Translations under genes and position numbers: made by a program
Part shown: one piece after another, positions 1 through 64,000 of the stretch
How the letters are laid out: each line of letters begins with the position of its first letter
Position numbering within the stretch: position 1 is the stretch's first letter
Assembly (NCBI RefSeq): GCF_011762095.1
Contig: NZ_JAASQO010000005.1
Span: 124,001 to 188,000, forward strand
Direction of reading: 5' to 3'
DNA length: 64,000 bases
Source of the DNA: Parvibaculum indicum
Lineage (GTDB): Bacteria; Pseudomonadota; Alphaproteobacteria; Parvibaculales; Parvibaculaceae
The notes under the pieces: model-generated
The model's input: the letters and a program-made list of their open reading frames with translations, nothing else
Database searches by the model: none
What the model was told of the DNA's origin: nothing

Positions 1-2081
<2,081 letters not shown>

Positions 2082-2121
2082 CGGGTTTCTCCTCCTCCGC
2101 CCCCGCCGGGGAGAGCGCATA

Positions 2122-2149
2122 GAAAAAGGGAGATGGCGACCCATCTCCC
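2122..2149 (-). terminator. Intrinsic terminator after rpmA
   Basis: On the minus strand GGGAGATGG (2149-2141) pairs perfectly with CCATCTCCC (2136-2128) across a 4-base loop and is followed by TTTTT (2127-2123). It ends the rplU-rpmA transcript about 50 bases past the rpmA stop. The GNAT-obgE-proB genes would then depend on read-through or their own start. Confidence 0.85.
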
Positions 2150-2200
2150 TCTTTGAAACCCAGGATGGACGCCACCGGCGAGGTGGCATCCCCGCCCTTG

Positions 2201-2476
2201 TCAGTCGGCCGCTTTCGGCATGTCCGCCGGTACGACGGACACATAGGCGCGGCCACCCTTGCGGGTACGGAAGGCGACGACGCCTTCGGACTTCGCGAAA
2301 ATCGTGTGGTCCTTGCCCATGCCGACATTCTCACCCGGGTGCCACTGCGTACCGCGCTGGCGGATGATGATGTTGCCGGGGATGACCTGCTCGCCGCCGA
2401 ACTTCTTGACGCCGAGACGGCGGCCGGCACTGTCGCGACCGTTGCGGGATGAACCGCCTGCCTTTTTATGAGCCAT
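2201..2476 (-). CDS. rpmA: 50S ribosomal protein L27
   Basis: The 91-residue protein begins [16 protein letters not shown] and has the L27 core ([19 protein letters not shown] and a [17 protein letters not shown] stretch). L27 reaches the peptidyl-transferase centre with its N terminus. There is no cleavable N-terminal extension of the Firmicutes kind. It lies 22 bases downstream of rplU, the usual order, and a terminator follows it. Confidence 0.98.
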
Positions 2477-2498
2477 TTTGTCTGCTCCTTGCTGCCGT

Positions 2499-2810
2499 TC
2501 AGCCGGCGATGCCGGTGATCTTCAGGACGGTGAGGTCCTGACGATGGCCGTTCTTGCGGCGCGAATTCTGACGGCGGCGCTTCTTGAAGATCGTGATCTT
2601 GGGACCGCGGGCCTGCTCGACCACCTCGGCGGTGACCTTGGCGCCGTCCACAAGCGGAGAGCCCAGCTTGGTCTCGCCTTCGCCGCCAACCATCAGGACC
2701 TCGGCCAGTTCGACCGTGGCGCCGGGCTCGGCATCGAGCTTTTCGACCTGCAGGACGTCGTCTTTTGCGACTTTATACTGTTTGCCGCCGGTCCGGATGA
2801 CTGCGAACAT
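2499..2810 (-). CDS. rplU: 50S ribosomal protein L21
   Basis: The 103-residue protein starts [14 protein letters not shown], the signature L21 N terminus, and has the basic C-terminal [16 protein letters not shown] motif that contacts 23S rRNA. ATG 2810 is chosen because upstream residues in the open frame are not L21-like and because this places the gene just after a well-formed promoter and leader. It is first in the rplU-rpmA unit. Confidence 0.98.
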
Positions 2811-2831
2811 CGGAATACCACCATGTAAACG

Positions 2832-2869
2832 AAAAAGGCCGGGCAGGCGCTCAAGGAGCGTCCCGGGCC
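2832..2869 (-). terminator. Terminator-like hairpin in the rplU leader (possible attenuator)
   Basis: Reading the minus strand, GGCC, GGG and CGCTC (2869-2848 side and its partner) form a 12-pair interrupted stem with a 3-base loop (2855-2853) and small bulges. TTTTT (2836-2832) follows at once. The structure lies between the predicted transcription start near 2875 and the rplU ATG at 2810. It is therefore inside the leader and could cause premature termination. It could also end read-through from pcs. Confidence 0.7.
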
Positions 2870-2881
2870 GAATTGGCGGGG

Positions 2882-2909
2882 AATATACAGGCCGGCCCTT
2901 ATGTGTCAA
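2882..2909 (-). promoter_or_regulatory. Sigma-70 promoter of rplU-rpmA
   Basis: On the minus strand a perfect TTGACA -35 (2909-2904), a 16-base spacer and a TATATT -10 (2887-2882) precede rplU. The start point would be near 2875, leaving a leader of about 65 bases that contains the hairpin at 2869-2832. Confidence 0.85.
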
Positions 2910-2964
2910 GCCGAAGACGGGGCGAATCCGGCCCGATTGGCCCGGAAATCCTGCTCCGGAGGCT

Positions 2965-3732
2965 CTAGCGGTCCCGGCGGCCCCAGAGCGGGCTTGCCGT
3001 GCGCCAGGCGCAGAGCCCCAGAAAATAGAGGGATGCCGCCGTCCAGAGGCCGAAAGCCCCCGGAAAGGCGTCCGCCGGGGCGATGGCGGCGGGGGTCGCG
3101 GCCACTAGCCAGAGGGTGAGCGTGGCCCAGAGCGCCGTCACGGCCAGCGTCAGGGGCCTCAGCATTGCCACCCGGAAAGGGTGGACGAACTTCGCCGGGA
3201 CGAAGGTGAGAAGCCCCAGCAGGGCGATGATGACGAGATTGGTCCAGGGGCCCGTCGCCGCCAGCCAGAAACAGAGCACGACGAGGTTCCAGGTGGCGGG
3301 GAAACCGGAGAAATAATTGTCCCAGGTCTTCATTTCGCGGTTGCCGAAGCAATAGAGCGCGCTCGTCATGATCCAGCCGGCGGCGGGGATTTCCCAGCCC
3401 GGCGGCACCAGGCCGAAGCGATAGACCATGAGGGCGGGAATCACCGCATAGGTCAGATAATCGATTACATGGTCCAGAATCGCCCCGTCGAAACGCGGCG
3501 CGAACTCGGTGACGCGGAGCTTGCGCGCCATCGGGCCGTCGAAGCCGTCGATCAGGAGGGAGACGCCGAGCCAGATCAGCGTCATGCGCGGATCGCCCGC
3601 GATGAGGGCGGCAATGGCCAGAAGCGCGGCGATGACGCCCGACGCGGTAAAGGCATGGACCGCCCAGGCCGCGGCCACGCGGGCCCTGTTCGTCCCTTTG
3701 GGGTTTTCAACTGCGTTGTCGTTCCGGTCCAT
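2965..3732 (-). CDS. pcs: Phosphatidylcholine synthase (CDP-alcohol phosphotransferase family)
   Basis: Pcs condenses CDP-diacylglycerol with choline to make phosphatidylcholine in the inner membrane. The 255-residue protein has about eight hydrophobic segments and the complete CDP-alcohol motif: D62, D65-G66, A69-R70, G83, D87 and D91. ATG 3732 is preferred over ATG 3747 because GGAGG lies five bases upstream of it; the frame upstream of that would run through the antisense of a tRNA. Pcs is typical of alphaproteobacteria that take up choline. Another CDP-alcohol transferase is possible, but length and motif fit Pcs well. Confidence 0.88.
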
Positions 3733-3822
3733 CCGCCCCTCCGCCATGGGCGGTAGTGTAACAGCCCCGGCGCCATCTCCACAGGCATGTGCAAAGGCAT
3801 GTAATGATCGTGCAATGCGGGG

Positions 3823-3852
3823 TTGTGCGGCAGGGCATCCCCGGTCTACATT
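3823..3852 (+). promoter_or_regulatory. Probable promoter of tRNA-Ser
   Basis: TTGTGC (3823-3828), an 18-base spacer and TACATT (3847-3852) lie about 50 bases upstream of the tRNA. It is a moderate match to a sigma-70 promoter. Confidence 0.45.
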
Positions 3853-3903
3853 CCGCGCCGTTTCCCGGATCGCGGCGGTTTCGTCGCATCCGCAGCTGCG
3901 TCT

Positions 3904-3993
3904 GGAGAGGTGGCTGAGTGGTTGAAAGCGCCGCACTCGAAATGCGGTATAGGGGTAACTCTATCGGGGGTTCGAATCCCTCCCTCTCCGCCA
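3904..3993 (+). tRNA. tRNA-Ser, anticodon CGA
   Basis: A 90-base class II tRNA. The acceptor arm GGAGAGG (3904-3910) pairs with CCTCTCC (3983-3989). The anticodon stem CCGCA/TGCGG encloses the loop CTCGAAA, giving anticodon CGA for UCG codons. There is a long variable arm, a T loop with TTCGAAT, and an encoded CCA at 3991-3993. Confidence 0.97.
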
Positions 3994-4157
3994 GACTTTC
4001 ATTTTACAATCGGCAAGCCCAAGTCGGTATCGTGCAAAGCTGTCCGCACCGAGCGTTTTTCGCTGCTTTTTTTATGTTTTAAATGCCTGAATTTGACACT
4101 CGGGCGCCCTTTCAGAGAATAGGGCGGATTTTATCTCCCTGAAGACAGTCGGCCCGC

Positions 4158-4943
4158 ATGAGAATGGGACAAGAGATTCCGGTTTTTTTGATCAATCTGG
4201 CGCGGCGCCCGGACCGTCTGGAAACGATGGCGGTGCGTCTTCAGGGCACGCCGTTCGAGCGAGTCGATGCGATCGACGGCCAGGAGCTGTCGTCCACGGA
4301 GCTTGCAGCTTATACGGGCGGGAATGGCGAGCCGGCCATTTCGATTTCCGAAGCGGCCTGTGCGCTCAGTCACAGAAAGATATGGAAACAGCTTCTCTCG
4401 GAGGATATCGCAAGCGCCTGCATCATCGAAGACGATGTTCTGCTTTCTGACGAATTTCCCAAGCTTATGAAAGATGACGAGTGGCTGCCCGACGGGTTCG
4501 ACCTCATCAAGCTGGAGACGATGAAGGTCAAAGTCTATCTGGCGCGGGATATCGTATCGCAGGCGGGGGAGAGGGAGCTTCGTTTTCTCAACAGCTTTCA
4601 CGGCGGCACGGGCGCCTATATTGTGAGCAGGGGCGGGGCGGAGGCCCTGCTGAATGCAACGCACAGCATTGAACGCCCTATCGACAACATGATCTTCGAG
4701 ACGGCGCGCAAACGCGGTGCCGTGGACGTCATGCAGGTCGTCCCGGCACCTTGCATGCAGGATATGCTGTCGCCGGATGGCGGGTCGGTCAGCGACATTG
4801 CTACCGACAGATCCCTGGAGCCGGTGGAGGAAAAACCGCGGGGGCTGAAAAAAATCCTTCGCGAGGGAGGACGTCCCATTCGGCAGCTGGCCGATACGGG
4901 GCGGCGTGTGACGAACAGACGGATGGTCGTTCCGTTTATTTAG
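4158..4943 (+). CDS. Glycosyltransferase family 25 protein (LPS/capsule sugar transferase)
   Basis: The 261-residue protein starts with VFLINLARRPDRLE, the GT25 N-terminal signature, and has IIEDDVLLS, the acidic metal/nucleotide-sugar site of these LgtB/Lex1-like enzymes. It also has the downstream GTGAYIVSRGGAE segment. Family members add galactose or similar sugars to lipooligosaccharide or capsule at the cytoplasmic membrane. A TTGACA (4093-4098) upstream could be its -35. The gene and its downstream neighbour are visibly richer in A/T codons than the flanking genes and start 164 bases after tRNA-Ser, suggesting acquisition. The acceptor is unknown. Confidence 0.85.
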   Translation: MRMGQEIPVFLINLARRPDRLETMAVRLQGTPFERVDAIDGQELSSTELAAYTGGNGEPAISISEAACALSHRKIWKQLLSEDIASACIIEDDVLLSDEFPKLMKDDEWLPDGFDLIKLETMKVKVYLARDIVSQAGERELRFLNSFHGGTGAYIVSRGGAEALLNATHSIERPIDNMIFETARKRGAVDVMQVVPAPCMQDMLSPDGGSVSDIATDRSLEPVEEKPRGLKKILREGGRPIRQLADTGRRVTNRRMVVPFI

Positions 4944-4988
4944 CGCCGGGGTGCGGGAGCGCGCTGCGGAGCTATGGGAAGAGTGGAC

Positions 4989-5804
4989 ATGAGTGTTGCG
5001 GGAAAGCTGGACATACCTTTCAACGACAAGCCGAAGCAGCGCCTGAAGGCGAAAGTTCTGGCCCCGTTTCGCGAGAAGTATCGCGAAGAGCGTGCGATGG
5101 CGGCTTTGCCGGAAAGGTTGGCGACAACCTTTTTTGTAGCGCTCACAACAGAGGACCGGCGTTTTTTCTATGTCCGTAACTCCAAATGCGGATGCACGAC
5201 GGTTTCGCAGCTGATCCATGCCTATGTTTTCGGCCGGTTTTTCGAAGGGAATATCCATCTATGTGACGATATTCCCCATGGCCTCGAAAACTGGCGCCTG
5301 CATATGGAGGCGCTGGCCAACCCGGACACGACCCGGTTCACGATTGTCAGGCATCCGCTCGACCGTGTGAGGTCCGCCTTCTTCAATTTCTTCATCGACC
5401 AGAAAAACATTTCCCCTGAGCAACACATGGGGAACATGGCGGCGCTGGGGCTGGATCTCGAAGATCCGCTTGATCGAAATTTCGACCGGTTCCTCGACTA
5501 TATCGAGATGAGCTTCGAGCAAAGTCGTCTTTACACGGATCGGCATTGGCGTCCCCAGGTGGATAACATCGCCTATGGCGAGATCGATTACGATTTCATC
5601 GGCAAGCTGGAATTTCTGGAACGGGATATACGGCAGGTATTCGAGCGTGCAGGGGCGGTCGACGTTGTCGACAGATTTTTGACGGGCGCCAATTTCAACC
5701 GGTCCAGCAACAGGGGGGGCGATGAATTCGAGCCGTCTCCCCGGCAGCTCCGACGAATTCAGGATTTTTATGCCGAAGACTTCGACGCTTTCGGGTACGA
5801 TTGA
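4989..5804 (+). CDS. Sulfotransferase family 2 protein (carbohydrate-type)
   Basis: These enzymes move sulfate from PAPS to a hydroxyl, often on a surface glycan. The PAPS 5'-phosphosulfate loop is seen as YVRNSKCGCTTV and the 3'-phosphate site as FTIVRHPLDRVRSAFFNF. The overall plan matches Sulfotransfer_2. ATG 4989 gives 271 residues with GGAAG seven bases upstream; ATG 4974 (276 residues) has its GGAG too close. It follows the GT25 gene by 45 bases, so the pair probably builds and sulfates one surface glycan (inference). It is relatively AT-rich, like its neighbour. Confidence 0.82.
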   Translation: MSVAGKLDIPFNDKPKQRLKAKVLAPFREKYREERAMAALPERLATTFFVALTTEDRRFFYVRNSKCGCTTVSQLIHAYVFGRFFEGNIHLCDDIPHGLENWRLHMEALANPDTTRFTIVRHPLDRVRSAFFNFFIDQKNISPEQHMGNMAALGLDLEDPLDRNFDRFLDYIEMSFEQSRLYTDRHWRPQVDNIAYGEIDYDFIGKLEFLERDIRQVFERAGAVDVVDRFLTGANFNRSSNRGGDEFEPSPRQLRRIQDFYAEDFDAFGYD

Positions 5805-5882
5805 CGCCGCGCCGCTATATGGGCCCGTGCGCGATGACGGTATGACGCGCTGGGCGAGCTGCGGAGAATAGCAGTCCGCCCG

Positions 5883-6635
5883 TCACGCCTTGTCGGCCGG
5901 TTTCAGTGACGACAGCAGGTCCACCGGCAGCGGGAACATGATGGTGTTGGTCTTGTCGCCTGCGACGTCGTGCAGCGCCGCGAAATAGCGAAGCTGCATC
6001 GCGGCGGGTTCCGTCGCCAGTTGACGTCCGGCCTCGACGAGCTTTTCGGCGGCCTGCTGTTCGCCTTCCGCATTGATGATCTTGGCGCGCCGGTAGCGTT
6101 CGGCTTCGGCCTGTCTAGCGATGGCGCGGATCATGCTCTCATCGATATCGACATGCTTGATCTCGACATTGGCGACCTTGATGCCCCAGGCATCGGTCTG
6201 TTCGTCGAGGATCGCCTGTACGTCGGCGTTGAGCTTGTCGCGTTCGGCGAGCATTTCGTCGAGTTCGTGTTTGCCGAGGACCGAGCGCAGCGTGGTCTGC
6301 GCAAGCTGGCTGACCGCCGCCATGTAATCCTCGACATTGAGGATCGCCTTGTTCGGCTCAAGAATCCGGTAATAGAGAACCGCGTTCACTTTCACCGACA
6401 CATTGTCGCGCGAAATCACGTCCTGGCTCGGCACGTCCACCACGAAGGTGCGCAGGTCGGTCCGCACCATTTGCTGGATCACGGGGATCAGGATCATGAA
6501 GCCGGGTCCGGCGACTCGTGTATAGCGGCCGAGCGTGAAGATAACGCCGCGTTCATATTCGCGCAGGATGCGGATGGCGGAGGCCAGAAAGATGACCAGC
6601 GCAAAGAGAATGAAGGCAATGAATGCGAAGTTCAT
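5883..6635 (-). CDS. Slipin/stomatin-like SPFH protein
   Basis: The 250-residue protein has one N-terminal membrane segment ([19 protein letters not shown]), then the SPFH domain beginning [16 protein letters not shown], and a C-terminal helical part ([25 protein letters not shown]). Stomatin-like proteins oligomerise in membrane microdomains. It lies 9 bases downstream of nfeD, the classic stomatin/STOPP pair, in which the NfeD-class protease is thought to cleave the stomatin C terminus. Confidence 0.93.
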
Positions 6636-6644
6636 GGGGGGCTC

Positions 6645-8060
6645 CTAACCTTGCGGTTCGCCGAGAATGAGGGTGAGGCCGTCGAGACCGGTGACGGCGA
6701 TTTCGTCGCCGGGCTTGAGGTCGCGGGGGCCGCGGGCATGCCAGCGCTCGCTCTGGGCGAGGACATATCCCTCGCCCTCGCGCCATTCGACGACGCGCGC
6801 CTTGACGCCCGTCATGCCCTCGCGGCCCGTGGTGACATGGCGGCGCTGTTCGCGCCAGACATAGCCCAGCAGCAGGATGAGCAGCAGGCCGGTCGCAATG
6901 GTGGTGATGGCGATGACCGACCATGAAAGCTGGAATTCGGGCGCATCGCTGTCGACCAGCATGGTGGCGCCGATGACGAAGGCGACGAGCCCGCCCAGCC
7001 CCAGCGCGCCGAAAGTGGGCGTCACGGCTTCCGCCACCATCAGCCCCACGCCGAGCGCGATGAGCGCAAGCCCCGCATAGTCGAGCGGCAGCTGGTTCAG
7101 CGCATAGAAACCGAGCACGAGGCAGATCGCGCCGATAATGCCGGGGCCGAAACTGCCCGGATTGGAAAACTCGAAGATCAGGCCGTAAATGCCGATCATC
7201 ATCAGCACGAAGGCCACATTGGGGTGGCTGATGAGCGAGAGCAGTTTCGTCAGGAAACCGGGCTCGATGGTCCGGACGATGAGGCCCTTGGTTTCGAGCG
7301 TCACCTTGCCCGCGCCGGTCACGACTTCGCGCCCGTCGGCCTTTTCCAGCAGCTCGCCGACATTGCCCGCGAGGAGTTCGACGACATTGCGTTGCACGGC
7401 TTCGCTCGCGGTCAGGCTTGCGCCTTCGCGCACGGCCTCTTCCGCCCAGTCTGCATTGCGCCCGTGAAGTTCGGCCAGGCCGCGAATGAGCGCGACGGCG
7501 TCATTGACGATCTTGTGTTCCATCGCCGTGCCGCCGGACGGGGCCTTGTCGTCCCCGGCGGGCGCGTTGCCGCCATCGGCATCCTTCTGGTCCGGCGTCT
7601 TGTCGTCCTCGCCCAGTCCCGGCAGGCCGCCGCCGCCCATCTGTACGGGCGTTGCGGCACCGAGATTGCTCCCCGGCGCCATGGCGGCGAGGCCGGTCGC
7701 ATACATGATGTAGGTGCCGGCGCTGGCCGCGTGGGCGCCTGCGGGTGCGACATAGCCGATGACGGGAATATCGGCGGTGGTGATGAGCGAGATAATGTCC
7801 CGTGTAGAGTCGACCAGCCCGCCCGGCGTATTGATCCGCAGGATGAGGATATTGGCGCGCTCCGCTTCCGCGGTCTCGATGGCTTCGCCGATCTGCTTCA
7901 CTGTGGCGGGGCCGATGGCGCCGGTAATATCGGAGAGGGCGGCGATGCCGCTGCGCTGTTCCTGCTCGGCCGCGCCGGGCGCCGCGGCCCATAGAAGGAG
8001 CCCTGCCAGCGCCAGAGCGGCGGCTGCGAGGCGGCGTATCGTTGCGGGACCGGTTTTCAC
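6645..8060 (-). CDS. Long NfeD protein: ClpP-class membrane serine protease
   Basis: An N-terminal signal peptide ([25 protein letters not shown]) leads into a ClpP/crotonase-like protease domain. The serine lies in [13 protein letters not shown] and the lysine in MEHKIVNDA, giving the Ser-Lys dyad of the 1510-N family. Four or five membrane segments and a C-terminal NfeD OB-fold ([15 protein letters not shown] and on) follow. I prefer GTG 8060 (471 residues), which makes a normal signal peptide; the frame is open to a TTG at 8123. The gene is followed closely by the slipin gene and is divergent from dodecin. A Gly/Asp-rich insertion ([20 protein letters not shown] and beyond) within the protease domain is family-typical but long. 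Confidence 0.92.
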
Positions 8061-8227
8061 CTTTTTCTTTCCCTTTATTCCTCCCGGGCGGCCAAGTCTG
8101 CCAGAGGGCGGCGACAACACCAAGGCATTCCGGGAATGCGCTCCGCCCGCCCTTGCAGGGCGCCAACGGCTTCTTACGTGTCTTACGGGGCCGTTTTCGG
8201 GGGCATCCGGAAGAAGGACCCTCTCAA

Positions 8228-8434
8228 ATGACCGACAGTGTCTATAAAATCGAGGAAATCGTCGGCAGCTCTCCCAAGGGCCAGGACGCCGCCATTGAAA
8301 ATGCGATCGAAAGGGCGACGAGAACCTTGCGCAACCTCAGATGGTTTGAAGTGGTGGAATCGCGCGGTCATATCGAAGACGGCAAGATCGGCCATTATCA
8401 GGTTCGCCTGAAAGTCGCTTTCACGCTCGACTGA
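8228..8434 (+). CDS. Dodecin flavin-binding protein
   Basis: The 68-residue protein begins [20 protein letters not shown] and contains [10 protein letters not shown]. The Trp at residue 39 is the one that sandwiches flavin in dodecamers. Dodecins store or buffer riboflavin, FMN or FAD in the cytoplasm. Length and sequence match the family throughout. It is divergent from nfeD and appears to be a single-gene unit. Confidence 0.96.
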
Positions 8435-8637
8435 CCCGTAAGTCAGGGCGCGGCGACCCGCCGCACCCGCCTCCCTTTTACGGGGCTTTGCAGTAGCTTC
8501 GGACGGGGCAGATGCGCATTTCCGTATCGAGCCCTGTGTCACGGGCCGCGCTCGGGATATGCTCGGGCGGGCGCCGGCTTTCCGTCGGGGGAGGCGGCGC
8601 ACATAAAACCGTCATCCCCGCGTCGATACTGCTGCCT

Positions 8638-11600
8638 ATGAGCGTTCGCAAAAAATCCGGCCGTGCGAAGCCGTCCGATCCCCCCTCCTTCCCGGCGCGC
8701 GTGGGTTTGCGCCATGGCGCGGTGCCGGGGCGGGGGCGATATTCTGTGGACGGTCTTTACCGCTCCGCCGCCATGCGGGCGACGCTCGAACATGGGCTGG
8801 CGGGCGATGCGCAGGTGACGCGCGCCCGCATCGACCTGCGGACGGGAAATCTGCTGGTCGAATTCGACCGGGCGCTGAGCCATGCGGAGATGGCCTGGCG
8901 TATCGACAGGCTGTTGGCCGGGAAATGCGCGATACCGAAAGGCGCAAAGAAGCAGGCGCCTGCCCGGGAAAAAAAGGCGGGCGGGGGAAAGCCTCCGCCG
9001 GTCCATGAGAGCCCCGGTGCGAAAGGCCATGCCGTGTCGGCGGAAGAGGCGCTTGCCGCCGTCGCCAGCCGCCGCGAGGGGCTGGGCGTGGAAGAGGCGG
9101 CCTCGCGTCTGCGCGAACACGGTCCCAATGAATTGCCGGTCGCCAAACCGCGCTCGGACCTCGCGGTCTTCATCGACCAGTTCAAGAGCCTGCCGGTCGC
9201 CATGCTGGGCGGCTCGGCCGCCATGTCGTTGGCGACAGGAAGTCCGCTCGACGCGCTGGTGACGCTGGGCGTCGTCGGGGCCAATGGCGGCATCGGCTAT
9301 GCGATGGAATCGGGCGCGGAGAAGACGATCCACGACATTACGGGGCGTGGCGAGCATCGTGTGCTGGTCCGGCGCGAAGGTGCCGTGCGGGACATTCTGT
9401 CGCGCGAGGTCGTGCCCGGCGATGTGGTAGTGCTCACGCCCGGCGCCTTCATCGAGGCCGATGCGCGTATCGTCGAAGCGGTCGGGCTGACGGTGGATGA
9501 ATCCTCGCTGACGGGAGAAAGCGTGCCCGTGTCCAAACATGCGGGCACGCTGGACGATCGCGATGCGCCGCTGGGCGAGCGCGCCAATAGCGTCTTTCGC
9601 GGCACCATCGTCGATGGCGGCAGCGGGCTTGCCGTTGTCATGGCCACGGGCGCCGACACGGAGATCGGGCGCATTCAGGCGCTGACCGGCGAAGCGCGCC
9701 CGCCCCAGACCCCCATCGAGCGCGAGCTGGAACGGATGGGGCGCCATCTCGTCTATCTCTCGCTCGGCGTCTGCGGCGGCGTGTTCGCGCTGGGCGTGGC
9801 GCGCGGTCTGGGCACCATGCCGATGCTCAAAAGCGCGGTCGCGCTGGCGGTCGCCGCGGTGCCGGAAGGCCTACCCGCCATCGCCACCAGCACATTGGCG
9901 CTCGGTCTCGGCGAGTTGAAAAAGAAGAATGTGCTGGTGCGGCGTCTGGAGGCGGTGGAAGGGCTCGGCTCGCTCAATGTGCTCTGTTTCGACAAGACGG
10001 GCACGCTGACCCAGAACAGTATGACGGTCGAGAGCCTGCTGGTGGGGGCGGAAACGCTCCATCTGGGGACGGACGGTTTCGGCACCGAAGACGGTCATGC
10101 CGATCTCAAGCGCCATGAAATGAAGAAATTCCTGGAAGTGGCCGCGCTTTGCTCCGAGGTGAAGATCGAAGAGAACGGCAATGGGCCGCTGTTTCACGGC
10201 TCGCCCACGGAGGTGGCGCTTGTCGATCTCGCCGCGCGGGGCGGTGTCGATGTCGCGGCGGTGCGCGGCGACAATCCGGTGGACCGGGTGGCCTATCGCA
10301 CCGAGAGCCGCAAGTTCATGGTCTCGCGTCACCACCGCCTGTCGGAAGAAAAGATTTCGCTCGCCGTCAAAGGCAGTCCCGATCAGGTGTTGCAGCGGTG
10401 CCGCGTGATGGAGGTGAACGGTTCCCTCGCCGCGTTGGACGGCGAAGCGCGGTCAAAAATCCTGGCGGAGAACGAGCGCTTCGCGAGCGAGGGGCTGCGG
10501 GTTCTGGGGCTCGCCTATAGCCACGATCCGGCAAATGCGCCGGAAGAGCCTAAGGACCTCATCTGGCTCGGTCTTGTGGCGATGAAGGATCCGCTGCGCG
10601 GCGGCATGGCCGATCTGATGGCGGAATTCCACAAGGCGGGCATCCGCACGGTCATGATTACGGGCGATCAGCCCGCCACGGCATATGCCATCGCCAGAGA
10701 AGTCGGTCTGGCGGGCGCGGCGGAGCCGGTGATCGTCGATGCGGCGAAACTCGACGGTTTGTCGCCGGAGGCCTTTCGCGGCACCGTCGCGGGCGGCAAT
10801 GTATTCGCGCGGGTGAGCCCTGCGCGAAAGCTCGAAATCATTCGGGCGCTTCAGGAAACGGGGATGCGTGTCGGCATGACGGGCGACGGCATCAATGACG
10901 GTCCGGCGCTCCGGGCCGCCGATGTCGGCATCGCCATGGGGCAGGGCGGTGCGCAATCGGCGCAGGATGTCGCCGATGTGGTCATTCGCGACGACGATCT
11001 CACCACGCTGGGCGCAGGCATCGCGCAGGGCCGCGCGACCTATGCGAATATCCGCAAGGCGATCCATTTTCTGCTGGCCACCAACCTCTCCGAAATCGCG
11101 ATTGTCGCGGCGGAGACGATGGCGCCGGGCGACCAGCTCGAATCGCCCATGGAAATGTTCTGGATCAATCTGGTGACGGATATTCTGCCCGCGCTCGGGC
11201 TTGCGCTGGAAGAGCCGGAGCAGGGCATCATGTCGGTGCCGCCGCGCGATCCCGAGGCGCCCATGTTCACGGCCGATTATTACAAGATGCTGGCAAGCGA
11301 GGCAGGCATCATCTCGGCGGCGTCGCTGGCCGCGCATGGATACGGCCTGCTGCGCTACGGGCCGGGGCCGCGCACGCGCAGCATCACCTTCTCGACTCTG
11401 ATCGGGTCGCAGCTTCTCTTTGCGCTGTCATGCCGTCACGACCGCTTCCACGGGCTCTCGGGCGGCGGGCTGTTCGGGAATAAATATCTGAACGGAACGC
11501 TGACCGCGGCGGGCGCGCTTCAGATTCTGCCGCTCGCCTGGCCGCCGCTCCGCCGGCTGCTGGGGCTGGCGCCCATCGGAATTTCGGACGGGCTCGTCAT

Positions 11601-11691
11601 CGGCGGCAGCATGCTCGCTTCCTTCGCCGGCACGGAATATCTGCTGGCGCGGCGGACGATGAAGAATGCGGGACCGCAACCCGTCGCTTGA
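8638..11691 (+). CDS. P-type ATPase, P2A (Ca2+/Mn2+-like) core with N-terminal HMA-like domain
   Basis: The predicted 1017-residue protein (ATG 8638; the frame is open to 8512) contains a 60-residue HMA-like domain near residues 20-90 without a CxxC. A Lys/Pro-rich linker, a Cation_ATPase_N domain, the A domain (LTGESVPVSKH), phosphorylation site DKTGTLTQNS (D452) and hinge TGDGINDGPALRAAD follow. M4 reads VAAVPEGLPAIATS (PEGLP at 409-413), M5 NLSEIAIVAAE and M6 INLVTDILPALGLAL. These retain the Glu, Asn-Glu and Asn-Thr-Asp residues that bind calcium in SERCA-type pumps. It is not a CPC heavy-metal pump. The likely role is export of a divalent cation. It converges on the HMA-like/DUF5132-like pair with a 20-base gap. 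Confidence 0.85.
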   Translation: MSVRKKSGRAKPSDPPSFPARVGLRHGAVPGRGRYSVDGLYRSAAMRATLEHGLAGDAQVTRARIDLRTGNLLVEFDRALSHAEMAWRIDRLLAGKCAIPKGAKKQAPAREKKAGGGKPPPVHESPGAKGHAVSAEEALAAVASRREGLGVEEAASRLREHGPNELPVAKPRSDLAVFIDQFKSLPVAMLGGSAAMSLATGSPLDALVTLGVVGANGGIGYAMESGAEKTIHDITGRGEHRVLVRREGAVRDILSREVVPGDVVVLTPGAFIEADARIVEAVGLTVDESSLTGESVPVSKHAGTLDDRDAPLGERANSVFRGTIVDGGSGLAVVMATGADTEIGRIQALTGEARPPQTPIERELERMGRHLVYLSLGVCGGVFALGVARGLGTMPMLKSAVALAVAAVPEGLPAIATSTLALGLGELKKKNVLVRRLEAVEGLGSLNVLCFDKTGTLTQNSMTVESLLVGAETLHLGTDGFGTEDGHADLKRHEMKKFLEVAALCSEVKIEENGNGPLFHGSPTEVALVDLAARGGVDVAAVRGDNPVDRVAYRTESRKFMVSRHHRLSEEKISLAVKGSPDQVLQRCRVMEVNGSLAALDGEARSKILAENERFASEGLRVLGLAYSHDPANAPEEPKDLIWLGLVAMKDPLRGGMADLMAEFHKAGIRTVMITGDQPATAYAIAREVGLAGAAEPVIVDAAKLDGLSPEAFRGTVAGGNVFARVSPARKLEIIRALQETGMRVGMTGDGINDGPALRAADVGIAMGQGGAQSAQDVADVVIRDDDLTTLGAGIAQGRATYANIRKAIHFLLATNLSEIAIVAAETMAPGDQLESPMEMFWINLVTDILPALGLALEEPEQGIMSVPPRDPEAPMFTADYYKMLASEAGIISAASLAAHGYGLLRYGPGPRTRSITFSTLIGSQLLFALSCRHDRFHGLSGGGLFGNKYLNGTLTAAGALQILPLAWPPLRRLLGLAPIGISDGLVIGGSMLASFAGTEYLLARRTMKNAGPQPVA

Positions 11692-11711
11692 GCTCGTCGC
11701 GGCGCCGGAGG

Positions 11712-12320
11712 CTATTTCTTCGTGTCGTCCGTCGTTTTCATTTCCTCGAACGATGAGGAGCGCAGCGAGTTCAGCGCATACCAGAGTGCCGACAAGGCGG
11801 GCATGGCGATGCGGCCGCGCGCAAGCTGCACCATTGCGACAAGCGAGAAAAAGAGAAAGGCGGCGGTGTTGACGTCGATCGACCCGGCCGAATTGCGGCG
11901 GAGCAGTTTCTCCATGTCCCGCATTCGCCCGCGCAGGCCTTGCATGACGTCGGGCCCCGGTTCGGGAGTTTCCATGATGAAGAGGCCCGCCCCGAGCGCA
12001 CCCTTGCTCAGCTCGTCGAAATCCCCCTGATAGCGGATCAATATGCCTGCCGTCAGCGGGTTGGCTTCCACCGAATAGACGCCGGGCAGGTCGACCATCG
12101 CATGGGCGAGTTCTTCCAGCGCCTCGCGCTCGCGCCTGAGCGAGGGCAGGCGGAGGCGTGCGCGGTCACGCGTCAGATGTTCGAGGGTCGCGGAAGGGGG
12201 CGGCGGCGCGGTGCGTTTCGTGGCACGGCGCTTCGCAGCGGGTTTGCGGGCCGTTGTGCTTCTGGCGGTTGCGCTCTTGCCGGTCTTCTTTTCCGGGCCG
12301 TCCTGTTTCTTCGCGGGCAT
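11712..12320 (-). CDS. HMA-like domain protein with basic N-terminal tail and C-terminal membrane segment
   Basis: The 202-residue protein starts at ATG 12320, one base after the stop of the upstream small gene. Residues 1-40 are Lys/Arg/Ala/Pro-rich. A ferredoxin-like domain follows (RARLRLPSLRREREALEELA, then LPGVYSVEANPLTAGILIRY). It has the beta-alpha-beta rhythm of HMA domains but no CxxC. A hydrophobic segment (VNTAAFLFFSLVAMVQLARG) lies near the C terminus. Exact function is unknown. The same kind of Cys-less HMA-like domain heads the convergent P-type ATPase, so this is probably a partner or regulator of that pump (inference). Confidence 0.7.
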   Translation of the reverse strand: MPAKKQDGPEKKTGKSATARSTTARKPAAKRRATKRTAPPPPSATLEHLTRDRARLRLPSLRREREALEELAHAMVDLPGVYSVEANPLTAGILIRYQGDFDELSKGALGAGLFIMETPEPGPDVMQGLRGRMRDMEKLLRRNSAGSIDVNTAAFLFFSLVAMVQLARGRIAMPALSALWYALNSLRSSSFEEMKTTDDTKK

Positions 12321-12321
12321 G

Positions 12322-12576
12322 TCAGCTCTCGCTGGAGGGGGCGCGGCTTTCGGCGAGTTCCGCTTCCGCCTCGGCATAGGCGTCTTCGACGATTTCCATG
12401 AATTCGGCGAAGCTCTCGCCGGCGCGTTCGGCGAGAATGACCGCCGTCCTGGTCGCGGTCTTTGCCGCCGGTTTGGCCGCGCGCAGCAGGGCGGGCGCGA
12501 TGACGGGGCCGAAGACGAGGGCGCCGGCGGCTGCCGTGCCGAGGGCGGCCAGACCGAATGTGAGGCGTGCAGACAA
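12322..12576 (-). CDS. Small DUF5132-like membrane protein
   Basis: The 84-residue protein starts at a TTG (12576-12574) with a strong GGGAGGA four bases upstream; the longer open frame upstream has no such site. A hydrophobic stretch (FGLAALGTAAAGALVFGPVIA) is followed by a Lys/Ala helix and an acidic Ala/Glu-rich tail (EDAYAEAEAELAES). This resembles DUF5132 proteins and, in overall plan, the mycobacterial PacL (DUF1490) partners of P-type ATPases. Its stop and the next ATG are separated by one base, so the two are translationally coupled. Family assignment is from memory of the pattern and is only moderately sure. Confidence 0.65.
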   Translation of the reverse strand: MSARLTFGLAALGTAAAGALVFGPVIAPALLRAAKPAAKTATRTAVILAERAGESFAEFMEIVEDAYAEAEAELAESRAPSSES

Positions 12577-12672
12577 GCTTTCCTCCCGCGTTGGGTGGCT
12601 TTCAGTCAAATTCCAGACAGAGAGTGTGCTTTCGCAATGTGACGGGCACAACCGCAAAAAGAAGCGTCGCGG

Positions 12673-12708
12673 AAAACGAAAAGGGAGCGCTCATGAAAGG
12701 GCGCTCCC
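12673..12708 (-). terminator. Terminator after the rhodanese gene
   Basis: On the minus strand GGGAGCGC (12708-12701) pairs with GCGCTCCC (12690-12683), followed by TTTTCGTTTT (12682-12673). It lies 35 bases after the rhodanese stop and separates that unit from the DUF5132-like gene. Confidence 0.85.
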
Positions 12709-12743
12709 GAAATCCTTCGCTACGATGAAAGCCGCCGCTGTCG

Positions 12744-13061
12744 TCAGCGTTCGACCTTGTGGCCGGCCTTTTTCCAGGCTTCGATGCCGCCTTCCAGATA
12801 GAATCCTTCGCAGCCGCCCGCGCAGCCGGAAAGCTGGTCCTCGAATTTCTGGGTGCGCATGCCGCCCTTGCAGTGGAACACGACCGGCTTGTCGCCGAGA
12901 CCGGCGATCGGGTCGTTGCCGATGCCGGAGAGCGGGACGAGTTTGGCGCCGGGAATACGCTCGGCGGCGGTCTCGTTCGGTTCGCGAATGTCGACCAGCA
13001 CGCAATCGCCATTGGCGAGCCATTTTTCCACGGTCGTCACGTCAACGGGCTTCAAAGACAT
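12744..13061 (-). CDS. Single-domain rhodanese (sulfurtransferase)
   Basis: The 105-residue protein has the rhodanese substrate-entry motif VLVDIREPNE and an active-site loop HCKGGMRT with the catalytic Cys. It carries extra cysteines in a GCAGGCEGF stretch, seen in rhodaneses of sulfide/persulfide systems. It transfers sulfane sulfur from persulfide or thiosulfate to acceptors. It follows a two-cysteine ArsR-type regulator by 10 bases and is probably in its operon, which points to reactive sulfur handling. Confidence 0.92.
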   Translation of the reverse strand: MSLKPVDVTTVEKWLANGDCVLVDIREPNETAAERIPGAKLVPLSGIGNDPIAGLGDKPVVFHCKGGMRTQKFEDQLSGCAGGCEGFYLEGGIEAWKKAGHKVER

Positions 13062-13071
13062 TGTTCGTTCC

Positions 13072-13398
13072 TCATTTCTTCACGCCGGGCGGACAGAAGA
13101 TATCGACCAGCGTGTTGATAATGGCGAGGGCGGCGGGAGAGGCGAGGCGATAGTAGATGGTCTGTGCTTCGCGCCGCGTCTCGACAAGGCCGAGATCGCG
13201 CAGAACGGCCAGATGCTGCGACAGGGCCGATTGGCCGATGCCGATCAGATCCTGTATCTGGCCAACCGACAGTTCCCTGTCCGCGATCTGGCACATGATG
13301 AGCAGGCGGCGCTCATTCGACATGGCACGCAATAGTTGAGCGGCATCCGCCGCGCTTTGCTCGAGTTCCATGATGGTTGCATCGACCGTTTCGGCCAT
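13072..13398 (-). CDS. ArsR-family regulator, BigR/SqrR-like (two conserved cysteines)
   Basis: The 108-residue winged-helix protein has its recognition region at LIGIGQSALSQHLAVLRDLGLV and a wing at AQTIYYRLA. Counting from ATG 13398 (GGGAG eight bases upstream; GTG 13407 is an alternative), Cys36 lies in the LLIMCQIAD helix and Cys102 in the C-terminal FCPPG. Two such cysteines forming a (poly)sulfide bridge define the SqrR/BigR persulfide sensors. It heads a unit with a rhodanese and has AT-rich dyads over its own promoter, so it is probably an autorepressor released by persulfides. The lack of metal-binding CxC argues against arsenic sensing. Confidence 0.85.
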   Translation of the reverse strand: MAETVDATIMELEQSAADAAQLLRAMSNERRLLIMCQIADRELSVGQIQDLIGIGQSALSQHLAVLRDLGLVETRREAQTIYYRLASPAALAIINTLVDIFCPPGVKK

Positions 13399-13438
13399 CT
13401 TGCCCACTCCCGGCTGCCCCGCAGCCTTTCATGTGTTA

Positions 13439-13467
13439 CTTATATAAGAACTAATTGATATATTCAA
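13439..13467 (-). promoter_or_regulatory. Promoter and candidate operator of the ArsR-rhodanese unit
   Basis: On the minus strand TTGAAT (13467-13462), a 17-base spacer and TATAAG (13444-13439) form a good promoter. The palindrome CTTATATAAG (13439-13448) covers the -10. A TTGA/TCAA inverted repeat (13455-13467) covers the -35. The -35 overlaps the stop codon of the upstream flavoprotein gene. Confidence 0.75.
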
Positions 13468-14723
13468 GTCCCGGTCGGATCGTCTCCCGATCCGGAGATC
13501 GAAGGTGAAAGTTGGCGGCTTGCCCCCAGGCCCGCCCTCAGGCCGGTGGCAAGACAGGCGGTCAGGAGATAGCCGCCCGTCGGCGCTTCCCAATCGAGCA
13601 TCTCCCCCGCGCAGAAAACGCCGGGGAGGGCCTTGAGCATCATAGCTCCATCCAGTGCATCCTGCGCAATGCCGCCCGCCACGCTTATGGCACTCTCCAT
13701 GGAAGATGGTTTGTCGAGGCGCAGCGGCAATGCCTTGATGGCGTCGGCGAGCGTTTCGGGCGAAAGAAACGCCTCTTTTGCCGCGCATTCTCGCAAGAGG
13801 GCGGCCCTCACCCCTGAAATGCCGGCCGCCTTGCGCAGATGATTGGCCAGTGAGGCCTTGCCGCGCGGACGCGAAAGATCGCGGACGAGCCTCTCCCGGC
13901 TGCGGTCGGGCGCAAGGTCGAGCCGGAGCGTTGCCTCGCCCGACCGCTCGATTTCGTCGCGCAGAAGGCGGGAAAGCGCATAGATGGCGCCGCCCTCGAC
14001 CCCCGACGCCGTGACGACGAATTCGCCCTCCAGCCGGTTTCCCGCGACGGTGAGTGCCACCGGTTTCACCGGGGCGCCCGCGAAACGCTCGCGCATATGT
14101 GCAGACCAGACGGTCTCGAAGCCGCAATTGGCGGGCCGGAAGGGGCGTATGTCCACGCCCTGCGCCGCCAGCAATCCCGTCCAGTCGCCCCGCGCGCCAA
14201 GCCGTGGCCAGCTTGCACCGCCAAGCGCGAGAACGGTTGCATCCGGCGCAATCCGGATCTCGCCCTCCGGCGTGTCGAAGGTCAGGGCGTTCGTATCGTC
14301 CCAGCCGGTCCAGCGATGTCGCGTATGCAGCGCCACGCTCTTTTCGTTCAGGCGGCGCAGCCACGCACGCAGCAGGGGCGAGGCCTTGAAACTTTCGGGA
14401 AAGACGCGGCCCGACGAGCCGATAAAGGTTTTCTGGCCCAGGCTTTCCGCCCAGGCGATCACCTCTTTCGGCCCGAAGGCGCGCAAGGCCGGTTCGAGCC
14501 AGTCCGCCGCTTCGCCATAGCGCACCAGAAAGGCGTCGAAAGGTTCCGAATGGGTGATGTTGAGCCCGCCGCGCCCTGCCATCAGGAGCTTCCGTCCGAA
14601 TGACGGCATGGCGTCATAGACATGGACGGCGACGCCCGGCGCCCTGTCGGCAATCGTCTCGGCGGCCATCAGGCCTGCCGGGCCGCCGCCTATGATGATC
14701 GCTTTGGGGCTATCCTCTTTCAT
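13464..14723 (-). CDS. HI0933/BaiN-family flavoprotein (TIGR03862-like)
   Basis: The 419-residue protein has an N-terminal FAD-binding Rossmann motif (AIIIGGGPAGLMAAE) and the family signatures GRKLLMAGRGGLNITHSE and GSSGRVFPESFKA. It ends in AGEMLDWEAPTGGYLLTACLATG. This is the YhiN/BaiN class of NAD(P)/FAD oxidoreductase, whose best-known member acts in bile-acid 7-dehydroxylation but whose role in most bacteria is unknown. It is divergent from the DUF188 gene. Confidence 0.9.
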   Translation of the reverse strand: MKEDSPKAIIIGGGPAGLMAAETIADRAPGVAVHVYDAMPSFGRKLLMAGRGGLNITHSEPFDAFLVRYGEAADWLEPALRAFGPKEVIAWAESLGQKTFIGSSGRVFPESFKASPLLRAWLRRLNEKSVALHTRHRWTGWDDTNALTFDTPEGEIRIAPDATVLALGGASWPRLGARGDWTGLLAAQGVDIRPFRPANCGFETVWSAHMRERFAGAPVKPVALTVAGNRLEGEFVVTASGVEGGAIYALSRLLRDEIERSGEATLRLDLAPDRSRERLVRDLSRPRGKASLANHLRKAAGISGVRAALLRECAAKEAFLSPETLADAIKALPLRLDKPSSMESAISVAGGIAQDALDGAMMLKALPGVFCAGEMLDWEAPTGGYLLTACLATGLRAGLGASRQLSPSISGSGDDPTGT

Positions 14724-14791
14724 GGCGCGCGACCTTAATCGGCTTCCGATTGTGATAGAAGCGGATTTCCTTTCAGAACGATGCTGACATC

Positions 14792-15256
14792 ATGACCGAC
14801 AGGCTTCCTGAAATTTTCGTCGATGCCGACGCCTGCCCCGTGAAGGCGGAGGTGGAGCGCGTGGCGACGCGTCACGGGCTTACCGTCCATATCGTTTCCA
14901 ATAGCGGGATGCGCCCGACCGGCAATCCGTTGCTGAAACCGGTCGTGGTGCCGGAAGGGCCGGACGTGGCGGATGACTGGATTGCCGAGCATATCGGCGA
15001 GGGGGATATTGCCGTCACGGGCGATATTCCGCTTGCTTCGCGCTGCCTCGAAAGAGGGGCTGCCGCAATCGGACATGACGGCAAGCCGTTTACCGCCTCC
15101 AGCATCGGCATGGCGCTGGCCATGCGCGACCTGATGAAAGATTTGCGCGAAACGGGCGAGGTGAAAGGGAGCGGTCGCGGCTTCACCCGCGACGACCGCT
15201 CCCGTTTTCTCCGCGCATTGGAGAGCGCCGTACAGGAGCGGTTGCGCGCGCGTTAG
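14792..15256 (+). CDS. YaiI/YqxD family protein (DUF188)
   Basis: The 154-residue protein contains FVDADACPVK, VSNSGMRP and TGDIPLASRC, the conserved acidic motifs of the YaiI/YqxD family. The fold is PIN/NYN-like, suggesting a nuclease, but no activity is established. Its end overlaps the msrB stop region by four bases tail to tail. Confidence 0.93.
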   Translation: MTDRLPEIFVDADACPVKAEVERVATRHGLTVHIVSNSGMRPTGNPLLKPVVVPEGPDVADDWIAEHIGEGDIAVTGDIPLASRCLERGAAAIGHDGKPFTASSIGMALAMRDLMKDLRETGEVKGSGRGFTRDDRSRFLRALESAVQERLRAR

Positions 15257-15789
15257 CTCGCCTTGGCGTCCTCCGGCGTTTCGCCCGCTGCGAAGGTCAT
15301 AGCCACGCCGTTCATGCAGTAGCGAAGGCCCGTGGGCGGCGGGCCGTCATCGAAGACATGACCGATATGTCCGCCACAGCGGCGGCAATGCACTTCCGTG
15401 CGCGTCATGAAGAAGGAACGGTCTTCCGAGGTGCCGACGGCATTGGGCAGCGGTTCGTAGAAGCTCGGCCAGCCGGTGCCGCTGTCGAATTTCGCCTCGG
15501 ACGAATAGAGAGCGAGATCGCAGCCGGCGCAATGATAGAGACCTGCGCGTTTTTCGTCATTGAGCGGGCTCGACCCGGCGCGCTCCGTCCCGTGATCGCG
15601 CAGCACGTAATATTGCTGCTCGGTGAGCTGGGCCTTCCATTCCGCGGGCGTTTTCGTGACCTCGAAGGTCTTGCCGCCGGCGGATGACGGGGCGGCGTCG
15701 GCATTGCTTCGCCACGCCCAAGCGCCTGCGCCGAGAAGAGCCGCGCCGCTTACGCTTGCCAGGAAGCCGCGTCGTGTCGTCTTGTTCAT
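15253..15789 (-). CDS. msrB: Exported peptide-methionine (R)-S-oxide reductase MsrB
   Basis: The predicted 178-residue product begins with a twin-arginine-type signal (TTRRGFLASVSGAALLGAGA), so it should act in the periplasm. The MsrB domain shows both zinc-binding pairs (CAGC and CRRC), the GWPSF motif and the catalytic Cys in RYCMNGVAM. ATG 15789 is chosen for its GGAGG. It lies 33 bases after msrA in the same direction, giving an exported MsrA-MsrB pair that repairs both methionine sulfoxide epimers outside the cytoplasm. Confidence 0.94.
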   Translation of the reverse strand: MNKTTRRGFLASVSGAALLGAGAWAWRSNADAAPSSAGGKTFEVTKTPAEWKAQLTEQQYYVLRDHGTERAGSSPLNDEKRAGLYHCAGCDLALYSSEAKFDSGTGWPSFYEPLPNAVGTSEDRSFFMTRTEVHCRRCGGHIGHVFDDGPPPTGLRYCMNGVAMTFAAGETPEDAKAS

Positions 15790-15822
15790 GGTCGCCTCCT
15801 TTTTGTTCAATGGTCCGCTCGT

Positions 15823-16509
15823 TCAGTGTTCCGCGGGCTCGCCGCCCCGCGCTTCATCGCCCCAGAGCCGGTCGAGGCGCTGATCGCGACCGCAATTCCA
15901 GCGATAGAATTTGTAGCGGAGCGGATTCTTCCGGTAGTAGTCCTGATGGTAGGTCTCGGCCGGGTAGAAGGGCCCCGCCTCCACGATCCGGGTCCGGATC
16001 GGCTTGTCGAAGCGGCCGGACTTTTCCAGTTCCGCCTTGCTTTCCTCGGCGAGCTTCTTCTGCGCCGGCCCGTGGGTAAAAATGGCGGTGCGGTACTGAT
16101 TGCCGACATCGCAGAACTGCGCGTTCTTGCGCAGCGGATCGGTGTTGCGCCAGAAGATATAGAGCAGCTTCTTGTAGCTGACCCTGGCAGGGTCGTAGGT
16201 GATCTCCACCGCTTCGGCATGTCCCGTACCGCCTTCGGAAACCTGTTCATAGGTCGGGTTTGCCACCTTGCCGCCGGTATAGCCGGAGACGACCTTTTTC
16301 ACGCCGTCGAGCTTTTCGAAAGGCGGCTCCATGCACCAGAAGCAGCCGCCGGCAAAGGTGGCGACCGCCAGAGGGGCGCCGTCATCAGATGACGGCATCA
16401 TGGCCGTTTCCTCCGCGCCCGCGCCGCGCGTGCCGAGGGCCGCGATCAGCAGCAGCGCCATGACGGTCAGGGCGGCAAGGCCGAGGGTCTTTCCGGTCTG
16501 CAATGGCAT
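15823..16509 (-). CDS. msrA: Exported peptide-methionine (S)-S-oxide reductase MsrA
   Basis: The 228-residue protein has a Sec-type N terminus (LGLAALTVMALLLIAALGT) and then the MsrA signature GGCFWCMEPPF with the catalytic Cys. SGYTGG and a downstream YHQDYYRKNP motif follow. The second in-motif Cys (FWC) and a Cys near the C terminus (RWNCG) may recycle the enzyme. It is the first gene of an msrA-msrB unit. Confidence 0.94.
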   Translation of the reverse strand: MPLQTGKTLGLAALTVMALLLIAALGTRGAGAEETAMMPSSDDGAPLAVATFAGGCFWCMEPPFEKLDGVKKVVSGYTGGKVANPTYEQVSEGGTGHAEAVEITYDPARVSYKKLLYIFWRNTDPLRKNAQFCDVGNQYRTAIFTHGPAQKKLAEESKAELEKSGRFDKPIRTRIVEAGPFYPAETYHQDYYRKNPLRYKFYRWNCGRDQRLDRLWGDEARGGEPAEH

Positions 16510-16731
16510 GGTCGTCTTTCCTGGTCCTTGATCTTTGGAAATCTCGCGGTCACGCCGCCTTGCCCTTGAATGTAGTCCTCGCGGCGGTCCCTTTCCTCAC
16601 ACAAGCGATCACGCTTGCGCGAGCAGGCTTGTGCGCTCGCTGCGTCCCGTTTGTTGATCTATGCCATGGACGTCATGCGACAAATTGACATATCCTTTTT
16701 GGAAATATGGTTTTGTCGGGAGGAGGCGGCC

Positions 16732-17529
16732 ATGGGCGTAGCCATCAGTCATGAAGGCCGGAAAGCAGGCGGTGGATCCGGTGCCATCGAAATCGCGAAG
16801 ATCACGGCGGACGATCCATGGGTCTGGATCCGGCGCGGCTGGTCGGATATGGGCCGGGCGCCCCTCGTCAGCCTGAGCTACGGGTTGGGGTTCTCTGTCA
16901 TTTCCGCCGCGCTGGTCGCCGCCATGTTCTGGCTCGATGCGAGTTCGCTCGCGCTGGCCGCGGGCGCCGGCTTCATGATCGTCGGGCCGATGCTGGCCGT
17001 CGGCATGTACGAGGCGAGCCGTCGCATGGAAAGCGGGCGGCATGTGGCACTTTTCGACGTGCTTTTCGTGTCCACGCGCAGTCCCGCCCAGCTTGCCTTC
17101 ATGGGCATCATGCTGATGGGCGTGTTCCTTGTGTGGATGCGGCTCGCAACGCTGCTCTTTGCGCTCTTTTTCGGGGATAGCGGTTTTCCGCCCTTGCCGG
17201 ATTTCATTCCCACATTGCTGCTGACGCCGCATGGGCTGGGCCTGCTGGTGGTGGGCACCATTGTGGGCGCGGTGCTGGCGGTCTTCACCTTCGCCATTTC
17301 GGCGATTTCCGTGCCGCTTCTGATGGCGCGGGACGTGGATGCCGTCACGGCGGTCATCGCCAGCGTTCAGGCCGTGCAGAAGAATTTCTGGCCGATGATG
17401 CTCTGGGGCTGGATCATCGCCTTTGCGATGGGCTTCGGCATCGCCACGCTTTTCATCGGCATGATCTTCACCTTCCCGCTGGTGGGCCACGCCACATGGC
17501 ATGCCTATCGCGCGCTGGTGAAAAGCTGA
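16732..17529 (+). CDS. DUF2189 membrane protein
   Basis: The 265-residue protein begins at ATG 16732 behind GGGAGGAGG; the frame extends upstream to 16615 but without a ribosome site. It has about six membrane helices. DDPWVWIRRGWSDMGRAPLVSLSYG is the DUF2189 N-terminal pattern (read in two parts around residues 23-47). Function is unknown; relatives often sit beside cytochrome oxidase genes, as here, where it converges on ccoS with a 6-base gap. TTGACA at 16685-16690 may be part of its promoter. Confidence 0.88.
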   Translation: MGVAISHEGRKAGGGSGAIEIAKITADDPWVWIRRGWSDMGRAPLVSLSYGLGFSVISAALVAAMFWLDASSLALAAGAGFMIVGPMLAVGMYEASRRMESGRHVALFDVLFVSTRSPAQLAFMGIMLMGVFLVWMRLATLLFALFFGDSGFPPLPDFIPTLLLTPHGLGLLVVGTIVGAVLAVFTFAISAISVPLLMARDVDAVTAVIASVQAVQKNFWPMMLWGWIIAFAMGFGIATLFIGMIFTFPLVGHATWHAYRALVKS

Positions 17530-17535
17530 AGCCGG

Positions 17536-17724
17536 TCAGTCCTTCTTTTCAGGGTCGTTTTTCGGCGGCGGCGGGTTTTCCATCTCGTCGTCGTCGAAAA
17601 GGATGCGCTGGGCGGCGCCTTCCATGTCGTCATACTGGCCGCTTTTGAGCGACCAGAGGAAGGCGGCAAGCCCCAGCCCGCCCAGAACGAGGGCGGCGGG
17701 GACGAGATAGATCAGGACAGCCAT
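17536..17724 (-). CDS. ccoS: cbb3 oxidase maturation protein CcoS
   Basis: The 62-residue protein has one membrane helix (LIYLVPAALVLGGLGLAAFLW), then the CcoS signature SLKSGQYDDMEGAAQRILFDDD and a Pro/charged tail. CcoS is needed to insert heme b and copper into CcoN. It is the last gene of the set, 18 bases after ccoI. Confidence 0.95.
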   Translation of the reverse strand: MAVLIYLVPAALVLGGLGLAAFLWSLKSGQYDDMEGAAQRILFDDDEMENPPPPKNDPEKKD

Positions 17725-17742
17725 AAATCTTCCCTCGCAAGG

Positions 17743-19992
17743 TCAGTCGATCCGGCGCCAGTTGAGGCGCACCGCGTTGAGCGTGACGGTGATCGAGGAG
17801 GAGGACATCGCGATTGCCGCGATGAGCGGGGTCACATAGCCGGCAACGGCCAGCGGCACCGCCACGGCATTATAGACCAGCGCCAGTCCGAAGTTCTGCA
17901 CAACCAGATGCCGCGCTCCGCGCGCGATACGGATCGTTTCGACGATGGGCCTGAGGTCGGCGCCCTGGAAGATGAAATCGGCGGCGGTCTGGCTCACATC
18001 GGCGGCGCTGGAGGGCGACATGGAGACATGGGCGGCCCGCAGCGCAGGCGCATCGTTGAGGCCGTCGCCCACCATCAGGACCTTGCGGCCCTGCGCGCGC
18101 AGTTCTTCCAGCCGGGCGATCTTTTCGTCGGGCCGCGCTTCGGCGCGCCAATCGGCAATGTTCAGGTCGGCCGCAAGCTCGCGGACGACTTCCTCCCGGT
18201 CGCCGGACAGGAGTTCGATCGCGAAACCCTCGTGAGTCAGCCGGGCGATGGTTTCGGCGGCGTCGCTTCGGGCTCTGTCCGCGAACTGGAACCGGCGCGG
18301 CGCGTCGCTGCTTTTGGCGAGCCAGAGTTCGGGGCCCGCATGGGAGGAGACTTCGTCGTCGGCGCCTGTAAAGCTGCGATTGCCGAGACGCACCGTTTCC
18401 CCATCCAGCATCGCTTCCATGCCCATGCCGGGCACTTCGTGGATGTCGGAAAGGGCAGGCGCGGCGATATCGGCGCCATGGGCGGCCAGCGCGCGCGCCA
18501 GCGGGTGGCGGCTTTGCCGGGCGAGCGCCACGGCGAGTGCGATCTCCACCGGGCCCGCATCGCCCGCCGAGACGAGTTCCGGCTCGCCCAGCGTCAGCGT
18601 GCCGGTCTTGTCGAAGACGATGGTGTCCGCGTCGGCCAGTTTTTCAAGGCCGTCCGATGCCTTGACCAGGACGCCATGTTTCAGGAGCCTGCCGGTCGCC
18701 ACGACCTGTACCACGGGCACGGCAAGGCCGAGCGCGCAGGGACAGGTGACGATGAGGACGGCGATCGCATGGGTGAAGGCCGTTTCCCAGCCCGCGCCGA
18801 GTGCGAACCAGAGGGCCAGCGTGGCGGCGGCCAGAACATGCACGGCGGGGGCGTAAATGCGGGCGGCACGGTCAGCCAGACGTACATAGCCGGCGCGGCC
18901 CTGTTCGGCCGATTCCATCAGCCGCACGATTTCGGCCAGCAGAGAATCGTCGTCGCGCTTGGTGACGCGCAAGGTAAGCGGCGCGGAAATGTTGAGCGTT
19001 CCCGCAAAGACCTTCGAGCCCGGCGACACGGCGGTCGGCACGCTTTCGCCCGTGACGAGGCTCGTATCGATGTCGGCGCGGCCCGTCAGCACTTCGCCGT
19101 CAGCGGGGATCCGCGTACCCGAGGCGACGCTCACCTTCATGCCGGGCTCGAGGTTCTCGACCGGGACGGAATGCTGCGTGCCGTCCGGCCCGATCACGGT
19201 CGCCGCCATGGCGCGCAGGCCGAGCAGGTTCTGTGCGGCGGAACAGGCTTTCGCCCGCGCCTGAACGTCCAGATAACGTCCGATCAGCAGGAAGAAGAGC
19301 AGCGTCACGCTCGCGTCGAAATAGACATGGCTCGCATTGACGATGGTCTGGACGAGGCTCATGCCCGTCGCCAGCAAGACGGCCAGCGAAATAGGCACGT
19401 CCATGTTCATGCTGCGCGCCCTGAGGGCGCGAAGCGCGGAGCGGAAGAAGGGCTGGCCCGCATAGGCGATGGCGGGCAGCGCGATCAGCGCCGAGATCCA
19501 GTAGAAGAAGGCGCGGGTGGAAAGCTCCATGTCGCTGGCAAGCCCGGCCCAGACGCCCACCGAAATGAGCATCACATTTGCCGCGGCAAAGCCTGCCACG
19601 CCGAGCGCGCGCAGCAGGCGGCGCTCTTCGGTCTCGTCGAGCGCACTCAGCAATTTGGGGTCGAAGGGAACGGCCTCGAAGCCCGTATCGGCGAGCTTTT
19701 CCACGATGTCGGCGGGTTTCAGCCGGGCCGGCTGCCAGCGGACGGCGACGCGCTTGGTCGAGAGGTTGGCGCGGGCATATTCCACGCCCGGCAATTCGCC
19801 CAGGCCCCGCTCGACCTTTCTGAGGCAACCCGCGCAGTGCATGTCCTGCACCACGAGATCGATCTGGTTGAGGCCGTCGGGCGTCTTGCGCACGAAGAGA
19901 GACGGGTCGACGCGCCCGGCTTTCGGTCCGGCCGGTTTTGCCTTGTCCGCCCCCCGGCCGCTGCCGGTTTCGCTTGCTGCTGTCTCGTTCAA
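17743..19992 (-). CDS. ccoI: Copper-transporting P1B ATPase CcoI/FixI
   Basis: The 749-residue pump supplies copper for the CuB centre of the cbb3 oxidase. An N-terminal HMA domain has the metal site MHCAGC. Eight membrane helices include the CPC motif (VTCPCALGLAVP). The phosphorylation site is DKTGTLTLGE and the ATP hinge is GDGLNDAPALRAA. The start appears to be TTG 19992; no ATG precedes the HMA domain in frame. It follows ccoH by 40 bases. Note that this gene, unlike the ATPase at 8638, has true heavy-metal motifs. Confidence 0.95.
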   Translation of the reverse strand: MNETAASETGSGRGADKAKPAGPKAGRVDPSLFVRKTPDGLNQIDLVVQDMHCAGCLRKVERGLGELPGVEYARANLSTKRVAVRWQPARLKPADIVEKLADTGFEAVPFDPKLLSALDETEERRLLRALGVAGFAAANVMLISVGVWAGLASDMELSTRAFFYWISALIALPAIAYAGQPFFRSALRALRARSMNMDVPISLAVLLATGMSLVQTIVNASHVYFDASVTLLFFLLIGRYLDVQARAKACSAAQNLLGLRAMAATVIGPDGTQHSVPVENLEPGMKVSVASGTRIPADGEVLTGRADIDTSLVTGESVPTAVSPGSKVFAGTLNISAPLTLRVTKRDDDSLLAEIVRLMESAEQGRAGYVRLADRAARIYAPAVHVLAAATLALWFALGAGWETAFTHAIAVLIVTCPCALGLAVPVVQVVATGRLLKHGVLVKASDGLEKLADADTIVFDKTGTLTLGEPELVSAGDAGPVEIALAVALARQSRHPLARALAAHGADIAAPALSDIHEVPGMGMEAMLDGETVRLGNRSFTGADDEVSSHAGPELWLAKSSDAPRRFQFADRARSDAAETIARLTHEGFAIELLSGDREEVVRELAADLNIADWRAEARPDEKIARLEELRAQGRKVLMVGDGLNDAPALRAAHVSMSPSSAADVSQTAADFIFQGADLRPIVETIRIARGARHLVVQNFGLALVYNAVAVPLAVAGYVTPLIAAIAMSSSSITVTLNAVRLNWRRID

Positions 19993-20032
19993 TTGGTTGC
20001 CCCTTTCCCGAGGCGGGGCCGCCGATGTTGGC

Positions 20033-20557
20033 TCAGCGGCCGATCAGGACGCGCTTTTCCTGCACGAATTTCTTGCCCTGGGGGTCTTCGGCCGAAATGC
20101 GCACCAGCCAGTTCCCCGTCCATTCCAGGTCCGTGTCGCCTTCATAGAGACCGGGCGCGGTCTGAACGAGGGCAAGCGTCCGGTCGCCGCCCTGGGCCAC
20201 CGGCCGCCAGAAGGTGCCGTTGACGCGGAGCCCGGTCAATGGCGTCCCCCCGGCATCGGCGAAGCGGACACGGAGATGCGTCTTGTTGCCCGGGCCGAGA
20301 ATGAGTTTTTCCTCGATATCGGCGGTCCAGCCGAGCTTCTTCTGCGCCTCCATGGCCTCCAGATTATGGTTATAGGCGCGGCCCTTCTGATAGGCGTCGT
20401 TGATTTCGATGCCGGAGAAGGTCGAGATCGCCCAATAGGCCATGTAGCCATTGGCGCCGAAAACGATGCCGAAAAAGAGCAGGAAGATGCCGAGGACGTG
20501 CCATCCGGTCAGGCGGCCGAAAAAGCCGGGCTTTTGCGTTTGTTCCGCGTTGCTCAT
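20033..20557 (-). CDS. ccoH: cbb3 oxidase assembly protein CcoH/FixH
   Basis: The 174-residue protein has one N-terminal membrane helix (GWHVLGIFLLFFGIVFGANG) followed by a periplasmic FixH domain that includes YMAYWAISTFSGIEINDAYQ. FixH/CcoH is a stable subunit-like assembly factor of cbb3 oxidase. Its start overlaps the ccoG stop by four bases (ATGA), so the two are coupled. Confidence 0.94.
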   Translation of the reverse strand: MSNAEQTQKPGFFGRLTGWHVLGIFLLFFGIVFGANGYMAYWAISTFSGIEINDAYQKGRAYNHNLEAMEAQKKLGWTADIEEKLILGPGNKTHLRVRFADAGGTPLTGLRVNGTFWRPVAQGGDRTLALVQTAPGLYEGDTDLEWTGNWLVRISAEDPQGKKFVQEKRVLIGR

Positions 20558-22089
20558 TTCTCCGGTCCCTTGAAATTCACGTCCTTGGCCGACACTTCGC
20601 CGGTTTCCAGATTGGTCGCCTTGAAGGTGAAGGCGGCTTCGCCGGATTTGAGCTGGCTCAGCCTGTCGGCAGGCAGCGCCACGAAGAATTTGGCGGATGC
20701 CAGGTCGTCCGGCGCGACGTCGACTTCGGTGTCGTCGGCGTCCGTCGCACCGCCGCGCAGCAGCACCGCGCCGTTGAGGCCGTCGACGCTGACATCGAAG
20801 GTCTGCGGCTTGTGCTCCTTGTTGATGATCTTAACCTCGAAACCGTTGCGGATCGAGCCGTCGGAAAGCTGCACGAAGAGCGGGTTTCTGTCGGCCAGCA
20901 CGCTGATAGTCTGCGTGTCCCGGTTGAGGAGCGCGACGAGCATGATGACGCCGACCAGCGCCCAGACCGCCGTATAGAGGATGGTGCGCGGCCGGATAAT
21001 GCGGAAACGCGGCTTTTCGCCGTTCTTGCGGCGTTCCATGTTCTGGATGGTGTCGTAGCCGATCAGGCCCCGGGGCCGCTCGACCCGATCCATGATCTCG
21101 TTGCAGGCGTCGATGCAGAGCGCGCACTGGATGCATTCGAGCTGCATGCCGTCGCGAATGTCGATGCCCATGGGGCAGGCGGCCACGCATTGTCCGCAAT
21201 CGATGCAGTCGCCGCGGCCGTCCCAGCTTGCGCCCTTCTTGTGGGGACCGCGCGGTTCGCCGCGGTCGATTTCATAGGAAACCAGCAGGGATTCCTCGTC
21301 GAACATGGCGCCCTGGATGCGCGGCCAGGGGCACATATAGATGCAGACCTGTTCGCGCGCGAGGCCGCCCAGCAGATAGGTCGTGGAGGCGAAGAGCGCG
21401 ACGAAGATGTAGGCGACCGGCGCGGCATCGAATTGCAGGAATTGCTGCGCGAGCGTGGGGGCGTCGTCGAAATAGAAGACGAAGGCGCCGCCCGTCGCGA
21501 TGGCGACCAGTACCCAGCTTACATGCTTGCCGAGCTTGCGGGCCATATTGGCGGGCTTGAACTTTTGCTTGTCGCGGCGGATGCGTGCGGAACGGTCGCC
21601 TTCCCAGAAGCGCTCGATATGGATGAACAGGTCGGTCCAGACCGTTTGCGGGCAGGTGTAGCCGCACCAGACGCGGCCTGCGACCGAGGTGATGAGAAAG
21701 AGGCCGAGCGCGGCCAGGATGAGCAGGCCGGTGATGTAGTAGAATTCCTGCGGCCAGATTTCGAGAAAGAAGAAGTAGAAGCGCCGCGCGGGGAAGTCGA
21801 GGAGCACGGCCTGATCCGGCAGGCCCGGCGCGCGTTCCCAGCGGATCCAGGGCAGCGTGTAGTAGACGCCCAGCGTCAGCGCCATCACCAGCCATTTCAG
21901 CTTCCTGAAATTGCCGTGGACGAGCTTGGGGTAAACCTTCTGGCGCGACTCGTAGAGGGGACGGTTCTTCTGGGCGTTGACCGGGGTCACCGCCTCTTCC
22001 CCACCGCCCGCATTGGCGGAGGCTTCCGCGACCAGGGCATCGAGACCGCTGTTCACACCACTATTTTCCGGGGACAAGGTTTCGGACAT
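20554..22089 (-). CDS. ccoG: cbb3 assembly ferredoxin-like protein CcoG/FixG
   Basis: The 511-residue membrane protein has five predicted helices, a CGYTCPQTVW motif after the second, and an 8-Cys double [4Fe-4S] domain (CIDCGQCVAACPMGID, then CIQCALCIDAC). It also has the C-terminal IG-like FixG domain. CcoG reduces Cu(II) for oxidase assembly. It is the first gene of the ccoGHIS unit, 147 bases downstream of ccoP with a terminator-like hairpin between. Confidence 0.95.
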   Translation of the reverse strand: MSETLSPENSGVNSGLDALVAEASANAGGGEEAVTPVNAQKNRPLYESRQKVYPKLVHGNFRKLKWLVMALTLGVYYTLPWIRWERAPGLPDQAVLLDFPARRFYFFFLEIWPQEFYYITGLLILAALGLFLITSVAGRVWCGYTCPQTVWTDLFIHIERFWEGDRSARIRRDKQKFKPANMARKLGKHVSWVLVAIATGGAFVFYFDDAPTLAQQFLQFDAAPVAYIFVALFASTTYLLGGLAREQVCIYMCPWPRIQGAMFDEESLLVSYEIDRGEPRGPHKKGASWDGRGDCIDCGQCVAACPMGIDIRDGMQLECIQCALCIDACNEIMDRVERPRGLIGYDTIQNMERRKNGEKPRFRIIRPRTILYTAVWALVGVIMLVALLNRDTQTISVLADRNPLFVQLSDGSIRNGFEVKIINKEHKPQTFDVSVDGLNGAVLLRGGATDADDTEVDVAPDDLASAKFFVALPADRLSQLKSGEAAFTFKATNLETGEVSAKDVNFKGPEK

Positions 22090-22171
22090 CTGCTTCTGCC
22101 AAACTCTGAGCTATCTGAACTGTAGCGGGCTGACCGGGAACGCTCCATGACCTCTGTCAAAACCGACCGGT

Positions 22172-22208
22172 CAAAGAAGAGCCCGGCACTGCTCTCGCAG
22201 GCCGGGCT
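22172..22208 (-). terminator. Hairpin terminator between ccoP and ccoG
   Basis: On the minus strand AGCCCGGC (22208-22201) pairs with GCCGGGCT (22187-22180) and is followed by CTTCTTTG. It begins 28 bases past the ccoP stop. It probably trims ccoNOQP mRNA so that the assembly genes are expressed at a lower level. Confidence 0.75.
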
Positions 22209-22236
22209 GATCTCTCGCTACGCTGTGAGGCGGCTG

Positions 22237-23118
22237 CTACTCACCGCCGCCCAGCGAATGCACATAGAGCGTCAGCGACTTGATAGTGCCTTCGTCAAGG
22301 CGTCCGCCCCAAGCTGGCATGACGCCGCTGCGTCCCTTTGACACGGTTTGTTCGATGGTGGCCTTGTCTCCGCCATAGAGCCAGATCGCGTCGGTGAGAT
22401 TGGGCGCCCCCAGCATCTGGTTGCCGGTTCCGTCCTCGCCGTGGCAGGAGACGCAGTTCTGGGCGAATATCTCGGCGCCGCGGCCGGCCGCCCCGGCGTT
22501 GTGTTCCTGACCGGAAATTTCCAGCACATATTCGGCAACGTCGCTGACCTGTTTGCGGTCGAGCATGCCCAGATCGCCGAAGGCCATCATCACGTTCAGG
22601 CGGGTTTCCTCGTCCGCTTCCCAGCGGATGCCGTGAAGCAGGGTGGTGTGGATATCGTCCAGCGTGCCGCCCCAGAGCCAGTTATCGTCATTGAGGTTGG
22701 GGAAGCCTTCGCCGCCCGCTGCGCCGGAGCCGTGACAGGGGGCGCAGTTGTCGCCGAATGAGGCCTTGCCGGCGGCGAGCGCCACTTCGCTGAGCTTGGG
22801 GTCCTGCGCCAGTTCGGTCAGCGGGGTCTGGGCGATCTCCCGCATCACTTCCGAGCGGCCCTCCGCCACGGCGGCAAGTTCGTCGGCGACGCTGTTGCGA
22901 TTGGTATAGCCGATCACGCCTTCGGTGTAGGTCCATTGCCCGTTCCAGATAACCGGCCAGGCGGGCATCACGACCCAGTAGGCGATCGACCAGATGATGC
23001 TGGCGTAAAAGGTATAGAGCCACCATTTGGGAAGCGGGTTGTTCAGTTCCCGGATCCCGTCCCAGCTATGGCCGGTGGTCTCGACCCCTGTGATCTCGTC
23101 CTTGTGCTTTTCGCTCAT
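22237..23118 (-). CDS. ccoP: cbb3 oxidase diheme subunit CcoP
   Basis: The 293-residue protein has an N-terminal membrane region (the short FixP_N domain, then a helix near WWLYTFYASIIWSIAYWVVM) and two c-type heme sites, NCAPCH and NCVSCH. It passes electrons toward CcoO/CcoN. It overlaps ccoQ by four bases. Confidence 0.97.
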   Translation of the reverse strand: MSEKHKDEITGVETTGHSWDGIRELNNPLPKWWLYTFYASIIWSIAYWVVMPAWPVIWNGQWTYTEGVIGYTNRNSVADELAAVAEGRSEVMREIAQTPLTELAQDPKLSEVALAAGKASFGDNCAPCHGSGAAGGEGFPNLNDDNWLWGGTLDDIHTTLLHGIRWEADEETRLNVMMAFGDLGMLDRKQVSDVAEYVLEISGQEHNAGAAGRGAEIFAQNCVSCHGEDGTGNQMLGAPNLTDAIWLYGGDKATIEQTVSKGRSGVMPAWGGRLDEGTIKSLTLYVHSLGGGE

Positions 23119-23336
23119 TTGTCGGACTCCGTCTCGTCCTTATGTGCGGCCGCATCCGCGCCCTGGGGCGTGTCGTCGTCATCCTGCAACGGCAGGCTGG
23201 CCATGCGGTCGAATGTCTTCTTGTTGGACGGCCAGAGCGCATAGGCGACGATGCCGAGAAAGAGCACGAACAGGAAGATCAGACCGCCTGTGGCGAGCCA
23301 TGTCCTCGAGAAATCGTATGCTTCCTGACCTGTCAT
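23115..23336 (-). CDS. ccoQ: cbb3 oxidase subunit CcoQ
   Basis: The 73-residue protein has one membrane helix (GGLIFLFVLFLGIVAYALWP) followed by NKKTFDRMASLPLQDDDD, the CcoQ/FixQ pattern. It stabilises the complex. It lies between ccoO and ccoP and overlaps ccoP. Confidence 0.93.
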   Translation of the reverse strand: MTGQEAYDFSRTWLATGGLIFLFVLFLGIVAYALWPSNKKTFDRMASLPLQDDDDTPQGADAAAHKDETESDK

Positions 23337-23387
23337 ATTCTGCGTCTCCGGTCGTCCTGTGATGACGTTGTTCCCGATGATCCGGGA

Positions 23388-24122
23388 CTATTGCTTGAAG
23401 TCGGCATTCTCATAGGCGTTGAAGTCCACGAGCGTGCCGAGCATCTGCAGATAGGCGACGAGGGCGTCCAGCTCCGAAATCATCTCCGGGTTGCCGTCGA
23501 AGTCGCGGGCCACCGCCTTGGGGTAGCGCTGCATGAGCTCTTCCGTGTCGGCATCGGGGGTCGCCTGGGCCAGAAGGTCGGCCTTGGCGTTCTCGATGTC
23601 CTCGTCGGAATAGGGCACGCCGGTGACGCGCAGCGCCTTCAGATCGTCCTGGATCTCGCCGTATTTGAGCGGCGTTTCCGCGAGGAACGGATAGCCGGGC
23701 ATCACGGATTCGGGCACCACGGAACGCGGGTCCTCCATGTGAAGCCGGTGCCACTCGTCGGAATATTTGCCGCCGATACGGGCAAGGTCGGGACCCGTCC
23801 GCTTCGACCCCCACTGGAAGGGATGGTCGTATTTGCTCTCGGCCGCCAGCGAGTAGTGGCCATAGCGTTCCACCTCCGCGCGCAGCGAGCGGACCATCTG
23901 GCTGTGGCAGAGATAGCAGCCCTCGCGGATGTAGATGTTGCGGCCCTCCAGCTCCAGCGGGGAGTAGGGGCGAACGCCCTCCACATCCTCGATGGTGCTC
24001 TTGATCAGGAAGGTCGGCACGATCTCGACCAGGCCGCCAATGGCGACCGCGATCAGGATCAGGACAAGCAGCAGGATCGAATTCTTCTCGACCCGTTCGT
24101 GAGAGAAAGTGTTGTTTGCCAT
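23388..24122 (-). CDS. ccoO: cbb3 oxidase monoheme subunit CcoO
   Basis: The 244-residue protein has an N-terminal membrane anchor and one heme c site (CYLCHSQ), then the CcoO signature [20 protein letters not shown] around it. It lies 16 bases after ccoN. Confidence 0.97.
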
Positions 24123-24138
24123 GATTGTATGACCTCCC

Positions 24139-25830
24139 TTACTCGGCGGGCTGCGCGGCGGGCGCAGCGTTGAGGCCGGAAGCGATGGCGGGGTGTTGCG
24201 CGGCTTCGCCGGCGCGTTCGCGTCCCCGTATGGTCATCCAGCAATTATAGACCATGATCAGCGCCCCCGTGAGGAAGAGCACACCGCCCAGCGCACGGAT
24301 GATATAGAAGGGATGCATGGCCTCGACCGTTTCCACGAAGGAATATTCGAGGAAGCCCTGCGCATCGTAGGCGCGCCACATCAGGCCCTGCAGGATGCCC
24401 GACACCCACATCGCGGTGATGTAGAGCACGATGCCGATGGTGGCGATCCAGAAGTGCCAGCTCACCAGCGCCAGCGAATACAGCCGCTCGCGCTTCCACA
24501 GCCACGGCACGAGGCAGTAGACCGCGCCGAAGGAGACGAAGCCCACCCAGCCCAGCGCACCGGAATGCACATGGCCGATGGTCCAGTCGGTGTAGTGGGA
24601 GAGGGAGTTCACCGCCTTGATGGACATGACCGGACCTTCGAAGGTCGACATGCCGTAAAAGGCGACCGAGACGACCAGCATACGGATGACGGGGTCGGTC
24701 CGGAGCTTGTCCCAGGCGCCCGACAGCGTCATCAGGCCGTTGATCATGCCGCCCCAGCTCGGCATCCACAGCATGATCGAGAAGGTCATGCCCAGCGTCT
24801 GCGCCCAGTCGGGCAGCGCCGTGAAGTGCAGATGGTGCGGGCCTGCCCAGATGTAGATGAAGATCAGCGACCAGAAATGGATGATCGAGAGGCGGTAGGA
24901 ATAGACCGGCCGCTCGGCGCGCTTGGGCACGAAGTAGTACATCATGCCGAGGAAGCCCGCGGTCAGGAAGAAGCCCACCGCGTTATGGCCGTACCACCAC
25001 TGGATCAGCGCGTCCTGCACGCCGGCGAACATGGCGTAGCTCTTGGAGGAGAAGATGCTCTCCGGGATCGCCAGATTGTTGCCCAGGTGCAGCATCGCGA
25101 TGGTGACGATGAAGGCGAGATAGAACCAGTTGGCCACATAGATGTGGGGTTCCTTGCGCCTGGCCATCGTGACCAGGAACACCAGCAGATAGACCACCCA
25201 GACGATGGTGAGCCAGATATCGGCATACCATTCCGGTTCGGCATATTCGCGGCTCTGGGTGACGCCCATCAGATAGCCGGTGGCGGCGATCACGATGAAG
25301 AGCTGGTAGCCCCAGAACACGAACCAGGGCGCGATATCGCCTGCCAGGCGCGTGCGGCAGGTGCGCTGCACGGCATAAAAGGAGGTCGCGATCAGCGCGT
25401 TGCCGCCGAAGGCGAAGATCACCGCGGAGGTGTGCAACGGGCGCAGACGTCCGAAATTGATGAAGGAGATGTCGAAGTTCAGCACCGGAAAGGCGAGCTG
25501 GAAGGCGATGACGACACCGACCAGAAAGCCCGCTATGCCCCAGAAGAGCGTCGCGATGACGCCTGCCTTGACGACGCCGTCATTGTAGCGGTGCCCTTCT
25601 TCCGGCGACCCGCTCTCCATCGCGTTGAAATGGCGCTGGCCGATCAGGAAGATGCCAGCGACGAAGGCGAAGGCGAAAACCCATGCATGGGCGGCCATCT
25701 GCCAGTCGGTTGCCTTTGCCGCCGTGATGACGCTCCAAAGCGCCCCCACGATCAGCGCCCCGATAACCGCGTAGGACGCGGCTGTCATGGTGCCGGGGAT
25801 GTGGTCCCTCGGTTCACTCGAAACCGCCAT
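24139..25830 (-). CDS. ccoN: cbb3 oxidase catalytic subunit CcoN
   Basis: The 563-residue, twelve-helix heme-copper oxidase subunit reduces oxygen at a high-affinity site. Conserved parts include [19 protein letters not shown] (low-spin heme His), [18 protein letters not shown] (CuB His), [13 protein letters not shown] (CuB His pair) and [16 protein letters not shown] (heme ligands). ATG 25830 is preceded by AAAAGGAG at good spacing; the open frame upstream is not family sequence. Confidence 0.97.
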
Positions 25831-25995
25831 GTGACGATCTCCTTTTAAGCTGTGCCTCAAAATCCGGGTGGCCCCGGACGAAAGTGCTGAATTCCCCTCT
25901 GGCGGATGAGTGGTGTTGCCTACGCCCCGCATCGCCAGCTAACCAAGTCCATAACATGATTGTGGGAAAGGCAAGAACAGACCAGCTTGCCGCGC

Positions 25996-26009
25996 TGCGA
26001 AATGTCGCA
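25996..26009. promoter_or_regulatory. Candidate redox-regulator dyad upstream of ccoN
   Basis: TGCGA (25996-26000) and TCGCA (26005-26009) form a perfect inverted repeat with a 4-base spacer, about 165 bases upstream of the ccoN start. One half resembles the GNCGC half of RegA/PrrA/ActR sites. I did not find a TTGAT-N4-ATCAA FNR/FixK box by eye in the 230-base gap. Confidence 0.3.
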
Positions 26010-26060
26010 TTCGGACAATTACGTACTTCCCTGTCTGCAGATGTCTCACCCGGGGACGGG

Positions 26061-27185
26061 CTAGCCGTTCAGCAGCGCCTTTCGGAAGCGGGCCAGCGCG
26101 ATCACGAAGAACGCCACGCTAATGGCCCCCATCATGGCCAGTTTGGGCCAGACGATGGAAAGTCCCGCCCCGCGGTAGAGAATCGCCTGTGCATAAGCCA
26201 CGAAATGGGTCGAGGGCGAGAGCTGCATGACGTCCTGCAGCCAGACCGGCATGCTCTCCATCGGCGTTGCGCTGCCCGACAGGAGCTCGAAAATGATGAG
26301 CACCGGTATGGCGAGCAGGGCGAATTGCGGCATGGTGGACGCGAAAGTGGCCAGCATGATCCCCAGTCCCGTCGCGGCCGTCAGATAGACCGCTATTCCC
26401 ACTGCGAAAAGCGTCAGCGAGCCTGCGATCGGTATCCCCAGAATCGTTTGCACGACCAGAGAGAGGGAGATGAGAGCGCCTATCAAAATCACCAGGCCGT
26501 TCGCCCAGATCTTGGCGACCATGATCTCGGCGGCGCTCACCGGCATGACGAGGAGGTGTTCGACGGTGCCGCGTTCGCGTTCGCGGATCAGCGCAGCACC
26601 CGCCAGGATGATCGCCAGCATGGAGACGTTGTTGATTACCTGCATGACGGAGGTGTAGCGGAGCGAATCGGCATTCGGATTGAACAGGTATCGGGAGACG
26701 AGATTGATCGGCTGGTCGCTCGATACGCCATGCTCCCTGAGCGCGACCGAAATTTCCTGGGAAATGATGGAGGAAACATAGTTGACCCCGATTCCGGCCA
26801 GCGACATGGCGGTCGCATCCGCGCTGACCTGAATGGACGGCTTGTCGCCGCGCAGCAGGTCGCGTTCGAAGTTCGGCGGAATATCGATCAGGAAGACGAA
26901 CTCGTTCCTGTCCATGCCGGTGATGGCTTCTTCCGCATCGATGTAGCGGGCCTGCTGGAAATAGGGTGGCAGGAGCGCGGCGGCGATCTGGCGCGACAGG
27001 GGGCTGCGGTCCTCGTCGACAACCGCGACGGCCGCGTTGACCACTTCGGTCTTGGCCCCCGTGGCCACCGAATAGACGGCGACGGTGAAGATGTAGATGA
27101 CGAGAACCAGCAGGATCGGATCGGCGAGGAAGGAGCGCAATTCCTTCACGCCGAGGCGCCAGACATTCCGGACGAAATGCATCAT
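26061..27185 (-). CDS. ABC-2 type permease (YhhJ-like)
   Basis: The 374-residue protein has an N-terminal helix (PILLVLVIYIFTVAVYSV), a large periplasmic domain, and five C-terminal helices of the ABC2_membrane_3 fold, including ERERGTVEHLLVMPVSAAEI. It starts one base after the stop of the fused ATPase/permease (ATG 27185 or 27182), so they are coupled. It is the second membrane half of the exporter. Confidence 0.92.
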   Translation of the reverse strand: MMHFVRNVWRLGVKELRSFLADPILLVLVIYIFTVAVYSVATGAKTEVVNAAVAVVDEDRSPLSRQIAAALLPPYFQQARYIDAEEAITGMDRNEFVFLIDIPPNFERDLLRGDKPSIQVSADATAMSLAGIGVNYVSSIISQEISVALREHGVSSDQPINLVSRYLFNPNADSLRYTSVMQVINNVSMLAIILAGAALIRERERGTVEHLLVMPVSAAEIMVAKIWANGLVILIGALISLSLVVQTILGIPIAGSLTLFAVGIAVYLTAATGLGIMLATFASTMPQFALLAIPVLIIFELLSGSATPMESMPVWLQDVMQLSPSTHFVAYAQAILYRGAGLSIVWPKLAMMGAISVAFFVIALARFRKALLNG

Positions 27186-27186
27186 G

Positions 27187-29916
27187 TCACCGCTCCTGCT
27201 TTCTGAGCGCGATACGGGCGACGAACAGGTAAGCCAGCGCGAACAGGACCAGCATCGCGAAGGATGTCCACATATCCGAGAGGTGGAGGCCCTTGGTCAT
27301 CGCGCCGACGGAGATGGGCTGATACCAGCCCGAGGGAAAGGACAGGCCGATGATCTGCCCCGCGCCGGAGAGAGAGGAGACGGGAACGAGAAGGCCCGAG
27401 AAATTGACCGCCGGGATGATCGAGATGATGGCCGCCCCGAACATGGCCGCCACCTGCGTATTGGTGAAGGACGAGATCAGCACGCCGAACCCGGTGGTGC
27501 CCGCCACATAGAGGAGCGATCCGAGAAGCAGTGCGGGCAATGAGCCCTTGACGGGCACCCCGAAGATGAAGACCGCCATCGCGAGAAGCGTCAGGAAGTT
27601 GATATAGGCGAGGACGATATAGGGTCCCTGTTTGCCCAGCAGGAATTCCAGCCGGGTCACGGGCGTCGACCGGAAATTGGCAATGGAGCCGTATTCCTTT
27701 TCCCGCACGACGCCGACGGCGGTCATCATGGCGGGGATCATCGTCAGAATCAGCGTGAAGACGCTTGGCACGATGGCGTAGACGCTCTTGAAGGCCTGAT
27801 TGTAGCGCATCCGCGTTTCGACCGAGAATATGTTGGCCGCGAGCCCCGGATATCGTTCCGCGAGATATTGCTGCGCGATGCCGCTCACGTAACCCGCGGC
27901 GGTCTCGCCGCGGAAGGGCGAGGCGGCGTCGACCAGCAGATTGATTTCGGGGTGGTGTCCGCCGAGAAGGTCGCGGCCGAAACCCGAGGGAATTTCCACG
28001 CCGATGACGATCTCTCCGCTCTTCAGCCGCTGGATCAATTCGGTTTCCGAACGGGCCGGCGTTTTTTCGTCGAAATACCGGGATCCCTCGAACCCCTCGA
28101 TAAGGGTCCTGCTTTCGAGCGACTGGTCCTGATCGAAAACGGCATAGGGCAAATCCTCGACATCGAAGGTAATGCCGTAACCGAAGGCGAGCAGAAGGAT
28201 GACGGGGCCGGCGAGTGCGAAGGTCAGGCGGATGGGGTCGCGCAGAAGTTCCATCGCTTCGCGTCGCGTATAGGCCCACAGGCGCTGCAGGCTGAAACTG
28301 CGCCTTCCGGCTTTCCCGCGTCCGTTTTGATCCGGTTCGGGCATGGCCCGTCCGATAACGCCGTCCGTCATCCGGGATGGCGCCGCCGCTTTCTCGAGAT
28401 ATTCGACGAAGGCCTCTTCCAGAGAGCCTCCGCCGCTGCTTTCGGCCAGGTCGCGCGGTACGCCGACGGCCAGGACGCGGCCCGCATGCATCAGCGAGAC
28501 GCGGTCGCAGCGTTCCGCCTCATTCATGAAATGGGTGGAGATGAAGATCGTGACACCGTCGTTGCGCGACAGGTCCAGCAGGTACTGCCAGAACTGGTCC
28601 CGGGCGATCGGATCGACGCCCGATGTCGGCTCGTCGAGAATCAGCACTTCCGGCCGGTGGATCACCGCCACGGCGAGTTGCAGGCGCTGCTTGATGCCCA
28701 GTGGCAGGTCGTCCGGGCGGCTGTGCTCCACGTCCTCCAGCTCGAAGCTCTTCAGCATTTCGAGGACGCGCGGTTCGATTTCGTCGTATGGCAGCTCGAA
28801 GATATGCGCATGCAGTTCGAGGTTTTGCCGTACGGTCAGTTCGCTATAGAGCGAGAAGGATTGCGACATGTAGCCGACGCGCTGTCGCGTGGCCATGTCG
28901 CGGGCATCGAGCGGCTTGCCGAAGAGCCTGGCCACGCCCTCGCTGGCGGGCAGCAACCCCGTCAGCATTTTCATGGTGGTGGTCTTGCCGCAGCCATTGG
29001 AGCCGAGGAAGCCGAAAATCTCGCCGGGCTCGATGCGGAAGCTCACATTGTCCACGGCGACGAAATCGCCGAAGCGCCGCGTCAGCCCTTCCGCCTCGAT
29101 CGCCGCCGTATCGCCGTCCGCCTGTCTCGGCGGCACGGTGACCGCCCGGTGCCGCTTGCGCCTTTCCTCCGGCAGCAGTTCGATAAAGGCTTCCTCGAGC
29201 GTCTCGTGCCCCCCGGCCCGGCGGACCTCGTCCGGCGTGCCGGTTGCGAGAATGTGGCCGTCATCCATCGCCGCCAGCCAGTCGAAGCGTTCGGCTTCTT
29301 CCATATAGGCGGTGGCGACGAGCACGCTCATCTGCGGCCGCCGGGCGCGGATATGGTCGATCAGTTCCCAGAACTGGCGGCGCGACAGCGGGTCCACGCC
29401 TGTCGTCGGTTCGTCGAGAATGAGAAGATCGGGATCGTGAATGAGCGCGCAGCACAGCCCGAGCTTCTGCTTCATGCCGCCCGAAAGCGCCCCGACCGCG
29501 CGGTGGGGAAAAGGGGCAAGCCCGGTCGCGGCGAGAAGTTCGTCGATCCGCTCGCGCCGGGCGGCGGGGGTCAGGCCGAACAGCCGTCCGAAAAAGTCGA
29601 GATTCTCCTCCACGCTCAAGGTCGGGTAGAGGTTCTTGCCGAGGCCTTGCGGCATATAGGCGATGCGGACGTGACAGCGGCTGCGATGGACGCGGTCCGT
29701 CATGTCGCCGTCCAGTACGTTCACCTGTCCCGACTGAATGCGGCGGACGCCTGCCAGAATGGCCAGAAGCGTCGATTTGCCGACGCCGTCCGGTCCGATG
29801 AGCCCGGCCATGCACCCGGCGGGAATGTCGAGAGACACGTCCTCCAGCGCGGCGTTGTCGCCGTATCGATGGGTGAGGGAGCGGATCTGCGCGACCTTCG
29901 GGGCGACCTCCTGCAT
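27187..29916 (-). CDS. RbbA/YhiH-type ABC exporter: two ATPase domains fused to a permease
   Basis: The 909-residue protein carries two nucleotide-binding domains and an ABC2 membrane domain. NBD1 has Walker A GPDGVGKST (41-49), signature LSGGM (144-148) and Walker B LLILDEP (164-170). NBD2 has Walker A GSNGCGKTT (305-313), Walker B VLILDEP (424-430) and a degenerate signature LPLGI (404-408). The permease follows from about residue 560, with periplasmic loop and helices. The degenerate second signature means one ATP site should be weak. With the HlyD gene upstream and the permease downstream it forms a complete inner-membrane efflux unit; substrate unknown. Confidence 0.93.
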   Translation of the reverse strand: MQEVAPKVAQIRSLTHRYGDNAALEDVSLDIPAGCMAGLIGPDGVGKSTLLAILAGVRRIQSGQVNVLDGDMTDRVHRSRCHVRIAYMPQGLGKNLYPTLSVEENLDFFGRLFGLTPAARRERIDELLAATGLAPFPHRAVGALSGGMKQKLGLCCALIHDPDLLILDEPTTGVDPLSRRQFWELIDHIRARRPQMSVLVATAYMEEAERFDWLAAMDDGHILATGTPDEVRRAGGHETLEEAFIELLPEERRKRHRAVTVPPRQADGDTAAIEAEGLTRRFGDFVAVDNVSFRIEPGEIFGFLGSNGCGKTTTMKMLTGLLPASEGVARLFGKPLDARDMATRQRVGYMSQSFSLYSELTVRQNLELHAHIFELPYDEIEPRVLEMLKSFELEDVEHSRPDDLPLGIKQRLQLAVAVIHRPEVLILDEPTSGVDPIARDQFWQYLLDLSRNDGVTIFISTHFMNEAERCDRVSLMHAGRVLAVGVPRDLAESSGGGSLEEAFVEYLEKAAAPSRMTDGVIGRAMPEPDQNGRGKAGRRSFSLQRLWAYTRREAMELLRDPIRLTFALAGPVILLLAFGYGITFDVEDLPYAVFDQDQSLESRTLIEGFEGSRYFDEKTPARSETELIQRLKSGEIVIGVEIPSGFGRDLLGGHHPEINLLVDAASPFRGETAAGYVSGIAQQYLAERYPGLAANIFSVETRMRYNQAFKSVYAIVPSVFTLILTMIPAMMTAVGVVREKEYGSIANFRSTPVTRLEFLLGKQGPYIVLAYINFLTLLAMAVFIFGVPVKGSLPALLLGSLLYVAGTTGFGVLISSFTNTQVAAMFGAAIISIIPAVNFSGLLVPVSSLSGAGQIIGLSFPSGWYQPISVGAMTKGLHLSDMWTSFAMLVLFALAYLFVARIALRKQER

Positions 29917-29932
29917 GGTGCCGTTTCCCGTA

Positions 29933-30991
29933 TCAGCCCTGATCCGATCCGGCGGCGGCTGCCGGTGTGTCCTGCGCGGGGGCGCCTTCGGGCAGCTTCA
30001 CCCGGAGCCGGTCGGGCCAGGCGGTGGCGGGGTCGAGCCGCACATAGCCGACGCCGCGCACACCCGTTTTCACCCGTTTTTCGAAGCGGGCGAGCAGCTC
30101 GGGGTCGAGGCTGAGCTTGATCCGGAACATCAGATTGTCGCGTTCCTCCTGCGTCTCCACGGACTTCGGCGTGAATTGCGCCTCGCTCGATACGAAAGTC
30201 ACTCTGGCAGGAATGACGTAGTCGGCGGCCGGGTCGAGGATCAGCCGGGCCTCGTCGCCAAGTGCGAGACGTCCCGCCTGACGGGCGGGCAGGAAGATCG
30301 TCATATAGACGTCGGAGACGTCGAGCAGCGTGACGACCGTGCCGCCGGCGGCGAGGACTTCTCCCGGCTCGGCAACGCGGTACTGGACGCGGCCTGCGCG
30401 CGGCGCGACAAGGTCCATGTCGTCCAGCATGTTCTGAAGCTGGTCGAGCCGGGCCCGGGCGGCTTCGATGGCGGAGACGGCCTCGGCTTCCGCGGCCCTG
30501 GAGGTGGTGAGCGCGGCCTCGGCGGAGCGGAGCCGGGCGCGGCGCTGGTCGAGCGTCTCGGTGGAAAGATGCCCTTTCCTGTTCAGGGTGACCGCGCGCT
30601 CGTACTCGGCCCGGGCGAGGTCGAGTTCTGCCTCGCGCTGGGCGATGGCCGCGGCGGCCTGCGACTTGGCATGTTCGGCGCGGCTGACCTCGGCCCTGGC
30701 CGCGGCCACCTGGGCCTTCGTCTGGACGGCGTCCATGGACGCGATCTTCTGGCCGGCTTCGACGAAATCGCCTTCCCGCACATAAATGTCGTCGATGCGT
30801 CCGGCATATTTCGTTGCCACATTGATCTGTTCGGCCTCGATCCGGCCGTTCGACATGGCGATCCCGTCGGGAAGCTCGTCCTGCAGGCTGTCATACCAGT
30901 AGAACCCGAGCGCCGACGCGACGAGGATGGCGACCGCGATGGCCAGGTATTTTCTGTAACGAGGATCCTGATAGATCGGCAGGTCGGACAT
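29933..30991 (-). CDS. HlyD-family membrane fusion protein (YhiI-like)
   Basis: The 352-residue periplasmic adaptor has an N-terminal anchor (KYLAIAVAILVASALGFYW), a lipoyl half (GRIDDIYVREGDFVEAGQKI), a long Ala/Glu/Arg coiled-coil hairpin and the second lipoyl half (LVAPRAGRVQYRVAEPGEVL). It is the first gene of the exporter unit, 16 bases before the ATPase/permease gene. The helical hairpin suggests coupling to an outer-membrane channel encoded elsewhere. Confidence 0.93.
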   Translation of the reverse strand: MSDLPIYQDPRYRKYLAIAVAILVASALGFYWYDSLQDELPDGIAMSNGRIEAEQINVATKYAGRIDDIYVREGDFVEAGQKIASMDAVQTKAQVAAARAEVSRAEHAKSQAAAAIAQREAELDLARAEYERAVTLNRKGHLSTETLDQRRARLRSAEAALTTSRAAEAEAVSAIEAARARLDQLQNMLDDMDLVAPRAGRVQYRVAEPGEVLAAGGTVVTLLDVSDVYMTIFLPARQAGRLALGDEARLILDPAADYVIPARVTFVSSEAQFTPKSVETQEERDNLMFRIKLSLDPELLARFEKRVKTGVRGVGYVRLDPATAWPDRLRVKLPEGAPAQDTPAAAAGSDQG

Positions 30992-31613
30992 GGGGCCTCG
31001 CGAATGCGCTTAAAGGAACAAACTCACATAGGAATAGCAGCCATTATCAGCTTTGTCGGCGCGATACCGGAACCTGGATCAAAAACCGGAAAGTAAGAGG
31101 CGGGCAGGACGGACCGGCGCCATTCGACAGGTTCTGTTTGAATCAACTACGGAGTACGACACCGCATTAACTAAGCGTAATGAAGTGTATCGTCCCCGGT
31201 ACCTGCGGAATTAGGTAGTCTGACGACGAAGATCAGACATCAATACAATTTGCGGGCAATTTTGATTGACAATGGGACTGTGCCAATCAGACGTGTCGTG
31301 ATATGGAGAGCCGCCCGGATGGGGGCCCTCCTGCGAACGAGACCCTCCGAAAGGCGATCCTCCACCTCCGGCGTCATCTGGGCGACGGAAGGAGGCCCGT
31401 CGGTCCCGAGGCTGTCTGCCTCGACCGCGCCAGAAAAACAAATGGCTATGGGCGCGGTGACGATCAAGTGGGAACGAATGTCGGGCAGTCGGGTGCGCGC
31501 CTTCCGGGCACGTACTCAAAAGAACAAAAAAGAAGAGCGAACGCTCCAGCGGTTTGATGTGACCTTCGAGGCATTCTCTTGCAAAAGGATGCTCGTCCCA
31601 AGGGGAGGTTATT
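30992..31613. other. 622-base divergent intergenic region
   Basis: This is the longest gap in the window, between the HlyD gene (minus) and the MMPL gene (plus). It is clearly more AT-rich in its first half. It contains a 9-bp dyad at 31263-31289. A minus-strand frame at 31240-31467 (75 codons, TTG start, no ribosome site) reads fairly protein-like (PIAICFSGAVEADSLGTDG), but I see no family. Overlapping plus-strand frames look random. I call no gene here. Confidence 0.5.
31263..31289. promoter_or_regulatory. Long inverted repeat, candidate operator
   Basis: TGATTGACA (31263-31271) and TGCCAATCA (31281-31289) match as inverted repeats at 8 of 9 positions around a 9-base spacer. It contains a TTGACA that could be a plus-strand -35. 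It lies about 325 bases before the MMPL start and 270 bases before the HlyD start. Confidence 0.45.
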
Positions 31614-33977
31614 TTGCAGCGTATTGAAAACATCGTGTTTGCCCTGCGCGCGGTCATCCTGATCGCGCTCGGTATCATGACGGTGGTGATGGGCTACTTC
31701 GCCATGAACCTGCGGATGGACGCAGGCTTCACCAAGATGCTTCCGATCGATAATCCGTATATCGAGAATTTCTTCGAATACTCCGAGGGCTTCGGCGGCG
31801 GTAACCGCATTCTCGTCGTCCTGGAAAACAAGAAGGGTGACATCTTCACCCCGGAGTTTCTGGGGAAGCTGAAGGAAGCCACGGATGATGTGTTCTACAT
31901 CCCCGGCGTCGCCCGTCATACGGTGACCTCCCTGTGGACGCCGAACACGCGATATATCGCGGTGACGGAGCAGGGGCTTGAAGCCGGCGACGTCATTCCG
32001 GCGAATTTCAAACCGAATGAGGAGAGCATCCAGCGCGTGATGAAAAACGTGCTGCGGGCGAACCTGCCGGGCCGGCTGGTCTCGTCCGACTTCGCATCGG
32101 CGATGATCCGCGCCGAGCTGCTCGATGTGAATCCCGAGACGCAGAAGCCGCTCGACTATTTCGACGTGGCGGCCAAACTCGAAAAAGACATTCGCGACAA
32201 ATATGTCGATGCCGACACCGATGTGAAAATCGTCGGCTTCGCGAAGCTCACCGGCGATATCGCGGACGGCGCGAAGTCGGTGGTGTACTTCTTCATCGTC
32301 GCCTTCCTGCTCACCTGTTTCATGCTCTGGCTCTATTGCCGCTCGCTGCCGCTTACGGTGGTGACGGTGGGCGCCTCGCTGTGTTCGGTGATCTGGCAGT
32401 TCGGCCTGCTGCATATTCTCGGCTACGGTCTCGACCCGCTCGCGGTGCTGGTGCCGTTCCTGGTCTTCGCCATCGGCGTCAGCCATGGCGTGCAGCAGGT
32501 GAACATGGTGGGCGCGGAAATGGCCGCCGGTCTCGACAAGGAACAGGCCGCGCGCGCGACCTTCTCCTTCCTGCTGCGTCCGGGCGCCGTGGCGCTGCTG
32601 ACGACGCTGGCCGGTTTCGCGACGCTCTACATCATTCCGATCGGCATGATCAAAGAGCTGTCGGTGACGGCCTCCATCGGTATCGGCTTCAAGATCATCT
32701 CCAACCTGATCATGCTGCCGCTGCTCGTGTCCTACATCGCGCCGGGCCCGGAATATGGCGAGAAGGTCCGCAAGGCGATGGCGACGCGGGCCCATCTCTG
32801 GCCGTATCTTGCCGGTCTTGCCCGGCCGCGTGTGGCGATGGTCTTTGTGAGCATCTGCCTGGTGGTCGGCATGGTCGGGCTCTACGAGTCCCGCGACAAG
32901 CAGATCGGCGACGTGCATGCCGGTGCCGGCGAACTCTGGCCGGACAGCCGCTATAACCGCGACAGCCGCTACATCGCCGAGCATTTCGCTCTCGGTCTCA
33001 ACGTGCTCGGCGTGATCGCCGAGACGAAGAACGAGGTGATCTGCATCGACTACTCCAAGATGCACTATCTGGAGCGGTTCTCCTGGTACATGCGCAATGT
33101 GCCGGGCGTGCAGTCGGTGGTGTCGCTGCCGATCGTCGGCAAGCAGATCAACGCGCTGTGGCAGGAAGGCAATCTGAAGTGGCAGGCGCTGCCGCGCAAT
33201 CCCGCCGCGCTCGCCCAGGCGACGTCCAGCGTGGGCAGTTCCACGGGTCTGGTGAACGCCGACTGTACGACGGCGGCCATCCAGATCTTCCTGACCGATA
33301 CGAAGGCGAAGACCGTGAACACGGTCGTCGGCGCGGTCGAGGAGTGGAAGGCCAACCCCGAGAACGCTCGCGACGATCTGGATCTGCTGATCGGTACGGG
33401 TAACGTGCCGATCGTGGCGGCGACCAACCATGAAGTGGCGACCTCGGAACTTCCGATGCTGCTTTATGTGTATCTGGTGGTAATGTCGCTCGTGATCCTC
33501 ACCTATCGCGAATGGCGCGGTTCGCTCGTCTGCGTGCTGCCGCTGGTTCTTGCTACCATCATCGGCGACTGGTTCCTGACGGCCTTCGGTATCGGCCTCA
33601 AGATCTCCACGCTGCCGGTGCTGGCCATCGCGGTGGGTATCGGCGTGGACTACGGCATTTACGAATACAACCGTATCCAGCGCTATCTGCGCATGGGGCT
33701 CACGCCTTACGAAGCCTATCTGCAGGCGCTGAACGATGTGGGTTCGGCTACCATGTTCACCGGCGGTACGCTGGCGATCGGTGTGTCGACCTGGATCTTC
33801 TCCGCGCTCAAGTTCCAGGCGGATATGGGTCTGCTGCTCACCTTCATGTTCCTGGTGAACATGGTCGGCGCGGTGACCCTGCTCCCGGCTCTGGTCGCGG
33901 TGGTGGAGTACTTCTTCCCGCTGAAGCGCGAGCCGCTTTCACCGGAAGAGGCAAGCGCCATCAAGCGCGGTCACTGA
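31614..33977 (+). CDS. MMPL/RND-superfamily transporter
   Basis: The 787-residue protein has two repeats, each with one helix, a large external domain and five further helices, as in MMPL proteins that move lipids, hopanoids or other hydrophobic compounds. FAIGVSHGVQQVNM and AIAVGIGVDYGIYEYNR are the RND helix-4-type motifs of the two halves. The start is TTG 31614 with GGGGAGG five bases upstream. No adaptor gene is adjacent. The next genes are a TetR regulator and a ring-cleavage cluster, so hydrophobic aromatics or sterol-like molecules are likely cargo (inference). Confidence 0.9.
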   Translation: MQRIENIVFALRAVILIALGIMTVVMGYFAMNLRMDAGFTKMLPIDNPYIENFFEYSEGFGGGNRILVVLENKKGDIFTPEFLGKLKEATDDVFYIPGVARHTVTSLWTPNTRYIAVTEQGLEAGDVIPANFKPNEESIQRVMKNVLRANLPGRLVSSDFASAMIRAELLDVNPETQKPLDYFDVAAKLEKDIRDKYVDADTDVKIVGFAKLTGDIADGAKSVVYFFIVAFLLTCFMLWLYCRSLPLTVVTVGASLCSVIWQFGLLHILGYGLDPLAVLVPFLVFAIGVSHGVQQVNMVGAEMAAGLDKEQAARATFSFLLRPGAVALLTTLAGFATLYIIPIGMIKELSVTASIGIGFKIISNLIMLPLLVSYIAPGPEYGEKVRKAMATRAHLWPYLAGLARPRVAMVFVSICLVVGMVGLYESRDKQIGDVHAGAGELWPDSRYNRDSRYIAEHFALGLNVLGVIAETKNEVICIDYSKMHYLERFSWYMRNVPGVQSVVSLPIVGKQINALWQEGNLKWQALPRNPAALAQATSSVGSSTGLVNADCTTAAIQIFLTDTKAKTVNTVVGAVEEWKANPENARDDLDLLIGTGNVPIVAATNHEVATSELPMLLYVYLVVMSLVILTYREWRGSLVCVLPLVLATIIGDWFLTAFGIGLKISTLPVLAIAVGIGVDYGIYEYNRIQRYLRMGLTPYEAYLQALNDVGSATMFTGGTLAIGVSTWIFSALKFQADMGLLLTFMFLVNMVGAVTLLPALVAVVEYFFPLKREPLSPEEASAIKRGH

Positions 33978-34005
33978 CCCCGCGCTTTACATAAACGCTG
34001 AATGA

Positions 34006-34041
34006 GGGCGGCCCCGGCAACGGGTGCCGCCCTTTTCTTTT
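34006..34041 (+). terminator. Terminator after the MMPL gene
   Basis: GGGCGGC (34006-34012) pairs with GCCGCCC (34026-34032), followed by TTTTCTTTT. It ends the MMPL transcript 29 bases after its stop. Confidence 0.9.
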
Positions 34042-34082
34042 GTCCGGTCTTTTGCCCGGTCCAATGCGCTGCCGCTCCAGAT

Positions 34083-34116
34083 TTGACTAAGTAGTCATTT
34101 TATGACTAAATAGTCA
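34083..34116 (+). promoter_or_regulatory. Tandem palindromic operators over the tetR promoter
   Basis: TGACTAAGTAGTCA (34084-34097) and TGACTAAATAGTCA (34103-34116) are two copies of TGACTA-N2-TAGTCA, 19 bases centre to centre. TTGACT (34083-34088) and TAAATA (34107-34112) could be the -35 and -10, so repressor binding would block transcription of the TetR gene and the genes after it. Confidence 0.85.
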
Positions 34117-34139
34117 TATCGAATTTCGGGAGGAGCCGC

Positions 34140-34826
34140 GTGGCTGGAGAACGCCTTGTAAAAACCGAGACGGACGGGCCGGTGATTTCGCGCCGGCGCG
34201 AGCGTATGCGGCAGATTCTGGTCGAGGCGGCGATGCGTCTGTTCGCGCGGCAGGGCGTGGACGCGACCACGATCGACGAGATCGTCGAGACGGCGGGCGT
34301 CGCCAAGGGCACCTTCTACAATTACTTCACCGACCGGACCGAGATTGCGCGCGAGGTCGCCCGGACCATCCGTGCCGAAATCAACGATGCCGTCGAGGAG
34401 CTCAATCAGGGGATCGAGGATCCGGCGGAACGGATTTCACGCGGCGTGCGGCTCTATATGGCCATGGTCGTGCTGGAGCCGGTGAAGGCGCAGATGCTGG
34501 CCCGCATCTATGACGGCGGCATCGATATGCATCGCGGGCTCAACCAGCATCTGCTGGGCGATATCGACGACGGCCTTGCCAAAGGACGCATCGCCGCGCC
34601 GGACAGGGAGACCGTTCTTCATTTCGTTCTCGGCGTGGCGACCGCCGCGCTGGCGGCGCTCATCCATGAAGGCGCGCCGGAAGAGGTCGCGCGCGGCGAA
34701 GGCTATGCCCGCAAGATGACGGTCATGTTGCTTCAGGGGTTCGGCCTTTCGCGGGCGGAGATCGACGGCATTCTGAAGCGGCCATTCGAGGTGTCTCATC
34801 TTTCCGTATTCCGCAAGCCGTCGTGA
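34140..34826 (+). CDS. TetR-family repressor of the ring-cleavage cluster
   Basis: The 228-residue protein has an N-terminal TetR domain (RQILVEAAMRLFARQGVDAT, then VAKGTFYNYFTDR in the recognition helix region). The start is GTG 34140 behind GGGAGGAG. It lies 43 bases ahead of the extradiol dioxygenase gene and 24 bases after the two palindromes, so it probably represses itself and the downstream catabolic genes. The ligand is likely a pathway substrate or its CoA ester. Confidence 0.92.
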   Translation: MAGERLVKTETDGPVISRRRERMRQILVEAAMRLFARQGVDATTIDEIVETAGVAKGTFYNYFTDRTEIAREVARTIRAEINDAVEELNQGIEDPAERISRGVRLYMAMVVLEPVKAQMLARIYDGGIDMHRGLNQHLLGDIDDGLAKGRIAAPDRETVLHFVLGVATAALAALIHEGAPEEVARGEGYARKMTVMLLQGFGLSRAEIDGILKRPFEVSHLSVFRKPS

Positions 34827-34869
34827 ACAGGCCCGAAACAATCGGCAAAAGGCCGAATAGGAGGAGACC

Positions 34870-35799
34870 ATGAGCAGCCTCATCAAGGCGACGGATATCG
34901 CCTATGTGCGCTTTTCCGCGCCCGACCTCGATCGGATGGAAGCCTTTCTCGGGGATTTCGGCCTGCATGTGGCCGACCGGAGCGACGACACGCTCTATAT
35001 GCGTGCGAACGGCCCGGCGCCCTTCTGTCATGTGACGCATAAGGGCGAGGCCGGTTTCGTCGGGCTTGGATTTTACGCGGCAGGCGAGGGCGACCTTGCG
35101 AAACTGGCCGATGCCGAAGGCCTGACCGTGGAGGCATCCGATGCGCCGGGCGGGGGTGCCCGTGTGCGGCTCACCGATCCGGATGGTTTTCCCATCGATG
35201 TCGTGGCCGGGCAGACACCGGCGACACCGTTGCCGCTGCCGGAACCGCTCGCCTTCAATGCCGACGACCGATATCCGCGCCTCGGCTCGACGAAGCGCAT
35301 CGCGGCGGGGCCGTCGCATGTGATGCGTCTCGGTCATGCCGTGCTCAATGTCACGGATTTTCGCGCAAGCGAGGCCTGGTACAAGGCGCGCCTCGGCTTC
35401 GTGACCTCCGACGAGATCGAACTGGCGCCGGACGCACCGCTCGGCGCCTTCATGCGCTGCGACGGCGGCGAACGCTATGTCGACCACCACACGCTTTTCC
35501 TCGTCGGCACCGGTACGCCGGGCTTCAACCATGCCGCCTGGCAGGTGGCGAATTTCGACGACCTGATGGCCGGCCATAATCATCTGGAACAGGCCGGCGA
35601 GACCCATGTCTGGGGCGTGGGCCGTCATGTCCTCGGCAGCCAGATTTTCGACTACTGGAAGGATCCCTGGGGGCACAAGGTCGAGCACTGGACCGATGGC
35701 GATCTCTTCAACAATCAAACGCCGCCGGGCAAGGCGGGGCTCGAAGCGCTGATGGGCGCGCAATGGGGCCCGGACGCCCCGCCCGCCATGGCCGAATAA
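34870..35799 (+). CDS. Extradiol ring-cleavage dioxygenase (VOC family, type I)
   Basis: The 309-residue protein has two VOC modules. The C-terminal module carries the Fe(II) triad H156 (RLGH), H221 (FNHAAW) and E272 (KVEHW), with the invariant GSQIFDYWKDPWG segment between. It should cleave a catechol next to its hydroxyls with O2. The next two genes supply an FAH-type hydrolase and an FAD hydroxylase, consistent with a meta-cleavage pathway. The natural catechol is unknown; similarity to biphenyl- or phenylpropionate-type enzymes is by motif only. Confidence 0.88.
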   Translation: MSSLIKATDIAYVRFSAPDLDRMEAFLGDFGLHVADRSDDTLYMRANGPAPFCHVTHKGEAGFVGLGFYAAGEGDLAKLADAEGLTVEASDAPGGGARVRLTDPDGFPIDVVAGQTPATPLPLPEPLAFNADDRYPRLGSTKRIAAGPSHVMRLGHAVLNVTDFRASEAWYKARLGFVTSDEIELAPDAPLGAFMRCDGGERYVDHHTLFLVGTGTPGFNHAAWQVANFDDLMAGHNHLEQAGETHVWGVGRHVLGSQIFDYWKDPWGHKVEHWTDGDLFNNQTPPGKAGLEALMGAQWGPDAPPAMAE

Positions 35800-35815
35800 G
35801 GAACCGGGAGAAGAC

Positions 35816-36688
35816 ATGAAACTCGCGACTTTTACGCATCAGGGCAAAACGCGCATCGGCGTGGTCGAGGGCGAGGGGATCGTCGATCTTTCCGCCGCCG
35901 CGCCCGCCCTGCCGACCGAGATGATCGCTTTTCTGGAAGCGGGCGACACGGCGATGGATGCCGCGCGCAAGGCGGTCGATAGCGCGTCCGCCATTCCGCT
36001 TTCCGAGGTGACGCTCGAAGCGCCGGTGCTTCGGCCCGGCAAGGTGCTCGCCTGCGGGCTCAACTATATGGACCATGTGGAAGAGTCCGGCATGGAGGTG
36101 CCCAAGCACCAGATCTGGTTCACCAAGCAGCACAATTGCATCAATGGGCCCTACGCGCCTATCGAGCTGCCGGAAGTCTCGGCTCTTCTCGACTACGAGG
36201 CGGAGATGTGTTTCGTGATCGGCAAGCGCTGCAAGGACGTGCCGGCGGACCGCGCGCATGAAGTGATCGCAGGCTATTTCGTCGGCGACGATGTGAGCGT
36301 GCGCGACTGGCAGCTCCGTGCGAACTCCTGGACGATGGGAAAGTCCTTCGACACGCATGGCCCCATCGGGCCATGGATCACCACGGCGGACGAGGTCGCG
36401 GACCCGCATGCGCTCGACATCAAATGCTGGGTGAATGGCGAGCTGCGCCAGAACTCCAACACAAGACATCTCATCTTCAACTGTTTCGATCAGATCGCGG
36501 AATTGAGCACCGCCTTCACGCTCGATGTGGGCGACGTGATCTTCACCGGCACGTCTTCCGGCGTGGGCGGGGCGATGAAGCCGCCGCAATTCCTCAAGGA
36601 AGGCGATGTCGTGCGCGTCGAGGTGGAAGGTCTCGGCGCCGTCGAGAACAAGGTCGTCGCACAGAAAAGGAAAACGCTCATCGGCTGA
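35816..36688 (+). CDS. Fumarylacetoacetate hydrolase-family protein
   Basis: The 290-residue protein has the FAH core: metal ligands in DYEAEMCFVIGKRC (E128, E130) and in GDDVSVRDWQ (D158/D159), and IFTGTSSGVG near the end. Family members hydrolyse or hydrate/decarboxylate ring-fission products. It starts 16 bases after the dioxygenase gene. It likely processes the 2-hydroxymuconic-type product of that enzyme. Confidence 0.9.
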   Translation: MKLATFTHQGKTRIGVVEGEGIVDLSAAAPALPTEMIAFLEAGDTAMDAARKAVDSASAIPLSEVTLEAPVLRPGKVLACGLNYMDHVEESGMEVPKHQIWFTKQHNCINGPYAPIELPEVSALLDYEAEMCFVIGKRCKDVPADRAHEVIAGYFVGDDVSVRDWQLRANSWTMGKSFDTHGPIGPWITTADEVADPHALDIKCWVNGELRQNSNTRHLIFNCFDQIAELSTAFTLDVGDVIFTGTSSGVGGAMKPPQFLKEGDVVRVEVEGLGAVENKVVAQKRKTLIG

Positions 36689-36710
36689 CGATGGTCGCGG
36701 GAGGAAAGAG

Positions 36711-38207
36711 ATGGAAAAGACGGATGTGCTGATAGCGGGTCTCGGGCCCGTGGGCGCCGCGCTGGGCGTCTATCTTGCGCGCTCGGGCGTGAAGGTGATC
36801 GTTGTCGAAAAGACGATTGAGGTCTATCCGATGCCGCGGGCGGCGCATCTCGATCATGAGACGATGCGCCTTCTGGACCTCGCGGGCGGCGCGGTGGCGG
36901 TCGCCGGCAACAGTCAGCCGCTTTCCTCCTATGAGTTCCGCAATGCGAAGGGCGATCTGCTGCTGGGCTTCCGCCCGCCGGCGGCGCTGGCCGATACGGG
37001 CTGGCCCTATACCTCCATGTTCCATCAGCCGACGCTGGAAATCGCCATGCGCGAGGCGCTGACCGAGGAGCCCGATGCATCCGTCCGGCTGGGCGTGTCG
37101 CTTATCGGTTATACGGACGGCCCCGACGGCGTGACGGTCGAGGTCGAAGGGCCGGACGGCAAAACGCAGATCGCTGCGAAGTATCTCGTCGGGTGCGATG
37201 GCGGGCAGAGCACGGTCCGTCGTCTTGCCGGGATCGGTCTCGACGATATGGGCTTCGACGAGCCCTGGCTCGTCATCGACACGCTGCTGAAAGACGGTAC
37301 GGAGCGGCTTTCCACCATCGGGTTGCAGCATTGCGATCCGGCGCGGCCCGTTACCTCCATGCCCATGGCGCCGGGGCGGCATCGCTGGGAGTTCATGTTG
37401 CTGGACGGCGAGACGCCGGAAGACGTCATGACGGACGAGGCGATCGAGGCAATGATCGCGCCCTTTGCCGACCCGAAAAGCCTGAGCGTGGAACGGCGGG
37501 CGTTCTATCGCTTCCATGCCGTTTTCGCAGAACGCTGGCGCGACGGCCATGTGATCCTGGCGGGCGACGCGGCGCATCAGATGCCGCCCTTCCTGGGGCA
37601 GGGGCTTTGCTCGGGCGTGCGCGACGCGGCGAACCTGTCATGGAAGCTCGCCGCCGTCGTCAGGGGCGAGGCGGATCAGGCATTGCTGGACAGTTTCCAG
37701 CCGGAACGCGAGCCGCATGTGCGCGCCATCACCGAGATGGCGGTCGCCATGGGCAAGATCGTCTGTACGCAGGACGAGGCGCTGGCCGCCGCGCGCGATG
37801 CCGACATGATGCAAAAGCCGGAGGCGGCGCGTTTCGATGCGACGCCCGCGCTGGCGGGGCTCGCATCCGGTGTGATCGCAGGCGGCGGCGCGGTGGCGCC
37901 CTGTCTCAGGGGCGAAGGCGGCGCGCGTCCGGATGTCCTGCTCGGCATGAGGCCTTGTCTGGTCGGGGCGCGGCGGGCCGACGCCCCGGCAGACGTCCCG
38001 GTCGACGGGGGCGGCATGGCGGTTATCGCGCTGGACGAGCATGAGGGGGAGGGCGAAGCGCCGTTCCGCGCTTTGCTGGGCGATGCGCCCGCCATGCTGG
38101 TTCGGCCCGACCGCTATGTGTTCGGCACGGGCGAGCCTGCCTCGCTGCTGGCGGCGTGGTCGGCCTATCTCAAGACGGGCCGGGCGGAGATGCGGGCGGC
38201 CGCCTGA
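36711..38207 (+). CDS. FAD-dependent aromatic monooxygenase (MhpA-like)
   Basis: The 498-residue flavoprotein has the dinucleotide motif GLGPVG (10-15), the DG motif YLVGCDGGQSTVRRLAGI and the GD motif GHVILAGDAAHQMPPFLGQG. This is the PheA/MhpA/TetX class, which hydroxylates phenolic rings using NAD(P)H and O2. ATG 36711 has GGGAGGA upstream and follows the FAH gene by 22 bases. It would make the catechol for the dioxygenase. The C-terminal thioredoxin-like domain is short, as in MhpA. Confidence 0.9.
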   Translation: MEKTDVLIAGLGPVGAALGVYLARSGVKVIVVEKTIEVYPMPRAAHLDHETMRLLDLAGGAVAVAGNSQPLSSYEFRNAKGDLLLGFRPPAALADTGWPYTSMFHQPTLEIAMREALTEEPDASVRLGVSLIGYTDGPDGVTVEVEGPDGKTQIAAKYLVGCDGGQSTVRRLAGIGLDDMGFDEPWLVIDTLLKDGTERLSTIGLQHCDPARPVTSMPMAPGRHRWEFMLLDGETPEDVMTDEAIEAMIAPFADPKSLSVERRAFYRFHAVFAERWRDGHVILAGDAAHQMPPFLGQGLCSGVRDAANLSWKLAAVVRGEADQALLDSFQPEREPHVRAITEMAVAMGKIVCTQDEALAAARDADMMQKPEAARFDATPALAGLASGVIAGGGAVAPCLRGEGGARPDVLLGMRPCLVGARRADAPADVPVDGGGMAVIALDEHEGEGEAPFRALLGDAPAMLVRPDRYVFGTGEPASLLAAWSAYLKTGRAEMRAAA

Positions 38208-38211
38208 GGCC

Positions 38212-39534
38212 TCACTCCTGCGCATTCCTGAGCGCGAAGGACATGGCCGTTCCGGCCAGCGCCGAAGCGGACAGGAAGATGAGCGCGGCCAGCGTGCTGG
38301 CGCTCAGTATGACGCCCAGTATTGCGCCATAGACGAGCAGAGCGATCCCCATCAGCGTGTTGGCGAGCGCGGTATATTGCGCGCGCGTTTGCGAGGTCGC
38401 CATATCCACGAGCTGCGTCTTGCGGCCGATACGGATGCCTGCATGGGCGATGGAGAGGATGAAGAGCGCGGCCACCAGCACCGGCGGATATGCCAGCGCC
38501 GAATGCGCGAAGACCCAGAGCGCGGCGACGATGGCGGCCAGGATGCCCGCGATGGCCGATCCGAGCCCCATCGCCATGCGGCTGGAGCGGTCGGCAAGCG
38601 AGCCCCAGATGGAGGCGCTGACCGCGCCTGCGACGCCGGTTGCCGCTATCAGCAGGCCGAGGCTCGACAGCGCGCCGCCGGTCGCGTCATGCGCGATGGA
38701 GACATAGATCGGGGGCGACAGCGCCGAGCTGAGCAGCAGGATGCGGGCGGCGAGGAAATGCCGGAACTCCCGGTCGCTCAGCAAAATGCCGCGCATCTCG
38801 TTCAGGCTGTCCAGGAAGCCGACGCCGCCTTCCGTCGCGCCGGGCACTTCCTCCACCCCGGCAAAGACGATGCCTCCTCCGATCCAGAAGGCGCCGCCCG
38901 CCGCGATCAGCGCCAGAATGACGTCCTGTCGTTCGCGCAGTTCCGGCATCAGGGCGACGGCCGCGCCCACACAGGCCATGACGATACCGCCGATCAGCGT
39001 GGCATAGCCGGAGACGCGGCCTCGGCGGTTCTTGGAGACGGTCTTGCCGAGCGTGTCCTTGGAGGCGACGGAGGAGACGCCCCGCGCCAGGCTCAGAAAT
39101 GTCAGCAGCCCGACGATGCACCAGCCCGTGGCGGTGCCGCCGAGCCCGGCCAGCACGATCCCCGCCATGGCGAGCGCCGCCAGGCCTTGCGCGACGGCGC
39201 CGCCGACCCAGAACCATTTGCGGACCGGAAAATGGCGTACCACGCTGCCCACGATCAATTGCGGGAAGAGCGCCAGCGCCTCGCGGATCGGCACCAGAAG
39301 GCTCAGCATGAAGGCGGGCGCGCCGATGGCGGCGAGGAGCCAGGGCAGCACGGTCTTGGGATTGACCAGCCCGTCGGAAATCTGGCTCATCGCCTGCGAC
39401 AGCGTGGTGCGGACGAAATTGCGGGGCTGTTCGTGGCAGGCGGCTTCGGGAATGTCGCGGCAGAGGCGTGCGGCATCCTCGCCGATGGCGAGATCGTAGA
39501 TCTGTTTTGAAAGTGTCGTGTCCTGCGTTGCCAT
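38212..39534 (-). CDS. Major facilitator superfamily protein
   Basis: The 440-residue protein has a soluble N-terminal stretch of about 50 residues (QIYDLAIGEDAARLCRDIPE) and then about 12 hydrophobic helices. A KNRRGRVSGYATLIGG loop and a second GRKTQLVDMATSQTRAQYTA loop mark the two halves. The soluble N terminus is unusual for a plain importer. ATG 39534 is chosen at the end of the non-repetitive upstream frame. It converges on the monooxygenase gene (4-base gap); substrate unknown. Confidence 0.82.
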   Translation of the reverse strand: MATQDTTLSKQIYDLAIGEDAARLCRDIPEAACHEQPRNFVRTTLSQAMSQISDGLVNPKTVLPWLLAAIGAPAFMLSLLVPIREALALFPQLIVGSVVRHFPVRKWFWVGGAVAQGLAALAMAGIVLAGLGGTATGWCIVGLLTFLSLARGVSSVASKDTLGKTVSKNRRGRVSGYATLIGGIVMACVGAAVALMPELRERQDVILALIAAGGAFWIGGGIVFAGVEEVPGATEGGVGFLDSLNEMRGILLSDREFRHFLAARILLLSSALSPPIYVSIAHDATGGALSSLGLLIAATGVAGAVSASIWGSLADRSSRMAMGLGSAIAGILAAIVAALWVFAHSALAYPPVLVAALFILSIAHAGIRIGRKTQLVDMATSQTRAQYTALANTLMGIALLVYGAILGVILSASTLAALIFLSASALAGTAMSFALRNAQE

Positions 39535-39643
39535 GCTGCGCGGAAGGCCCCCTTGCCCGTGAATGGCGAGAGAGAATAGGCCGTCCGCGCCCGGAGGCAA
39601 GTCCGGCGCCCTTATGCGTGTCGGGCGCCGGGCCGGTTTTGCC

Positions 39644-40912
39644 TCAGGCGGCGTTCTTCTTCATGGAGTAGCGGATCGGCAGGCGTTTCAGCCCGCTGAC
39701 GAAGGAGGCCTGCACCCAGGCGGGATCGCCCGCCAGTTCGATATGGTCGAGCCGGTTCAGCAGTTCCTTGTAGAGGGAACGGATTTCCATTTTGGCCAGA
39801 TGCTGGCCGAGGCACAGATGCGCGCCGTAGCCGAAGGGGAGGTGCTTGTTGGGGGTGCGGTCGATACGGAAGGTGAAGGGATCCTCGAACACCTCCTCGT
39901 CGCGATTGGCCGACCAGTAGCACATCATCATGTTTTCGCCCGGCTTGATCTTCTGTCCACGGAGTTCGTATTCCGCGTTCGGCGTCCGGAAGAAGTGTTT
40001 TACCGGCGTCGACCAGCGGATGAACTCGTCCACCGCCTTGGGCAGCATCTCTTCGGGGTTGGCGCGGAGCTTGGCGAGCTCGCCGGGGTTTTCCAGCAGC
40101 GCATGCAGTCCGCCCGCCGTCGAGGAGCTTGTCGTGTCATGTCCCGCCGTCGCGACGATGACGTAATAGGACATCGCTTCGAGATGGCCGATGGGTTCGC
40201 CGTCGATCGTCGCATTGGCGATGACGGTGGCCACATCGTCGCGCGGGTTCTTGCGGCGGTCTTCGGTGATGGCCGTGAAGTAGTTGAAGAAGTCGGCGAC
40301 CGTGTTGTTGAAGTCGGTGTTCTCTTCGCGCTTCATGTCCGGGTCGGTGGAGCCGAAAAGCTCCTGCGTCAGTTTCAGCATGAAGGCTTCGTCTTCCGCC
40401 GGAACGCCCAGCACCGTCATGATGACGCGCAAGGGATACCAGACCGCGACTTCCGACACGAAGTCGCATTCGCCGCCAAGGGCTTCCATGCGGTCCACAT
40501 ACATGCGGGCGAGATCGCCGATATCGGCTTCGAGCTTTTTCAGGTTTGGCGGCATGAACCAGGCTTGTGTGAGCCCGCGATAATTGCGGTGGTCGGGATT
40601 GTCCATATCCACCAGCGAGCGGACGATGTGGTGGCTGCCGCCGGTATAGTCGAGCACCGCCTGTTCGGTCTCGACGGTCTGGAGCGTCAGGCGCGGATCG
40701 TTCAGGAAGATGTCATTCTGCTTTTCGACTTCCATAATGTCGGCGTGCTTGGACACGACCCAGAAGGGGCGGTAGCCGTCCGGCTCCACCCAGCGCACGG
40801 GATCGTTTTTCCGGAGCCAGGCGAAGAGGTCGTGATAGCGCTCCGGATGGGCATAGGTCAGCGGGTCGGCAACGGCATTGTCGATCGTTTTGCGGTCTGC
40901 ATTTTCAAACAT
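39644..40912 (-). CDS. Cytochrome P450
   Basis: The 422-residue protein has the heme motif FGYGAHLCLGQ with the thiolate ligand C367, the I-helix AGHDT (256-260) for oxygen activation, and the ExxR pair E296/R299. There is no membrane anchor, as usual in bacteria, and it needs ferredoxin partners that are not nearby. The sequence resembles bacterial CYPs that hydroxylate terpenoids, steroids or alkyl chains; subfamily is not certain. Confidence 0.95.
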   Translation of the reverse strand: MFENADRKTIDNAVADPLTYAHPERYHDLFAWLRKNDPVRWVEPDGYRPFWVVSKHADIMEVEKQNDIFLNDPRLTLQTVETEQAVLDYTGGSHHIVRSLVDMDNPDHRNYRGLTQAWFMPPNLKKLEADIGDLARMYVDRMEALGGECDFVSEVAVWYPLRVIMTVLGVPAEDEAFMLKLTQELFGSTDPDMKREENTDFNNTVADFFNYFTAITEDRRKNPRDDVATVIANATIDGEPIGHLEAMSYYVIVATAGHDTTSSSTAGGLHALLENPGELAKLRANPEEMLPKAVDEFIRWSTPVKHFFRTPNAEYELRGQKIKPGENMMMCYWSANRDEEVFEDPFTFRIDRTPNKHLPFGYGAHLCLGQHLAKMEIRSLYKELLNRLDHIELAGDPAWVQASFVSGLKRLPIRYSMKKNAA

Positions 40913-41193
40913 GGCTGGGTTTTCCTCAGGCTTCGGCGTGCCGCAAACGGGGTCCGGATTTTGTTTTTCTTCTTATCCCGGACGGGCGCGGCGGTTACGT
41001 TGCGTCAATTCCCTGCGACGCGTTTTTCAGTGTCGTGAAGGACGATAGGCCAGCCATGCGGGGCTGGACAAGCGCGATTCCATGTACAAGATGGCGCCGA
41101 AAAGGCTGGCATCGTGCCTGCAGAAACAGATGAAACAGGCGGTGTGGCAAGGGCTTTTGCCGGTGTCACCAAGCACTCGAAGGAGATGAGGAA

Positions 41194-42366
41194 ATGGCTG
41201 AAGCATATATCGTAGCAGCCGCGCGCACGGCCGGCGGCCGCAAGGGCGGCCGTCTCAAGGACTGGCATCCGGCCGATCTCGGCGGCGCGGTGATCGATGC
41301 GCTCGTGGAGCGGACCGGCATCGATGGCGGCGAAGTGGAAGATGTGATCTTCGGCTGCGTGGGCCAGGTCGGCGAACAGGCGATCAACATTGCGCGCAAT
41401 GCCGTGCTCGCTTCCAAGCTGCCGGAACATGTGCCCGCGACCTCGGTGGACCGTCAGTGCGGTTCCTCGCAGCAGGCGCTTCACTTCGCGGCGCAGGCGG
41501 TGATGTCGGGTGCGATGGACATGGTGCTCGCGGGCGGCGTCGAAAGCATGACGCGCGTGCCGATGGGCCTTTCCGCGGCGCTGCCGGCCAAGAACGGTTT
41601 CGGCAACTATATGAGCCCGAAGATCGTCGAGAAGTACCCGAACGTGCAGTTCTCGCAGTTCGCGGGTGCGGAGATGATCGCGAAGAAATATAATCTGTCC
41701 AAGGATCAGCTCGACGAGTTCTCCTTCCAGAGCCATCAGAAGGCGATCAAGGCGACGCAGGCCGGTGCTTTCGACGAGGAAGTCGTGCCGGTGGAAGTGA
41801 CGCTGGAAGACGGCTCGAAGGAAATGCACAAGGTGGATGAAGGCATCCGCTTCGATGCGAGCCTCGAAGGCATTCAGGGCGTGAAGCTTCTGGCCGAGGG
41901 CGGCGCGCTGACCGCGGCTTCTTCCTCGCAGATCTGCGACGGCTCTTCCGGCGTGCTCGTCGTCAGCGAAGAGGCGCTGAAGCGTCACAACCTCACGCCG
42001 CTGGCGCGTGTCCATCACATGCATGTGACGGGCGGCGACCCGGTCGTCATGCTGGAAACGCCGATCCCGGCCACCGAGCAGGCGCTGAAGCGCGCGGGCA
42101 TGAAGATCGACGACATCGACATCTTCGAGGTCAACGAAGCCTTCGCCTCGGTGCCGATGGCCTGGCTGCAGAAGCTTGGCGCCGATCCGGAACGCCTCAA
42201 CGTCAATGGCGGCGCCATCGCGCTCGGCCATCCGCTGGGCGGGTCGGGCACCAAGCTCATGTCCACGCTGGTCTATGCGCTGAAGAACAACAACAAGCGC
42301 TACGGCCTGCAGACCATGTGCGAGGGCGGCGGCCTTGCCAATGTGACGATCGTCGAGCGCCTCTGA
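41194..42366 (+). CDS. Thiolase (acetyl-CoA C-acyltransferase)
   Basis: The 390-residue protein has the thiolase active site: nucleophile C89 (DRQCGSSQQ), H346 (GGAIALGHPLGGSG) and C376 (MCEGGG). It cleaves 3-ketoacyl-CoA in beta-oxidation or makes acetoacetyl-CoA. It stands alone with its own terminator. The nearby P450 and ring-cleavage genes and the SDR/hydratase pair at 57.7 kb suggest a degradative role. Confidence 0.93.
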   Translation: MAEAYIVAAARTAGGRKGGRLKDWHPADLGGAVIDALVERTGIDGGEVEDVIFGCVGQVGEQAINIARNAVLASKLPEHVPATSVDRQCGSSQQALHFAAQAVMSGAMDMVLAGGVESMTRVPMGLSAALPAKNGFGNYMSPKIVEKYPNVQFSQFAGAEMIAKKYNLSKDQLDEFSFQSHQKAIKATQAGAFDEEVVPVEVTLEDGSKEMHKVDEGIRFDASLEGIQGVKLLAEGGALTAASSSQICDGSSGVLVVSEEALKRHNLTPLARVHHMHVTGGDPVVMLETPIPATEQALKRAGMKIDDIDIFEVNEAFASVPMAWLQKLGADPERLNVNGGAIALGHPLGGSGTKLMSTLVYALKNNNKRYGLQTMCEGGGLANVTIVERL

Positions 42367-42394
42367 TCGCGTTTTTCGTCACCTGAAAATCGAA

Positions 42395-42426
42395 GGGCGG
42401 AGCAGCCAGGCTGCTCCGCCCTTTTT
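42395..42426 (+). terminator. Strong terminator after the thiolase gene
   Basis: A perfect 12-pair stem (42395-42406 with 42410-42421), a 3-base loop, then TTTTT at 42422-42426. Confidence 0.95.
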
Positions 42427-42485
42427 GTTCGCGCCAGCGTGGAGGGGACACGCGAGGGGGAGACGCGAACAAATGCCGCCGCGGG

Positions 42486-44078
42486 TCAGTGCCCGCCGCC
42501 GCTTCCTCCTCCGCCGCTGCCGCCGATCACTTCCGGTTTTTTCAGGATCGGCATGGTCAGAAGCATGGCGGCAAAGCAGATCGCGAGCACGAAGAAGCAG
42601 TCGGCAAAGGCCATCACGGTCGCGTCGCGCGTCATCAGCCCGTAGAGCTGCTTCACGGTCGCAAGCGGCGCGTCGATACCGGGCGTCTGGCCGATATGGG
42701 CGCTAAGGCCTGCGAGCGCCTGATCCGTCGCCGCGCGGCCATGGACGAAGAAGTCGCGCAGCCGGTCCTTGTGAAGGTCGATGCGGTTGATCAGCACCGT
42801 GTTGATGACGGCAAGGCCCAGCGCGCCGCCGAGATTGCGCATCAGGTTGTAAAGGCCGCTCGCATTCTTGAGCTGTTCGGGCGAGAGCGTGCCGAGCGCC
42901 AGCGTATTCACCGGCACGATGCAGAACATGAGGCCGATCCCGCGAATGACCTGCGGCCAGAAGAGCTGGTCGAAGCCCCATTCCCATGTGATGCCGAGCA
43001 TCTGGTAGTTGGAAACGGCCAGCATGCCGAAGCCGATGGAGATCAGTATACGGATGTCCATTTTCTGGCTCAGAACGCCTGCGAGCGGGGCGGACAGGAA
43101 CTGGCAGATGCCGGTGACGAACATGATCTGGCCGATCTGGCTTGCACTTAGGCCCCGCACTTCGGACAGGAAAAGCGGGTAGAGATAGGTAAGTCCGTAA
43201 AGGCCGACGCCGAGAAAGAGGCTGAGGATGGAGCCGATGGCGAAATTCGCATTGCGATAGGCCTTGAGGTCGACGATCGGGTCGTCGCGCGTCAGCACAT
43301 GGGCGATGAAATAGGCGCCGGAGATGACGCAGACGACGCTGAACCACCAGATGGTGTTGTCGTTGAGCCAGTCGTTGCGGGGGCCTTCCTCCAGCACATA
43401 TTCGAGCGAGCCGAGAAAGAGCGCCATCAGGCCGATGCCGGCGAGGTCGATCTTGTTCAGGAGCGAGAAATCCGGCTCGTCGAGATCGACGAGAAACCAC
43501 ACCGCCGTGGCGACGACGATGCCGGGAATGACGTTGATGAGGAAAAGCCAGTGCCATGACAGCGCATCGGTGATGTAGCCGCCCAGCGTCGGGCCGATGG
43601 TGGGCGCCAGCGTCACGACAAGGCCGATCATCACCGAGACATTGGCGCGTTTTTCCGGCGGGAAGACATTGCCATAGGCGGCGGAGAAAACCGACGGGAT
43701 CATGGCGCCGCCGATGAAGCCCTGCAGCGCACGATAGACGATCATCGTTTCGATATTGGTCGCGGTGGCGCAGAGCAGGCTCATGAAGGTAAAGCCGCCC
43801 GCGGAAATCACGAAGATGTAGCGCGTGGACAGGAGCCGGGAGAGCCAGCCCGACATCGGGATCATCACCACTTCGGCGATCAGGTAGGAGGTCTGGACCC
43901 AGCTGATTTCCTCGGTGCTGGCGGAGAGCCCGGCCTGAATGTCGCCGATGGAACTGGCGACGATCTGGATGTCCAGGATCGCCATGAACATGCCGACGAC
44001 CATGAACAGGAAGCCCGCCACGCGCCGGGCGGAGAATTCGCCCGCGCCGCCGTCATCGGTTGTATCGAGGCTTGCCAT
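42486..44078 (-). CDS. DHA2-family multidrug transporter (EmrB-like)
   Basis: The 530-residue protein has 14 predicted helices and the DHA2 motifs: LDIQIVASSIGDIQ in helix 1, WVQTSYLIAEVVMIPMSGWL, and GPTLGGYITDALSWHWLFLI (motif C region). The C terminus is Gly-rich. It lies 22 bases after the EmrA-like gene and is the pump of a tripartite exporter. Confidence 0.94.
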   Translation of the reverse strand: MASLDTTDDGGAGEFSARRVAGFLFMVVGMFMAILDIQIVASSIGDIQAGLSASTEEISWVQTSYLIAEVVMIPMSGWLSRLLSTRYIFVISAGGFTFMSLLCATATNIETMIVYRALQGFIGGAMIPSVFSAAYGNVFPPEKRANVSVMIGLVVTLAPTIGPTLGGYITDALSWHWLFLINVIPGIVVATAVWFLVDLDEPDFSLLNKIDLAGIGLMALFLGSLEYVLEEGPRNDWLNDNTIWWFSVVCVISGAYFIAHVLTRDDPIVDLKAYRNANFAIGSILSLFLGVGLYGLTYLYPLFLSEVRGLSASQIGQIMFVTGICQFLSAPLAGVLSQKMDIRILISIGFGMLAVSNYQMLGITWEWGFDQLFWPQVIRGIGLMFCIVPVNTLALGTLSPEQLKNASGLYNLMRNLGGALGLAVINTVLINRIDLHKDRLRDFFVHGRAATDQALAGLSAHIGQTPGIDAPLATVKQLYGLMTRDATVMAFADCFFVLAICFAAMLLTMPILKKPEVIGGSGGGGSGGGH

Positions 44079-44100
44079 GGCGTGTCCCCTTCAGCGTCGC

Positions 44101-45210
44101 CTAGCGGGACTTCGCCAGCGCGTGATGCTTTTCGGGCGCCGTGCCGAAAACGTCGCCGGCATTGGCGGCGCGGCCGCTCTTGCCGGTGCGCGTGTCCACG
44201 GTGACGGTCACGGAAAGGCCGGGGCGGAGATATCCGGCGAGCTTGTTGTCGTCGGGCATGGCGATGCGCACGGGCACGCGCTGCACGATCTTGGTGAAAT
44301 TGCCGGTGGCGTTTTCGGCGGGCAGCAGGCTGAAGACCTGGCCGCTGGCGGGCGAGAAGCTTTCGATCCTGCCCTCGATCTCGGTATCCGGCCAGGCATC
44401 GGCGACGATGGTCGCGGTCTGGCCGACCTTCATGTTCTCGATCTGCGTTTCCTTGAAGTTCGCATCGATATAGACATGCGGCAGCGCCACGACGGAGGCG
44501 AGTTGGTTGCCCGGCTGCACGAGCTGGCCGACATCCATGTGGCGATTGCCGATCACGCCGTCCACAGGGGCGCGGATGACGGTATAGGCGAGGTTCCGGT
44601 CGGCCTGGTCGAGATCGGCCTGAACCTGCTTCAGCCGGGCTTCCTGCTGGGCTTTCTGCGCCTTCAGGACGGCGATCTGGGTGCTGGCGGCGTGCAGCTT
44701 GGCCTTCGCGGCGGCGAGCGCCGCATTGGCGGATTTCATCTCGGCGCTGGCGGAATCGAGCTTCTGGCGGCTGGCGAAATCCTGCCGGGCGAGTTTCTCA
44801 TAGCGCCGGTAATCGGTCCGGGCGCGCAGCGCCTGCGCATCGGCGGCGGCGACATTGGCCTTGGCGCTTTCCGCATCGGCTTTCGCCGCCTCGATCTGTT
44901 CGGCAATGGTGGCGATGGCCGATTTCTGGGTTTCGAGCCGGGCTTCGGCCTCGGCCTTCGCGATCTCGAAATCGCGGGGCTCGATGGTGGCCAGCACATC
45001 GCCCTTGTGCACATAGGCATTGTCGGTCGCATCCACCGAGGCGAGATAGCCGGAGACCTTGGGCGAGATCACCGAAATATCCGCATGCACATAGGCATTG
45101 TCGGTACTCTCATAGTAGCGGAAGCTGGTGAACCAGAGGATGGTGTAAACGATGGCGGCAAGGGCGAACAGGCCGCCAAGCCCGGCGAAAATGCGCTGGC
45201 GCGTAGTCAT
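44101..45210 (-). CDS. EmrA-like membrane fusion protein
   Basis: The 369-residue adaptor has one N-terminal helix (GLGGLFALAAIVYTILWF) and lipoyl halves VSGYLASVDATDNAYVHKGD and VIRAPVDGVIGNRHMDVGQL. A long Ala/Lys/Glu coiled coil lies between them. It is the first gene of the emrAB-type unit and is divergent from a TetR gene, with shared operators between. Confidence 0.94.
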   Translation of the reverse strand: MTTRQRIFAGLGGLFALAAIVYTILWFTSFRYYESTDNAYVHADISVISPKVSGYLASVDATDNAYVHKGDVLATIEPRDFEIAKAEAEARLETQKSAIATIAEQIEAAKADAESAKANVAAADAQALRARTDYRRYEKLARQDFASRQKLDSASAEMKSANAALAAAKAKLHAASTQIAVLKAQKAQQEARLKQVQADLDQADRNLAYTVIRAPVDGVIGNRHMDVGQLVQPGNQLASVVALPHVYIDANFKETQIENMKVGQTATIVADAWPDTEIEGRIESFSPASGQVFSLLPAENATGNFTKIVQRVPVRIAMPDDNKLAGYLRPGLSVTVTVDTRTGKSGRAANAGDVFGTAPEKHHALAKSR

Positions 45211-45227
45211 GGGGAAACCTCAAGATC

Positions 45228-45307
45228 GAACCGGTCGGTCAATAGGCTTGAAATATGTATCGATCCTCGCCATTTTCAATAGCGAAAATGACTGAACCGT
45301 TCGGTCA
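45228..45307. promoter_or_regulatory. Paired TetR operators in the emrA/tetR divergent region
   Basis: GAACCGGTCGGTCA (45228-45241) and GAACCGTTCGGTCA (45294-45307) are near-identical direct copies of a dyad with ACCG/CGGT arms. Between them CATTTTC (45271-45277) and GAAAATG (45284-45290) form a perfect inverted repeat. One copy lies by each gene start. Confidence 0.8.
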
Positions 45308-45328
45308 TAAACATTTCTGGTAGAAAAA

Positions 45329-45988
45329 ATGTCGGATCTGGATGCCAATGGGGGCGTTATGGAGAACGATGGCGCGGCGGTCGCCGAGACGGAATCGGCC
45401 AAGCGCAGCCAGATTCTCGCAGGCGCGCGGCGGGCCTTTCTTGCCAATGGCTATGAGGGCACCAGCATGTCGCTCATCGCGCGCGAGGCCGGCGTCTCCA
45501 AGGGCACGCTCTATGTCTATTTTTCCAACAAGGAAGCGCTCTTCGCCGCGGTGACGGAGCTGCAATGCCACACCCAGGGCGGCACCGCCTTCGAGGTGCT
45601 GAACGAGGACGGCCCCGCCTCGGAGATCCTGCCGGCCTTCGGCCGTCATTTCGTCGACTTCGTCCTGAGCGAGCCGGCCTGCGCGCTCCGGCGGCTGATT
45701 ACGGCGGAGTCGGGCAAGTTTCCGGAACTGGGTCATGCCTTCTACGAAAACGGGCCCCGGCGCATGAAAGGGCAGCTCGCAGGCTATCTGAAGCGGCGGG
45801 TGGAGGCGGGCGAGCTCGATATTCCCGATACCGAGCTGGCGGCGACGCAATTCATCGTGCTCTGCAAGGGCGAATTCGACATGCTGCGCCAGATCAGCGT
45901 GATCGAGACGGCCACCCCGCAGCGCATCGGCTATACGGTGGATGCCGCCGTGCGGCTTTTCCTTGACGGATACCGCGCGGAGAGGTGA
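45329..45988 (+). CDS. TetR-family regulator of the EmrAB-type exporter
   Basis: The 219-residue protein has the TetR helix-turn-helix (QILAGARRAFLANGYEGTSM, then GVSKGTLYVYFSNKEALF) and a ligand domain with LSEPACALRRLITAESGKFPE, the TetR_C_7/AefR pattern. ATG 45329 is used; ATG 45359 is an alternative. It likely represses the divergent exporter and itself. Confidence 0.92.
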   Translation: MSDLDANGGVMENDGAAVAETESAKRSQILAGARRAFLANGYEGTSMSLIAREAGVSKGTLYVYFSNKEALFAAVTELQCHTQGGTAFEVLNEDGPASEILPAFGRHFVDFVLSEPACALRRLITAESGKFPELGHAFYENGPRRMKGQLAGYLKRRVEAGELDIPDTELAATQFIVLCKGEFDMLRQISVIETATPQRIGYTVDAAVRLFLDGYRAER

Positions 45989-46044
45989 ATTCCCCCGTCT
46001 ACGAATTGCGTAGAGGAAGACCATAAAAGGACTGCGCTCATCTG

Positions 46045-46791
46045 ATGAAGATGAAGGAACTCGAGAAGGAGACGGGCGTCGGCCGGGAGACGATCCGCTT
46101 TTACATCCGCGAAGGCCTGCTGCCCGAGCCCGACCGTCCCAAACGGAACGTGGCCCGCTACGATCAGGAGCATGTGGACCGGCTGAAGCTGATCCGCCGC
46201 CTGCAGCATGAGCGCTTCCTGCCTCTCAGCGTCATCAAGACCATCGTCACCGCGCAGGATGCGCGCCCCCAGCGCGGCATCGAGCAGCTGATCGGGCTTG
46301 AAAACCTTCTCGGGCCGCTGGTCGCCGATCCGCGCAATCTGGAGCCGCGGCGTTTCGCGGAGGTTCGCGACAGTTCGGGGCTCAGCGAGGAGGAGATGCG
46401 GCGCCTCGTCGAGGTCGGCTTTCTCCATGTGGACAATCATGACGGCGAGGAATGGCTCAACAGCCGCAATGCGCGACTGGTGGAACTCGTCGCGGAGGGC
46501 CGCAAGGAAGGCTTCACGCCCGATATGGGCTATGAGGTCGACACCTATGGCATCTATGCGGAACTGACGGATGTGCTGGCGCGGCGCGCGGTCGTCACCT
46601 TCTACGAGAATGTGGGCGACAGGCTCGACCAGGAAGAGGCGGCCCAGCTTGCCGCGCGCGGGATCCGGCTGCTCGACGAGATCCTGCCTCTCTTGCGGAT
46701 CGAGAAGATCGTGCGCGAGATCAAGCGCCTCAGCGACGAGGGCGAGCTACCCGAGGGCTACACGCGCGATCGCCAGGCGGGGCCGTCCTAG
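46045..46791 (+). CDS. MerR-family transcriptional regulator
   Basis: The 248-residue protein begins with the MerR DNA-binding domain (MKMKELEKETGVGRETIRFY, then IREGLLPEPDRPKRNVARYD). A long C-terminal part lacking metal-binding cysteines follows, so it probably senses a small molecule. Its end overlaps the convergent ABC ATPase gene by four bases. Target genes are not evident. Confidence 0.92.
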   Translation: MKMKELEKETGVGRETIRFYIREGLLPEPDRPKRNVARYDQEHVDRLKLIRRLQHERFLPLSVIKTIVTAQDARPQRGIEQLIGLENLLGPLVADPRNLEPRRFAEVRDSSGLSEEEMRRLVEVGFLHVDNHDGEEWLNSRNARLVELVAEGRKEGFTPDMGYEVDTYGIYAELTDVLARRAVVTFYENVGDRLDQEEAAQLAARGIRLLDEILPLLRIEKIVREIKRLSDEGELPEGYTRDRQAGPS

Positions 46792-47933
46792 TCCCGCAGC
46801 AGCAGCGCATCTTCCTTGCGCCAGTAGAGCCAGTATTCCTCGCCCGGCGAGAAGGTGAATTCCTCGATGTCGCGGCTGACATTGCCGATATCGGCCAGCA
46901 GGCGTTTACCCCCGCCGATCTCGAAGAAGATGTTGGAATAGCTGCCGTAATAGGCCACTTCGCCGACCTTGCCCTTGACGATGACGGCGCTGTCGGGATC
47001 GCGGATTTCTTCGGGCCTGTCGGCCACGAAGATCTTTTCCGGCCGGATCGCCATGGTGAGGTCGCCCTGCGCATCGCCCGCGGTCTGGAACGCATCCAGC
47101 GGCGCGGCGTCGACGGTCACGCGGCCGTCGCCGGCCGGGGTCACTTTCGCGTCCAGCATGTTGATGGTGCCGATGAAGTCGGCCACGAACTTGTTGTGCG
47201 GGTTTTCGTAAAGCTGCTGCGGCGAGGCGATCTGGCGCACCACACCGTCGCTCATCACGGCGATGCGGTCGGCCATGGAAAGCGCCTCGGACTGATCGTG
47301 CGTCACCACCACGAAGGTAATGCCGACGGTCTTTTGCAGGCGGACGAGTTCGAGCTGCATGGCCTCGCGCAGCTTGGCATCGAGCGCGGAGAGCGGTTCG
47401 TCGAGCAGCAGCACGGAGGGTTGTTTGACCAGGGCGCGGGCGAGCGCCACGCGCTGGCGCTGGCCGCCGGAAAGTTCGTCGGGTTTGCGCTTGCCGTAAC
47501 CGCCGAGTTTCACGAGGTCGAGCGCGTCGGAAACGCGCGTCCTGATCTCGCCGGCGGGCCGGCCGTCCATTTTCAGGCCATAACCGACATTCTGTTCGAC
47601 GGTCATATGCGGGAAGACCGCATAGGACTGGAACACCATGTTCACCGGGCGTTTGTTCGGGGCGACGTCGGCCATGTTCTGGCCGTCGATCAGGACCTCG
47701 CCATGGCTGGGCGTTTCAAAACCGGCCAGCATGCGCAAAAGCGTGGTCTTGCCGCAGCCCGACGGGCCCAGAAGGGCAAAGAACTCGCCGCGCTTGATGG
47801 TGAAGTCGGCATGGTCGACCGCCTTTACCCCGCCGGGGAAGACCTTGGACACGCCGTTTATCTCGATGATCGGTTGCCGGTCCGTCCGGACCTCGGGCGA
47901 GGATAGCGTCGTTGCGGCTTCAGACATGCACAT
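46788..47933 (-). CDS. PotA/FbpC-like ABC transporter ATPase
   Basis: The 381-residue protein has Walker A GPSGCGKTT, Q-loop MVFQSYAVFPHM, signature LSGGQ and Walker B VLLLDEP. A C-terminal TOBE_2 domain (AIRPEKIFVADRPEE) follows. This is the class that drives polyamine or ferric-iron importers. No permease or binding protein is adjacent, so it either serves a complex encoded elsewhere or begins a split operon. Start ATG 47933 or 47927. Confidence 0.92.
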   Translation of the reverse strand: MCMSEAATTLSSPEVRTDRQPIIEINGVSKVFPGGVKAVDHADFTIKRGEFFALLGPSGCGKTTLLRMLAGFETPSHGEVLIDGQNMADVAPNKRPVNMVFQSYAVFPHMTVEQNVGYGLKMDGRPAGEIRTRVSDALDLVKLGGYGKRKPDELSGGQRQRVALARALVKQPSVLLLDEPLSALDAKLREAMQLELVRLQKTVGITFVVVTHDQSEALSMADRIAVMSDGVVRQIASPQQLYENPHNKFVADFIGTINMLDAKVTPAGDGRVTVDAAPLDAFQTAGDAQGDLTMAIRPEKIFVADRPEEIRDPDSAVIVKGKVGEVAYYGSYSNIFFEIGGGKRLLADIGNVSRDIEEFTFSPGEEYWLYWRKEDALLLRD

Positions 47934-48160
47934 GCTCGACTTGTTATGCCCGGCAAGCGCTGCGATCGGCGTGCGGGCAGGCTTCTGACACGATCGGGAG
48001 AGAGGTCGGATGTGAGAAAACGGCGCCCGCCCGGTAATTCGTCATAAAGAGCCTAGCACCGGAAGCGGGGGGACGGGCAAGCGGAATGCGGCAGTGCGGT
48101 ATGACGGCCGTCCCGCCGTGCGGCCAAGGAATATGGATCATTCTTCTTGTAAATTAGAAT

Positions 48161-48176
48161 GAGAATAAATATTATC
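48161..48176. promoter_or_regulatory. AT-rich dyad, possibly Fur-like
   Basis: GAGAAT (48161-48166) and ATTATC (48171-48176) are inverted repeats at 5 of 6 positions within a sharply AT-rich stretch (48140-48180) of GC-rich DNA. It lies between the ABC ATPase and DUF2061 genes. The resemblance to iron-regulator boxes is only partial. Confidence 0.3.
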
Positions 48177-48230
48177 TAGCTCATGCAGCCGGGATATGGG
48201 GTCCCGTGCGTCTCACGGATGGAGATCGAC

Positions 48231-48464
48231 ATGCGCTCGCTTGCCAAGACACTGACTTTTGCCTGCCTGCATTTCAGCGTCGGCTTCGGCGTGACCTATG
48301 CGCTGACCGGGTCCGTCAGCATCGCCGCGGGCGTGGCGCTGATCGAGCCGCTGGTGAATACGGTGGTCTTCTATTTCCACGAGCAGGCATGGGCCCGGGC
48401 CGACGGGCGGGCCGCCGAACTCGAAAAGGGGTTCGACCCGGATCTCGGCCACAACGTCCTCTGA
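48231..48464 (+). CDS. DUF2061 small membrane protein
   Basis: The 77-residue protein reads SLAKTLTFACLHFSVGFGVT and then IEPLVNTVVFYFHEQAW, the DUF2061 pattern with two hydrophobic helices and a conserved HExxW. ATG 48231 has GGAG six bases upstream; ATG 48219 is possible. Function is unknown. Confidence 0.85.
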   Translation: MRSLAKTLTFACLHFSVGFGVTYALTGSVSIAAGVALIEPLVNTVVFYFHEQAWARADGRAAELEKGFDPDLGHNVL

Positions 48465-48528
48465 CACCGTCATCTGACGGGGTATCGGCCGGATATGTTT
48501 CGCGCCGCCGGATGTTCCGGCGGCGTTT

Positions 48529-49170
48529 TCATTTCCAGGCCCAGACGGGCTGTTCCAGACGGTCGACGCGGGTATCGCGGCCCCTGAGCGCCACTTCGGC
48601 GAACTGGTAGAGCATGGCGGCGGTGGGCGCGTGGATATGCGAGGGGCCGATATGGAGGCGGATGACGGGCCGCTCGCTTTCGGGGATGTCGATGAATTCC
48701 GGCGAGCCTTCCCGGTCGAACTCGCTCAATCCGAAATGATGGATGGAGGCGACCTCGGCGGGGTTCGCTTCCATGTCCGAAAGATCCGCCGTCCAGAAGA
48801 CGAAAGGCGTGATCTCATAGCCCGAGCGTGTGGGATAGGCGTCCAGCCGTCCCAGAAGATGGTCCGGCGACAGGGCCAGCCCGATTTCCTCGCGCATTTC
48901 GCGCAGCGCCGCGTCGAGCACCGTCTCGCCGGGATCGAGCCGCCCGCCCGGCAGCGCCCATTGGCCCGCATGAGAAGAAAGGCGCGGCACGCGGCGGGTG
49001 AGCAGGAAGCCCGCCTCCTCTTCGCTGTCGGGCCCTTCCTTGCGCATGGGCGCGACCGCGATGGCGACGGCGGCCTGTTTCAGCGCCGACGGCGCGGGCG
49101 TTTCGGGGCGGAAGGCGGAAAGCCTCTCGGTCATCTGGCGGCGGAGCGTCTCGTCGAAAGGGTAGGGCAT
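48529..49170 (-). CDS. Nudix hydrolase (CoA pyrophosphatase-like)
   Basis: The 213-residue protein has the Nudix box GGRLDPGETVLDAALREMRE followed by EIG, and an upstream LLTRRVPRLSSHAGQWALPG stretch like the NudL/CoA-pyrophosphatase group (UPF0035). It probably hydrolyses CoA or a related nucleotide diphosphate. ATG 49170 starts the family-like N terminus. Confidence 0.9.
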   Translation of the reverse strand: MPYPFDETLRRQMTERLSAFRPETPAPSALKQAAVAIAVAPMRKEGPDSEEEAGFLLTRRVPRLSSHAGQWALPGGRLDPGETVLDAALREMREEIGLALSPDHLLGRLDAYPTRSGYEITPFVFWTADLSDMEANPAEVASIHHFGLSEFDREGSPEFIDIPESERPVIRLHIGPSHIHAPTAAMLYQFAEVALRGRDTRVDRLEQPVWAWK

Positions 49171-49381
49171 TGAACTTGCGGGGTCGGTGGCTGTTGATTG
49201 GGTGTTTAGTAAATCGGTCCCGATGGCGCGGTTCGGCGTCAAAAGACCCTCAAATGTTTAACATCATAAACGCGCGCGTGAAATTTCGTCTTCCCGGCAT
49301 CTTGGTGGGCCGTGTGCGGGCGCGTAACCTCCTCCTTACAGGTCAAGGCCGTCTCATCTTCCGAGCCCGGAGGTTACGCCC

Positions 49382-50500
49382 ATGCGTATCGGTGTCCCCA
49401 AGGAAATCAAGGTCCATGAATATCGCGTGGGCATGACGCCCGCGGCGGTGCGCGAAGCGGTTCATCACGGGCACCGGGTGATGGTGCAGAAGGATGCGGG
49501 GCTCGGCATCGGTCTGTTCGACAGCGATTATGAAACGGCGGGCGCGGAAATCGCCGCGACGCCGGACGAGATTTTCGAGCGCGCCGACATGATCGTGAAG
49601 GTGAAGGAACCGCAGCACGCCGAATGGAAGATGCTGCGCGAGGGCCAGATCCTCTTCACCTATCTGCATCTGGCGCCCGATCCGGAGCAGGCACGCGGAT
49701 TGATGGAATCGGGCTGCGTGGCCATTGCCTATGAAACGGTGACGGATCAGCGCGGCGGGCTGCCTCTGCTGGCGCCCATGTCGGAAGTGGCCGGCCGCAT
49801 GTCCATCCAGGCCGGTGCCCATTGCCTTGAGATAGCCCAGGGCGGTCGCGGCATGTTGCTGGGTGGCGTGCCGGGCGTGGCCGCCAGCCGCGTCGTCGTG
49901 CTGGGCGGCGGCGTGGCTGGCACCAATGCCGCGCGCATGGCGATGGGGCTCGAGGCGCATGTGACGGTGATCGACATCAACCTGCACCGGCTTTACGAGC
50001 TCGACATGCAGTTCGGCCCGATGCTCAACACCATCTATTCGACGGTCGATGCGATCGAGGAATATGTGCTGGGCGCCGATCTCGTCATCGGCGCGGTGCT
50101 GGTGCCGGGCGCGGCGGCGCCCAAGCTCGTGACCGAAGAGATGGTGAAGAAGATGAAGAAGGGTTCGGTGCTCGTCGACATCGCCATCGACCAGGGCGGC
50201 TGCTTTGCCACCTCGCATCCCACCACCCATGCCGATCCCACCTATGTGACGGATGAGGTGGTGCATTATTGCGTCGCCAACATGCCCGGCGCGGTAGCGC
50301 GCACCTCCACCTTCGCGCTCAACAACGCCACGCTGCCCTTCACCCTGTCGCTGGCCGACAAGGGCTACCGGCAGGCACTTGCCGACAATCAGCACCTCAA
50401 GGCCGGTCTTAATGTCTATGAGGGCAAGCTCACCTATCGGGCGGTGGCCGAGGCGCTGGGCGCACCTTTCCACGAGGCGGACAGTCTGCTCGGCGCCTGA
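49382..50500 (+). CDS. ald: Alanine dehydrogenase
   Basis: The 372-residue NAD-dependent enzyme interconverts alanine and pyruvate plus ammonia. It starts [20 protein letters not shown], has KVKEPQ (substrate-binding Lys) and YLHLAP (catalytic His), and the NAD motif [14 protein letters not shown]. Length is normal. GGAGG lies ten bases before the ATG. No Lrp-type regulator is adjacent. Confidence 0.97.
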
Positions 50501-50619
50501 AGCTCCCGAGCGGGCTTTCGTGTGACCCTGTCCTATAAAGATACAGTTTTTATTAACCATATTGCCCGAGTCTCCCGCCATGGCCCTTCGGGGCGTATGG
50601 GCAATACGGGGGCTCGACC

Positions 50620-51318
50620 ATGTTTCGGGATAAAGTCCGGCGGGAACGTTTCTGGCTGTTTCTGGGCGCAATGCTGATCGCGATTTTCGTTTGGCAGCGC
50701 GAGACCGTCTCGCGTGAAACGCCGGAGCGCTACGACACGGCGGGGATGAACCGTCTGGTGGAGAGCACGGTTGAGGTGCCGGTATATGTGGCCGACGCGC
50801 ATGCCTTGCCGAAGCCTAGGCCCTGGCGGCCTGCGACAGCGGTGCGTCCGGCGCCCGAACCTCGCCGCGCGCCTGCCCGTCATGAGCCGGTGCGCGTCGC
50901 GGCCGTTCCCGATGCGGCCGGGGATCGCGACGACCGCCTCATTACCGGCTCCATCAACGCATCGCCGGTCCTGCCCATGGCGCGGCCGGGCCTGGACCGC
51001 CGGGTACAGGTGGCGAGCCTGGCGCCCGCCGCGCCTGTGAGCGCAGGTTCCGAGGGCCGCTCCGGCATGGCGCGCTATTATGTGCAGCTCGGCTCCTATC
51101 AATCCATCGACTCGGCGACCCGGCGCTATCTGGATCTTTCCGGCGAGAAGGTCGATCTTCAGGGCGATGAGCGGATCTTCATCGAAGAGGCGGATGTGGG
51201 CGGCGAACGCTTTCACCGGGTCCGGATGGGCGGTTTTGCAAGCGAGCGAGATGCCCGCGCGGCCTGCGCAAGGGCCGGTATTCCGGGCGCCGATTGCGCG
51301 GTTGTCGCGCTCAACTGA
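50620..51318 (+). CDS. SPOR-domain membrane protein
   Basis: The 232-residue protein has one N-terminal helix ([16 protein letters not shown]) and a long Pro/Arg/Ala-rich linker in the periplasm. The C-terminal SPOR domain reads [20 protein letters not shown] and ends [24 protein letters not shown] domains bind denuded septal peptidoglycan, so a role in division is expected. It is transcribed just before rpmF. Confidence 0.88.
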
Positions 51319-51560
51319 GGCCCGCGCGCCGGATTCGCGCAAATATGCGCCGAAGCGCCAGGGGGGCATGGACTTTTGCCCCCTTTTGCCTGTATAAGCC
51401 CGTCCAAATTGCCGGTTGCCCGGGGCGAAGTGGATTTCGGGGCGCGGCAAGCCGATTTCAAAGCCTAGTCGAGGCAGGCAGCCGGCACCGGCCCATCCCG
51501 TTTTCCGGGCCGGCGCGGAGAGCCGCCTTTGACGGGTTTAACCCAACTGGAGCTAGAGCC

Positions 51561-51746
51561 ATGGCCGTTCCGAAGAGTAAAGTTACCCGGTCCAAGCGCG
51601 GCATGCGCCGTTCGGCCGATGCGCTGAAGCAGCAGGCCTATGTCGAAAATCCCGACAGCGGCGAGCTGCACCGTCCGCATCATATCGACCTGAAGAGCGG
51701 TATGTATCGCGGCCGTCAGGTGCTGAAGCCGAAGGACGATTTCTGA
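51561..51746 (+). CDS. rpmF: 50S ribosomal protein L32
   Basis: The 61-residue protein begins [20 protein letters not shown], the L32 signature. GGAG lies 8-11 bases before ATG 51561. The usual yceD/plsX neighbours are absent. The leader has a hairpin (51489-51495 with 51508-51514). A strong terminator follows. Confidence 0.97.
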
Positions 51747-51767
51747 TCCGACCGGATCGAGAGATGC

Positions 51768-51803
51768 AAAAACGCCGGCTCCCGAAAGGGCGCCGGCGTT
51801 TTT
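51768..51803 (+). terminator. Terminator after rpmF
   Basis: AACGCCGGC (51771-51779) pairs with GCCGGCGTT (51792-51800), flanked by an A run and a T run, so it could also work on the minus strand. Confidence 0.93.
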
Positions 51804-51824
51804 CGTTCGTCCGGCTTGAACCGG

Positions 51825-51912
51825 CATTGCGAGCGCCCGTCAGGGTGCGCGGCAATCCAGAACGGCAGGCGCAGCACTGGATTGCTTCGTCGCTTCGCTC
51901 CTCGCAATGACG
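51825..51912. repeat. Palindromic dispersed repeat, copy 1
   Basis: The element starts CATTGCGAGCG, has GGCAATCCAG and CTGGATTGCTTCG as an internal inverted pair, and ends CTCGCAATGACG. It is an 88-base imperfect palindrome between rpmF and the M14-like gene. A second copy is at 61490. Confidence 0.88.
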
Positions 51913-51925
51913 AAGGAGGGCGGTT

Positions 51926-53008
51926 CTATTCCAGCCCCTTGAGCCCCTTCACCGCCACCTCCTCGGCGCGGGCGAAGATCTCTTCCTTCCAGTCGTCCTC
52001 GTTCACATAGAACGCATTGCGGATGAGGGTGGCGACTTCTTTCGCGCGCGGGTTTTCCGCGCCGCCATGCTGCCAGAGCCAGTTGTCGGCCTGCAGCGCG
52101 AAGGAGACATCCGTGATCGGCAGCGTGCCGAATTCCAGGCCGCAGGCGGCCAGCGTCTTGCCGTCGAGTTCTTCCGCCAGGAAATCGGTGATGGAGCCGG
52201 CAATGTTCGACGAGACGGAGCCTTCCCCCTTGGTGGAGATGACTTCGTCGCCCCAGAGAGCGGTCATGCGGTCATAGGTCGGTGTGCCGGGGGCGGCGGT
52301 GCTGATGATCTCGCCATGGCCGCGGGGGCCGAGGCCGGAATGGAAATCGATGAAGACGATGCGGCTCGCGGGCGCGAGATATTTGCGCACGACCTCGCGC
52401 AGGGTGCGTTGCGACCAGCTGGGCGCATTGCCGCCGAACTGCACGCCGCCGGGATGGGCATATTGCCCGGCGCTCATCGCATGCTGGAGCGCGGGGAAGC
52501 CGTTCTTGTCCGCATAGGCGAGGAGCTTTTCCTGCGCGCTCTTGATGGTGTCCGGGTCGAGATCGGGCAGGTTGATGACGTCGATCAGTTCCTCATAGCC
52601 GGGATTTTCCGGATACGGCGCATCGTGATCGACGAAATTGCGGTTGAGGTCGACATTGTCCTCGTTCACGCGGCGGCTCCAGGCAAAGCCGAACGGGTTG
52701 ATCGCATGGATGAGGACAAGCGCGGCGCCCTCCGGCAGGCGGTCCGCGAATCCGGTTTCGAGAAGCGCCGTCTGCAATCCGGAGCCGCAATAGCCTTCCA
52801 CGCCATGCGTGCCCGCCCCGAGCGCGATGGCCGCGTCGGCGTCCGCCGGGCCGATATATGCGACATCCATGGCCAGCGTTTCGCCGCCGGGCCCCTTCAG
52901 CGGATGCTCATGGCTGTCGACGGCCGCTCCCTTCGCCTTCGCGGCGGCGATGAACTTCTCTCGGGCTTCGGCATAAGTCTCTGAAAAACAGGCAGGAATT
53001 TTTGTCAT
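51926..53008 (-). CDS. M14-family zinc carboxypeptidase-like protein (DUF2817)
   Basis: The 360-residue protein has H68 and E71 in GTHGVEG, R123 in VDLNRNF, H223 in IDFHSGLG and E292 in GLEFGT. These match the zinc ligands, substrate-binding Arg and catalytic Glu of M14 peptidases. There is no signal peptide, so it acts in the cytoplasm. The substrate is unknown. It is divergent from the membrane protein gene at 53178. Confidence 0.87.
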   Translation of the reverse strand: MTKIPACFSETYAEAREKFIAAAKAKGAAVDSHEHPLKGPGGETLAMDVAYIGPADADAAIALGAGTHGVEGYCGSGLQTALLETGFADRLPEGAALVLIHAINPFGFAWSRRVNEDNVDLNRNFVDHDAPYPENPGYEELIDVINLPDLDPDTIKSAQEKLLAYADKNGFPALQHAMSAGQYAHPGGVQFGGNAPSWSQRTLREVVRKYLAPASRIVFIDFHSGLGPRGHGEIISTAAPGTPTYDRMTALWGDEVISTKGEGSVSSNIAGSITDFLAEELDGKTLAACGLEFGTLPITDVSFALQADNWLWQHGGAENPRAKEVATLIRNAFYVNEDDWKEEIFARAEEVAVKGLKGLE

Positions 53009-53177
53009 GGTCGGCTCGCTTTGTCCGGTAACCCTGTTGCGGTTGCCGGTGGGGTTTCACCCTTCTGTTGTGCTAGTGTGGCACAGTCGAGGGATGCGGG
53101 GGGCATAAAGCGCATTCCGGACGGCCACGCCGGTCGTGGCCTCGGCAACGGTCAAAGGGTTCTAGAGAGGGGATCAC

Positions 53178-53570
53178 ATGTTGGGCACTTTTCCGCTGAT
53201 GGCGCTGGTCATCATCGTTTATAACGCGCTCGTTTATCTGACGGGTATCGATCTGACGGCGCCGGTATTCGAGGTGGCGCTGGTTTCGGGTGCGATCTGG
53301 ACGGTCTCGGTCAACGATATCATCGTCGCAGCCGGCCTGATCCTCCTCTTCCTGGAACTGATCGGCGCGACGCGCACCGGCGCCTCCACCATCGTCAATC
53401 ACGCGCTTTCCATGCTGGTGCTGCTGGTGGCGTTGATCGAATTCATCGTGTTGCCGCAGTTCGGGCACTCGACCTTCTTCCTGCTGGTGCTGCTGACGCT
53501 GTTCGATGTGATCGCAGGCTTCACCGTCACGATCACGGCGGCGCGGCGCGACTTCACGGTCGGCGAATAA
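53178..53570 (+). CDS. Conserved four-helix membrane protein of unknown function
   Basis: The 130-residue protein has four hydrophobic segments (FPLMALVIIVYNALVYLTG; IIVAAGLILLFLELIGA; LSMLVLLVALIEFIVL; FFLLVLLTLFDVIAGF) and short loops. A GAGAGGGG site precedes ATG 53178. I do not recognise a named family. Its last 17 bases overlap the convergent pabC gene. Confidence 0.85.
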   Translation: MLGTFPLMALVIIVYNALVYLTGIDLTAPVFEVALVSGAIWTVSVNDIIVAAGLILLFLELIGATRTGASTIVNHALSMLVLLVALIEFIVLPQFGHSTFFLLVLLTLFDVIAGFTVTITAARRDFTVGE

Positions 53571-54390
53571 ACGCCTCATAGGCGTCGGACAATCTTTGCG
53601 TTTCGGGATGGGCGGGAAGTTTCCGCCCATCCATTTTTTCGACCGGCAGCAGCCCCGTCAGGCTGTTGGTGAGGAAGATGCCCTCCGCCTTCAGCAGGCG
53701 TTCCGGCGCGATGCGGCCTTCCTCGGTCTCGATGTCCAGCTTGCGGGCGAGGGCCAACACGCTGGCGCGCGTAATGCCGGGCAGGATGGGACCGTCGGTC
53801 GTGGGCGTGACGAGCGTTCTCCCTTCCCAGAAGAAAACATTGCCGACACTGGCGCAGGCGAGATGGCCTTGCGTGTCGAGCAGGATGGCTTCATCCGCGC
53901 CGGCGAGTTTCGCTTCTTCCTTCGCGAACACATTGTCGAGATAGGGCAGGGCCTTCAACTGCGCGGCGGGCGAGCTTGCGTTGCGCCGGATGGTGCTGAT
54001 GACGGCGCGCACGCTTTCGGGCGGTTCCGCGCCCGGCGCGGCGGCGATGAGCAGCGTGGGCGATACCTCCGGCGGCACGGCGATGCCGCGCGGGCCGGGG
54101 CCGCGCGTCAGCGTCACGCGCAGCGAGGCGCGCGGTGCATTGTCGAGCGCATTGGCGGCCAGCAGCTCCCCGCAGGCGGCTTTCAGCGCGGCGGGCGGGA
54201 AGGGCAGCGGAATGGCGAGGATCTCCGCCGCCGAGGCGAGCCGCGCAATATGCGCGTCGATCAGCACAGGCCGGCCGTCCAGCACCAACAGCGTTTCGAA
54301 CAGCCCGTCGCCCAGCAGGAAGCCGCGATCGCTTGGTGCGATATGCGCGCCCTCCGCCTCGACAATCTCGCCATTGAGCCAGAGTTTCAT
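53554..54390 (-). CDS. pabC: Aminodeoxychorismate lyase (class IV aminotransferase fold)
   Basis: The 278-residue PLP enzyme begins MKLWLNGEIVEAEGAHIAPS, with DRGFLLGDGLFETLLV and the PLP-lysine region LKALPYLDNVFAKEEAKLAG, then EAILLDTQGHLACASVGNVF. It releases pyruvate from aminodeoxychorismate to give p-aminobenzoate. It overlaps pabA by four bases, which favours PabC over a branched-chain aminotransferase. Confidence 0.9.
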   Translation of the reverse strand: MKLWLNGEIVEAEGAHIAPSDRGFLLGDGLFETLLVLDGRPVLIDAHIARLASAAEILAIPLPFPPAALKAACGELLAANALDNAPRASLRVTLTRGPGPRGIAVPPEVSPTLLIAAAPGAEPPESVRAVISTIRRNASSPAAQLKALPYLDNVFAKEEAKLAGADEAILLDTQGHLACASVGNVFFWEGRTLVTPTTDGPILPGITRASVLALARKLDIETEEGRIAPERLLKAEGIFLTNSLTGLLPVEKMDGRKLPAHPETQRLSDAYEAFIRRP

Positions 54391-55010
54391 GCCGTGCTCT
54401 CCCGGGCGGCGACGACGGTGCGCGCAAGGCGGGTCGGTCTCAGGCCGGCGATTTCGAGGAAATTCGCCAGCAGGTCGTGTCCATGTTCGGTGAGAACCGA
54501 TTCAGGGTGGAACTGCACGCCGAAAATCGGCGCGCTATCATGCGCCAGCGCCATGATTTCGCCGTCGGCGGTCCGGGCGGTGGCGCGCAGGGGACCGCTC
54601 TCGGGGAGCGCCGCCAGCAGCGAATGATAGCGCGCAGCTGTGAAGTCCTGCGGCAGGCCCTTGAAGAGCCCCGTGCCGTCATGATGGATGCGGGTGGGCT
54701 TGCCGTGGACGGGATTTGCGGCGCGCGGGGCGCTGCCGCCAAAGGCGACCGCGACGGCCTGGTGGCCGAGGCAGACGCCGAGCAGCGGAATGCCCGCCGT
54801 CGCCGCCGCGCGCACCAGCGGCACGGAGATGCCCGCGCTTTCCGGGCCGCAGGGGCCGGGCGAAAGGATGATGGCGTCGGGCCGCCGGGCAAGCGCGTCG
54901 TCCACGGTGAGGGCGTCGTGGCGGATCACTTTCCGTTCGAGCCCCAGCTCGCCGACATAACGGGCGAGGTTGTGGACGAAGCTGTCGTAATTATCGATGA
55001 GAAGGATCAC
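54387..55010 (-). CDS. pabA: Aminodeoxychorismate synthase glutamine amidotransferase
   Basis: The 207-residue class I amidotransferase has NYDSFVHNLARY, nucleophile Cys in GVCLGHQ and the His-Glu pair in FGVQFHPES. It feeds ammonia to PabB. It starts at GTG 55010, overlapping the pabB stop, and overlaps pabC at its own end. TrpG is an alternative name, but the operon context says PabA. Confidence 0.92.
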   Translation of the reverse strand: MILLIDNYDSFVHNLARYVGELGLERKVIRHDALTVDDALARRPDAIILSPGPCGPESAGISVPLVRAAATAGIPLLGVCLGHQAVAVAFGGSAPRAANPVHGKPTRIHHDGTGLFKGLPQDFTAARYHSLLAALPESGPLRATARTADGEIMALAHDSAPIFGVQFHPESVLTEHGHDLLANFLEIAGLRPTRLARTVVAARESTA

Positions 55011-56434
55011 GCGGTCGCCTCCTCCCTGGCCAGTTCGTCCAGCGACAGGCCGAGCGCGCCGGCCATGGCGCGCGCCTTGGCCAGCGTTTCCAGATATTCC
55101 TCATGCGGTACGGAATCGGCGACGATGCCGCCGCCCGCCTGGAAGGTGATGCGGCCGTCCTTCGCCGTCATGGTGCGGATGGCGATGGAGCTGTCCATCG
55201 CGCCGTCCGCGCCGAGCCAGCCGATGGCGCCGCAATAGGGGCCGCGCGTCGTCGGCTCCAGTTCGGCGATGATCTCCATGGCATGGACCTTCGGGGCGCC
55301 GGTGATGGAGCCGCCGGGGAAACAGGCCGCGAGCAGGTCCACCGCGCTTTCTCCCTCGCGCAACTCTCCGTATACGGTGGAAACGAGGTGGTGGACATTG
55401 GAAAAGCTTTCCAGCGCGCAGAGCTTTTCCACGATCACCGAATGATCCTTGCAGACGCGCGAAATATCGTTCCTGAGCAGGTCGACGATCATCACGTTTT
55501 CCGCGCGGTCCTTTTCGGATGCTAGAAGTTCGTCGGCAAGGCGCCGGTCTTCTTCCGGCGTTCGTCCGCGCGGCCGCGTTCCCTTGATGGGCTGCGTTTC
55601 CACATGGGTGCCTTCCACGCGCAGGAAGCGCTCCGGCGAGGAGGAGACGATCTCGCCGTCGCCGAAATTGAAATAGCAGGCAAAGGGCGCGGGGCTTTCG
55701 GCGCGTAGGCGCAGATAGAGATCGAAGGAGGTGTCGTCCGGGCCCAGCCGCGTCTCGAAGCGCTGCGAGAGATTGGCCTGGAAAATATCGCCTGCATGAA
55801 TGTAGTCGATCACGCGCTGCACGGCTGTCTCATAGGCGGCGCGGGTGAAATTCGAGACGAGCGGCGGCGAGGATGCCCGCTTCGGCGCGGCGGGGGGACG
55901 GGCGGCGTTCTCGACGCGGGCGCGCAAGGCTTGGGCGCGCGCCATGGCGCGGCTCAGGCGTTTTCCCGTGTCTGTTTCCGGCAGGCCGGTGGTCACGATG
56001 AAGAGGCGTTCCGCGCTCATGTCGAAGGCGAGCACGCAATCGTAAAACCCCAGCGCGATGTCGGGCAGATGCTGGTCGTCGCGGGCAAAGGGCGCTTCCT
56101 CGCCGGGCAGGCGTTCCAGTGTGCGGGCAAGCCCATAGCCGAAAAAGCCCGCCGCGCCGCCGATGAAGGGCGGCAGGTGAGGGGCGCCCTGCGTTTCGGG
56201 CAGCCGCGCGAGTTTGTCCCGGACCATGCCGAATGCATCGGTTCGGGGCGTGGCGCGCAGGCTCAGCCGGTCGAACGGGTCGAGCGCGATATAGCTCCAG
56301 CGGCCATGGCGGCCGACGTCGCGGGCCGGACCGGCGCTTGCCGAATCCAGAAAAAGCGCGAAGGGCTCTGCCGCGAACGCATGAAACAGCTCATGCGGCG
56401 CGCACCAGGGCAACTCCTCGACAATCGGGACCAT
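55007..56434 (-). CDS. pabB: Aminodeoxychorismate synthase component I
   Basis: The 475-residue chorismate-binding enzyme has an N-terminal Anth_synt_I_N part and then QPIKGTRPRGRTPEEDR with the PIKGT Lys typical of PabB. VMIVDLLRNDISRV and FPGGSITGAPKVHAMEII follow. It is the first gene of a pabB-pabA-pabC operon with four-base overlaps throughout, feeding folate synthesis. Confidence 0.94.
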   Translation of the reverse strand: MVPIVEELPWCAPHELFHAFAAEPFALFLDSASAGPARDVGRHGRWSYIALDPFDRLSLRATPRTDAFGMVRDKLARLPETQGAPHLPPFIGGAAGFFGYGLARTLERLPGEEAPFARDDQHLPDIALGFYDCVLAFDMSAERLFIVTTGLPETDTGKRLSRAMARAQALRARVENAARPPAAPKRASSPPLVSNFTRAAYETAVQRVIDYIHAGDIFQANLSQRFETRLGPDDTSFDLYLRLRAESPAPFACYFNFGDGEIVSSSPERFLRVEGTHVETQPIKGTRPRGRTPEEDRRLADELLASEKDRAENVMIVDLLRNDISRVCKDHSVIVEKLCALESFSNVHHLVSTVYGELREGESAVDLLAACFPGGSITGAPKVHAMEIIAELEPTTRGPYCGAIGWLGADGAMDSSIAIRTMTAKDGRITFQAGGGIVADSVPHEEYLETLAKARAMAGALGLSLDELAREEATA

Positions 56435-56505
56435 AAATTCCGCTTTGCGACAGGCTTTCGGGATGTCCCTGTTTTAGGGCCCGCGAGGGGAGGCGGCAAG
56501 CCCGC

Positions 56506-57528
56506 CTATTCGCGCGGTACCAGCCGCAGCGTGGCGCCGCTGCCGCGCAGGCCCGCCAGAAACTGCGTCAGCAGGCCCGAGACGAGCGGGGCCTGCGAAT
56601 AGGCGATGTCGTGGCCGATATTCGGATAGGAATAAAGCGTGGCCTGCGGCATCAGCCGGACCAGTTCCTGCGCATGGGCAAAGGGGACCGTCTTGTCCGC
56701 TTCGCCCCAGACGATGAGCACGGGCCGTCCCGCCTTGCCGGCTTGCGCGTAGAAATCGGCGGCGCCGGTCAGCGGATAGTGGCGGATGGTCGAGAGCAGC
56801 GCTTCGCCATAGCCGCGATAGGCGAGCTGGCGGCGGAAGTCGGCGGTGAAATCGTCGGGGCGCGGCGCGTTGGCCGCTTCGCGCGCCGCGGCCTTTGCGA
56901 AGATGCGCGGACCGAACACCCGCACCAGCCAGTCGCCGATCGCGGGCGCCTTCAGAAGGGCCATGGCGCGGTTTGCCGGGGCGACGCCCAGCCCGGCGGG
57001 CGCGATCAGGGTGAGCGAGGCCGCGCGCTCGGGATGGCGCGCGGCGAAGACCGTCGCCACCGCGCCGCCCATGGAATAGCCGACCAGATGCACCGGCTCC
57101 TTCAGGTCGAAGGCGTCGAGCAGGGTTTCGAGCTGGCGGTCGAGAAGCGTCGTATCGTATTCGCGGCGCGGACGCGCGGAGAAGCCGCGCCCGAAATGAT
57201 CGTAGGTCAGGACGCGGAAACCTGCCTGTGTGAGCGGTTCGATATGGTCGCGCCAGACGAAGCTCGGCGTGGAAAATCCGTGGATCAGCACCACGACCGG
57301 CGCGGCGGTCGTGCTCGTGCCTTGTGCGCGGTAGTAGCCGGCATGGGCGATCCCGTCCGGCAGCCAGACGAAGCGTTGCGCCTTTCCTTCCGCCAGCAGC
57401 TTGCGCCGCGCCGCGTCGTCCAGCTTGCGGCGCATGAGCTGCGCGCCCCAATAGGCGATGAGGGAAAGCAGGATCAGCGCGGCGGCGACGAAGGCGAGTG
57501 CGGCGATCAGATTGTCCAGAAGCGGCAT
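56506..57528 (-). CDS. Alpha/beta hydrolase with N-terminal membrane anchor
   Basis: The 340-residue protein has one N-terminal helix (NLIAALAFVAAALILLSLIAYW), oxyanion motif LIHGF (81-85), nucleophile S152 in GYSMGG, the acid in VWGEADKTVPF and the His in NIGHDIAYS. It is probably a membrane-attached esterase or lipase; substrate unknown. It lies 71 bases upstream of pabB in the same direction. Confidence 0.92.
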   Translation of the reverse strand: MPLLDNLIAALAFVAAALILLSLIAYWGAQLMRRKLDDAARRKLLAEGKAQRFVWLPDGIAHAGYYRAQGTSTTAAPVVVLIHGFSTPSFVWRDHIEPLTQAGFRVLTYDHFGRGFSARPRREYDTTLLDRQLETLLDAFDLKEPVHLVGYSMGGAVATVFAARHPERAASLTLIAPAGLGVAPANRAMALLKAPAIGDWLVRVFGPRIFAKAAAREAANAPRPDDFTADFRRQLAYRGYGEALLSTIRHYPLTGAADFYAQAGKAGRPVLIVWGEADKTVPFAHAQELVRLMPQATLYSYPNIGHDIAYSQAPLVSGLLTQFLAGLRGSGATLRLVPRE

Positions 57529-57759
57529 GTGTGCGTTTCCGTGAAGGGCTGCCCGGAAGGGCGGTCAGTCTATTCTTTTGCAGGCGGTGCACCAAGGCGG
57601 CGTATCCAACCGCCAAAACGTGCCCGGAATATGGCCGACGGCCAAGTCCGCCGCTCCGTCAAAGGGGCGGAGGGTTGCGAGGGCGTTCAAATGAAGGCTT
57701 GATGCCGTTCAAACAGGGCACACGCGCCGTCGCGACGATGCGCAAAAGGGAGACGAAAT

Positions 57760-58563
57760 ATGGCAAATGCATTCAAGGACAAGCCGCTCGAAGGCAAGGT
57801 CGCTTTCATCGCAGGCGCGTCGAGCGGTATCAATCTGGGCATCGCGCAGCATTTTGCGCGCAATGGCGCCAGGGTGGCCATCGTCAGCCGCAGCGAGGAA
57901 AAGATCGCGGCGGCGGCGAAGACCATCACCGATGAAGGATATGAAGCCATCGGCATGGCGGCGGATGTGCGCGATTTCGCGGCCGTGGACGAGGCGCTGA
58001 AAACGGCGCATGACACGTTCGGCAAGATCGACATCGTGGTCTCCGGCGCGGCGGGCAATTTCGTGGCGCCCGCGCTCGGCATGTCGGCAAACGGGTTCCG
58101 CACCGTCGTCGATATCGACCTCATCGGCACCTTCCACGTGCTGCGCGCCTGCTTCCAGTATCTCAATCGTCCGGGGGCGTCGCTTATTTCCATCACCGCG
58201 CCGCAGGCGGTGAACCCCTCGCTCTATCAGGCGCATGTCTGCGCGGCCAAGGCGGGCATCAACATGCTGACCAAGTGCCTGGCGATGGAATGGGGCCCCG
58301 GCGGTGTGCGCGTCAACGCGATTTCGCCCGGCCCCGTCGCCGATACCGAAGGCATGGCGCGTCTCGCGCCCACGCCGGAGATGGAAGCGGGCGTGAAGGC
58401 GCGTCTGGCGCTGCGCGATTACGGCACCAAGACCGACATCGCCGATCTCGCGCTCTTCCTCTCCACCGACAATGCCAATTACATCACCGGCACCATCATG
58501 GATTGCGATGGCGGCACGGGGCTCGGCAATGCCGAAGGCGACGCGCTGGGCGACTTCAAATAA
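57760..58563 (+). CDS. SDR of the 2,4-dienoyl-CoA reductase type, lacking the usual Tyr
   Basis: The 267-residue protein has a Rossmann start FIAGASSGINLGIAQ, where the third Gly of GxxxGxG is Asn. It also has VSGAAGNFVAPA and a VDIDLIGTFHVLRA stretch. In place of YxxxK it reads VCAAK (V160, K164). Loss of the Tyr with retained Lys and DID motif is how peroxisomal 2,4-dienoyl-CoA reductases look. With the enoyl-CoA hydratase next door it probably serves degradation of unsaturated acyl-CoA. A non-standard SDR is the alternative. Confidence 0.88.
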   Translation: MANAFKDKPLEGKVAFIAGASSGINLGIAQHFARNGARVAIVSRSEEKIAAAAKTITDEGYEAIGMAADVRDFAAVDEALKTAHDTFGKIDIVVSGAAGNFVAPALGMSANGFRTVVDIDLIGTFHVLRACFQYLNRPGASLISITAPQAVNPSLYQAHVCAAKAGINMLTKCLAMEWGPGGVRVNAISPGPVADTEGMARLAPTPEMEAGVKARLALRDYGTKTDIADLALFLSTDNANYITGTIMDCDGGTGLGNAEGDALGDFK

Positions 58564-58608
58564 GCCGGGAAACGGCGCGATCATCAGACCAGGCGAGGGA
58601 GGAGCGTC

Positions 58609-59430
58609 ATGGCCCGAAAGGCAGCAATCGGCATCGGGGAGTTCGAATGCCTGCTCTACGAGGTCGCCGGCAATGTGGCGACTATTACCATCAACCGGCC
58701 GGAGCGGCGCAATGCCTTGAACCGGCGCGCCTATGACGAGGTCGAAGCCGCCTTCCGCCACGCCTCGGCGGATATGGAGGTGCGCTGCGTCATCGTTACC
58801 GGCGCGGATCCCGCCTTCTGTTCCGGCGAGGACGTGAAGGAGATGATGACGGGCGAGCAGCATGAGGCGAGCGTCTCGCGCCTTACCTCCGTTTGCCCCG
58901 GACCGACGCCTGCCGCCGTCGCCGCGCTGGAATGCGAGACGCCGGTCATCGCGGCGGTGAACGGCGCCGCCGTCGGCTGGGGCATGGAGCTTTCGCTCTT
59001 TGCCGATATGCGCATCGCGTCGGAAAAGGCGAAGTTCGGCGAGATCTTCATCAAGCGCGGGCTGGTCAGCGATGTGGGCGGGCTGTGGCGCCTGCCGCAT
59101 ATCGTGGGCGCGGCCAAGGCGTCGGAACTGCTCTTCACCGGCGATGTGATCGACGGGACGGAAGCCGAGCGCATCGGCCTCGTTACGGAAGTCGTGCCGC
59201 ATGAGGAGCTGATGCCGCGCGCCCGCGCACTGGCGGATCGTATCGCTGCCAATCCACCGCTTGCGCTGCGCCATATGAAGGAAGGGCTTCGCCGCACGAC
59301 CTATGGCGAACTCGAAGAAATCGGCGGCTGGGTCAGCGGCACCCTTGGCAAGCTCTTCCAGACGGAGGATCATCGCGAAGGTGTGAAAAGCTTTCTCGAA
59401 AAGCGCGACCCCGTCTTCAAGGGACGATAG
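58609..59430 (+). CDS. Enoyl-CoA hydratase/isomerase family protein
   Basis: The 273-residue crotonase-fold protein has INRPERRNALNRRAYDE, the oxyanion segment DPAFCSGEDVKEM and NGAAVGWGMELSLFADMRIA. The position after GLVSDVGG lacks the second catalytic Glu of classical hydratases, so isomerase or lyase activity is possible. It follows the SDR gene by 45 bases, with GGGAGGAG before the ATG. Confidence 0.93.
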   Translation: MARKAAIGIGEFECLLYEVAGNVATITINRPERRNALNRRAYDEVEAAFRHASADMEVRCVIVTGADPAFCSGEDVKEMMTGEQHEASVSRLTSVCPGPTPAAVAALECETPVIAAVNGAAVGWGMELSLFADMRIASEKAKFGEIFIKRGLVSDVGGLWRLPHIVGAAKASELLFTGDVIDGTEAERIGLVTEVVPHEELMPRARALADRIAANPPLALRHMKEGLRRTTYGELEEIGGWVSGTLGKLFQTEDHREGVKSFLEKRDPVFKGR

Positions 59431-59468
59431 GGCCCTGCGCCGGGAAAGCGCGGACAGGCGGAGACCGC

Positions 59469-59888
59469 ATGGCGCTTTTTTTCGATCAGGAATGGTTCGA
59501 GGCCCGTCTCGCCGAGGCGGGCCTCAACCGCGATACGGTGGCCGCGGCGTTGGGCCTGTCGGCGGAGCAGGTGGACGAGGTCTGGAAGGACCAGCGCGAG
59601 CTGACGGTGGAAGAGGTCACGGTGCTTGCCGCACTGCTGGGCCAGCCCGTCGAGGATGTGGTGAACCATGCCGGGATCGCCACGCCGCAGCCCGGCGCGG
59701 CGCGCCCGCTCGCCCCCGGGGCCGGGGGACGGCGTGTCGCTCATCAGCCGCCCGGCGAGGCGTCGGGCGCTGAGGCCGGCCATATCATCGACCGTCTCGA
59801 TGCGCTGGATGCCCGCATGGCCGGTCTTGAAAGGGCGGTGGCGGAGCTGAGCGCCTTGTTGAAGTCCATGCGTGAGGAAGAAAAGTAA
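59469..59888 (+). CDS. Small XRE-like helix-turn-helix protein with coiled-coil tail
   Basis: The 139-residue protein has an HTH-like N-terminal half (GLNRDTVAAALGLSAEQVDE, then VTVLAALLGQPVEDVV), a Pro/Gly/Ala linker and a C-terminal coiled coil (IIDRLDALDARMAGLERAVA). It overlaps the gamma-glutamyltransferase start by one base (TAATG), so it is coupled to it. Its target is unknown. Confidence 0.78.
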   Translation: MALFFDQEWFEARLAEAGLNRDTVAAALGLSAEQVDEVWKDQRELTVEEVTVLAALLGQPVEDVVNHAGIATPQPGAARPLAPGAGGRRVAHQPPGEASGAEAGHIIDRLDALDARMAGLERAVAELSALLKSMREEEK

Positions 59889-61477
59889 TGCGCGACCTGC
59901 ATCTCCCCGGCCGGTCCACCGTCCATGCGGTGAACGGGATCTGCGCCACCTCGCAGCCGCTGGCCGCCGAAGCGGCTATCGCCATTCTGCGCGCGGGCGG
60001 CAATGCGGTCGATGCCGCTATCGCGGCCAGCGCCGTTCTTTGCGTCGTGGAACCCTATAACACCGGGATCGGGGGCGATTGTTTCGCGCTGCTCTCCAAG
60101 GGCGGCAGCGGCGACATTATCGGTCTCAACGGTTCCGGCCGCGCGCCTAGGGCGCTGTCGCTTGAAAAGCTCCGGGCCGCCGGTGTCGAGGATATTTCCA
60201 TCAACTCCGTTCACGCCGTCACCGTGCCGGGCGCAGTGGATGCCTGGGCGCGGCTTCTGGAAGATCACGGCACGATGGAGCTGGGCCGCGTGTTCGAGCC
60301 CGCCATCGCGCTTGCCGAGGACGGCTTTGCGGTTGCGCCGCGCATTGCGGTGGAGTGGCAGTTCCTGAAGGGCCATCTCGCGCATGATGCGGATGCGACC
60401 GCGCAATATATCTTCGGCGGCGAGGCGCCGGCCGCGGGCGACAAGGTGCGCCTGCCGGTGCTGGCGAAGACGCTTCGCCTCATCGGGGAGAAGGGCCGCG
60501 ACGCCTTCTACGAGGGCGCGCTGGCGCAGGACATGGTCGCGAAGCTCAATGCGCTGGGCGGGTTTCACACGCTGGAGGATTTCGCCGCGACGGCCAGCGA
60601 TTACGTGACGCCGATCCGTACCGCCTATCGGGGGCGCGAGATTTGCGAAATCCCGCCCAACGGGCAGGGCATCACCGCGCTCATCATGCTCAACATCCTC
60701 GCGCGCTGCGATGTCGGCGAGCTTGAACCGCATGGCGCGGCGCGTTTCCATTACGAGATGGAGGCGGCCCGGCTCGCCTATGACATGCGCGACCGCTATG
60801 TCGCCGATCCGACCATGCGCGACGTGCCGGTCGAGGGGATGCTGTCAGACAAGCTGGCCGACACGCTGGCCGCGCGGATCGATCCGGACCGTCGGCTCGA
60901 CGACCTGGCCGATATTCGCGATCCGCTCAATCGCGACACGGTCTATCTCACCGTGGTGGACAAGGACCGCAATGCGGTTTCCTTCATCAACTCGCTCTTC
61001 TTCGGCTTCGGCTCGGGCATTCTCGCGCCCCAATCGGGCGTCATGTTCCAGAACCGCGGCTGCGGCTTCGTGATGAAGGAAGATCATCCCAATGGCGTGG
61101 AGGGCGGCAAGCGGCCGCTCCACACGATCATTCCCGGCATGATGGTCGAGAACGGCAGGGCCGTCATGCCTTTCGGCGTGATGGGCGGCGCCTATCAAGC
61201 GGTGGGCCACACCCATCTCGTCAGCAATGTTCTCGATTACGGGCTCGACATACAGGAGGCGCTGGACAGTCCGCGCGCCTTCCCGGGCGGCGGGGCGCTG
61301 GAGGTCGAACGCGGCCTTTCGACGGAGACGCGCGAAGGGCTGATCCTGCGCGGCCATGAAATTCGCGATGCCTTCCTGCCGCATGGCGGCGGGCAGGCCA
61401 TCGTGATCGATCATGAGCGGGGTACGCTGATCGGCGGCTCCGACGCGCGCAAGGACGGCGCGGCGGTCGGCTATTGA
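59888..61477 (+). CDS. ggt: Gamma-glutamyltransferase family protein
   Basis: The 529-residue Ntn-hydrolase precursor should self-cleave before T351 in NRDTVYLTVVDKD. Conserved parts are GGNAVDAAIAASAVLCVVEP, NTGIGGDCFAL and PLHTIIPGMM. There is no signal peptide, so the enzyme is probably cytoplasmic. The active-site GG pair region reads MGGAYQAVGH, as in cephalosporin acylase/YwrD-type members rather than classical glutathione hydrolases. The substrate may be glutathione or another gamma-glutamyl compound. Confidence 0.9.
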   Translation: MRDLHLPGRSTVHAVNGICATSQPLAAEAAIAILRAGGNAVDAAIAASAVLCVVEPYNTGIGGDCFALLSKGGSGDIIGLNGSGRAPRALSLEKLRAAGVEDISINSVHAVTVPGAVDAWARLLEDHGTMELGRVFEPAIALAEDGFAVAPRIAVEWQFLKGHLAHDADATAQYIFGGEAPAAGDKVRLPVLAKTLRLIGEKGRDAFYEGALAQDMVAKLNALGGFHTLEDFAATASDYVTPIRTAYRGREICEIPPNGQGITALIMLNILARCDVGELEPHGAARFHYEMEAARLAYDMRDRYVADPTMRDVPVEGMLSDKLADTLAARIDPDRRLDDLADIRDPLNRDTVYLTVVDKDRNAVSFINSLFFGFGSGILAPQSGVMFQNRGCGFVMKEDHPNGVEGGKRPLHTIIPGMMVENGRAVMPFGVMGGAYQAVGHTHLVSNVLDYGLDIQEALDSPRAFPGGGALEVERGLSTETREGLILRGHEIRDAFLPHGGGQAIVIDHERGTLIGGSDARKDGAAVGY

Positions 61478-61489
61478 GTTTTTTTCTTC

Positions 61490-61571
61490 GTCATTGCGAG
61501 GAGTATAGCGACGAAGCAATCCAGCCCTGAGATTGCGGTCTCCGGATTGCTTCGCTTGCGCTCGCAATGAC
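61490..61571. repeat. Palindromic dispersed repeat, copy 2
   Basis: It starts GTCATTGCGAGGAG and has GAAGCAATCCAG and CCGGATTGCTTCG as an internal inverted pair. It ends GCTCGCAATGAC. It is an 82-base imperfect palindrome just after the gamma-glutamyltransferase stop, and shares outer and inner arms with copy 1. Confidence 0.88.
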
Positions 61572-61609
61572 GGCTGTTTTGGGTGTGTCGGTGGAACGCG
61601 ACCCGACGC

Positions 61610-61945
61610 TCAGAGCTTCCGCTGGTACTGCCCGCTGAGGGCCTCGTCTTCCAGACGGTCGGGCAGGCTGTCGGCTTCCAGATAGGCGGAGGTCGCGCGC
61701 TGGCGCAGCACCGCCTTGCGGGCGGCATCGCGCGGCCAGGGCCAGTGCTGATCCACATATTGGGCGAGGAAGGGGGTGGCTGCGCCGCGGCGGCCCGCCT
61801 CGGGCCTGTCGCCGCTCGTGCCTCTCTGCGCGGCGCCGGGATCGAGCGGGGCGGGCGCAAGGCGTCGCGGTCCTTCCTGCCGCTGCCTTTCGGCGCGGGC
61901 GGGAAGGCGGGCTCCTGCTCCCGATATGCGGTCGATCTTCGTCAT
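61610..61945 (-). CDS. Conserved-looking small hypothetical protein
   Basis: The 111-residue protein begins MTKIDRISGAGARLPARAER, is Arg/Pro/Gly-rich for 55 residues, then has FLAQYVDQHWPWPRDAARKA and ends with a charged helix. The C-terminal block looks evolved rather than random and the frame is well kept. I do not recognise a family. ATG 61945 is chosen; the frame also opens at 62008. Confidence 0.6.
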   Translation of the reverse strand: MTKIDRISGAGARLPARAERQRQEGPRRLAPAPLDPGAAQRGTSGDRPEAGRRGAATPFLAQYVDQHWPWPRDAARKAVLRQRATSAYLEADSLPDRLEDEALSGQYQRKL

Positions 61946-62169
61946 GCGTCTTTCGCCGATTGACACAGCGCATCCATCCGATGCGTGTGAATGATCCTTC
62001 AAGAGCAAGAAGCCGGCCAGTCAATTTGCGTCGAATTTGAGTGTTTCTTTGTCGATTTGTCCCATTCGTGAACAGATCGGGCGCGTTTGCGGCGCGCGGC
62101 TCGATGTCGTCCGCCCGATATCCCGTCTCCTTTTCAAAGTTTTAACCCGGCCTCCGCATAGTCGGGGTC

Positions 62170-63978
62170 ATGCAGGAGTGGCAATGCCTTGCATCCGGAA
62201 CGGGTGACGGGGCGGGAGTGGGTAACGTGGACTCTGAAGCGCAGAATGCGTATGGGCTCATTGATGAGGAAACGGCCGAGCGTCGCCGACAGGCGCTGCA
62301 CGACGCCGTCGCCATCGTGGGCGATGTGTCTTATCGCTGGTCCATCCGCGAAGAGCGGATCGAGTGGGGCGCCGGTGTGGAAACCGTTCTGGGCGTGACC
62401 GCCTCCGACCGGCTTTCCGACCATAGCGAATTCGCCGCGCGCATTACCGTTCATGAAGGCCGTAGCCGCTTCGAGCGTATTCTCGGCGGCGGGCGCGACA
62501 TGGGCGAGGGCGTTTCCTACGAACTCGAATATTGCCTGAAAGACGATTTCGGCGGCGAGCGCTGGGTCGAGGAGCGCGGCCGCTGGTTCGCCGATGCCGA
62601 AGGGCGTCCGGCGACGGCCATCGGCGTATTGCGCCCGATCGACGAGCGGCATCGCCGCGAGCAGCGCCTGTTGCAGCGTTCCACCTATGACGAACTGACC
62701 GGGCTTCTCAACCGCGTCAGCGTGAAGGAACGGCTCATAGAGGTGCTGAGCGACGCCAATGCGGGCCGCCTGAAAGGGGCGTTCATCCTGCTGGCGATCG
62801 ACAATCTGGCGCTCATCAACGATGCGTTCGGCTTCGACGTCGCCGACGAGGTGATCGTCGGCGTGGGGCAGCGTCTGCGCGGCATGGCGCGGCGAAGCGA
62901 TGCGCTGGGCCGGGCCGCGGGCAACAAGTTCGGTCTCGTGCTGACGTCATGCGACGAAGACCGTCTCGACAATATCTGCCAGCGTCTGCTTTCCAAGGTA
63001 CGCGAAGAGGTGATCTCCACCACGCGCGGGCCGGTCGCGGCCACGATTTCGGCGGGGGCGATTGCGTTGCCCCGTAACGCGACCGATGCCGACAAGGCGA
63101 TGGCGCGCGCGGAAGAGGCGCTGTTGGGCGCCAAGCAGATGCATCGCGACAGCTATGTCATCTACACCCCGTCCAGCGAGCGCGAAAAGGTCCGCCTGAA
63201 GAATATCAGCGTGGCGGACGACCTGCTGGCCGCGCTCAACGAGCGGCGCGTGATGCTTGCCTATCAGCCCATCGTGGACACGGCGGGCCAGCCTTTCATT
63301 CACGAATGCCTGATCCGCATGCGCGATTCCCGTGGCGAGATCGCCCCGGCGGGCGCCTTCGTGCCGGTGGCCGAAAAGCTCGGCCTGATCGGCTTTCTCG
63401 ATTTCAGGGCCATGGAACTCGCCGTGGAGACGCTGCGCGACTATCCGCAGGCCCAGCTCTCGCTCAACGTGTCGGGCCGCACCATCGGCGACCGCTTGTG
63501 GCGCGAGACGCTGGAGGCGCAACTGCGCGCCCATCCCGGCATGGCCGAGCGCCTTATCATCGAAATCACGGAAACCGTGGCGATCCACGAAGTGCGGGAC
63601 ACGGCGGCGTTCGTCCGCGCCTTCCGCGAGATGGGATGCCGGATCGCCATCGACGATTTCGGCGCGGGCTATACCTCGTTCCGCAATCTCAAGACGCTCG
63701 ATGTCGATATGGTGAAGATCGACGGCTCCTATGTGGAAGGCGTCGCGCAAAATACGGACAATCAGGTCTTCCTGCGCACGCTGGTGGAGCTGGCGCATAA
63801 TTTCAACCTGCCCACCATCGCCGAATGGGTGGACAGCGAGGAAGACGCGGCCGTTCTGCGCAAGCTCGGCGTGGACTATTTCCAGGGCTTCATGTTCGGC
63901 CGTCCCGACACCGACCTTTACGGCGCGGGTATCGCCTCCGCGCCGACCGTACCGGCCGCGGGCGCCGAGGCGATCTAG
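62170..63978 (+). CDS. PAS-GGDEF-EAL cyclic-di-GMP protein with degenerate GGDEF
   Basis: The 602-residue soluble protein has an N-terminal PAS-like domain (SYRWSIREERIEWGAGVETV onward to about 160). The GGDEF domain starts at STYDELTGLLNR but its catalytic motif is AAGNKF, so it should not make c-di-GMP. The EAL domain keeps ECLIR, LNVSGR, IEITET, DDFGAGYTSF, VKIDGSYV, AEWVDSEED and FQGFMFG, the metal- and substrate-binding residues. The likely activity is phosphodiesterase, with the GGDEF as a regulatory GTP site. Confidence 0.92.
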   Translation: MQEWQCLASGTGDGAGVGNVDSEAQNAYGLIDEETAERRRQALHDAVAIVGDVSYRWSIREERIEWGAGVETVLGVTASDRLSDHSEFAARITVHEGRSRFERILGGGRDMGEGVSYELEYCLKDDFGGERWVEERGRWFADAEGRPATAIGVLRPIDERHRREQRLLQRSTYDELTGLLNRVSVKERLIEVLSDANAGRLKGAFILLAIDNLALINDAFGFDVADEVIVGVGQRLRGMARRSDALGRAAGNKFGLVLTSCDEDRLDNICQRLLSKVREEVISTTRGPVAATISAGAIALPRNATDADKAMARAEEALLGAKQMHRDSYVIYTPSSEREKVRLKNISVADDLLAALNERRVMLAYQPIVDTAGQPFIHECLIRMRDSRGEIAPAGAFVPVAEKLGLIGFLDFRAMELAVETLRDYPQAQLSLNVSGRTIGDRLWRETLEAQLRAHPGMAERLIIEITETVAIHEVRDTAAFVRAFREMGCRIAIDDFGAGYTSFRNLKTLDVDMVKIDGSYVEGVAQNTDNQVFLRTLVELAHNFNLPTIAEWVDSEEDAAVLRKLGVDYFQGFMFGRPDTDLYGAGIASAPTVPAAGAEAI

Positions 63979-64000
63979 ACGTATCCCGGCTCAGCTCTGC

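Follow-up and report, generated by a model that had tools for sequence, protein, structure and literature searches.

A P2A-type ATPase linked to a DUF5132 protein and an HMA_2 membrane protein in Parvibaculum indicum: relation to PacL- and Fez-type pump platforms

Does a P2A-type cation pump of Parvibaculum indicum work together with two membrane proteins encoded beside it and, if so, do the three make up a new kind of efflux platform? The question arises from a first-pass annotation of the window, i.e., the whole 64,000-nucleotide stretch of DNA analyzed here (contig NZ_JAASQO010000005.1, positions 124,001 to 188,000). It described a pump gene converging on a coupled gene pair for an 84-aa DUF5132-like protein and an HMA-like protein, and all three genes are indeed found there (Table 1).

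The pump and its neighboring gene pair

Table 1. Coordinates of the cassette features in the window
Feature	Position	Strand	Basis
P2A-type P-type ATPase with N-terminal HMA_2 domain, 1017 aa (ATG 8638 to stop 11691)	8638..11691	+	Pfam/NCBIfam domains, structures, clade
Pump HMA_2 domain, Cys-less (residues 22-93)	8701..8916	+	AlphaFold, profile match
Accessory HMA_2 membrane protein, 221 aa (202 aa from alternative start 12320)	11712..12377	-	PF19991, orthologs and homologs
C-terminal TM hairpin (two helices) in the accessory protein, residues 169-214	11736..11873	-	Model helices, hydropathy
Accessory-protein HMA_2 domain (residues 62-136)	11970..12194	-	AlphaFold, Foldseek
DUF5132 small membrane protein, 84 aa, TTG start	12322..12576	-	PF17195, conserved pattern, hydropathy
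Shine-Dalgarno-like GGAGGAAAGC, 5' of the DUF5132 TTG	12577..12587	-	Sequence

The pump has the four cation-ATPase domains E1-E2_ATPase, Hydrolase, Cation_ATPase_N, and Cation_ATPase_C (Pfam). Its proposed P2A identity was borne out by these domains and by the ranking of the curated NCBIfam models, the PMR1-type and SERCA-type Ca2+ models being on top. It stays below both equivalog cutoffs (516.8 versus 798.3 bits and 454.7 versus 703.4 bits, respectively), unlike the bacterial P2A Ca2+-ATPases and SPCA1/PMR1. The nearest solved structures in the PDB by sequence are those of LMCA1 (a Listeria Ca2+-ATPase), human SPCA1, and SERCA, and structure comparison likewise places SPCA1, SERCA, and LMCA1 as the nearest folds.

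With LMCA1 and SPCA1/PMR1 the pump has in common the core fold, the catalytic motifs, and the site residues of transmembrane helices (TM) 4, 5, and 6, namely, E410 (TM4), N816 and E819 (TM5), and N844 and D848 (TM6), which are conserved in 17 to 18 of the 19 members of its clade (see below). TM8 carries Gln 925, matching most plain bacterial P2A pumps. It differs from LMCA1 and SPCA1/PMR1 in the additional N-terminal HMA_2 domain and linker, in belonging to a separate clade, and at T847, a position often occupied by Ser (12 of the 19 clade members). Retention of the TM4/TM5/TM6 residues favors Ca2+ or Mn2+, which would be the likeliest cargo of the pump.

The accessory gene lies on the minus strand 20 bases past the pump stop, and its start is overlapped by the DUF5132 gene. 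The pump is convergent with this pair and belongs to a separate transcription unit. The DUF5132 gene starts at the TTG at 12576, with a strong Shine-Dalgarno sequence ahead of it, while the accessory protein may start at ATG 12320, one base past the DUF5132 stop, instead of at 12377.

The small protein lies at the edge of the DUF5132 family model (PF17195), scoring 25.1 bits in the genome search (cutoff, 25) and 23.8 and 24.7 bits, just below the cutoff, in hmmscan; all seven DUF5132 homologs tested matched the model. Its plan consists of a Gly/Ala-rich TM segment (hydropathy peak, residues 9 to 27), a P-x(2)-AK hinge, a Glu/Ala helix, and an acidic tail, and the pattern P..P.AK...AE..E..ED..AEA.AE is conserved over 16 to 17 aligned homologs. 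A literature search found no paper mentioning DUF5132, and when PDB sequences were searched with the profiles of DUF5132 and of the accessory protein, all matches were at chance level.

The accessory protein passes the HMA_2 model (PF19991; E = 7e-12, 45.9 bits, cutoff 30). Its HMA_2 region is modeled by AlphaFold as a ferredoxin-like domain with a pLDDT of 96 to 97 over most of its length, followed by a helix and two TM helices (residues 169 to 186 and 193 to 214, with hydropathy peaks at 167 and 190). Foldseek neighbors of the domain include the metal-binding HMA domains of MerP, CsoZ/CopZ, and ATP7B. The pump N domain matches PF19991 weakly (13.2 bits; cutoff, 30), its ortholog in genome G017 reaching 31.9 bits. 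In the AlphaFold model it has a beta-beta-alpha-beta-beta-alpha order and the same ferredoxin-like fold (pLDDT 83 to 92), and is followed by a linker at residues 97 to 128 which, with a pLDDT below 40, is probably flexible.

That the two HMA-like domains look alike and are both devoid of cysteines, as the initial reading held, was confirmed. Profile-profile comparison relates them to each other with a probability of 98.9 (E = 1.6e-17) and places the N domains of P1B6-type pumps in the same HMA_2 family (E = 1e-16 to 1e-18); a control set of three ordinary, Cys-bearing HMA domains is much less similar. None of the 47 HMA_2 domains inspected has a CXXC motif, and for this reason we dropped the idea that the accessory protein acts as a metallochaperone supplying the pump with metal.

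All 47 domains have an R-x-R pattern near the start, and H67, R72, and R74 are invariant in an alignment of 17 accessory proteins. Such conservation could reflect the binding of an unusual ligand (an anion, phosphate, or a lipid headgroup) via H-x4-R-x-R, making the HMA_2 domains sensors or cargo handlers. The Arg pair, however, belongs to the fold's first strand and could be structural, and we regard a ligand-binding role as very unlikely. Our results suggest that the Cys-less HMA_2 domain serves assembly and not metal binding.

Distribution and inheritance of the three parts

Among 385 genomes sampled evenly from the class to which the window belongs, DUF5132 was found in 5 and HMA_2 in 9. 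In all five DUF5132 genomes an HMA_2 accessory protein is encoded directly beside DUF5132, and HMA_2 also forms the N-terminal domain of a pump, which is of the P2A type in four and of the P1B type in one (G358). The chance of all five falling within the nine HMA_2 genomes is about 2e-9 if independence is assumed and shared ancestry ignored. In a wider sample of the phylum, DUF5132 was detected in at least two genomes by a profile search that scored no more than 12 candidates in each and is thus a poor census.

The same association emerges when the pump is taken as the starting point. A pump-alignment scan of 84,980 species genomes yielded the 80 best-matching P2A loci, 12 with an HMA_2 domain on the pump and 68 without. 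Eight of the 12 HMA_2-bearing loci, and none of the 68 plain ones, encoded DUF5132 and the accessory protein in the flanks retrieved, which extended up to 10 kb. Among the four remaining HMA_2-bearing loci, the pair was located elsewhere in the genome in three, and the pump domain occurred alone in a Burkholderiales MAG. Carriers of the cassette include alphaproteobacteria (Mesorhizobium, Ensifer, Aquabacter, and a Microvirga plasmid) as well as Desulfovibrio, Desulfotignum, Thermodesulfatator, a Myxococcota MAG, and a Chloroflexota MAG. Gene order varies while proximity is kept: the arrangement is convergent in the window and in four other loci (L026, L027, L028, and L037), and the pair is on the pump strand in L038, L042, and L082.

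A phylogenetic tree of 87 pump cores, built by FastTree only and with the N-terminal (HMA_2) region cut off, separated all 19 HMA_2-bearing P2A pumps from the others by a branch with a support of 100. A 967-aa HMA_2 frame in genome G774, considered as a P2A case, was set aside; its pump segments match the conserved core only, as in P1B pumps.

Within the genus of the window, HMA_2 was found in 4 of 27 genomes. Two of them (G015 and G017) have the cassette at the same site as in the window, and in six other members the same flanking genes are present, NfeD-dodecin adjoining an HI0933-type gene, with no cassette between them. Across this genus the cassette is thus found or lacking as one block at a single site. 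In G023, a contig end falls inside the pump.

Overall, co-occurrence, domain sharing, and block gain or loss support a functional link between the three parts, a link which the first-pass annotation had drawn from position and pattern. Lack of co-occurrence in other genomes, which that annotation had named as grounds for rejecting its reading, is clearly contradicted by these counts. The location of pump and pair on opposite strands might have suggested chance neighbors with unrelated functions, but these same three lines of evidence refute this view, which we consider extremely improbable.

DUF5132 is a one-TM protein adjoining a SERCA/SPCA-like pump, and both it and the accessory protein are membrane anchored. 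They might thus be small regulatory subunits tuning the turnover of a single pump, as phospholamban and sarcolipin do with SERCA, rather than scaffolds that cluster pumps. The same small-protein family is, however, also found beside P1B pumps, a different subfamily, and the tandem DUF5132 genes and tandem accessory genes encountered in some loci (L040, L043, and L117) suit assembly better than one-to-one regulation. We judge a purely regulatory role unlikely and favor a scaffold-assisted pump.

Relation to PacL, DUF6110, and ferrosome systems

Among the known scaffolds is PacL1, a single-TM member of the DUF1490 family that has Glu/Ala repeats; it gathers the zinc pump CtpC into foci in the membrane and sustains CtpC abundance (PMC9374683). 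DUF6110 proteins are related to DUF1490 proteins and are typically encoded with P1B6-ATPases (PMC9374683, PMC13043812). We found that DUF5132 is related in turn to DUF6110: the two profiles aligned with an hhalign probability of 90 (E = 1.5e-6) and a score of 40.8, resting mainly on the acidic helix, compared with scores of no more than 16.2 in 100 column shuffles and of 18.5 with the profile reversed. Recovery was reciprocal, the DUF5132 HMM retrieving DUF6110 proteins and the DUF6110 HMM retrieving DUF5132 proteins, while Pfam's own DUF6110 model did not match the DUF5132 proteins. For DUF1490, the Pfam model gave no match to the small protein of the window at E values up to 10, and the family was absent from two actinobacterial plasmids searched.

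The window cassette shares with the mycobacterial PacL-CtpC/CtpG/CtpV metal-efflux platforms, or effluxosomes, a small one-TM protein that has a Gly-rich TM helix and a Glu/Ala-rich helix and is kept beside a P-type ATPase. It differs in that its pump is P2A and theirs are P1B, and in the additional HMA_2 membrane protein. The DUF5132 protein of the window contains neither Cys nor His, and the metal-binding tail of PacL, a C-terminal His/Asp motif, is therefore missing. The earlier comparison of the small protein with PacL holds, accordingly, for the single TM, the Glu/Ala helix, and the profile link through DUF6110 to the published similarity with DUF1490, and fails for the metal-binding tail and for a direct DUF1490 match.

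In the clostridial genomes from which the DUF6110 genes were taken, the pump adjoining each DUF6110 gene with a readable neighborhood bears the same Cys-less HMA_2 domain; the pump family differs, being P1B6 there and P2A in the window. A tblastn search of plasmids with DUF6110 matched only two Deinococcus records. On a plasmid of the cyanobacterium Gloeothece verrucosa (L118), genes annotated by NCBI as DUF5132 and HMA2 adjoin a heavy-metal P-type ATPase with an HMA_2 domain; this ATPase is P1B type, and its HMA2 neighbor, at about 522 aa, exceeds the accessory protein described here in length. Both pump types meet in a single locus of one MAG (L191), which encodes, besides DUF5132 and the accessory protein, one P2A and one P1B pump; both bear HMA_2, and the P1B pump also has a CPC motif.

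P1B6-type pumps are already associated with this HMA_2 domain and with a small protein of a related family. The locus is therefore not an efflux platform of an entirely new kind, as had been proposed, but a P2A version of a PacL/Fez-type one. The new element is the P2A pump in the PacL/DUF6110-P1B6 setting.

DUF6110-P1B6 gene pairs are also the setting of the ferrosome fez clusters, in which FezB is a P1B6 pump and FezA a DUF6110-like protein. By profile comparisons, the window likewise combines an HMA_2-type N domain on the pump with a DUF6110-like small protein, its pump being P2A and not P1B6 type. Ferrosomes need FezA and the pump FezB (PMC12574912, PMC11334425), a requirement reported in Clostridioides difficile (PMC12574912). 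The DUF5132 and HMA_2 proteins might accordingly shape or mark a ferrosome-like vesicle into which the P2A pump loads cytoplasmic Ca2+ or Mn2+, and the presence of both pump types in L191 would fit such a compartment. However, no FezC-like gene (a FezC-type cytochrome) was recognized beside the window cassette, and the PacL proteins show that related scaffolds can work in the plasma membrane with no organelle involved (PMC9374683); we consider a compartment unlikely. A broader and more speculative idea, which we hold with low confidence, is that HMA_2 and DUF5132 form a general kit for building membrane compartments or platforms in two unrelated pump families, the P2A version being the Ca2+- or Mn2+-loading counterpart of the ferrosome.

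A proposed P2A pump platform

We favor, with a probability of roughly 0.55, a three-part membrane cassette in which a Ca2+/Mn2+-type P2A pump works with a PacL/FezA-like scaffold kit. This analysis provides as its basis the parts themselves, the shared domain, the long-term co-inheritance, and the profile relation between DUF5132 and DUF6110; from these we infer clustering or scaffolding, docking, cargo, and direction of transport. The pump would move a divalent cation out of the cytoplasm, and the fact that it is P2A in this setting points to a Ca2+/Mn2+-type rather than a heavy-metal cargo. DUF5132 would probably oligomerize in the membrane via its Gly-rich TM helix, and its exposed Glu/Ala helix may gather or stabilize the pumps. 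The HMA_2 domains, carried by the pump on a flexible linker and by the accessory protein on a TM hairpin, are probably not metal carriers and would probably dock with one another or on the scaffold.

To our knowledge, the kit has so far been described only around iron- and zinc-type pumps. It seems to work with another, unrelated type of pump as well, with which it travels across distant bacteria, and the scaffold kit of the metal P1B pumps (PacL platforms and DUF6110-P1B6 pairs) would thus be portable between pump families. Two unnamed Pfam families, DUF5132 and HMA_2, become a testable system in cultured Mesorhizobium, Ensifer, Aquabacter, and Microvirga. The role in assembly suggested for the Cys-less HMA_2 domain would bear on how pump platforms and ferrosomes are constructed.

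Flanking genes within the genus

The cassette in the window is adjoined by a stomatin/NfeD gene pair together with a dodecin gene (positions 5883-8434), which are also kept in cassette-less members of the genus. It is likewise adjoined by genes encoding an ArsR-type regulator and a rhodanese (window 12744-13407); both are also present in G015, a genus member carrying the cassette at the same site, and neither was seen in G017, a second such member, or at the cassette-less genus sites.

Neighbors in other lineages

A DUF445 membrane protein is again encoded close to the cassette in several lineages, with pumps of the P2A as well as the P1B type (see the table). The gene order in the G358 cluster (L029) is P1B pump, EcsC-family gene, DUF445. 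In two distant genomes (L026 and L039), an S-adenosylmethionine synthetase gene immediately follows the HMA_2-bearing P2A pump. The Desulfovibrio UBA6079 cassette (L038) is adjoined by an ArsA-type ATPase gene, and a 210-aa protein is encoded between the accessory protein and the pump.

Coordinates of genes neighboring the cassette in other genomes
Feature	Locus and position	Strand
DUF445 membrane protein	L026:8184-9455	
DUF445 membrane protein	L029:8151-9452	
DUF445 membrane protein	L040:13631-14923	
DUF445 membrane protein	L117:11699-12997	
EcsC-family gene	L029:7324-8154	
S-adenosylmethionine synthetase gene	L026:6023-7210	pump's strand
S-adenosylmethionine synthetase gene	L039:13000-14190	pump's strand
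ArsA-type ATPase gene	L038:7019-8278	
210-aa protein	L038:9274-9906	

Duplicated components and a two-pump locus

In the rhizobial-type loci L040, L043, and L117, the pump is surrounded by a tandem pair of DUF5132 genes and by two genes for the HMA_2 accessory protein. Within a single 10-kb stretch of another locus (L191:4473-14338), both pump types occur, one P2A and one P1B, each bearing an HMA_2 domain; the same stretch also encodes two DUF5132 proteins and a pair of small HMA_2 proteins.
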